The position numbers and the translations under genes are program-made. DNA of 32,236 nt. Origin: Oscillatoriales cyanobacterium PMM_0008 (GTDB lineage Bacteria; Cyanobacteriota; Cyanobacteriia; Cyanobacteriales; Aerosakkonemataceae). Position 1 is the first letter of the stretch. Every line of letters begins with the position of its first letter. Positions 1 to 32,236 of the stretch are shown piece by piece. The stretch is from positions 1 through 32,236 of the forward strand of contig CASBRD010000041.1 of the NCBI GenBank assembly GCA_949128025.1. The letters run 5' to 3'. Below the pieces are notes generated by a model. That model searched no databases and had not been told where the DNA came from. It saw only the letters and a list, made by a program, of their open reading frames with translations.

Positions 1-32
1 CCGCTCTCCCGCTCTCTCGCTCTCCCGCTCGG
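1..32. repeat. CGCTCTCC-type short tandem repeat inside the M16 gene
   Basis: Units close to CGCTCTCC are repeated about four times at the window edge. They are read in frame on the minus strand as an Arg/Glu/Gly/Ser-rich stretch directly after the conserved segment ending in KLPN. The left end of the array is cut by the window. Confidence 0.7.
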
Positions 33-865
33 TTAGGAAGTTTGCCAAAGATTTCTGTCACCGCCTTGAGGGTGGGTTCGGTTTGGAAATCTCCCACAAC
101 GATCAAGGTGGCGTTATTAGGGCTGTAGTAGTTGTTGTAGTAACGCTGCACCTCCGTGACTGTAAACTTCTCCACATCTGCTTTGGTGCCGCCCACAGGC
201 AGACCGTAGGGCAGATTAGGGAAGACGGCTCGCATGACTGTTCGGTCTAGCCTATTTTGGGGAGAATTTTCGTAGCCCTGCAATTCGGAAATGACCACCC
301 GCTTTTCACTAGCGAGTTGATCTGCACCGATGAAGGCGTTTTCCATCCTGTCTGCTTCTAAAACCAGCATTGCTGGGAGTTTTTCCCGCTCCACTGTACC
401 AAAGTAGGCTGTTTCGTCGTAGCTGGTAAAAGCGTTCGAGTTGCTACCCAGGGCGCTGAAAAGCCGACCAAATTGAATCGGGCGATTCGTAGTGCCTTTG
501 AACATCATGTGTTCTAGCTGGTGTGCAATCCCATTTACTCCGGGTTCTTCGTTGCGCGACCCCACTTTATACCACGCCTGGACGGTTACTACGGGCGCGG
601 TATGCACTTCTTTTGTTAAAACGGTGAGTCCATTTTCTAGCACCGTTTTGCGAACGTTTTGGGTCAGGGAGAGGGATGTTTCATCTGCTGGCGTGACCGC
701 AGATGATTGGGAAATTGCGATCGCCTCCCCAATCTTGGGCATGGTAGCGACAGCTGGCTGAATGTTCGCAGTTTCGCCATAAAACAGCACCACATAGCTC
801 AAGCAGAGGCTAAACAGCAATGCGGGAATGCGGTATCGACGCCAACAAGTAGTTAAAAAGGACAT
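1..865 (-). CDS. M16 family zinc peptidase (insulinase/PqqL-like), partial: N-terminal part only
   Basis: The gene runs leftwards off the window, so only the first 288 codons are seen. Residues 11-40 form a hydrophobic signal peptide or membrane anchor, which points to export to periplasm or thylakoid lumen. The inverted zinc motif HxxEH is present as HQLEH (residues 115-119), and a further Glu follows in a VISELQ segment at the expected distance for the third ligand. The family cleaves peptides and cyanobacteria often carry it as adjacent pairs; a partner may lie outside the window. ATG at 865 is chosen because the signal peptide starts there. At the left edge the frame runs into a purine-rich tandem repeat encoding Arg/Glu/Gly/Ser-rich sequence, unusual in this family. 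The family call is firm; the substrate is unknown. Confidence 0.9.
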   Translation of the reverse strand, partial: MSFLTTCWRRYRIPALLFSLCLSYVVLFYGETANIQPAVATMPKIGEAIAISQSSAVTPADETSLSLTQNVRKTVLENGLTVLTKEVHTAPVVTVQAWYKVGSRNEEPGVNGIAHQLEHMMFKGTTNRPIQFGRLFSALGSNSNAFTSYDETAYFGTVEREKLPAMLVLEADRMENAFIGADQLASEKRVVISELQGYENSPQNRLDRTVMRAVFPNLPYGLPVGGTKADVEKFTVTEVQRYYNNYYSPNNATLIVVGDFQTEPTLKAVTEIFGKLPNRAGERESGRA

Positions 866-970
866 AAATCTTCTCGAAAGCAAGGCGTAAATTTAATCTT
901 GGTGAAATGAGCGCCCTGAATATACTCTAGTCTGCCACTAGAAACTTGCCGATCGACTATTTTAGTTTGA

Positions 971-1094
971 CAGGACTGACGCAAAATCACGAAAAATCAA
1001 GCATTGTAGGGGCGGGTTTTGTACTAGGGATATCTGTGAAATACTTAATTTATCGGCTAAACCCGCCCCTACGCCAATGGGTGCGTAAGTCCTG
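971..1094. repeat. MITE-like hairpin repeat with terminal inverted repeats
   Basis: The ends are imperfect inverted repeats: CAGGACTGACGCA at 971-983 and TGCGTAAGTCCTG at 1082-1094. A second, perfect 14-bp inverted repeat (GTAGGGGCGGGTTT, 1006-1019 and 1059-1072) lies inside. There is no coding capacity. The AGGACTTACGCA-type ends resemble non-autonomous elements common in cyanobacterial genomes. It lies between the divergent M16 start and the DUF4231 stop. Confidence 0.7.
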
Positions 1095-1124
1095 TTCGAG
1101 CTAAAAATGCGATCGCACTTTCCC

Positions 1125-1970
1125 CTACTTTGTCTCGGCAGATTGGACTGACTCGCTCTTGTCCTCCTTTGACTTGGTTTTCCCCGAATCTTCTACTTGC
1201 TTAAGATGAATGTTATTCACCTCAATAATAAAGTTTTCTATTGCCTGTTTGGCCTTTTTTTGACGTTCCGTTTCGTCGTCTACATCATAGCAACGATAAG
1301 GTTGAGTCACTCCTAATATGAATTTTTCCTCCTCTGCTTCTAATGATTCTACGCTTTTATTAGCAGCAATCCAATTTTCCTGAAAAGGAAAGGATGTCAC
1401 CACACTAGCCACTATAGATGCGATCGCAGGGAATATTACCGGCAGCCACTTGAACCACGAAATACCTATGTCCAACTTGTCTACTAAAACCAATATTGGT
1501 GTGATTCCCGAAAAAACAACGGTCGCCAGTTGCAAACTATAGTAAAAATTTCGGGAATTACTTCGAGTTGCTTTATAATCCTCTATCAACTCTTTGCAAT
1601 ACTGTAGAGCCTTTTCTCTTGCCGGATTTATCTGGTTGCTTTCTGAAAAATTATTATTACCCGATAGATAGCTATAGAGTTCGGCTTTCTTGGCAATCTC
1701 TGACTGATTTTCCACAAACCTAACGTTATTCGACAGTTGTCTATTCGTTAGAAAAACAAACAGCCAAATCGAAACAATAGCAGCTAACCAGATAACTTCA
1801 ACTGGATTCCCTGGCAAAAAAAAGTTAATGATGCCAGCACAAACAAACGCAGCCAGAAAGAAATACTCGACGCTTTTCAGGATTAACGACATATTTGGAC
1901 TCGATGTAGAGGATAATTTTTCTACAGGACTAGAAATCTCATCTTGGTTGGCCCGATCGGAATTAGTCAT
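1125..1970 (-). CDS. DUF4231-type membrane protein (SLATT-like 2TM topology)
   Basis: A 281-residue protein with four predicted membrane segments: a pair near residues 30-75 and a pair near 145-195. The second part fits DUF4231: a charged helix rich in Lys/Arg/Tyr (around residues 120-143), two hydrophobic helices, then a segment with FQENWIAANKSVESLEAEEE followed by a helical, charged tail. DUF4231 resembles the SLATT domains proposed as pore-forming effectors in nucleotide-triggered defence systems, but no sensor or nucleotidyltransferase gene is adjacent here, so a defence role is only a possibility. It stands alone, flanked by a MITE-like repeat and an AT-rich gap. Start ATG at 1970 has a weak purine-rich stretch upstream. 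Confidence 0.65.
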   Translation of the reverse strand: MTNSDRANQDEISSPVEKLSSTSSPNMSLILKSVEYFFLAAFVCAGIINFFLPGNPVEVIWLAAIVSIWLFVFLTNRQLSNNVRFVENQSEIAKKAELYSYLSGNNNFSESNQINPAREKALQYCKELIEDYKATRSNSRNFYYSLQLATVVFSGITPILVLVDKLDIGISWFKWLPVIFPAIASIVASVVTSFPFQENWIAANKSVESLEAEEEKFILGVTQPYRCYDVDDETERQKKAKQAIENFIIEVNNIHLKQVEDSGKTKSKEDKSESVQSAETK

Positions 1971-2063
1971 TTCAGAAGTACTCTCTGCTCCTAGCTAATT
2001 CGGTTATCGCGTAAAAGTATAGCATCTTAGGTTATCTTATAGTAAGAGATTTATTTGCTCTCT

Positions 2064-2507
2064 TCATTTGAGATTTCCGACGACGCGGAGGAATTCCAGA
2101 GGTAAGCCGTCGGTGTCAGCGATGAAAGCGACTTCGTAAATGCTAGAGCCAATTATTTGCTGAGTCGGTTCTAATAGCACCTTCAGCGGTTGGAATTGGT
2201 CTGGGTTTTCTGCCGACGCCGCAGCAAATCGTTCTTGCAGGGATGCTAACCAAGTGGGTAAATCATCAGTCGCGTTAGCGAGATCGAAAGATAAATGATA
2301 ATATCCGACATAATGTTCATCCCCAAAAGCATCGGGTGCAGGTTTTGGTTCGGGGATTTGGATCAATTCGATGCGTCCACCCAAACCTTCCATCCAGCAG
2401 GCGAGGGTGTATCCCGTAGTAAAGCGATCGCATACAGTAAATCCTAGCAGTTCGTAGAATGCGATCGCACGATGAATATTCGCAGTCCGGATCGAAGCGT
2501 GGTGCAT
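2064..2507 (-). CDS. VOC superfamily protein (glyoxalase/dioxygenase fold)
   Basis: The 147 residues cover two beta-alpha-beta-beta-beta units typical of the vicinal oxygen chelate fold. The first opens with the MHHASIRTANIHRAIAFYE-type start and includes RIELIQ; the second runs through YYHLSFDL and ends GLPLEFLRVV. His and Glu residues at the usual metal-ligand places are present, so it is probably metal-dependent; the substrate cannot be told. The ATG at 2507 lies one base from the edge of a dispersed repeat (2508-2637), so any promoter and ribosome site must lie in the repeat. No clear Shine-Dalgarno sequence is seen. Confidence 0.8.
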   Translation of the reverse strand: MHHASIRTANIHRAIAFYELLGFTVCDRFTTGYTLACWMEGLGGRIELIQIPEPKPAPDAFGDEHYVGYYHLSFDLANATDDLPTWLASLQERFAAASAENPDQFQPLKVLLEPTQQIIGSSIYEVAFIADTDGLPLEFLRVVGNLK

Positions 2508-2637
2508 AATATCATGTTCTTAAGCATCGGTTACCTAAAAAATTCGTGTGATTATTCCTATCTGCGTTCATCTGTCTTCATCTGCGGTAAAAATTTAACC
2601 AACGATGACAACAGACTAATGACCGATGACGATTATT
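2508..2637 (+). repeat. Dispersed ~125-bp repeat, copy 1 of 3
   Basis: This copy shares long near-identical tracts with 9709-9828 and 25651-25776, including TCTGCGTTCATCTGTCTTC and an AATTTAACCAACGAT-type tract, in the same orientation. All copies begin near AATATCAT. It fills the whole gap between the VOC start codon and the TIGR02652-like stop codon, and overlaps the last few bases of the latter. Confidence 0.85.
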
Positions 2638-3142
2638 CAAACAATCGGAAATAAGGATATCGAACGGGTACACCGGGCTCTTTTTCTAGGTCAAAATTAA
2701 TTACCTCCCAACACGGTTCATCTTCCGCGTCAGGACTAAAATCAACCGGCAAACCGTAAAGTCGAGGACGACCCGACTCCGACTTATCCCGCCAAGGTGT
2801 GCTGCGTTCCAAGTAACCGCTAATCAAATCTTGATAGCGTCGCGCCACAATCACCCTTGTGGCGCGGTAACCTTGAGTGTAAAGTCGGTCTAGAGCCTCG
2901 TGAATTTCAAAGCGAATCCCATCCGGATGGGTGTGCTGCCGATACCATTCATTATTCCACAGCCGCCATTGCCGACCAGACTGGAGATGGATGAGTTCAC
3001 CCGTTTTTGGATTGGACTCAAAGGCACCATGACGCGGACATAAATAAGTATCCGTCAGCGTCAGCGCCGGAATCGTTTGGCGACAGTGGGGACACTGAAT
3101 CTCCGGGCCAAATATTGGGTATTGCAAGCCTGGATTCATCAT
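2633..3142 (-). CDS. TIGR02652-like conserved cyanobacterial protein
   Basis: A 169-residue soluble protein. An N-terminal zinc-ribbon-like part has CPHC (residues 18-21) and a second Cys/His cluster (CPRHG, about residue 35). The rest is rich in aromatic residues and Arg and ends GVPVRYPYFRLFE. I recognise the pattern from a small family found only in cyanobacteria; no function is known. Two adjacent Met codons begin the frame (3142 and 3139) and the second may be the real start. The stop codon lies at the boundary of dispersed repeat copy 1, yet the C-terminus looks complete. Confidence 0.75.
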   Translation of the reverse strand: MMNPGLQYPIFGPEIQCPHCRQTIPALTLTDTYLCPRHGAFESNPKTGELIHLQSGRQWRLWNNEWYRQHTHPDGIRFEIHEALDRLYTQGYRATRVIVARRYQDLISGYLERSTPWRDKSESGRPRLYGLPVDFSPDAEDEPCWEVINFDLEKEPGVPVRYPYFRLFE

Positions 3143-3282
3143 GAAGTGCGTGTTGCATAGCTGAAAGTTTCCCAGTTCCCTGGGTACATCTTGTGAAAGC
3201 TTAACATTTTTGCCACCTAAAGAAACGCGATCGCAGAAGAGCCGATACTATACTAATAAACGTAAACAATCTGAGTAAACAG

Positions 3283-3819
3283 TTGTCTTCTCCCTATTGG
3301 CCGAGCGTCGATGTATCTCAAGCTGCCTTTATCGCCCCAAATGCCATTGTCATGGGTTGGGTGAAGATAGCAGCAGGAGTCAGCATCTGGTACGGCGCTG
3401 TAGTGCGCGGAGATGTAGAGCGAATTGAGATCGGAGAATGCACTAATATCCAAGATGGGGCGATTTTGCACGGCGATCCCGGCAAGCCTACCATTTTGTC
3501 AGATTTTGTGACGATCGGACATCGAGCTGTAGTTCATTCAGCTTATATTGAACGAGGTAGCCTCATCGGCATTGGTGCAGTCGTGCTAGACGGAGTGCGA
3601 GTCGGACAAGGTGCAATTATTGGCGCTGGTTCCGTAGTAACGAAGGATGTGCCGCCAAAGTCCCTGGTTGTCGGTGTTCCTGCCAAAAAGTTGCGCGATA
3701 TCTCTGACGCTGAAGCTGCTGAACTAATCGAACACGCCCAGCGTTATGAGAAGCTGGCCCTAGTTCACGCTGGCAAAGGGACCGATCTGGGTTTCGCTGG
3801 CGCAGATCGATCGCCCTAA
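3283..3819 (+). CDS. Gamma carbonic anhydrase family protein (left-handed beta helix)
   Basis: The 178 residues show hexapeptide repeats of the left-handed beta-helix type from about residue 12 to 125, then a C-terminal helix. Three His residues match the zinc ligands of the family: His63 (ILHGDP), His80 and His85 (IGHRAVVH). Members trimerise, with zinc at the subunit interface; some hydrate CO2, while others (PaaY, CaiE types) do not show it. It is a stand-alone protein, without the Rubisco-like repeats of CcmM. No ATG is available; TTG at 3283 fits the family N-terminus, with no strong ribosome site upstream. Confidence 0.85.
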
Positions 3820-3900
3820 AAACTCCCAAGGGACTGGAAATTTAGCCAACTTCATCGCAAAATATAAGCAAGATGAGAATACTTTATAAATCTTTAACCG

Positions 3901-3909
3901 GGAGGAATT
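3901..3909 (+). promoter_or_regulatory. Strong Shine-Dalgarno of psbY
   Basis: GGAGGAATT lies just before the psbY ATG at 3914 and fixes the start of this very short gene. Confidence 0.75.
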
Positions 3910-3913
3910 AGAC

Positions 3914-4033
3914 ATGGATTGGCGTTTGATAGTCGTTTTGCTACCACTGCTCCTAGCAGGTGGTTGGGCCTTTTACAACGTCGGCAAGCTTGCCATAGCA
4001 CAAGCTCAAGCATTTTTCAACAAGCAAGCTTAA
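3914..4033 (+). CDS. psbY: Photosystem II protein Y (PsbY)
   Basis: A 39-residue protein starting MDWRLIVVLLPLLLAGGW, with one hydrophobic helix (about residues 5-25) and a short amphipathic Ala/Gln/Lys tail. This is the typical cyanobacterial PsbY pattern: MDWR start, LLAGGWA within the helix, and usual length of 36-42 residues. PsbY is a single-helix peripheral subunit near cytochrome b559 in the thylakoid membrane. A strong ribosome site precedes it and a terminator-like hairpin lies about 110 bp downstream, so it is probably monocistronic. Confidence 0.93.
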   Translation: MDWRLIVVLLPLLLAGGWAFYNVGKLAIAQAQAFFNKQA

Positions 4034-4145
4034 TCTAGGCGGATCTCCCCTACTTGTGGATTGGGTATGGGAAATGCCCGCGATCGCAAGCATTTGAGCA
4101 AATTAATCGGTTTTACTTATCACCCTAAGTACAGGAGAACCCTAC

Positions 4146-4187
4146 AAAACCGACTGTCTTCTACTTCTAGGACAGTCGGTTTTATTA
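4146..4187 (+). terminator. Rho-independent terminator downstream of psbY
   Basis: A 13-bp perfect stem (AAAACCGACTGTC at 4146-4158, GACAGTCGGTTTT at 4171-4183) with a 12-base loop, ending in a T-rich run. It is the only strong terminator after psbY. The roughly 110 nt between stop and hairpin could be a 3' UTR or a small RNA. Confidence 0.8.
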
Positions 4188-4547
4188 TAGCAACCGCCAA
4201 GGCGGTTAGGACATTCTCAATTCCACCAAACCCTTGATTCTAAGCTGCTACGCAGCTAAATTTTACAGTCCATTTAATGAAATTCTTGTGGGATGGGCGT
4301 CTCGCCCGTCCCTAACTACAATTTAGATGCGCGACAGCTTAAACCGTCTCTACAATATTTAGGCGTAACCAGAATAGCCGGAAATCAACCAAAATGAATA
4401 CGACAAATGAAGTACATAATGCTCTTTGATACTGCTTTAGAGCGAGATATTAGCTGCAATAACTTATGAAATTTTACTTCGCAAGAAGGATGCTTTATCT
4501 TTATGTATTTTACAACATTAAGTGTAACGAACCACCGAATTTATACT
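4188..4547. other. Non-coding stretch with small palindromes
   Basis: No credible gene is seen. It holds three small palindromes: AACCGCCAAGGCGGTT (4192-4207), an AGCTGCTACGCAGCT-type palindrome near 4243-4257, and GGGATGGGCG/CGCCCGTCCC (4290-4312). These are of a kind scattered through cyanobacterial intergenic DNA. The remainder is AT-rich and may hold the promoter of the next gene. Confidence 0.5.
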
Positions 4548-4569
4548 CACGCAAAATTTCTTTTGCGTG
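4548..4569 (+). promoter_or_regulatory. Hairpin in the leader of the 98-residue-module protein
   Basis: A 9-bp perfect stem, CACGCAAAA and TTTTGCGTG, with a 4-base loop lies 27 bases before the chosen ATG at 4597. It is not followed by a T run, so it is not an obvious terminator. It may shape the 5' UTR; that role is inference. Confidence 0.4.
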
Positions 4570-4596
4570 GGATTAAGCTTTGATGAGGAAAATATC

Positions 4597-7500
4597 ATGT
4601 TTCCAAATGCGGGAATTGTACTGGGATTGGGTAGAAACCCCTTCTGGATAGCCCAAATTCCAGAAAACGAAAATCTCACACTTATCTTTTCAGGGCCTCA
4701 CTTTTTTGTAGCATTGATCGCAGGCGTGCTAATGGCATTCGCCTTCCAATTTTTGTTAACAAACTTAGCCCTTGCCGCCAAGATTTCAGACCGGGATGAC
4801 GTAATAGAATTGGATGCTGATGAGGAAGAAAGCTGGGGCAATAAATTTCGCAATATTGAGGGAAAGGTAGGCGCTTGGGCGTTATTAAGTGTCAATATTG
4901 CCCTATTCATCGCTTGTTTTCTAGCAGTGAAATTGAGCCTGATCAACAGCGTAACTGTAGGGGCAATAATTGGCGTAACGATCTGGTCAGCGTACTTCTT
5001 ACTACTAATTTGGACGAGTTCTAATGCAGTAAGTTCGTTGATTGGTTCCGCCGTGAAGACGGCTACTTCAGGCGCTCAAGGAGTTATGGGTATAGCAACC
5101 GCAGCTGTTGGCGGAAATATTGCCAACAAGCAGATTGTTAATACCGTAGAAGCATCTGTAGCCGCTGTTCGCCGTGAATTATCCTCTGCTATAGACCCCA
5201 GCAGTATGCGGGAAACAATAGAGGATTATTTGAGCGATTTGCAACTACCGAAGCTAGATTTTAAATCGATTCGCGGTGATTTGGAAAAGTTACTCAGTGA
5301 TGTCGATGTAAAATCTCTAGGTGACAGTGATGTTCTCAAAAATGTCAATCGCCAAACTTTTGTCGATTTAGTTAGCAGTCGCACCGATTTCTCCAAAAAA
5401 GATATCGATCGCGTAGCAGATCAGCTAGAATCTGTTTGGCAGCAAGTCTTGGGTCGGCAACAGCAGAAAGATCCGCAAGCTGAATTAGTGAATTTTATCA
5501 AATCTGCCGCTCCAGAAGATTTGAAGTCTGAGGATCTTAGCGCTAAGTTTGCTCAAGCGATCGGCAACGGACAGGATAAGAAACAGTCTAGCAACGGCGT
5601 GATGAATCGAGCCCTACAAGCTGGTGTTGGTGCAGCGATGACGGCTGTTTTGGAGAGAGTAGACCTCTCCGATGCAGATGTGGAAAAAATTTCCTCTCAG
5701 TTCCAAAAACTGACAGAGCAAACAACTCAAAAAGCGCAAGAACTTGGCAGTAAGGTAAAAGAAAATCTGCCTTCGTTTCAGTTTAATCCGATTCTGGGAG
5801 ATGTAGAAAACTACATTCTCAATTCCCAACCTTGGCACCTGAATCGAGAAACTATCAAGCAGGAATTTCAAGAAGTTATCCATGACCTTGAAGCTGCACC
5901 GGGATTAGTTCGTCGCCAATTGGAACAACTGAATCGGGATAACTTTGTGCAATTCCTGAATCAGCGCGGCGATTTCGATGCCGATAGGGTAAATGAAATT
6001 GCCGACCAGTTAGAAGAGATTCGGACAGAAGTTTTGAATACCGTTCAAACTGGTGAGTCTGAAGAACAAGATCGAGACTTCCGCAGTCGCATTGAAAATT
6101 ATCTGCGATCGACTGGAAAAGAAGAGCTGAATCCAGAAGGGATCGAACGGGATTTTGCAGCACTTCTGTCAGATTCAGATGCTGGATTTGAGGCGTTGCA
6201 ATCTCGCCTCGGTAAGTTCGATCGCGATACGTTAGTGCAATTACTCGGACAGCGAGAAGATTTTAGTCAGGAGGATGCGGATCGACTGATCGGTAAGTTG
6301 GAGGAAACGCGCGATCGCGTTCTCTCACAAGCGCAAGAATTGCAAGAACAAGCGAAATCCAAAGCACAAGAATTTCGGCAAAAAGTCGAATCTTATTTGC
6401 GGGATACCAATAAGGAAGAATTGAATCCCGAAGGGATAACGCGAGATTTCCAAACTCTCCTAGACGATCCGCAAGCAGGATTATCAGCGCTACGGGAACG
6501 GTTTTCTCAATTCGATCGCGATACTTTAGTTCAGCTGCTCACAGCACGGGGAGATCTCAGCGAAGAACAAATCAATCAGAACATTGATCAAATTCAATCG
6601 GTACGCGATAATATCTTGCAAGCACCGCGCAACGCTGCGGATAAAGCTAAAGAGCAGTACGACCAAGTTACGACCAAAATCGCTGATTATCTGCGAAACA
6701 CTAACTTGGAAGAATTAAATCCAGAAGGGATTGAGCAAGATTTCGCTAAACTTTTCGATCATCCTAAAGAAGGCGCTTTGGCGTTACGAGACAGACTTTC
6801 CCAGGTCGATCGGGAAACATTGGTGAAATTGCTGAGTCAGCGGGAAGACTTGAACGAAGAACAGGTTAATCAGCTCGTCGATCGAGTCCAAGAAAGCATT
6901 AGCAGCATTGTCAAAGCACCCCGCCAGCTAGCATCTCGCGCCAAAGATAAGATGCAAGATTTCCAAGGAAGTCTGGAAAATTATCTGCGGAATACCAACA
7001 AGGAAGAACTCAGTCCTGAAGGCATTAAGCGAGATCTGCAATTGGTGTTCCGCGATCCGAAAGCGGGGATAGGGAGTATAGGCGATCGCCTCAAGGAGTT
7101 CGATCGCTCTACCTTTGTGGCGCTGCTATCTCAGCGTGAGGATATCTCAGAGGAAGAAGCGAATCAGATTGCCGATCGAATCGTATCTGTGCGCGACCAA
7201 TTTGTCAAACAAATTGAGAATGTCCAGGGTAAAATCGAATCGGCTCTTGATGGTATTTTTGTCCGAATTCGCGATTACCTGAATTCGCTCGATCGGCCCG
7301 AACTCAACTACGAAGGCATCAAGCGCGATTTCCGCAAAGTATTTGACGATCCGCAAGCGGGATTTGATGCAGTAAAAGAGCGTTTGACTCACTTCGATCG
7401 CGATACCTTAGTCGCCATCATCAGTTCCCGCGAGGATGTTTCTGAAGCTGATGCTAATCGCATTATCGACCAGATTGAGTCTGCACGCGATAGTGTCCTG

Positions 7501-7698
7501 AAACGAGGCGAACGCCTGCAAGAGCAAGCTAAGAAACGCTTTGAAGATATCAAGGAGAAAGCCAAGAAGCAAGGGGAAGAAACCCGGAAAGCCGCCGCTA
7601 CTGCTGCTTGGTGGCTATTTGGTACGGCTGTTACTTCTGTTGCGGCTTCTGCGTTGGCGGGAGCAATAGCGGTAGGTGGTTTAAACTTTTTTGGTTAA
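4597..7698 (+). CDS. Large membrane protein with 98-residue tandem modules, function unknown
   Basis: 1033 residues from ATG 4597, which has GAGG about 10 bases upstream; a GTG at 4567 in frame lacks such a site. Three hydrophobic segments occupy about residues 30-60, 90-115 and 120-145, and a last one lies at the C-terminus after WWLFGTA. Between them are about eight modules of the form YLRNTNKEELNPEGI...DP.AG...DRDTLVQLL..REDLSEE, joined by charged, Ala/Gln/Lys-rich helical linkers. The module starts at nt 6091, 6385, 6679, 6973 and 7267 are exactly 294 bases apart; earlier ones (about 5218, 5485, 5803) are more diverged. Both ends appear membrane-anchored, with a long helical part between. 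I do not recognise a catalytic motif; a structural or membrane-organising role is only a guess. A terminator follows. Confidence 0.85.
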   Translation: MFPNAGIVLGLGRNPFWIAQIPENENLTLIFSGPHFFVALIAGVLMAFAFQFLLTNLALAAKISDRDDVIELDADEEESWGNKFRNIEGKVGAWALLSVNIALFIACFLAVKLSLINSVTVGAIIGVTIWSAYFLLLIWTSSNAVSSLIGSAVKTATSGAQGVMGIATAAVGGNIANKQIVNTVEASVAAVRRELSSAIDPSSMRETIEDYLSDLQLPKLDFKSIRGDLEKLLSDVDVKSLGDSDVLKNVNRQTFVDLVSSRTDFSKKDIDRVADQLESVWQQVLGRQQQKDPQAELVNFIKSAAPEDLKSEDLSAKFAQAIGNGQDKKQSSNGVMNRALQAGVGAAMTAVLERVDLSDADVEKISSQFQKLTEQTTQKAQELGSKVKENLPSFQFNPILGDVENYILNSQPWHLNRETIKQEFQEVIHDLEAAPGLVRRQLEQLNRDNFVQFLNQRGDFDADRVNEIADQLEEIRTEVLNTVQTGESEEQDRDFRSRIENYLRSTGKEELNPEGIERDFAALLSDSDAGFEALQSRLGKFDRDTLVQLLGQREDFSQEDADRLIGKLEETRDRVLSQAQELQEQAKSKAQEFRQKVESYLRDTNKEELNPEGITRDFQTLLDDPQAGLSALRERFSQFDRDTLVQLLTARGDLSEEQINQNIDQIQSVRDNILQAPRNAADKAKEQYDQVTTKIADYLRNTNLEELNPEGIEQDFAKLFDHPKEGALALRDRLSQVDRETLVKLLSQREDLNEEQVNQLVDRVQESISSIVKAPRQLASRAKDKMQDFQGSLENYLRNTNKEELSPEGIKRDLQLVFRDPKAGIGSIGDRLKEFDRSTFVALLSQREDISEEEANQIADRIVSVRDQFVKQIENVQGKIESALDGIFVRIRDYLNSLDRPELNYEGIKRDFRKVFDDPQAGFDAVKERLTHFDRDTLVAIISSREDVSEADANRIIDQIESARDSVLKRGERLQEQAKKRFEDIKEKAKKQGEETRKAAATAAWWLFGTAVTSVAASALAGAIAVGGLNFFG
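6091..7560 (+). repeat. Five tandem 294-bp coding repeats
   Basis: The IxxYLRxTNKEELNPEGI block recurs at 6091, 6385, 6679, 6973 and 7267 with no length variation. The protein repeats are clearly similar but the DNA has diverged, so duplication is old and the 98-residue length is probably under constraint. Confidence 0.85.
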
Positions 7699-7720
7699 AG
7701 GTTTAACTGACATTTAATTA

Positions 7721-7758
7721 AAAGTAGGCTGGCGTAAAGCTAGCCTACTTTTTTTTTA
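7721..7758 (+). terminator. Rho-independent terminator
   Basis: The stem AAGTAGGCT (7722-7730) pairs with AGCCTACTT, followed by a run of T. It ends the 98-residue-module gene. The A-rich left arm means it could also act for the minus-strand DUF29-like gene that converges on it. Confidence 0.8.
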
Positions 7759-7807
7759 GCTCTTTCGGAGTTGGTATAAGCCCTAATTCTGTATCATTCC
7801 TCAAACT

Positions 7808-8329
7808 CTATCTTTGTCTCCCTCCCTTCCAATCTTCGCCCCCCGGCAACTGAGTTAAATAATCATTTACTACTGTGGGTAACTCCTTTTTCGAGTGGGT
7901 GTAACTCAGATTTAGCAAACTATGGGCTATCTGAATTACGCGATCTCTATCCACCATCTCGGCAATTTTAAATGGCGTGTAAGCACCCTCAAACACTTCC
8001 ACACTTGCATCGCTAATAGCCTGCTCCAGTGCATCTTCCAACATTGGCTCCCATTCATCCTGGTTCACATAATAAGCAGTTCTATTATCTTGGAGATTCA
8101 CTTTCTTAATTTCGACAAGGGAACCTCGAATAGAAGCAGCCCATGAGTTCGTCAAGCGTTGCTCAAGTTGGTTTTTAATAATGTGAATCAACATCCTGAC
8201 TAAGAACGATTCAATAGCGTCTAGTTTGGCCTGTCTGCTCATGCCATCCAATTGCTCCAGTAGTGCCAAAGCATCGGTATATCGTCCCTCTAAAATACTA
8301 GCTCTTAAATCTGATAGTTCCTGAATCAT
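7808..8329 (-). CDS. DUF29-like protein
   Basis: A 173-residue, mostly helical, acidic protein. The opening ILEGRYTDALALLEQLDGMS and the following helix with NQLEQRLTNSWAASI resemble DUF29 proteins, which are numerous in cyanobacteria and have no known biochemical function; some occur near mobile or toxin-antitoxin-like loci. There are no membrane segments. It is divergently arranged with folC (49-bp gap) and convergent with the large membrane protein. ATG at 8329 is the natural start. Confidence 0.6.
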   Translation of the reverse strand: MIQELSDLRASILEGRYTDALALLEQLDGMSRQAKLDAIESFLVRMLIHIIKNQLEQRLTNSWAASIRGSLVEIKKVNLQDNRTAYYVNQDEWEPMLEDALEQAISDASVEVFEGAYTPFKIAEMVDRDRVIQIAHSLLNLSYTHSKKELPTVVNDYLTQLPGGEDWKGGRQR

Positions 8330-8378
8330 AATCGGTGCTGCCTTTACATCAATCTGTTTTTATATTAATCTAAATAAT

Positions 8379-9686
8379 ATGAACATCGACTTTATCCTCA
8401 AACCTTTCCAACGTTTCGGCGTCCATCTCGGACTCGATCGCATTCAGCAACTCCTAGTCAATTTAAACAACCCCCATCACCAAGTACCCATTATCCACGT
8501 CGCCGGAACAAATGGGAAAGGTTCCGTTTGCGCTTATCTCTCTTCGGTTCTAACTGAGGCGGGTTATCGCGTCGGACGATATATTTCTCCCCATTTAATC
8601 GATTGGAACGAACGCATCTGTCTCAACGAAAAACCGATTTCATCTGAAGAATTACAACAGTTACTTCTGCAAGTCCAATCTGCGATCGATCCAAATGCAG
8701 AATCTCCTACCCAATTTGAGGTTATAACTGCTGCTGCTTGGCTATATTTCACTCAACAAAAAGTCGATATAGCTGTAATAGAAGTGGGATTGGGAGGACG
8801 ACTTGATGCTACTAATGTTTGCGAAGGGCCCCTCGTCTCCATCATCACCTCCATCAGTCGCGAACATTGGCAAAATTTAGGCCCAACTTTAGCCGATATC
8901 GCTAAAGAAAAAGCTGGTATCCTTAAACGGGGATGTCCTGCTGTTATCGGACAGTTACCTCCAGAAGCAAAAACTGTCGTGGAAAACCGCATTCAGGAAT
9001 TAGGTTGTCCCGCTATTTTCCCAGAACCTGCGATCGCATTACGAACCCCGAAGGCACGAAGTAGAGGAAGAGAAGAGGAAAGATGGGCAGAATATCAAGG
9101 AATCGAATATCCTTTACCGTTGTTGGGAGATATCCAACTAGCTAATTCGGCGTTGGCGATCGCATCTCTCCAACTCCTCCAACAACAAGGCTGGCAAATC
9201 TCAGCAGATGCGATCGCATCTGGCATGGCTAAAACTAAATGGCCAGGACGTCTCCAATGGACAAGTTGGAAAGATCGGCCATTATTAATAGATGGCGCTC
9301 ATAATCCAGCAGCTGCGATCGCACTTCGTCAATATGTCGATACCTTAGAAGATGTCAGCGATAAAAAGTCGAACCTTCCATCAACCCCAAATCGGATCTC
9401 CTGGGTAATGGGAATGCTATCCACCAAAGATCATGCCGATATCTTTAAAGCATTACTCCGACCTGACGACCAACTGCACTTAGTTCCCGTTCCCGATCAT
9501 TCTTCTGCTAATCCAGAACAGTTAGCAACTCTCGGTCGTAACATCTGTCCAGAATTATCCGTAGTTCAAACTTATCCAGACCTCGTAACAGGTTTAGATA
9601 CTGCTATAACAACCAACTCAGATTTAGTAGTTTTGTGCGGTTCCCTCTATCTACTCGGTCATTTCTTAGCTATCGCTACTCAATAG
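8379..9686 (+). CDS. folC: Bifunctional folylpolyglutamate synthase/dihydrofolate synthase
   Basis: 435 residues, normal for FolC. It adds glutamate to dihydropteroate (making dihydrofolate) and to folates, using ATP, in the cytoplasm. Visible motifs: the P-loop GTNGKGS (residues 43-49), the omega-loop-like GRYISPHLIDWNERI, the GLGGRLDATN segment, SREHWQNLG with IAKEKAGILK, and the C-terminal-domain LLIDGAHNPAA. A small Arg/Glu-rich insert (about residues 223-240) is not typical. ATG 8379 starts directly with the conserved N-terminus. It appears monocistronic. Confidence 0.95.
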   Translation: MNIDFILKPFQRFGVHLGLDRIQQLLVNLNNPHHQVPIIHVAGTNGKGSVCAYLSSVLTEAGYRVGRYISPHLIDWNERICLNEKPISSEELQQLLLQVQSAIDPNAESPTQFEVITAAAWLYFTQQKVDIAVIEVGLGGRLDATNVCEGPLVSIITSISREHWQNLGPTLADIAKEKAGILKRGCPAVIGQLPPEAKTVVENRIQELGCPAIFPEPAIALRTPKARSRGREEERWAEYQGIEYPLPLLGDIQLANSALAIASLQLLQQQGWQISADAIASGMAKTKWPGRLQWTSWKDRPLLIDGAHNPAAAIALRQYVDTLEDVSDKKSNLPSTPNRISWVMGMLSTKDHADIFKALLRPDDQLHLVPVPDHSSANPEQLATLGRNICPELSVVQTYPDLVTGLDTAITTNSDLVVLCGSLYLLGHFLAIATQ

Positions 9687-9708
9687 CGTAACCTACCCTA
9701 CTATGACT

Positions 9709-9828
9709 AATATCATATCCGGTAGCATCGCGATGCTAAAAAAGCTCTTTTCAGCATCTGCGTTCATCTGTCTTCATCTGCGGTAAAAATTTAACCAACG
9801 ATAACAAAGAAAAATTGACGATATCATA
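9709..9828 (+). repeat. Dispersed ~125-bp repeat, copy 2 of 3
   Basis: It starts with TAATATCATATCC 23 bases after the folC stop and ends GACGATATCAT. The second half is nearly identical to the other copies (2508-2637, 25651-25776). The first half is replaced by unrelated sequence containing a small palindrome (GTAGCATCGCGATGCTA), so this copy is chimeric or diverged. Confidence 0.8.
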
Positions 9829-9832
9829 CAGG

Positions 9833-9970
9833 GGTTCCCGCTGTTATGAGGTACATAAGTAAGGGCGAAGCATTCCGGCAAATAACTTATTGGTTATATG
9901 CAGAGGTTAATTACCGGAATGCTTCGCCCCTACACCCCTACTTAAAATGTACTCCATTACAGCGGGAACC
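9833..9970. repeat. 138-bp MITE-like long inverted repeat
   Basis: Arms begin GGTTCCCGCTGT and end ACAGCGGGAACC, with further matching blocks inside: ATG..GTACAT, AGGGCGAAGCATTCCGG with CCGGAATGCTTCGCCCC, and ATGTAC..CAT. The whole element can fold into one long hairpin around an AT-rich loop. It has no gene and resembles a non-autonomous element. Confidence 0.75.
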
Positions 9971-10016
9971 GCTGTATTTAGCAATTTTTGGTTTTGGGAT
10001 TTGGGATCGATCTTCC

Positions 10017-10070
10017 AGTCCACTTAAGTGGACTTTAGCTATTAGCCGTGGACTTGAGTCCACGGCGGGC
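10017..10070. repeat. Palindromic intergenic repeat
   Basis: Two nested palindromes: AGTCCACTTAAGTGGACT (10017-10034) and CCGTGGACTTGAGTCCACGG (10046-10065), the second flanked by TTAGC/GCTAA-type arms. Similar GTGGACTTGAGTCCAC elements are widespread in cyanobacterial intergenic DNA. It lies just past the DUF3769 stop and could act as its 3' end; there is no T run. Together with the two repeats before it, it fills most of the 9687-10093 gap. Confidence 0.6.
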
Positions 10071-10093
10071 TAAAACTACAGACATCAATGCTG

Positions 10094-12688
10094 CTAATAA
10101 TCTTGGATAATCCCAAAATCAACAAAACGCAGCCCATTACCACCGAAAGGTTCCCCGCCATTATTCCAATTGAAATCGCTGACGCGAAACAGTATGGCAC
10201 CCAGTTGCAACTCTGGGTTGTAGCGCAAAGTAATCCCGTAGGCGCGGCGACTGTATTCCAAAAAATAGTCAGTGCTGATACTTTTATTGGTATCCAAATT
10301 AATCGCTGTTTGAAAACCGATCCTAAACGGGCCATAAAGTTGCTGAGTGATGCCAAATGAAAAGACTCGCTCATCAACAACGCGATCGAAAAAGAAAGGC
10401 GACTCACCATTTCTAAACACTCGCGTGAAGCGGATATTAAAGCCAGTGTAGTCCAGAAAAGGCCGAGAAAAATGACCGAATTGCCCAACAAGAGAAAGAG
10501 TGCCAGTGAAGGTGTTTTGGGTTTCACCGTTGGTGTATAAACTGGTAGTGCCGCTGACGCTGGGAATTAAGGAAATAAAAGGAACGACTGGAACTGGCGT
10601 GTATCGCAAACCTTCTGAAGGTGTAGCCGGTAAAGGTTTACCTCGCCAGAGAGAGATACCGCGACTGACAGAAACGCTAGTTTGGAAACGACCTAAGTCA
10701 GTGCGGTTGTTTGTCCGCACGGGTGCAAGCAATGCCACGCGATCGGTATCGGCATTGATATACTGACCGCCAACTTGATAAGTAAGGATGGCACCCGTTT
10801 TCCCCAAAGCAAACACAGGGGAAGTCAGCACAGCGCCTAGAGATTGTTGCACGGTTTGATATCCCAGAGAACCGTTGAAAAGTTGATCGCGGTAACTATA
10901 TTCCAGGGTTAGTCTGTGGGGTCTTCTGGGGTCGCCGATCACCTGAATCAACCGCGTACTCGCCCGGATTTTCTCCTCAATGAGTTCCGGCGCAAAGTTG
11001 TTGACAACCGCAGCTGCCCCAATTATAGTGCGCGGGCCAACGGTGGCGCTGAATCTTGCTCTGATACCGAAGAGTTCGGGGGGATTGCCAAAACCTTCAG
11101 ATATTGCCCGCTGAAGGAAAAACTGGGGCGTGAGTGAAAATCGAATTCGATCGCTTCTGTAGACCTCAAAATTCCGATAGATATAAACACCACCCCGCTC
11201 TCGCTGATCATAGCCAAATTGGACGATCGGCGGTTCGCGTTCGGTGCGATCGAACACATAGCGCGATCGCGGAATTGGCAGTGCAAAACCTTGATCGAAA
11301 ACCAAACGAGGGCGAGTCAGGGCTACCTCATCCCGCAACGGTGACACCCGCGTCACGATCGCTTGGTCAGCCCGGATTTCCAGTTCCGGCGGCGAAAACG
11401 GGTCATTGGTAAACCGAACATTTCTGGCTCTTAAGCCTCTAGGATAAAAGTCAATATTCTCAGCTTCAAAGCGTACCCGCTGGATTAATCCACCCCTTTG
11501 CGCCGCCGGTAAACCGCTACCCGGTCTGGTACCGCCGAACACTAAGTTTATCCCACCCACATTGCTGACTTGTTGCGCTTGACCTGCCAAGAGGCGATCG
11601 CTCAAAGGTCGATCGGCTACCACGGGAGGAACGACCCCCGTGTTTGGTAAGTTAAAAGCTAAATCGGTGCCTGTGGCTGGCAAAAATATCTCGCCACTGC
11701 CGTTTCTAATGTTGCCGCTATCTTGGACAAAGTTATACACGATCCGCTGACCGCGCAGATCCTGCTGACCGCGCCGGAAAGCCGCCCTGCCTTCTGCAAC
11801 TGCCACGCGATTGACCAAATTTCCCTGCACGCGATCGGCAGTCAGCACCCCTCCCTGATAGCGCATCTCCACATTGCCCACACCCGTGAAAATTTGCCGC
11901 ACGGTATCGTAGTCCAGGCGGTCTGCAAACAGTTCTATCACCCCCACCGTCGGGGGAATGTTCGCAGGTGTGCCAGTAGTAGGCGGCTGCGGTCTATTTT
12001 GAGATGTTCTATTTTGAGATGATCGCCTTTGGTTTTGGCGTCTGTTTCGGAGAGTGCCTAGAGTGCGGCCAATATGCTCTGCCGGTAAGATTTCGCGATC
12101 GGGCGTGGGTGACGGTTCCAGTTCTTCAAGAAAGTCGGTGGGTCTATCACTTGGCGTTTGCGTCAGTTTGGTATCCCGCAAAGTAAAGTAGGAAATTCCC
12201 ACATCTTCTGATTTCCCAGATCCCAATATTTCATCAACAGCAGCAAAAGCAGACACCGAGTTTAGTTCGGCTATCTGTTTTCCCTCGTTCCCAGGCTTTG
12301 CCAAAGAACCCCATTCAACTTCGGAAACGATATTGCTAGTAGTAGCCTGGGATGGAACTACTACACTCAAAGGCGAACCCAACATAGCAGCACTTTTTCC
12401 TGCACTGATGCGATCGGGCAAAGATTCTGTTTCTGGCAGCGGGGGCGTCGCCAGTATTGTTGCTGGGATATTTTGATGGGCAGCAGGTGACAAGACTGAG
12501 TTGTCAGTTGTCAGTTCTTTGCTACTTACATCTGACTCCTGACTGCTGAGTGCCAACGGCTTGTCAGTTGTCAGTAGTGGGTTGTCAGTTGTCGGTTCTT
12601 GGGAACTGATTGCTGACTCCTGAGTGCTGATTACTGACAATTGGCTAATAATCGCGGGCGGTTCGGGCGGCGGAACTGCGTAGGGCAT
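10094..12688 (-). CDS. DUF3769 protein, LptD/OstA-like outer membrane protein
   Basis: 864 residues. After a Pro/Ser/Thr-rich N-terminal part (to about residue 245) comes an OstA-like beta segment (IELFADRLDYDTVRQIFTGVGNVEMRYQG.., with repeated LTADRVQGNL-type strands), then about 500 residues of alternating aromatic/polar strands that look like an outer-membrane beta barrel, ending FGIIQDY. In cyanobacteria this family is taken to be the LptD counterpart that places lipopolysaccharide in the outer membrane; that is family knowledge, not shown here. The start MPYAVPPPEPPAII is typical, but no cleavable signal peptide is evident. Residues about 14-65 are encoded by CAGTTGTCAGT-type heptanucleotide repeats and look like an in-frame invasion. 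Confidence 0.85.
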   Translation of the reverse strand: MPYAVPPPEPPAIISQLSVISTQESAISSQEPTTDNPLLTTDKPLALSSQESDVSSKELTTDNSVLSPAAHQNIPATILATPPLPETESLPDRISAGKSAAMLGSPLSVVVPSQATTSNIVSEVEWGSLAKPGNEGKQIAELNSVSAFAAVDEILGSGKSEDVGISYFTLRDTKLTQTPSDRPTDFLEELEPSPTPDREILPAEHIGRTLGTLRNRRQNQRRSSQNRTSQNRPQPPTTGTPANIPPTVGVIELFADRLDYDTVRQIFTGVGNVEMRYQGGVLTADRVQGNLVNRVAVAEGRAAFRRGQQDLRGQRIVYNFVQDSGNIRNGSGEIFLPATGTDLAFNLPNTGVVPPVVADRPLSDRLLAGQAQQVSNVGGINLVFGGTRPGSGLPAAQRGGLIQRVRFEAENIDFYPRGLRARNVRFTNDPFSPPELEIRADQAIVTRVSPLRDEVALTRPRLVFDQGFALPIPRSRYVFDRTEREPPIVQFGYDQRERGGVYIYRNFEVYRSDRIRFSLTPQFFLQRAISEGFGNPPELFGIRARFSATVGPRTIIGAAAVVNNFAPELIEEKIRASTRLIQVIGDPRRPHRLTLEYSYRDQLFNGSLGYQTVQQSLGAVLTSPVFALGKTGAILTYQVGGQYINADTDRVALLAPVRTNNRTDLGRFQTSVSVSRGISLWRGKPLPATPSEGLRYTPVPVVPFISLIPSVSGTTSLYTNGETQNTFTGTLSLVGQFGHFSRPFLDYTGFNIRFTRVFRNGESPFFFDRVVDERVFSFGITQQLYGPFRIGFQTAINLDTNKSISTDYFLEYSRRAYGITLRYNPELQLGAILFRVSDFNWNNGGEPFGGNGLRFVDFGIIQDY
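12494..12648. repeat. CAGTTGT/GACTCCT-type short tandem repeats inside the DUF3769 frame
   Basis: Reiterated heptamers (TTGTCAG, GACTCCT and GAGTGCT-like units) are translated on the minus strand as a Ser/Thr/Gln/Glu/Asp-rich low-complexity stretch. The same kind of repeat is usually intergenic in filamentous cyanobacteria. Confidence 0.8.
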
Positions 12689-12740
12689 TTTCTAAGACAA
12701 TGAAGCGGATTAACAGCCCAGACGCATTTTTTCCGCGTTT

Positions 12741-12780
12741 GAGGCTGTGCGGGCGAGGAATGCCTCGCCCAGACGGCCTT
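12741..12780 (-). terminator. Possible terminator hairpin between psbI and the DUF3769 gene
   Basis: GGGCGAGG (12751-12758) pairs with CCTCGCCC (12763-12770), and imperfect flanking arms extend the stem to roughly 12741-12780. There is no clear T run on the minus strand, so termination is uncertain. It could also be a dispersed GGGCGAGG-type palindrome. Confidence 0.4.
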
Positions 12781-12805
12781 AAGGCATATTTTTTCCAGTC
12801 CCAGT

Positions 12806-12922
12806 CTATTCCATATCGCGCTGTTTGGGGTTCCGGGCGGGGTCGTTAGACAAGAATCCGAAGACGAATAGGCTAACGAAGAACAGGACAACGACATAAA
12901 CAACGACTTTGAGGGTATCCAT
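12806..12922 (-). CDS. psbI: Photosystem II reaction centre protein I (PsbI)
   Basis: The 38-residue product [19 protein letters not shown].. has one membrane helix (about residues 4-24) and the conserved tail [17 protein letters not shown]. Length and the DPARNPKRKD-type ending are diagnostic for PsbI, a small subunit next to D1 needed for PSII assembly and stability. GGAG lies about 9 bases before the ATG (plus-strand complement at 12932-12935). It is probably transcribed alone; a hairpin lies just downstream. Confidence 0.95.
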
Positions 12923-13188
12923 ACGGGTATCTCCGAAGGTGTGAACAGCTTAAGGTATCTTTCATGCAGACAAGACAGCTTTATATGATACCGAATTATT
13001 GCCCCTTTTTTAGCGTGGGTAGCTTGGATCTGAGGATTCCGGTCTTGAGGCAGGGAGGCGCGGATTCCTAATCGCCATTTTTCAGGATAAAATTTGCTCA
13101 GGTTTATACTGTGATGTCCAGCTTTGTGTAAGTTTTATGTAGCACTCAGCGTTATCGCAGCGTCGCCAGAAGAAAAAGGTAAAGAACG
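12923..13188. other. Upstream region of psbI
   Basis: No gene, tRNA or strong repeat is seen here. It should hold the psbI promoter on the minus strand and possibly the promoter for the small open frame at 13189 on the plus strand. Confidence 0.35.
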
Positions 13189-13305
13189 ATGGGTAAGTAC
13201 ATTATTTTTAGAACGGAATCTGCTAGCGCTCAGGGGTGGGAAGAAAGGATGTTGGCACACACAGGCGCTTTAACTACCTTATTGGCTGAGCATTACGATT
13301 CATAG
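13189..13305 (+). CDS. Possible 38-residue small protein, unknown
   Basis: It opens with ATG preceded by AGGTAAAGA and encodes MGKYIIFRTESASAQGWEER and a further 18 residues ending LLAEHYDS. The composition is that of a normal soluble protein, but the frame is short and I recognise no family. It lies about 105 bp before the NADAR start and on the same strand, so they could share a transcript. It may be chance or the remnant of a longer gene. Confidence 0.35.
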   Translation: MGKYIIFRTESASAQGWEERMLAHTGALTTLLAEHYDS

Positions 13306-13409
13306 CTACAAGAAGCACAAGTTTAGTTTCTGAAGGAGTGACAAATAAGCAATACCGTGTAAGCCAGATTTTGCAAGGATTTCAACGATACTTATCACCC
13401 GTCCAAACG

Positions 13410-13850
13410 ATGACTATTTACTTCTACAGCACTCGCGAGAAATACGGCTGTTTCTCCAACTTTTCAGCCCACGGCTTTGAGTTGGATGGCGCTTATTGGC
13501 CGACTAGCGAACACTATTTTCAAGCACAGAAATTTGTTGGAACAGCGCACGCAGACCAAATCCGCCTGGTGAAAACGCCAAAAGATGCGGCGAAAATGGG
13601 ACGCGATCGCTCTCTTCCTCTCCGTCTCGATTGGAATGATGTAAAAGATGATATCATGCGCCAGGGCGTGCTGCGAAAATTCGAGACTCATGCCGACATC
13701 CGCGAAGTGCTACTCTCCACAGGCGATGAGCAAATTATCGAAAATTCGCCGATCGATTACTATTGGGGCTGCGGGGCAGATGGCAGTGGCAAAAATATGC
13801 TGGGACAGGTTTTAATGGAGATCAGGGAGATCCTGCGCGATCGCACTTAA
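13410..13850 (+). CDS. NADAR family protein (YbiA-like N-glycosidase)
   Basis: 146 residues from ATG 13410. It matches the NADAR/YbiA family along its full length: FYSTREKYGCFSNFSAHGF, the WPTSEHYFQAQKF block (residues 30-42), MGRDRSLPLR, and the C-terminal YYWGCGADGSGKNMLGQ. Known members hydrolyse riboflavin-pathway intermediates (YbiA) or remove ADP-ribose from guanine bases, sometimes opposite DarT-type toxins. No DarT-like gene is seen nearby. An in-frame GTG at 13338 would add 24 residues, but the purine tract GAAGGAG runs straight into it, so it is less likely. The stop overlaps the stop of the convergent hydroxylase-like gene by 4 bases. Confidence 0.88.
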   Translation: MTIYFYSTREKYGCFSNFSAHGFELDGAYWPTSEHYFQAQKFVGTAHADQIRLVKTPKDAAKMGRDRSLPLRLDWNDVKDDIMRQGVLRKFETHADIREVLLSTGDEQIIENSPIDYYWGCGADGSGKNMLGQVLMEIREILRDRT

Positions 13851-14368
13851 CCAACTCTAAAACCAGCAAACTTTTTTCTCTTGAGTAACCGCAAAAATTT
13901 CAACCATTTTTGCGCGGGTCGATCGTAAAATGTAAAAATATCTCCATAAGCAACATTTGCATTCTTGTGATGAAGCCAATGCCGCTCAGGAGTTGTGATA
14001 AACAAAAAATTACAGAGGCGTTCAATAATCTCAGATCTATTATCTTCAGTTATAGGAATATGCCTCCACAAAACATGGAGTTCAGCTAAGAAAAGTCCCA
14101 GAATAGTTCCCCCAGGCGATATCTGCCAAAGCCAGGGTACAAAAATTAAATAAGGAAATACACCAAGAAATCCATGAATCAGAACTAGCGGATTCCTGGT
14201 TATTACAGCATAATAAATGAAGCTGCGATGCTTCTGACCGTGATGAACTAAGGTATGAAATTTGCCAAAGATATGCTCAGGAACGTGATAGAAAAATGTG
14301 GAGATAAAATCTCCAATTAACAGCAGAAGTACGGCTGATAAAGCAGCTTTAATAACTTCCAAGACCAA
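13847..14368 (-). CDS. Fatty acid hydroxylase/sterol desaturase superfamily-like membrane protein
   Basis: 173 residues with hydrophobic segments near residues 8-26, 60-82 and 86-100. The di-iron His clusters of the superfamily are recognisable: HTLVHH (38-43) with His47, HVLWRH (98-103), and HWLHHK (130-135). Members are integral membrane di-iron oxygenases acting on lipids or carotenoids; the substrate is unknown here. At 173 residues it is shorter than many relatives, but all His boxes are kept. It converges on the NADAR gene with a 4-base overlap of stop codons, so the two have no room for a terminator between them. Confidence 0.78.
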   Translation of the reverse strand: MVLEVIKAALSAVLLLLIGDFISTFFYHVPEHIFGKFHTLVHHGQKHRSFIYYAVITRNPLVLIHGFLGVFPYLIFVPWLWQISPGGTILGLFLAELHVLWRHIPITEDNRSEIIERLCNFLFITTPERHWLHHKNANVAYGDIFTFYDRPAQKWLKFLRLLKRKKFAGFRVG

Positions 14369-14455
14369 TCCCTCACAACCAATAGATAGGTTAGTATATG
14401 AAAGTTAATATTTGTTTATTTTAAGATTAAATTTTGATAACTCTGGAGATGTAGA

Positions 14456-15235
14456 TTGACTCAGTTGCAACGGTTGGCTCTAGCACCCTCCCAACTCCAA
14501 GATAGGCAAATTCTTCTAACCGCGCCGCAACAGCACTACCTCAGTCGGGTGTTGCGGTTGCAAACGGGCGATCGCTTTATTGCCATGAACGGACAAGGAC
14601 AATGGTGGTTGGCTAAACTACAAGGGGAACAAGCTGAAATCCTAGAGCCGATTTCTGTCCAAACCGAGTTACCAGTAGCCGTCACCCTCATCATAGCCTT
14701 ACCCAAAGGCAATGGATTTGACGATGTTGTGCGTCAGACTACCGAACTGGGCGTAACTTGTATAATACCGACAATAAGCGATCGCACCCTCCTCAAACCC
14801 AGCCCCCAAAAATTAGAACGCTGGCGGCGGATTGTTAGTGAAGCAGCCGAACAATCAGAACGCCAAATTGTGCCCACAATTATCGACCCCGTTCCCTTTA
14901 CCACAGCTTTAGCATTTTGTCAAGAATCAAACCGTCTGCATAACCAAGCAATAGAAGAGAATTTCCCAGTCCCCAGTCCCCAATATATCTGCGTTGCGCG
15001 TGGCGACTATCCCCATTTACTCGATCGTCTAATCCACACTCAGCACTCAGCACTAACGATCGCCATCGGGCCAGAAGGAGGATGGACAGATGCAGAGATA
15101 GAAAAAGCTTGCGCCGCCTCTTTCCAACCAGTTTCTCTCGGTCACCGCATCCTTACAGCCGTACTTGCACCGATTGTCGCCCTGTCCCTGGTGGCAGGAA
15201 CCTCAGAAATGGGAACAATGAATAAGAAGGGGTAA
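14456..15235 (+). CDS. rsmE: 16S rRNA (uracil-1498-N3)-methyltransferase RsmE
   Basis: 259 residues. RsmE uses SAM to methylate U1498 of 16S rRNA. The N-terminal PUA-like part (about 1-75) is followed by the SPOUT domain with ALPKGNGFDDVVRQTTELGV, the knot motif IAIGPEGGWTDAEIE, and the final LGHRILTAVLAPIVALSL. The TTG start at 14456 is preceded by CTGGAG about 10 bases upstream; no ATG gives the conserved start. Between the two halves of the SPOUT domain, two stretches (about residues 170-176 and 194-200) are encoded by heptanucleotide repeats (CCCAGTC and ACTCAGC units), which lengthen this variable loop. Confidence 0.93.
   Translation: MTQLQRLALAPSQLQDRQILLTAPQQHYLSRVLRLQTGDRFIAMNGQGQWWLAKLQGEQAEILEPISVQTELPVAVTLIIALPKGNGFDDVVRQTTELGVTCIIPTISDRTLLKPSPQKLERWRRIVSEAAEQSERQIVPTIIDPVPFTTALAFCQESNRLHNQAIEENFPVPSPQYICVARGDYPHLLDRLIHTQHSALTIAIGPEGGWTDAEIEKACAASFQPVSLGHRILTAVLAPIVALSLVAGTSEMGTMNKKG
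14964..15055. repeat. Two short heptanucleotide repeat tracts inside rsmE
   Basis: CCCAGTCCCCAGTCCCCAA at 14964-14982 and CACTCAGCACTCAGCACTA at about 15037-15055 are copies of the heptamer repeats common in intergenic DNA of filamentous cyanobacteria. Both are in frame and flank the segment YICVARGDYPHLLDRL. Confidence 0.7.
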
Positions 15236-15287
15236 AGTCAAAATTAAGCCAAAAATCCATATTATTGATATCCTTTTTAAATAAGCC

Positions 15288-16373
15288 ATGATCGATCGAG
15301 TCGCCGCAGCTTTTGAGAGCAAAGATTATCGAGAAGCAGCCCGCTTACTCAAACAACTGGTCAAAGAATCGCCCGAAAACCCTTGGGTGCAGTTTTACAT
15401 TGCACGTTTGCACGAAGTAACTGGCAAATCAGAAGCAGCAGAAAAAACTTATCGCCAGCTGCTGCGTAGCACAACCATCGCCAAGATTATGACTGGATCT
15501 CGCCAAGGATTGGAGCGTCTGGAACAAAATGAAAAACAACGACGCAAAGAAGCGATCGTCCAAGCTAAAACCGACCCCAACAATACTCAGCTAGGTGTTT
15601 TAATTTTAGAACCGATCGACAGTGAAGCCAAAACCCAAGTAGCCAAAAATTTTGCCCGCATTATGAACCTCGATCCATACAAAGCGCGGCTACTACTACC
15701 GAGTCGAGGTTGGCGGTTATATCGTACAGGTGCGATCGGAGAACTGCGACTTTACGCTCAAGAATTGCTCAGTGCAAAGATCCCCAACTTTTGTGCAACA
15801 CTAGCTGATATTCAAAAAATCAACGTTTTTCGCGTCAGCCATTTCCAGTCACTCTCTCCCCAACCCACTGTCGTTTGCTACAATGACCAAAATCAGATGG
15901 GTTCCTTTGGCTTTAAATGGAGCGAGGTACGCCAAGTTATCCAAGCAAGGTTACCTATCTTTGAAGAAGTCGTAGATCACGACTTTCTCAAGAGATTGGA
16001 ACGCAAAGTACAAACCCAAGACTACTCCCAATTTTGCGACCTGCACCTACCCGGCAGGCGTTCCATTTTGCGGATTTACGATAGCGCCTACGAGTTCCAG
16101 CAGGGGATTGATTTTTCCGCCCCAGCGGAGATGGCTACTAACAGAAGAAACTGGAACCGCTTAATCGAGTTCCTCAATTCTCAACTGCCTCACGCCAAAA
16201 TTTTCTCTGATTTCACCCAGTTTGCCGAGACAGCGCTCGATCGAACCGAACTTTTAGACCGTCTCCCATCCCACATCGAGCTGTTGAGGAGGGCTGATTC
16301 CCACTGGGACCCAGCCTTCCAATTGTACAGCGGTCTAGTCTTTCTCAGATATTTTCCCTCAAGCCCTACCTAG
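15288..16373 (+). CDS. TPR-containing conserved protein, function unknown
   Basis: 361 residues. The first ~75 residues form about two TPR units (MIDRVAAAFESKDYREAARLL, then NPWVQFYIARLHEVTGKSEAAEKTYRQLL). The remainder is a soluble alpha/beta region with no motif I recognise, containing SRGWRLYRTGAIGELRLYAQELL and FGFKWSEVRQVIQARL. The layout is of a kind conserved in cyanobacteria without a known role. ATG 15288 lacks a clear ribosome site. Its 3' end overlaps the convergent gene by 8 bases. Confidence 0.7.
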   Translation: MIDRVAAAFESKDYREAARLLKQLVKESPENPWVQFYIARLHEVTGKSEAAEKTYRQLLRSTTIAKIMTGSRQGLERLEQNEKQRRKEAIVQAKTDPNNTQLGVLILEPIDSEAKTQVAKNFARIMNLDPYKARLLLPSRGWRLYRTGAIGELRLYAQELLSAKIPNFCATLADIQKINVFRVSHFQSLSPQPTVVCYNDQNQMGSFGFKWSEVRQVIQARLPIFEEVVDHDFLKRLERKVQTQDYSQFCDLHLPGRRSILRIYDSAYEFQQGIDFSAPAEMATNRRNWNRLIEFLNSQLPHAKIFSDFTQFAETALDRTELLDRLPSHIELLRRADSHWDPAFQLYSGLVFLRYFPSSPT

Positions 16374-16824
16374 AAGTTTTCACCTGACGAGCCATATCCA
16401 GGAACGGGTTCATATTGGCACCCGGACGTCTGCGACCGTTTGTGTTTGAGAGAGTAAGCAAATATTTGGGAGCAAATGTGGGTTCCGGCTGGGGTTCAAT
16501 TTTTCCGTTAGCACTTGCTGCGGGTGCATCTGCTTTCGCTGGTTCCACTTTAGCAGGTGTAACAGTTGCTACGGCGGCTGGAGTTTTAGCCGGTTCTGGC
16601 TTTGGCGCTGGCGCTGACTCTGCTTTCACTGCCTTGGCGGAAGCAGGTTTATTCCCATTATCTGTCTGAGTGGCTTGCGATTCATCCAATTGTAGGAAGT
16701 ATCCGTCACCCTTACGAGTTTTAAGAGCGTTTGATTTGTCTTCCTTCTTGGATTTCCCCAAGCTAAAAATGCCGCCAAAAAAGCCTAGAATTCCGCCAAA
16801 AAAGTTTTTGATAAAACCAAACAT
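16366..16824 (-). CDS. Small conserved protein with amphipathic Gly/Phe N-terminus, unknown
   Basis: 152 residues from ATG 16824, which has AGGAG eight bases upstream; a TTG six bases further upstream is less likely. The N-terminus MFGFIKNFFGGILGFFGGIF is a Gly/Phe-rich amphipathic or membrane-binding helix, followed by a basic segment, a conserved-looking GDGYFLQLDESQ, then a low-complexity Pro/Ala/Lys/Glu linker (about 60-115), and an ending LLTLSNTNGRRRPGANMNPF. This suggests a membrane-surface protein with conserved ends and a disordered middle. I do not recognise a function. Confidence 0.7.
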   Translation of the reverse strand: MFGFIKNFFGGILGFFGGIFSLGKSKKEDKSNALKTRKGDGYFLQLDESQATQTDNGNKPASAKAVKAESAPAPKPEPAKTPAAVATVTPAKVEPAKADAPAASANGKIEPQPEPTFAPKYLLTLSNTNGRRRPGANMNPFLDMARQVKTSR

Positions 16825-17264
16825 TACCAATACTCCTGAAGATTAGCGAGTGGACTAAGAGACAAGTGAGGTTTCTAATTCAAGTTAAATTATGAACTTT
16901 TAGGCAAGTTCTTGCAAGATTTCTTTACATTAATTAATAATTATTTACTTTATAGCTTCTTTACAGGACATCCAGGCAGGAATAAGTAATTTTACCTTTA
17001 CATAAATTAACATAAAAGTTAAGAATTTCTTGACCCAGAAGGAGTGGGGGAGCGTCACAATATGCAAATTATCTGCGTAACAGCTTAGCTCGATCGACAA
17101 GCCCCGATGCCCCAGCTTTTAATCGTGTTAAAATTATGGTATTGTGCATAATTCCGACCGGAATATCGGTCTTCACAAAATCAGGGTTCAACCATCCAAT
17201 CAGTCTGTGGCGGCAACGGACACCTGGTTAAAATACTTAATTTAAACTCCCACTCACAGTTCCC
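16825..17264. other. Non-coding region upstream of sulfite reductase
   Basis: AT-rich sequence without a credible gene. At 17151-17171 it contains overlapping inverted repeats: ATTCC..GGAAT (17151-17164) and GACCG..CGGTC (17156-17171). These lie about 95 bp before the sir start and could be an operator. I saw no GTA-N8-TAC NtcA-type site close to the gene. Confidence 0.4.
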
Positions 17265-19292
17265 ATGACCCAGACTCCGACTCAAACTCCTCCGGTTCCC
17301 AAGCTTTCCAAAGTGGAAGGACTTAAAGAACGCAGTAATTATTTGCGGGAACCCGTTGCCACTGAGATACTGCAAGACACGAACAGCTTCACCGAAGACG
17401 CCACTCAGATTCTCAAGTTTCACGGGTCTTACCAACAGGACAACCGCGATAATCGGGTTAAGGGTCAGGAGAAGGACTATCAGTTCATGCTGCGTACCCG
17501 CAGTCCGGGTGGCTTCATTCCGCCGCAGCTGTATCTTACCCTGGATCGGCTGAGCGGGGAATATGGAAACAATACGCTAAGAGTAACTACCCGTCAAGGG
17601 TTTCAGCTGCACGGCATTTTAAAGAAAAATCTCAAAGCCGCACTCGCTGCCATCATCAAAAGTATGGGGTCAACTTTGGGTGCTTGTGGCGACCTCAACC
17701 GCAACGTCATGGCACCACCGGCACCCTTTAAGAATCGCCAGGAATATCAATACGCCTGGGAGTACGCAGACAACATCGCTGATTTGCTAACTCCTCAGAC
17801 TGGCGCTTACTACGAAATTTGGTTGGATGGGGAAAAATTTGTCACTGGGGAAGAAAACCCAGAAGTAGTCGCCGCACGGCAACGCAACGGCAAAGGCACC
17901 AACTTGGAGAGCAAGGAAGAGCCGATCTACGGCACTAATTATATGCCCCGCAAGTTCAAGTGTAGCGTCACCGTGCCGGGGGATAATTCGGTTGACCTGT
18001 TCTCTCAAGACCTCAGTTTAGTGGTAATTACTGATAACCGGGGAGAGTTAGAGGGATTTAACGTTTTTGCAGGTGGCGGACTGGGACGCACCCACAATAA
18101 AGAAGAGACTTTCCCGCGTCTAGCCGATGCAATTGGCTATGTGGCTAAGGAAGATGTCTACGACTTGGTTAAAGCGATCGTAGCAACACAGCGAGATAAT
18201 GGCGATCGCGCCGACAGACGTCATGCGCGGATGAAATATCTGCTCGAAGAGTGGGGCGTCAATAAATTCCGCACTACTGTAGAAGGCTACTTTGGCAAAC
18301 AGATCCAACCCTTAAAGCCGCTGCCAGAATGGAAATATCTCGACTTCCTGGGTTGGCAAGAACAGGGAGATGGCAAGCTTTTTGTGGGTATTTCGATCGA
18401 AAATGGCCGCGTTAAAGATGAGGGAAACCTGAAACTCAGAAGCGCCCTGCGGGAAATAGTACAGAAATTTCAGCTGCCCATTCGCCTGACACCCCATCAA
18501 AATCTGATTATCTGCGATATCGCACCAGAGCAGAAGCGGGAAATTCAGCAGATTCTCGATCGCAGTGGTGTCAAAATGGAGTCAGCACTCGACCCGCTCG
18601 TGCGTTACTCAATGGCTTGTCCTGCGCTACCCACCTGCGGTTTGGCAACCACCGAATCGGAACGAGCTATGCCCGGTATCCTGGAGCGAATTCGGGCGCT
18701 GTTAGTCAAAGTAGGATTGTCAGAAGAACACTTCGTAGTGCGGATGACAGGTTGCCCCAACGGCTGCGCTCGTCCCTATCTGGCCGAACTCGGCTTCGTC
18801 GGTAGAGCGCCTAACGTTTACCAACTTTGGCTGGGTGCTGACCCCCATCAGACTCGTTTGGCAGCACCTTACATAGAGAAGTTGGATATCCAGAATCTCG
18901 AAGCAACCTTAGAACCGCTGTTTGTTTATTTTAAGCAAGAACAACAAAAGCAGGAAAAATCCGAAAGTTTTGGCAACTTTTGTCATAGAGTAGGTTTAGA
19001 GGCGCTTCGCACCTTTACTGCTACCTACGAATCAGCGCCAGTTACGCTAGAGTTAACCAACGGTCATTCTGCTTCTTCTTTTATGGGCGAGACTATAGTC
19101 GAGACACTTTCGGAGACACCTTCGGAAACCACAGCTGCTGTTACTAAAATTCGGCGTCGCGTCACAGTTCGCGATGATGTTTATCAACGTCTTAAGGAAA
19201 TTGCCGTTAGTCAAGGCAAGCCTGTCGTTGAGTTAGCAACCGAGGCGATAGAAGCGTATTTGAACGCTAATTCAGACTCACAGCCCTCTTGA
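17265..19292 (+). CDS. sir: Ferredoxin-sulfite reductase with C-terminal ribbon-helix-helix-like extension
   Basis: 675 residues. It reduces sulfite to sulfide with six electrons from ferredoxin, using siroheme and a 4Fe-4S cluster, in the cytoplasm. The four cluster cysteines are Cys452 and Cys458 (CPALPTC) and Cys497 and Cys501 (CPNGC). The N-terminal ferrite-reductase-like half includes [19 protein letters not shown] and [10 protein letters not shown]. Conserved sequence ends near residue 590; then an acidic Ser/Thr linker leads to residues 629-662, [20 protein letters not shown].., which has the strand-helix-helix pattern of CopG/RHH DNA-binding domains. Overall similarity favours sulfite over nitrite reductase. 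ATG 17265 is chosen by family N-terminus. Confidence 0.93.
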
Positions 19293-19563
19293 AGGGTTGC
19301 GCCGACTCGAAACGTTACCTGCCCTACGCCTTCTAGGCGCGATCGCTTTACAGGTTAAGGCGATCGAGCAGAAGCCTTGTTGCACCGTTCCCAGGCGAAA
19401 GGGAAAGGGAAAGGGAAAGGGAAAGGGGAAAGGGATTCACGCAAAAGTAAAGAATTTTTCACTTTTGACTTTTGAATGTCTGACTTTTGGCTTTTCTAGC
19501 CCCTCTCTTTCCCAATACCCCCTCCCATGCCCAAATATGAAATCTAAAATCTAAAATCTAAAA
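19293..19563. repeat. Intergenic region rich in short tandem repeats
   Basis: It contains GGGAAA repeated about six times (19398-19434), CTTTTGA/GACTTTT units (about 19459-19496) and ATCTAAA repeated exactly three times (19542-19562). The last array ends one base before the TTG start of the TPR gene. No gene is supported here. Confidence 0.8.
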
Positions 19564-21621
19564 TTGAAAGAATCTTTATTAATTGCTCTCCAACATTATC
19601 AAGCTGGTAGGTTACCTCAAGCCGAGCAGATATATTGCCAAATTCTACAAAAAGAGCCATATAATATTGACGCGCTCCAATTACTTGGTATAACAGCCAC
19701 TGCACTTGGTAAACACGAGCTAGCCATTGAATGTTTTAGCTCTTGTGTCAAAGTTGCGCCTGGAGTGGCAGACTTTCATTACAATTTGGGTATGGCGCTG
19801 CAAGAGCAGAATCGTGTCGAGGAAGCTCTAGCCTGCTACCAACAAACTTTGGCACTCGAACCGAATCATGCAGGAGCATACTACAATCTGGGCAAGGCGC
19901 TGCAAGAACAAGGTCGATTAGCCCAAGCAACTGCTTGTTACCAACAAGCTTTAATACTGCAACCAAACTATGCTGAACTCCACAACTGCCTGGGTACCGT
20001 TCTCCAGCAACAAGGGTTATTGGCAGAGGCAACTACTTATTACAATCAAGCCTTGACTATCGATCCAAATTATGCTGAAGCTTATAGCAACTTGGGCAGT
20101 GTACTGGAAAGGCAGGATGAGTTAGAAGAAGCGATTAACTGCTATCAGCAAGCCTTAGCGCTCAAACCGGATGATGCTCTAGTTTACAATAACTTGGGCG
20201 GTGCTATGTACAAACAGCGTCGCCTAGCAGAAGCTGTTGATTGCTATCAAAAAGCCTTGGTTCAGGAACCAGATAATCCTGTAGTGTACAGCAACTTGGG
20301 CGTTACGCTTAAAGACTTGGGACAGATAGAGGAAGCCATTACTTGCTATGGGCAAGCTTTAGCCCTCGATCCAAACTATGCCGAAGCTTACAGCAACTTG
20401 GGCGGTGCGATGGAGGAACAGGGTCAACTAGGCCAAGCGATCAACTGTTACCGCCAAGCCCTAGCTCTCAATCCTAACCTGGCAGAGTTTCACAATAACT
20501 TGGGCAGTGCTATGGAGGCGCAGGGTCAGCTAGCCGAAGCTATTAGCTGCTACCGTCAAGCTTTAGCTCTCAATTCTAACCTGGCAATGGCTCAGAACAA
20601 CCTAGCCCATGCACTTCTATTTCAAGGCAAAGTAGAAGAGGCAATAGTCTACTTGCAACCAAACAGCCAACTCAATCCAAACGATCGGTTTAACCGAGCT
20701 TGTCTGCTACTGCTTGCCGGGGATTTTCGCCGTGGATTTGCTGAGTACGAGTGTCGCTGGCAAACAAAGGAAATGCCCCCTCGTCCGTTTTCTCAGCCTT
20801 TATGGGACGGCTCTCACCTAGAAGGCAGAACGATTCTACTGCATACCGAGCAAGGGTTTGGAGATAAAATTCAGTTCATTCGCTATACCGATCTGGTGGC
20901 AACCTATGGCGGTCGCTTGATAGTGGAGTGCCCAGCACCGCTCATCAGGTTGTTCGAGAGTATTTCCTGTATTGACCAACTAATTCCGCCAGATACCTCT
21001 TTGCCTGAATTTGACGTTCACGCACCGCTGATCAGCCTGCCCTGGATTTTGGAAACAACCTTAGAGACCATACCTGCAAAAATTCCCTATCTAGCTGCGC
21101 CACAATCTTCTACTAAACTGGAAGTTTCCTGTCAAACTGAACTGAAGGTGGGAATTGTCTGGGCAAGCGACCCTAGCGGCAAGACTGCCCGAAAGCGATC
21201 GTGTCCGCTTTCTCACTTCCTCGAACTGACGAATATACGAGGAATTACCTTTTACAGCCTTCAGAAAGATCTGCAACAAACAGATCTAGCCCACTTAAAG
21301 CAGTTACCCGGCGTGCAAAATTTGAGTCATCTGCTCAACGACTTCGCCGACACCGCCGCAGTCATAGCGCAGTTGGATTTAGTCATCACCATAGACACAT
21401 CTGTTGCACATTTAGCTGGAGCTTTGGGTAAACAAGTTTGGGTATTGCTGCCTTTTGACTCGGACTGGCGTTGGATGCTTCACCGGGAGGGCAGTCCCTG
21501 GTATCCGACCATGCGACTATTTCGTCAGCCACAACCCGGAGACTGGCCCAGCGTCTTCGTGCTGGTAAATGAAGCCCTGCAAAACTCAGCGAATACTAAC
21601 ACTTTATCCGCCAAATTGTAA
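19564..21621 (+). CDS. TPR protein with glycosyltransferase-like C-terminal domain
   Basis: 685 residues. Residues about 4-377 are eleven consecutive 34-residue TPR units of the form YNNLGxALxxQGxLxEAIxCYQQALALxPNYAEA. The rest (about 385-675) resembles the glycosyltransferase-9/ADP-heptose-transferase-like domain often fused to TPRs in cyanobacteria: EYECRWQTKEMP, LLHTEQGFGDKIQFIRY, KVGIVWASDP, LDLVITIDTSVAHLAGALGKQVWVLLP. It may glycosylate proteins or polysaccharides, with the TPRs binding a partner; this is inference from the architecture. The start is TTG at 19564, immediately after an ATCTAAA tandem array; no Shine-Dalgarno is seen, so a regulated or weak start is possible. Confidence 0.82.
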   Translation: MKESLLIALQHYQAGRLPQAEQIYCQILQKEPYNIDALQLLGITATALGKHELAIECFSSCVKVAPGVADFHYNLGMALQEQNRVEEALACYQQTLALEPNHAGAYYNLGKALQEQGRLAQATACYQQALILQPNYAELHNCLGTVLQQQGLLAEATTYYNQALTIDPNYAEAYSNLGSVLERQDELEEAINCYQQALALKPDDALVYNNLGGAMYKQRRLAEAVDCYQKALVQEPDNPVVYSNLGVTLKDLGQIEEAITCYGQALALDPNYAEAYSNLGGAMEEQGQLGQAINCYRQALALNPNLAEFHNNLGSAMEAQGQLAEAISCYRQALALNSNLAMAQNNLAHALLFQGKVEEAIVYLQPNSQLNPNDRFNRACLLLLAGDFRRGFAEYECRWQTKEMPPRPFSQPLWDGSHLEGRTILLHTEQGFGDKIQFIRYTDLVATYGGRLIVECPAPLIRLFESISCIDQLIPPDTSLPEFDVHAPLISLPWILETTLETIPAKIPYLAAPQSSTKLEVSCQTELKVGIVWASDPSGKTARKRSCPLSHFLELTNIRGITFYSLQKDLQQTDLAHLKQLPGVQNLSHLLNDFADTAAVIAQLDLVITIDTSVAHLAGALGKQVWVLLPFDSDWRWMLHREGSPWYPTMRLFRQPQPGDWPSVFVLVNEALQNSANTNTLSAKL

Positions 21622-21637
21622 AAATTTAAACAGATCT

Positions 21638-21672
21638 CTTCCCCTAGCCCCTAGCCCCTAGTCCCTAGCCCC
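21638..21672. repeat. CCCCTAG heptamer tandem repeat
   Basis: Four to five units of CCCTAGC/CCCTAGT follow the TPR gene stop, in the gap before the convergent pentapeptide-repeat gene. Confidence 0.75.
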
Positions 21673-21705
21673 TGCTTCGATGCACCCTTAATATTTGAGA
21701 AAAAG

Positions 21706-22542
21706 TTACTCGTAAGCTCTGCCATCGGGCATAATTGCCCCTTGGAGTTCGGCACCGTGTAGATTAGCCCGATTTAGATTGGCATCAATCAATATAGCCT
21801 CGCTCAAGATAGCTCCCGTCATATTAGACCAGCCGAGTTTCGCCCGGAAGAGATTAGCCCCTCGAAAATTAGTACCGCGCAGGGTTGCCCAACTTATGGT
21901 TGCTCCCCTCATATTGGCTTGGCTTAGGTTAGCACCAGTCAAATTGGCTCCACTCAGTTTTGCTCGGCTCAAGTCTGCTCCAGTCAGGTTAGTCCCCTCC
22001 AGAACCGCTCCAATCAGGATGGCACTTATAAGGTGGGCTTTCTCTAGGTTGGCTCCGCTCAAGATGGCATTCGTCAAGATGGCTCCGTCTAAGATGGCTC
22101 CACTCAGGTTGGCGTCAATCAGATAGGCCCGATTCATAGGTGCGTCAATTAGTTTAGCCCCACTCAGGTTGGCTCCCCGCATTTGAGCTTCGCTCAGAAT
22201 AGCTTCGGTCAGATTAGCCCCACTCAGGTTGGCGTTCTCCAAGTTGGCTCCTCGCAAGCTCGCTTCGCTCAGATTAGCTTCACTCAAGTTGGCTTCGCTC
22301 AAGTTGGCTGCAATCAGGTTAGCTTCGCTCAAGTTAGCTTGCAGGTTGGCTCCCCGCAGGTTGGCTTCCCGGAGATTTACACTAATTAGGGAGGCTCCCC
22401 TCAAATTCGCTCCGCTTAGGTCTGCCCCACGTAAGTTGACCCCGCTCAGGTCAACGCCAATCAGAGATACTCCCCGCAGATTGGTTTCCCAAAAATCTCT
22501 CTCACCGGCAGCATATCGTCTCAGCAATTCATTGGCATCCAT
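21706..22542 (-). CDS. Pentapeptide repeat protein
   Basis: 278 residues. After a short helical start (MDANELLRRYAAGERDFWET) nearly the whole protein is A(D/N)LXX repeats, giving a right-handed quadrilateral beta helix, and it ends AELQGAIMPDGRAYE, a common ending of cyanobacterial family members. There is a phase slip near residues 65-68 (ANLQ, four residues rather than five) and several repeats with M or P in place of the usual N/D (AQMRG, APMNR). Cellular roles of these proteins are mostly unknown; a few mimic DNA. There is no signal peptide, so it is probably cytoplasmic. ATG 22542 begins the natural N-terminus. Confidence 0.9.
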   Translation of the reverse strand: MDANELLRRYAAGERDFWETNLRGVSLIGVDLSGVNLRGADLSGANLRGASLISVNLREANLRGANLQANLSEANLIAANLSEANLSEANLSEASLRGANLENANLSGANLTEAILSEAQMRGANLSGAKLIDAPMNRAYLIDANLSGAILDGAILTNAILSGANLEKAHLISAILIGAVLEGTNLTGADLSRAKLSGANLTGANLSQANMRGATISWATLRGTNFRGANLFRAKLGWSNMTGAILSEAILIDANLNRANLHGAELQGAIMPDGRAYE

Positions 22543-22754
22543 ACTATATTTCTCATCGTGACTTTATATCTAGAGGGGAAGCGATCGCTTTTGGACATTC
22601 CCTCGTGCCAAGGAGGGTTTGCTCAAATAAATGCTTTGCCCGTACTGCTTATGATTTGTTCCATTCATCATCCCAAATGACACAAGGTTTTGTTACAGTC
22701 TTTTATTTTCGGCTACGCAAACCATCTGCTTTCTGAGAAAATCAAAAACAAGAG
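22543..22754. other. Non-coding gap between pentapeptide gene and ilvD repeats
   Basis: No gene is seen. It contains one HIP1-like AAGCGATCGCTT palindrome (about 22579-22590) and AT-rich DNA that probably holds the divergent promoters. Confidence 0.35.
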
Positions 22755-22878
22755 GGGTCATTGGTCATTGGTCATTGGTCATTGGTTATTGGTTAGTGGG
22801 TAATACGTTTAATCAACTAACGACTAACAAAGTCCTTTTGACAAATGACAAATGACTAATGACTAATGACTAATGACA
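22755..22878. repeat. Paired heptamer arrays upstream of ilvD (GGTCATT and ATGACTA)
   Basis: GGTCATT units run from about 22756 to 22795. After a roughly 40-base spacer, AATGACT/AATGACA units run from about 22840 to 22878. The two arrays are near reverse complements, so the transcript could form a long imperfect hairpin ending about 12 bases before the ilvD ATG. Confidence 0.75.
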
Positions 22879-22890
22879 AGGGAAAACACA

Positions 22891-24576
22891 ATGCCGGATA
22901 ATCTCAAAAGCCAAGTTGTTACCCAAGGGCCACAGCGGACGCCTAACCGGGCGATGCTACGTGCCGTTGGTTTTGGCGATCGCGACTTCACTAAACCTAT
23001 TGTCGGTCTTGCGAACGGGTATAGCACGATCACCCCTTGCAATATGGGCATAAATCAGCTAGCTATTCGTGCCGAAGCAGGTATTCGCGCTGCCGATGCG
23101 ATGCCTCAGATGTTCGGTACGATCACGATTAGCGATGGCATTTCGATGGGAACTGAAGGGATGAAATATTCCCTGGTATCGCGGGAAGTAATTGCTGACT
23201 CGATCGAAACAGTCTGTAACGGCCAAAGTATGGATGGGGTGCTGGCAATTGGCGGTTGCGACAAAAATATGCCGGGGGCGATGATTGCGATCGCTCGCCT
23301 GAATATCCCCGCTATATTCGTCTACGGCGGTACGATTAAACCCGGTCATCACAACGGACGCGACCTTACGGTTGTCAGCGCTTTTGAAGCTGTGGGGCAA
23401 TACAGCGCCGGTAAAATTGATGCCAACGAACTGCTGGAGGTGGAGCGCAAAGCTTGTCCCGGTGCCGGTTCCTGCGGCGGTATGTACACGGCGAATACCA
23501 TGTCTTCTGCTTTTGAAGCAATGGGGATGAGTCTGCCCTATTCCTCGACTATGGCAGCTGAAGATGCCGAAAAAGCAGAAAGTGCGGAAAAATCTGCTTT
23601 TGTCTTGGTGGAAGCAATTCGCAAACAACTCCTGCCCCTTGACATTATCACCCGCAAAGCCTTTGAAAATGCTATTTCTGTGATCATGGCTGTGGGCGGA
23701 TCGACGAATGCGGTGCTGCACTTGCTCGCGATCGCTCATTCTGCTGGTGTCGAATTATGCCTGGACGACTTTGAAACTATTCGCGCCCGCGTACCCGTCC
23801 TGTGCGATTTAAAACCATCTGGCAAATATGTGGCGACCGACTTACACAAAGCTGGCGGTATTCCCCAAGTGATGAAAATGTTGCTGGTACACGACCTGCT
23901 GCATGGCGACGCCCTCACCATCACCGGAAAAACAATTGCCGAAGTGTTGGCAGATGTTCCCGATGAACCACCAGCAGACCAAGATGTCATCCGTCCCTGG
24001 CATAAACCGATTTATTCTCAAGGACACTTAGCGATCTTGAGAGGAAATCTGGCCACAGAAGGTGCTGTAGCAAAAATTACTGGCATCAAAAAGTCCCAAA
24101 TCACTGGCCCAGCACGGGTGTTTGAATCTGAGGAATCCTGTTTAGAGGCGATTTTAGCTAATCAAATCAAACCAGGGGATGTCATTGTCATCCGCTACGA
24201 AGGGCCGAAGGGCGGGCCGGGAATGCGGGAAATGCTAGCCCCCACATCGGCAATTATTGGTGCTGGATTGGGAGATTCCGTGGGATTGATTACTGATGGA
24301 CGGTTTTCTGGTGGCACTTATGGTATGGTAGTCGGTCACGTAGCACCAGAGGCAGCTGTGGGAGGTGCGATCGCTCTTGTCAAGGAAGGCGATATCATCA
24401 CGATTGATGCCAATGCGCGATCGTTGCATCTTGACATATCCGATGAAGAATTAGAACGCCGCCGCGCTGAGTGGCAACCGCCCAAACCCCGTTATACGAT
24501 GGGTGTATTGGCAAAATACGCCAAATTGGTATCTTCCAGCAGTGTGGGTGCCGTAACCGATTTAGGCTTAGTTTAA
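22891..24576 (+). CDS. ilvD: Dihydroxy-acid dehydratase
   Basis: 561 residues, the usual cyanobacterial length. It converts 2,3-dihydroxy-isovalerate and -methylvalerate to the 2-keto acids of valine, isoleucine and leucine synthesis and carries an Fe-S cluster. Motifs: [35 protein letters not shown], and [33 protein letters not shown], with cluster cysteines in CDKN and CPGAGSC; near the C-terminus, [23 protein letters not shown] 22891 is preferred: it has AAGGGA upstream and starts [13 protein letters not shown] as in relatives. An ATG at 22873 arises from the tandem repeat. Confidence 0.96.
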
Positions 24577-24583
24577 GCCGACT

Positions 24584-24618
24584 GTGCGATCGATCTGTAA
24601 ATGCAGATCGATCGGCAC
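24584..24618. terminator. Strong hairpin after ilvD
   Basis: GTGCGATCGATCTG pairs with CAGATCGATCGGCAC around a 5-base loop (one bulge), eight bases past the ilvD stop. There is no T run, so it may be an RNA-stabilising or dispersed palindrome rather than a true intrinsic terminator. Confidence 0.45.
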
Positions 24619-24648
24619 TGGAAAAACAGACTCCAAAAATTGCAGGTG

Positions 24649-24670
24649 GCAGATTGCAGATTGCAGATTG
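24649..24670. repeat. GCAGATT heptamer, three units
   Basis: Three exact units of GCAGATT lie in the leader of the next gene, enclosed by an AAAAATTGC (24635-24643) and GCAATTTT (24677-24684) inverted repeat. Confidence 0.75.
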
Positions 24671-24732
24671 AAAAAAGCAATTTTCAACCTGCCATATCAA
24701 ATCTGAAGTTTGAAATTATCATAGAGGACAAC

Positions 24733-25566
24733 ATGACAAGTTTAGAAGTAGGTCTGCTTCAGGAGGTAGGAAAAAACTTTCATCAGATTAAAGATTTTTC
24801 GACACAAGTCACTCGCAACGCCGTTAATACGGTAACTCAAACCGCTGACCAAGCCGTAAATAGCGTTGCCGAAACAACACAAAACGCGAAAGCTTCCTTA
24901 ACTGAAACTGCTGTTAGGGCAGTCAATATGTTTAATGAAGCCACCAGCAAAACTATCGATACGATTACCAAAACAGCACAAGAGGCCAAAGATAAAATAA
25001 CTCAATCCGCAACTATTGTAGTTGATAATATTAAGCCAGCAACCGATCAAACCGTCGATACGATAACAGAAAATACCTCTACAGCTATTGAAAAACATCT
25101 GAGTACTTTTATGAATAAACAGTTGCATGGCGTAAGAGGATGGATTGATTCTCATCCAGTCATGTCCTGGGCAACACAAGTGTTAGTTTGGGGAATTAGC
25201 CACCCTATTCTCAGCGTAATTATGATAATTTCAAGTATTTTTATTCTGCGACAATTTATCAAAGCGCTTAGTCAGTTTATACAGCAAATTTTCTTATATA
25301 CGCTGCAAGCACCTTTCAAATTCGGTCAATTTATTTTGGGATTGTGCTTAAAACCATTCGGTTATTTGCCTTTCATTGGAAATACGCTCAAGCAATCTGA
25401 AGGAAATGTGCTGGCTTTAAATACTTCCATTCCCGCATCAGTTAGTCCGAATAATAAAGAACGACTAGCGTATATCTTGAATAGGTTAGAAGCAATCAGA
25501 CAAGAACAAAATCAGCTTTTGCAGGAAGTAACCGCGATACTGGCATCAAGCGAAAATTCGCGTTAG
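24733..25566 (+). CDS. Membrane protein with nine 11-residue amphipathic repeats, unknown
   Basis: 277 residues from ATG 24733 (AGAGGA upstream, five-base spacing); a longer frame starting upstream reads through the GCAGATT repeats and is not preferred. Residues 30-128 are nine uninterrupted 11-mers of the type AVNTVTQTADQ / TIDTITKTAQE: hydrophobic at positions 2 and 5, Thr/Lys/Gln/Glu elsewhere. Such hendecads form lipid-surface helices in synuclein, perilipin, apolipoprotein and LEA-like proteins. Then come hydrophobic segments at about 145-175 and 180-215, and a short C-terminal coiled-coil-like helix (ILNRLEAIRQEQNQLLQEV). It is probably membrane-attached with the repeats lying on the bilayer. 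Function unknown. Confidence 0.78.
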   Translation: MTSLEVGLLQEVGKNFHQIKDFSTQVTRNAVNTVTQTADQAVNSVAETTQNAKASLTETAVRAVNMFNEATSKTIDTITKTAQEAKDKITQSATIVVDNIKPATDQTVDTITENTSTAIEKHLSTFMNKQLHGVRGWIDSHPVMSWATQVLVWGISHPILSVIMIISSIFILRQFIKALSQFIQQIFLYTLQAPFKFGQFILGLCLKPFGYLPFIGNTLKQSEGNVLALNTSIPASVSPNNKERLAYILNRLEAIRQEQNQLLQEVTAILASSENSR

Positions 25567-25618
25567 CCTGACGACTGAAGTCGCGGCTACACAGACAAAG
25601 CCCGCCTTCGCGGACTAA
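25567..25618. repeat. Intergenic cyanobacterial repeat (GACTGAAGTCGCGGCTACAC type)
   Basis: The sequence after the stop, with GACTGAAGTCGCGGCTAC and AGCCCGCCTTCGCGGACT, is of a dispersed class common in filamentous cyanobacteria; it has complementary ends and can fold. Confidence 0.5.
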
Positions 25619-25650
25619 TAATCAAGGCAGTATTAGAGCCGGATTTGGAA

Positions 25651-25776
25651 TAATATCATGTCCTTACGCATCGGTTACCTAAAAAATTCGTGTAATTATT
25701 CTCATCTGCGTTCATCTGTCTTCATCTGCGGTAAAATTTCAACCAACGATAACAACAGACAATTTGACGATATCAC
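25651..25776 (+). repeat. Dispersed ~125-bp repeat, copy 3 of 3
   Basis: It begins TAATATCATGTCC and ends GACGATATCACT. It is nearly identical over its length to 2508-2637 and, in the second half, to 9709-9828. On the minus strand its edge supplies the stop codon of the Rhs module D fragment. Confidence 0.85.
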
Positions 25777-26702
25777 TCATGGGCATCTTGTAACTGTAAT
25801 CTCATCTGATTCAAGTCATTGCGTTTATCGTCATATGCTTCATCAGGTACAACTCTGACGCTAGTCTCACTATCTCTGTTCGTTTCTTCTAGAACGAGTA
25901 GGGCAACACCAGCACCCCCAATAATGACTGCCCATGCCCATGCTTTCGCAAGATCTATTGCTACGGGTGCTAGGTGACTTAGCACAGTGTAGCCACGCAC
26001 CACAAGTTGGTCGAATAGGTTAAGAATGCTGAAGGTTTCCGAAATGGTAGAGAGTCCGCTAGGATCAACTCCATTAACTGGATTGTCATTGGTGTAGATA
26101 TATTTGTGAAGTGTTAAAGGTTCAGAAATACTCCCCGCGTAACTATCCCTCCTAGTAAACCTCCCAGTATCACTATCATAATACCTAGCCCGCAAATAAT
26201 AATCACCCAACCCCCTATCGAACTGCTCCCCAGCAAACAAATAATTATTCTCAACATTATTAGTAGACCCAATTAAATTCCCAAAAGCATCATAACTATA
26301 CCTATCAACCACCACCCCACCAGCATCAGTCAACCCCCGCGTACTACCCAAACCATCCACCAAATAGAACGACTTCTCACTTCCCCTTTGCTGAGAAATC
26401 AAATCAATACCATAAACATAGCTAGCAGTCAACCCATTATTAACCCTCTCCTCCAAAACCTGAGCATAAGGAAGATTCTTATCCACCAAATACTCAGTCT
26501 TCACCCCATTAACAGTAGAACTCACCCTAATCCCATCACTATCATACTGATAAGAAATCACCTCGCCATTCGCCTTCCTGACCCCAACCAGACGATTTTC
26601 CTTATCCCAAGTCTAACCTACCTCCTCCACCCCATTCTTAATCTGAGACAGCAGATTCCCATTATCGTCATAGGGGTAAAGTCGAGCAAACTGGGGGACG
26701 AT
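25773..26702 (-). pseudogene. Rhs module D: degenerate orphan Rhs core fragment with truncated C-terminus
   Basis: The open Rhs frame can be followed from about 26702, first with VPQFARLYPYDDNGN, then the core with YD repeats up to DPSG near 26055. There is no start codon, and a TAG at 26615-26613 interrupts the frame where module B has TAT (EEVG-stop-TWDKEN). After the core, about 92 residues of unique sequence follow, with one hydrophobic helix (AWAWAVIIGGAGVALLVL) and a charged tail ending DAHE, stopping exactly at dispersed repeat copy 3. No immunity candidate follows. The core DNA is nearly identical to module B. It is probably a non-functional cassette remnant. Confidence 0.8.
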
Positions 26703-26746
26703 GTTTTACGCTGATGCTAACGCATTGTACAAGAGGGGCGAGCGCA

Positions 26747-27520
26747 CTAAATACTTGTTTTCTTTAGCATTAACTCAACTTCTTCAACAGAAGGAATATC
26801 ATCACATTCATAATAGCGAAAGTCTTCCCAATGTTCTCCCAGTTCTCCTGTATCAAGAGCATTATAGTTTAAGCCCAAAACCCAACCCGGACAAATTCCC
26901 AAAGCCCTTGCTAATGCCTCATGCCGAATCACTGGTGAAGGGTAACTTTCTACCTTCAGTAAAGCTGAATAACGAGATAAATCATTTGGAATTTCATCAC
27001 TGTTTCCATCAGGTTTACGGAGAATAATTTCTACTTGCTCAATTGCCGTTTTTCTTCCAAAAGTAGTACATAACTTCCTTGGCTCTCCACCTTTGATTTG
27101 GCACTTAAGAGGAAATTCATCAAAGACTTTTCCAGGTTGCCAATCATCATCTCCACAGGTTGTATACTCATCTAGCATTTCGCCATTTTGACAGAGATGA
27201 TACCAAAAAATACTGCCGTCATAAACATCGACTGCTAGAGCAGAACAGGAAAATTTTTCTGATAAGTGAACGGCTAAACAAACTAGAGCAAAATACGGCC
27301 CATAACGATATTGATTGATGATAGTTCTTGCTCTTGGCTCTAGCTTGACTAACTTTGCAACGTCTTCCCTATTCGGGCCACCTGCTGCTTTGTCGTATAC
27401 AATTGTGAATTCATTGATAGTTGGGGATACATAGGCATCTCGACCAACCTCAGATAGGTAGTTAATCAATTCTTTTTCATGTACTCCATGCAAAGTGATA
27501 TTTCCATATTGAATTCCCAT
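26747..27520 (-). CDS. Candidate immunity protein for Rhs module C
   Basis: 257 residues. The N-terminal half (MGIQYGNITLHGVHEKELINYL.., GRDAYVSPTINEFTIVYD.., CSALAVDVYDGSIFWYHLCQNGEMLDEYTTCGDDD) matches a pattern of small bacterial proteins I have seen annotated only as hypothetical. The C-terminal half (after about residue 150) is acidic and includes RHEALARALGICPGWVLGLNY. It lies on the same strand, about 105 bp after the end of the module C Rhs fragment, the place where immunity genes sit. Cytoplasmic: no signal or membrane segment. An immunity role is inferred from position. Confidence 0.6.
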   Translation of the reverse strand: MGIQYGNITLHGVHEKELINYLSEVGRDAYVSPTINEFTIVYDKAAGGPNREDVAKLVKLEPRARTIINQYRYGPYFALVCLAVHLSEKFSCSALAVDVYDGSIFWYHLCQNGEMLDEYTTCGDDDWQPGKVFDEFPLKCQIKGGEPRKLCTTFGRKTAIEQVEIILRKPDGNSDEIPNDLSRYSALLKVESYPSPVIRHEALARALGICPGWVLGLNYNALDTGELGEHWEDFRYYECDDIPSVEEVELMLKKTSI

Positions 27521-27625
27521 AATTTATGTGTATCTCCGTTGACTCGTGTTGAAGCTTTGCTACCCCCAGTTCAGATCGTCTCCTGCCGATCTTATTCGGG
27601 AAGACTGCTAAACGAACCTGCTATA

Positions 27626-28690
27626 TTAGGCTAGTCCAAGCGTCCTTTGCGCTCGCCCTGACGCATCTATCATTTGATATGTTAACCATGCTGTTAAGCT
27701 TAAGATTGTCGTTACTCCTAAAGCAGCCGCCCAAAGGTCTAAACGAGGGTCGTTAATTCGGTACACAATTATTCCAGGCTCAAGGTTCCAAACAACAGCA
27801 AACTTTCCATGTGTAATATTATTCACACTGTCTGGATAAACAACATTCATTCCCAAATTTTCCCTAACCCAGGCTAGAGGAATTATGGAAGGAGGAGTGT
27901 AATTTGTACCCAGATGCCAGTCAGCGAGTCCTAAACTGTGAAGTCCACTTACTGCACTTGTCAACTCTCTTCTTCCACTATCAATCTGAGCCTGTCTATC
28001 GGCAGGCTTAATTTCATAAAGTTCATGACTGGTAAAATCTACAAGATCTGGATACAATCGATTATTTAATCCCCTTATTCCCGGATGATTGGTATTACCC
28101 ATTGCTGTTCGGACTATTCTCCGAAATGTTGGTCTATTTCCGTTGGTAAAAGGTGTACGAGGATCGTAGGCACGCGCCCTACTAAACATCTCGTTGTTCA
28201 TAGGATTATTAGTTTCTGTTATTCCCACTTGCCTGATAAAATGTAGTCCAACTTTTGAGTGTACTATGTCTCCATCTGTTTGTGGAGTTTTTCCACTTGG
28301 GTCAACAAGGGTAACTGGATTGTCGTTAGCGTAAAGATACTTATGTAGCGTAACAGGCTCTTCTAACCTTCCCTCAAAACTATCCCTCTTAGTAAACCGC
28401 CCAATACTTTCGTCATAATACCTAGCCCTCAAATAATAATCACCCAACCCCCGATCGAACTGTTCCCCAGCAAACAAATAATTATTCTCAGTACTCCCCG
28501 CCGACCCAATTAAATTCCCAAACGCATCATAACTATACCGATCGGTCACCACCCCACTAGCATTAGTCAACCCCCGCGTACTACCCAATCCATCCACCAA
28601 ATAGAACGACTTCTCACTCCCCCTCTGCTGAGAAATCAAATCATTACCATAAACATAACTAGCAACCGAACTATCATTAGTCCGCGTCTC
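27626..28690 (-). CDS. Rhs module C: orphan Rhs core fragment with PD-(D/E)XK-like C-terminal toxin candidate
   Basis: The frame opens after a stop at 28693-28691 and has no convincing start (first candidates are TTG inside the core). It encodes SVASYVYGNDLISQQRG, the Rhs core (YLVDGLGSTRGLTNASG, FAGEQFDRGLGDYYLRARYYD) to the junction VDPSG near 28292, then 221 unique residues. In these, RLYPDLVDFTSHELYEIKP resembles a PD-(D/E)XK nuclease core (PD..E.K), and a late hydrophobic stretch (LWAAALGVTTILSLTAWLTY) follows. Related cassettes act after fusion to a full Rhs gene. Nuclease activity is inference; the cassette structure is seen directly. Confidence 0.7.
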   Translation of the reverse strand, partial: ETRTNDSSVASYVYGNDLISQQRGSEKSFYLVDGLGSTRGLTNASGVVTDRYSYDAFGNLIGSAGSTENNYLFAGEQFDRGLGDYYLRARYYDESIGRFTKRDSFEGRLEEPVTLHKYLYANDNPVTLVDPSGKTPQTDGDIVHSKVGLHFIRQVGITETNNPMNNEMFSRARAYDPRTPFTNGNRPTFRRIVRTAMGNTNHPGIRGLNNRLYPDLVDFTSHELYEIKPADRQAQIDSGRRELTSAVSGLHSLGLADWHLGTNYTPPSIIPLAWVRENLGMNVVYPDSVNNITHGKFAVVWNLEPGIIVYRINDPRLDLWAAALGVTTILSLTAWLTYQMIDASGRAQRTLGLA

Positions 28691-28747
28691 CTAATTTATA
28701 GCTATGATGGGGATATGTGCTCCCTGAAGAGTTAGGATATAAATTAA

Positions 28748-29359
28748 ATGGCTCATTTCACAACTTTAGTTCTTTTACCTCCAGACACAACTGATGTTGA
28801 AAAAAAAGTAATAGATCTGCTCATTCCTTACTACTCTGAACTAAAAGTGGAACCATATAAAGAGTATTTAAATCGAGCGGAAGTTGAAAAAGAAGTGGAA
28901 TATCTGTCCACTCTTTCAAGAGAAAACCTGGAAGAATTAGCAGCAGACTATGAAGTTTCAAGTGATGACCTGGAAAGTTTAGCCAAGCTCAACTTAGATT
29001 GGGACGACAACGAAGTAGCAGGTATTGACAAACATGGTTCCTACCGAATGACAACTATTAATTCTCAAGGAAAATGGGATTGTTACACCTTTATTGAAGC
29101 AGAAACCAGTGAATCGGGAACACTTATTCACTATCCGTGTCGTGTGACAGATCTGCCTGATATAGTTCCTTATGCTTTTGTAACCCCTGATGGTCAGTGG
29201 CATGACGCGGATGCAGAACTAGGTGTACAGGTTTTCGAGAAAATTCACTTGCAACGTGATGTCCACATTAGTGAAGAAGCAAACTGGATTCTGAAAGTTC
29301 AGGAAATTATTGCTCGGTATCCAGATCATCTTGCTGTTGTTTTAAATTGTCATATATAG
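28748..29359 (+). CDS. Unknown acidic protein inserted in opposite orientation within the Rhs array
   Basis: 203 residues from ATG 28748; an AGG lies about 12 bases upstream, weak as a ribosome site. It starts MAHFTTLVLLPPDTTDVEKK, then VEPYKEYLNRAEVEKEVEYL, SYRMTTINSQGKWDCYTF, YAFVTPDGQWHDADAELGV. This order resembles a phage/plasmid-associated family with MxHFTVLV starts and a PKSKWDWY segment, of unknown function. No membrane segment or signal is seen. It sits between modules B and C, facing against them; it could be an immunity or accessory gene that was inverted or inserted. No partner is evident. Confidence 0.65.
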   Translation: MAHFTTLVLLPPDTTDVEKKVIDLLIPYYSELKVEPYKEYLNRAEVEKEVEYLSTLSRENLEELAADYEVSSDDLESLAKLNLDWDDNEVAGIDKHGSYRMTTINSQGKWDCYTFIEAETSESGTLIHYPCRVTDLPDIVPYAFVTPDGQWHDADAELGVQVFEKIHLQRDVHISEEANWILKVQEIIARYPDHLAVVLNCHI

Positions 29360-29439
29360 TAAGGCAAGGAAGGATAGAATTGATGTAAATAGCAGGCATC
29401 GCTAAATACAAAGATGAAAATCATGGGACTTAATTCACA

Positions 29440-29817
29440 CTATGCCCAACCATATCTTGCTGTAACAGCCGCTGTCGCCAAAGCTGTAGCTAAAAGAATA
29501 GTAGTTTGCTGTATATAGTCCTGATTTATAGCTACAGGTGAAAACTGAAATGTTGGAGAAGGTATTGGGTCAGGGTCTGCACCCTCCCTCCACCTTGTGA
29601 GTTGGCTTCTACGCTTACTGGCTCCTAAAACGGCAAGAGCAATGATTGCTTCATAAAGATGCGTTCTCTTGGTATAGAAAAGCACGCCGCCATCATTGAA
29701 ATAAATGAAAGGTGTACCATCCACAATTTTCAAACTTCCGATATCTGGTATCGCTTTCCAAGTAGTATTCGGCTGCTGTCCCAAATATAGATAGCTCTTG
29801 AGGATCTTCAGATGCAA
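29440..29817 (-). pseudogene. Rhs module B C-terminal sequence in a shifted frame
   Basis: This 125-residue open frame overlaps the 3' end of the module B core frame. Its first possible start is a TTG within the core junction. It reads DIGSLKIVDGTPFIYFNDGG, FYTKRTHLYEAIIALAVLG, WREGADPDPIPSP, and ends in a hydrophobic stretch (TTILLATALATAAVTARYGWA), which looks more protein-like than the short tail in the core frame. I infer that a one-base indel near 29700-29815 separated the C-terminal domain from the core. Alternatively it is a chance frame. Confidence 0.45.
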
Positions 29818-31096
29818 ATCCTTTTGGATCTATATAGTTAACTGGATTAGCATTGCCATAAAGATACTTATGCTGCGTAACTGGCTCACCGAGCCTTCCC
29901 TCATAACTATCCCTCCTAGTAAACCGCCCCGTATCCGTATCATAATACCTCGCCCTCAAATAATAATCACCCAACCCCCTATCAAACTGTTCCCCAGCAA
30001 ACAAATAATTATTATCCGTCCCCCCAGAAACCCCAATTAAATTCCCAAACGCATCATAACTATACCTATCGGTCACCACCCCACCAGCATCAGTCAACCC
30101 CCGCGTACTACCCAAACCATCCACCAAATAAAACGACTTCTCACTCCCCCGTTGTTGAGAAATCAAATCATTACCATAAACATAACTAGCAGTCAACCCA
30201 TTATTAACCCGTTCCTCCAAAACCTGAGCATAAGGAAGATTCTTATCCACCAAATACTCAGTCTTCACCCCATTAACAGTAGAACTCACCCTAATCCCAT
30301 CACTATCATACCGATAAGAAATCACCTCACCATTCGCCTTCCTTACCCCAATCAGACGATTTTCCTTATCCCAAGTATAACCTACCTCCTCCACCCCATT
30401 CTTAATCCGAGACAGCAAATTCCCATTCTTATCATAACGATACTCGATCGTGTGAACAACTACATTATTCTTCTTCAACTCCTCCCGCAACAAACGGTCA
30501 TTGTTATCATAAAAATAAGTAGTAATCCCCTCAACCGAATCATTCTTACTCAGGCGATTCCCTACTTTATCATAGCCATACTCAATCATCCGATTCCCAG
30601 CAGAAGTATCAGTAATCGTCTCCTTTGTCAACCGATACAAACCATCATACTCATACTCAACCTTCCTTCCACCCTGTTCCTGAACAACCCGGCGATGACC
30701 CACCAAATCCAAGGAATAATCAAAACTAAAAATTACCACCCCATCTTTGGTATCCTTCACCAACTTCAACCGATTCAACTCATCATAATCCCGACTTTCC
30801 ACCACCCCATTAGGCAATTCAGTTCTTACCAAATTTCCCACAACATCATAGAAATAACTCGTAATTCCTTCAGAACTCGTTACCGTTTTCAACCGATTTT
30901 GTTCATCATAACTATAAGAAACACTCCCACTCGGACTCCTCACAGATGTGCGATTACCCGCCACATCATACCCGTACTCAATCGTATTACCACTTGCTAA
31001 ATAAACCCCATTCGGGTCAGTCCGAGAAATCAACCTGTGACGTTCATCGTATTTAAAAGTAGTAGTTCCGCAAGCATTGTACTCGTAGTTAGTTAC
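29693..31096 (-). pseudogene. Rhs module B: orphan Rhs repeat/core fragment
   Basis: It begins about 20 bp after the stop of immunity A, reading VTNYEYNACGTTTFKYDERH with no start codon. About ten YD/Rhs repeats (YxYDxxGNRxxx and LxRIKNGVEEVGYTWDKENR types) follow, then the core YLVDGLGSTRGLTDAGGVVT and the junction YIDPKG near 29819. In this frame only about 42 further residues follow before a stop; a longer C-terminal sequence continues in another frame. It is the longest Rhs piece in the window and serves as reference for the degenerate module D. Without a start it should be silent unless recombined. Confidence 0.75.
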
Positions 31097-31115
31097 CGTA
31101 CAAAGCAGAAGACAT

Positions 31116-31382
31116 TCATTGAAAAGGAGCAGCGATTTGTCTTAACTGTTCTTCCCATACCCAATTTTTCGGTTTAGACTTTGGTTCAAACCATTTAGCT
31201 CCTTGGTTCAGCCATCTCTCGCGAGACTTCTTTATTGCTTGGATCGTAGCGTCATGATATCCAAATTCAGTACCACAACAATCACAAATATTAAATGATG
31301 GTGTATATCCGTTTTCTCCCCACGGAAGATCATCCTGTTGGAGTCCACAAACGCGACATATGTAAAGTTCTTTACTGAGCAT
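31116..31382 (-). CDS. Candidate immunity protein for Rhs module A (zinc-ribbon type)
   Basis: 88 residues from ATG 31382, which lies inside the last codons of the Rhs gene (11-base overlap), a typical arrangement for a translationally coupled toxin/immunity pair. Two Cys pairs, CRVC (residues 9-12) and CDCC (33-36), suggest a zinc ribbon; the rest has WGENGYTPSFNI, GTEFGYHD, and GAKWFEPKSKPKNW. Proteins of this kind are frequent downstream of polymorphic toxins; I assign immunity by family pattern and position. A longer frame upstream (to 31472) overlaps the toxin and is not used. Confidence 0.75.
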   Translation of the reverse strand: MLSKELYICRVCGLQQDDLPWGENGYTPSFNICDCCGTEFGYHDATIQAIKKSRERWLNQGAKWFEPKSKPKNWVWEEQLRQIAAPFQ

Positions 31383-32236
31383 TGAAATAATCAAGGTTTG
31401 TAGGGTAGCCGTGAATTGATGGATCTGGCTTATACACCGTTCTGGGAGTGCCACTGCTAGTAGCGACACCAAACAAGTCCGAAGCTGGATCGTAGATTAC
31501 GATATCACCATTCGGTCGAGTTTTCACAAGTGCAGTGCTGGGAGGATTTTTGACAAAATCATCAGCAAAATCGACAAATTTTTTGGCGTTGGGTATGTTG
31601 GGAAAGTCAGCACTATGTTTTTTCCAATGCTTATATGCGTTTTGAACAGCCGTGATTTTACCCGATGACCAAATTGCTCCTACTAAAAAAGGAGTAACTT
31701 GCACGAAAGTTGAGGCGGCATTTGCAACATCAAAAATATCTGCTATCCCTTGAAACTGAGGTACAGAATGAAGGAAATCTGAGAGGAAGTTGACGTACAT
31801 TTCCGTCAACGTTTCTCGAATTGAGTTGGCAGCTGAAACTTCAGTTATCGTAAATAGCCCAGTCGGATCAATAAAATTCGCTGGATTGTTATTGGCGTAG
31901 AAATACTTGTGTAAAGTTATAGGCTCAAGAATCTTGCCCTCATAACTATCCCTGCTAGTAAACCGCCCCGTTTGTTGGTCATAATACCTCGATCGCAAAT
32001 AATAATCACCCAACCCTCTATCAAACTGTTCCCCAGCAAACAAATAATTATTCTCAGTACTCCCCGCCGACCCAATTAAATTCCCAAACGCATCATAACT
32101 ATACCTATCAGTCACCACCCCACTACCATTCGTCAACCCCCGCGTACTACCCAAACCATCCACCAAATAAAACGACTTCTCACCCCCCCTCTGCATCAAA
32201 ATCAAATCATTACCATAAACATAACCAGCAGTCAAC
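31372..32236 (-). CDS. Rhs module A: C-terminal part of an Rhs/YD-repeat protein with RNase-like toxin domain (5' end outside window)
   Basis: The frame is open to the right edge, so the gene starts beyond the window. The visible part holds the Rhs core (YVYGNDLILMQRG, YLVDGLGSTRGLTNGSG, LFAGEQFDRGLGDYYLRSRYYD) to the junction FIDPTG near 31858, followed by about 160 unique residues. Its end, YKHWKKHSADFP, KTRPNGDIVIYDPASDLFGV, RTVYKPDPSIHGY and NLDYFNAQ, resembles BECR-fold/CdiA-type RNase C-termini (YDP..FGV..RT..KPD pattern); this assignment is tentative. The Rhs shell encloses and releases the toxin between competing cells. An immunity gene overlaps its stop. Confidence 0.8.
   Translation of the reverse strand, partial: LTAGYVYGNDLILMQRGGEKSFYLVDGLGSTRGLTNGSGVVTDRYSYDAFGNLIGSAGSTENNYLFAGEQFDRGLGDYYLRSRYYDQQTGRFTSRDSYEGKILEPITLHKYFYANNNPANFIDPTGLFTITEVSAANSIRETLTEMYVNFLSDFLHSVPQFQGIADIFDVANAASTFVQVTPFLVGAIWSSGKITAVQNAYKHWKKHSADFPNIPNAKKFVDFADDFVKNPPSTALVKTRPNGDIVIYDPASDLFGVATSSGTPRTVYKPDPSIHGYPTNLDYFNAQ

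Follow-up and report, generated by a model that had tools for sequence, protein, structure and literature searches.

A probable orphan Rhs cassette array in a cyanobacterial draft genome, with a convergent gene as the likely immunity partner of a broken toxin

A contig from a relative of the cyanobacterium Argonema antarcticum carries four Rhs cores in series, each followed by a different C-terminus (CT). It very probably represents an orphan Rhs-CT/immunity array, which is a known kind of locus, made up of displaced 3' parts of a very large antibacterial effector gene of the Rhs (YD-repeat) type. The toxin of the second module is broken, and an intact gene convergent with it probably encodes its immunity protein. 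What appears from sequence comparison to be new is that this gene has the same convergent placement at four loci, and that it persists next to a toxin with a deletion.

Layout of the array

The stretch of DNA analyzed here (the window) is 32,236 bases long, and is the whole of one contig in a 5.83-Mb draft genome of 469 contigs and 98.75% completeness. A relative, A. antarcticum A004/B2 (genome G002), is placed in the same genus as the host; three G002 stretches match loci of the A004/B2 record with 100% identity over 10–16 kb. Outside the array, the window aligns with the five fetched A. antarcticum stretches in one short repeat only. The modules of the array are on the minus strand, and are named A, B, C, and D in the order of transcription. 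A preliminary description reported four Rhs cores in series on one strand, and these are real: all four score 58–69 bits with TIGR03696 (Rhs_assc_core), above the cut-off of 32.5, and their pairwise DNA identity is 81.8–88.8% over 350–599 bp, which is far beyond chance. This DNA-level alignment, proposed in the preliminary description as a check, holds up to the DPxG junctions, and identity then falls off, at DPTG in A, DPKG in B, and DPSG in both C and D. The C-termini beyond the junctions are unrelated, as had been described, with no matches between the four at E ≤ 1e-3.

The modules differ in the length of core that they retain. Module A (31372–32236) is a core fragment with an intact toxin CT (31375–31857), and is cut inside the core by the contig end at 32236, so that any start of its own would lie outside the sequence. 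Module B retains approximately 1.25 kb of core (29818–31077), module C (27626–28690, with its core from about 28664) approximately 350 bp, and module D (25773–26672) approximately 600 bp. At least three of the modules had been described as lacking starts, and this is borne out for B, C, and D, where no in-frame ATG was found upstream of the repeats. In C and D there is none before the core motif, and the only other possible start codons are TTG and GTG. In B the single in-frame ATG (30589) is within the YD repeats, and the other candidate codons are again TTG or GTG. Candidate immunity genes are present, as had been noted, although they number three rather than two, the third (28748–29359) being on the opposite strand.

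The segments GSAGSTENN in cores A and C, and DAGGVV in cores B and D, are present as described, but the two core lineages that they had suggested are not supported, and the idea was rejected. Over 350 bp, the informative sites that divide the cores two against two number six for AC against BD, five for AD against BC, and four for AB against CD, numbers too small to distinguish star-like descent from a mosaic. The highest identity of core B is to a core from A. antarcticum (91.9%), compared with at most 87.7% to its own array neighbors.

No Rfam families or tRNA genes were found within the window. Promoter-like sites in the array (14, vs. 15.6 in shuffled sequences) and terminator-like sites (3, vs. 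5.2) show no excess over chance. PADLOC gave no match for four proteins, and tblastn of the window CTs and neighboring genes against an early subset of the loci compared gave nothing at E ≤ 0.01. Pfam matches below cut-off, such as those to SAD_SRA, PafC, and FAM216B, were set aside. Among the 261 other genomes of the order, no close relatives were found of the CTs of A and D or of the CT remnant of B. The CT of C gave one weak match there, in genome G252, which was dropped because it lies within a 1,112-residue gene without Rhs features, presumably a phycobilisome linker.

The preliminary description envisaged a main Rhs gene with a reservoir of cassettes. The orphan CT/immunity array stands; the main gene was not found in the host draft. 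A search of the draft with the module B protein found only the four window cores, and the Pfam RHS repeat is above cut-off in the array contig only (the best score elsewhere has E 0.73). The last 127 bases of the contig give strong matches to the four cores only, the next match having E 0.35. The N-terminal 2,431 residues of a full-length Rhs gene from genome G007 match large genes on host contigs C90, C98, C331, and C406, over some 300 residues that include DUF4114, with two further short matches on C104. None of these five contigs has an Rhs repeat according to the Pfam RHS search. Either the host has no main gene or the draft does not include it, and an assembly gap is the simpler reading, because the contig break falls in a repeat. 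A main gene that precedes the orphan modules is observed in Leptolyngbya boryana; in the host draft, the contig ends in core A.

The cassettes of modules A, C, and D

The CT of module A matches PDB entry 8ey4_A with E 5e-23. At a threshold of E ≤ 1e-5, relatives of it are present in 34 records from plasmids. Among the matches listed (25 of the 34), the annotated tips are those of CdiA or hemagglutinin-repeat genes, and most E. coli entries carry no annotation. The CT is followed on the same strand by a gene of 88 residues (31116–31382), which overlaps its stop codon. Relatives of this gene occur in 23 plasmid records, and in all five records common to both match lists the relatives of toxin and immunity gene are adjacent and on the same strand. 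On an E. coli plasmid, an A-type toxin is followed by the immunity gene, in the same order as in module A, and on a Salmonella plasmid a relative of the 88-residue gene follows an Rhs gene. A PDB search with the 88-residue protein gave nothing useful. At the level of sequence, the assignment of A as a CdiA-type toxin paired with an overlapping immunity gene is firm. The cassette is like the CdiA-CT toxins with the 8ey4 fold in its CT and its adjacent immunity gene, and unlike them in that its carrier is an Rhs core instead of CdiA.

Module C has an intact CT of 221 residues (27629–28291), containing a stretch that by eye is similar to D..ExK. Signals for Tox-REase-9 in the B-type and C-type sequences were all below cut-off, with E values of 0.19 for the CT of C, 0.0012 for its relative in genome G501, and 0.21. 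To judge by its sequence features, the CT may be a divergent PD-(D/E)xK domain. It is related to C-type tips in G501, a second genome of the Leptolyngbya group (29% identity over 213–214 residues, E 1e-12 to 3e-14), and to the L. boryana orphan NIES2135_66310 (28% over 144 residues).

Downstream of C, on the same strand, is a gene of 257 residues (26747–27520). Among 333 frames, the best match to the CT of C is NIES2135_66310 (E 4e-4), and the best match to the 257-residue protein is NIES2135_66300, directly downstream of it (E 0.002). Shuffled sequences reached the score of neither pair (0 of 200 for either). Relatives of the 257-residue protein were found in 8 of the 261 other genomes of the order. 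Two of these have whole genes with 58%–60% identity, in a common neighborhood with a gene that by eye is purH-like and with no Rhs gene. The gene that follows the C-type module in G501 is unrelated to the 257-residue protein. In view of these lone relatives and of the unrelated gene in G501, the 257-residue gene is only tentatively assigned as the immunity gene of C. PDB searches with the CT of C and with the 257-residue protein gave nothing useful.

Module D has a degraded core, with an in-frame TAG just upstream of the open frame, and a CT of 93 residues, for which no relatives were found in the plasmid collection, as in the order. The neighbor survey described below detected nothing on the same strand within 260 bp of it. 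Because it has a stop in the core, no relatives, and no same-strand gene after it, module D is most likely a remnant. It was rejected as a working cassette, having no relatives and no such gene, and it has no recognizable toxin.

Module B and the convergent gene

The frame of core B ends 41 codons past DPKG. Adjoining the core, in a different frame, is a CT remnant (29440–29817, minus strand), of which 29443–29817 codes for a 125-residue relative of YD-repeat gene tips. The identity is 50% to the tips of L. boryana (4 records), and 64% over 71% of the query to that of Calothrix NIES-4105. Intact B-type tips of relatives have 203–206 residues, and in Calothrix and L. boryana they contain the sequence CPDILNY..YME(I/V)K, which by eye is a PD-(D/E)xK-like motif. 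The window matches positions 1–42 of a profile made from two B-type sequences in one frame and positions 103–226 in another, and blastx of the window against the Calothrix stretch aligned residues 5–40 and 114–220. These alignments indicate that the tip has lost an internal segment bearing the motif, which is likely the catalytic one, together with its reading frame. That an assembly error produced this form is unlikely. A PDB search with the B-type profile gave nothing useful. Module B was previously counted in a reservoir of toxin/immunity cassettes. Since its toxin is broken, it is no toxin donor as it stands, and the term immunity reservoir would be a better fit.

On the plus strand, 28748–29359 is an uninterrupted frame of 203 residues, convergent with B and separated from the end of the B tip by 80 bp. 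In all five plasmid records that have a B-type tip, a relative of the 203-residue protein (54%–58% identity) is convergent with the tip; L. boryana strains account for four of these records. No relatives of the protein were found in the other plasmid records at E ≤ 0.01. When 348 genomes of the class were searched with a profile, three had B-type tips, namely the host itself, G439, and G501. G439 has a frame of 7,064 residues equal to that of L. boryana, and belongs to the same genus as G501. In G501 the B-type tip is an orphan, and is faced by a 52% identical relative of the 203-residue protein. The convergent pair is therefore present at all four independent B-type loci (host, L. boryana, Calothrix, and G501), from at least three genera, with gaps of 69–80 bp.

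The neighbors of 24 modules in 10 stretches were surveyed mechanically, by taking the longest candidate gene for each module; many of the modules are related, so no P value is attached to the counts. Where the candidate was within 130 bp, it was on the same strand for 15 modules and convergent for three, all of them B-type. Four modules had a candidate at 212–223 bp, of which three were convergent, including that of window D, an ordinary left-flank gene. The remaining two, without a candidate, were window A and window B, where inspection by hand gives a same-strand (overlapping) and a convergent gene, respectively. The order in which an immunity gene follows on the same strand thus holds for A, and for C only if the 257-residue gene is its immunity gene. 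It does not hold for B, which has its conserved neighbor convergent at four of four loci.

We conclude that the 203-residue gene is the likely immunity gene of B. It could also be an unrelated passenger, which is rather doubtful. Its position on the opposite strand is contrary to the usual order, as given in the accessible text of PMC3482391, and it has three matches away from Rhs genes in the 261 other genomes of the order: one to a lone relative in G051 (34% identity over 155 of the 203 residues) and two short ones, in G228 and G002. These three matches count against an exclusive pairing with B-type tips. A passenger is at odds with the constant position beside B-type tips at the four loci, with the presence of both partners in five of the five plasmid records that have either, and with the arrangement in G501, where tip and gene form one block that is inverted relative to L. 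boryana. Single-sequence structure models were of too low quality to be of use, with a mean pLDDT of 41 for the 203-residue protein and 34 for the CT of C, and a PDB search with the former gave nothing useful. We lean toward the view that the B-type cassette is a toxin/immunity unit with a tail-to-tail immunity gene, which would be transcribed independently and mobile as a block, and that in the window the toxin has been lost and the immunity gene kept.

The 2012 survey of polymorphic toxins (PMC3482391) describes the toxin-then-immunity order as pervasive. In its accessible text, same-strand genes were counted as an operon and head-to-head pairs were examined, so a tail-to-tail partner may have escaped it. 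Convergent immunity genes are not the topic of PMC9635880, PMC10210955, PMC9637101, PMC11481896, PMC12136450, PMC4028081, or PMC11278526, as far as the accessible text of each extends. A literature search, which is weak because it scarcely covered subscription papers, produced no report of convergent immunity genes for polymorphic toxins, or of orphan Rhs arrays in cyanobacteria.

Cassette exchange and the probable origin of the array

B-type tips are carried by YD genes of 7,046 residues (L. boryana plasmid2) and 7,546 residues. On plasmid2, the gene with its B-type tip is followed by the convergent gene and then by four more YD modules with their neighbors. Beyond them, the plasmid has genes of the integrase family and of the PpiC type, and one for an ABC transporter that has the domains C39 and cNMP. 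The main gene thus has a B-type tip in L. boryana, where C-type occurs as an orphan. G501 has the same locus (76% identity over 4.1 kb of the main gene, and 81% over 5.0 kb of the downstream part), with a C-type tip at the 3' end of the main gene, after a frame break in the core. Its inverted B-type block is 1.6 kb long (core end, tip, and convergent gene, 75% identity) and adjoins an integrase-like gene. The proposal that orphan C-termini would be found fused to main genes in relatives is supported, for B-type in L. boryana and Calothrix and for C-type, with the frame break, in G501; A-type tips are found on CdiA genes. Contigs of A. antarcticum also carry rows of modules. In an all-against-all comparison of CTs, two other A. 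antarcticum tips recur in L. boryana (60% over 222 residues and 31% over 123 residues), and four CT families are common to arrays of different genera.

The array would have arisen as new toxin/immunity cassettes entered the main gene at its tip, by recombination in the shared core, and displaced the old 3' ends serially. The cores in series, their DPxG junctions, the unrelated CTs, the lack of ordinary starts, and the recurrence of cassette types on full-length genes in other genomes speak for this origin. The orphans would be silent as toxins. Their immunity genes are perhaps expressed, and would then protect against relatives with that toxin. An orphan that is intact, namely C (or A, should it be one), could return to a main gene by a crossover within the core. 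Because the 203-residue gene is convergent with B, it should need its own promoter, and protection could therefore persist without, and outlast, the toxin transcript.

There are precedents, within the accessible text of the sources: for orphan arrays with functional immunity (PMC3150448), for recombination between main and orphan modules (PMC3967940), and for immunity genes in strings, left over when tips were replaced (PMC3482391). The enterobacterial orphan rhs-CT/rhsI and cdiA-CT/cdiI modules, as described in the first two, are similar in their variable core lengths, usual lack of a start, CT after DPxG(L), linked immunity gene, and relatives on full-length genes. The present array differs from them in being cyanobacterial, in that its main gene is not seen, in its deleted B toxin, and in that the likely immunity gene of B is on the plus strand. 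With the polymorphic toxin systems, as the same part of PMC3482391 presents them, it shares modular tips and leftover immunity genes, and the classes there include toxins of the REase type, to which the B-type tips and the CT of C may belong; the tail-to-tail B-type pair is different. Some observations count against an orphan array of this origin, namely the main gene not found in the draft, the lone relatives of the 203-residue and 257-residue proteins, the promoter signal no higher than in shuffles, and the lack of close relatives of the window CTs in the order.

A rival reading is mere decay, in which the array would be pseudogene debris without selected function, immunity genes included. 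This is unlikely. It would account for the broken D and B, for the cores without ordinary starts, and for a promoter signal at the level of shuffles, but the CT of A, the 88-residue gene, the CT of C, and the 257-residue and 203-residue genes are all open over their full length, and along almost all of its length the 203-residue protein is still 52%–58% identical to its relatives from other genera. An assembly artefact in the order of the four cores, which a contig break inside a core and a draft in 469 pieces might suggest, is highly improbable, because the core copies differ at 11%–18% of sites and the spacers are unique, which makes false joins unlikely, and because in a plasmid record titled complete four YD modules come after a main gene, and the A. 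antarcticum contigs have module rows.

An orphan Rhs array thus appears to be present in a cyanobacterium, with the sharing of cassettes between genera visible in the sequence, and two genomes of the Leptolyngbya group have the B-type and C-type tips in exchanged positions at the same locus, one at the end of the main gene and the other in an orphan module. The B-type pair points to a possible blind spot, namely immunity genes encoded on the strand opposite to their cognate toxin, which could survive its loss because they would be independent of its transcript. If this is true, surveys of same-strand partners would tend to miss convergent immunity genes. Whether orphan arrays are kept for their toxins or for their immunity genes is a question that can be tested on module B.

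Module rows and an intergenic repeat in Argonema antarcticum

Rhs modules are found in larger rows in A. antarcticum, which is placed in the same genus as the genome studied here, with five modules on one 17-kb contig and three on another stretch (L123, L157 and L126). One of the tips there appears by eye to contain a Hint-type segment followed by an HNH-like end. A short intergenic repeat occurs twice in the window, at 2509-2616 and at 25653-25778, where the second copy flanks the end of the Rhs array. The same repeat is carried by A. antarcticum contig C174 (L126 1232-1366), at about 81% identity.

Relatives of the module C immunity candidate

Within the window's genome, the 257-aa family to which the tentative immunity gene of module C belongs is confined to the Rhs array. 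In two related genomes a member of the family is a lone gene (L158 4802-5641 and L159 5274-6011), each adjoining a purH-like gene, named by eye.

N-terminal regions and a possible export route

Contig C331 of the window's draft genome is open for 3,797 codons (L181 2-11392), almost its entire length. In the region around DUF4114 it is similar to the N-terminal portion of a full-length G007 Rhs gene. The search of the window's genome found no Rhs repeats on C331. 

L. boryana, Calothrix and G501, of the Leptolyngbya group, each have an ABC transporter gene (L170 40017-42959, L171 15036-17993 and L193 9769-12783, respectively) close to their YD-repeat arrays. A domain scan of the first two genes identified C39 peptidase and cNMP-binding domains in both, while the stretch surrounding the third is 81% identical to L170. 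The giant YD proteins of these arrays have Ig-like domains in their N-terminal regions. The array-adjacent transporter may provide a type I-like export route for the YD proteins.
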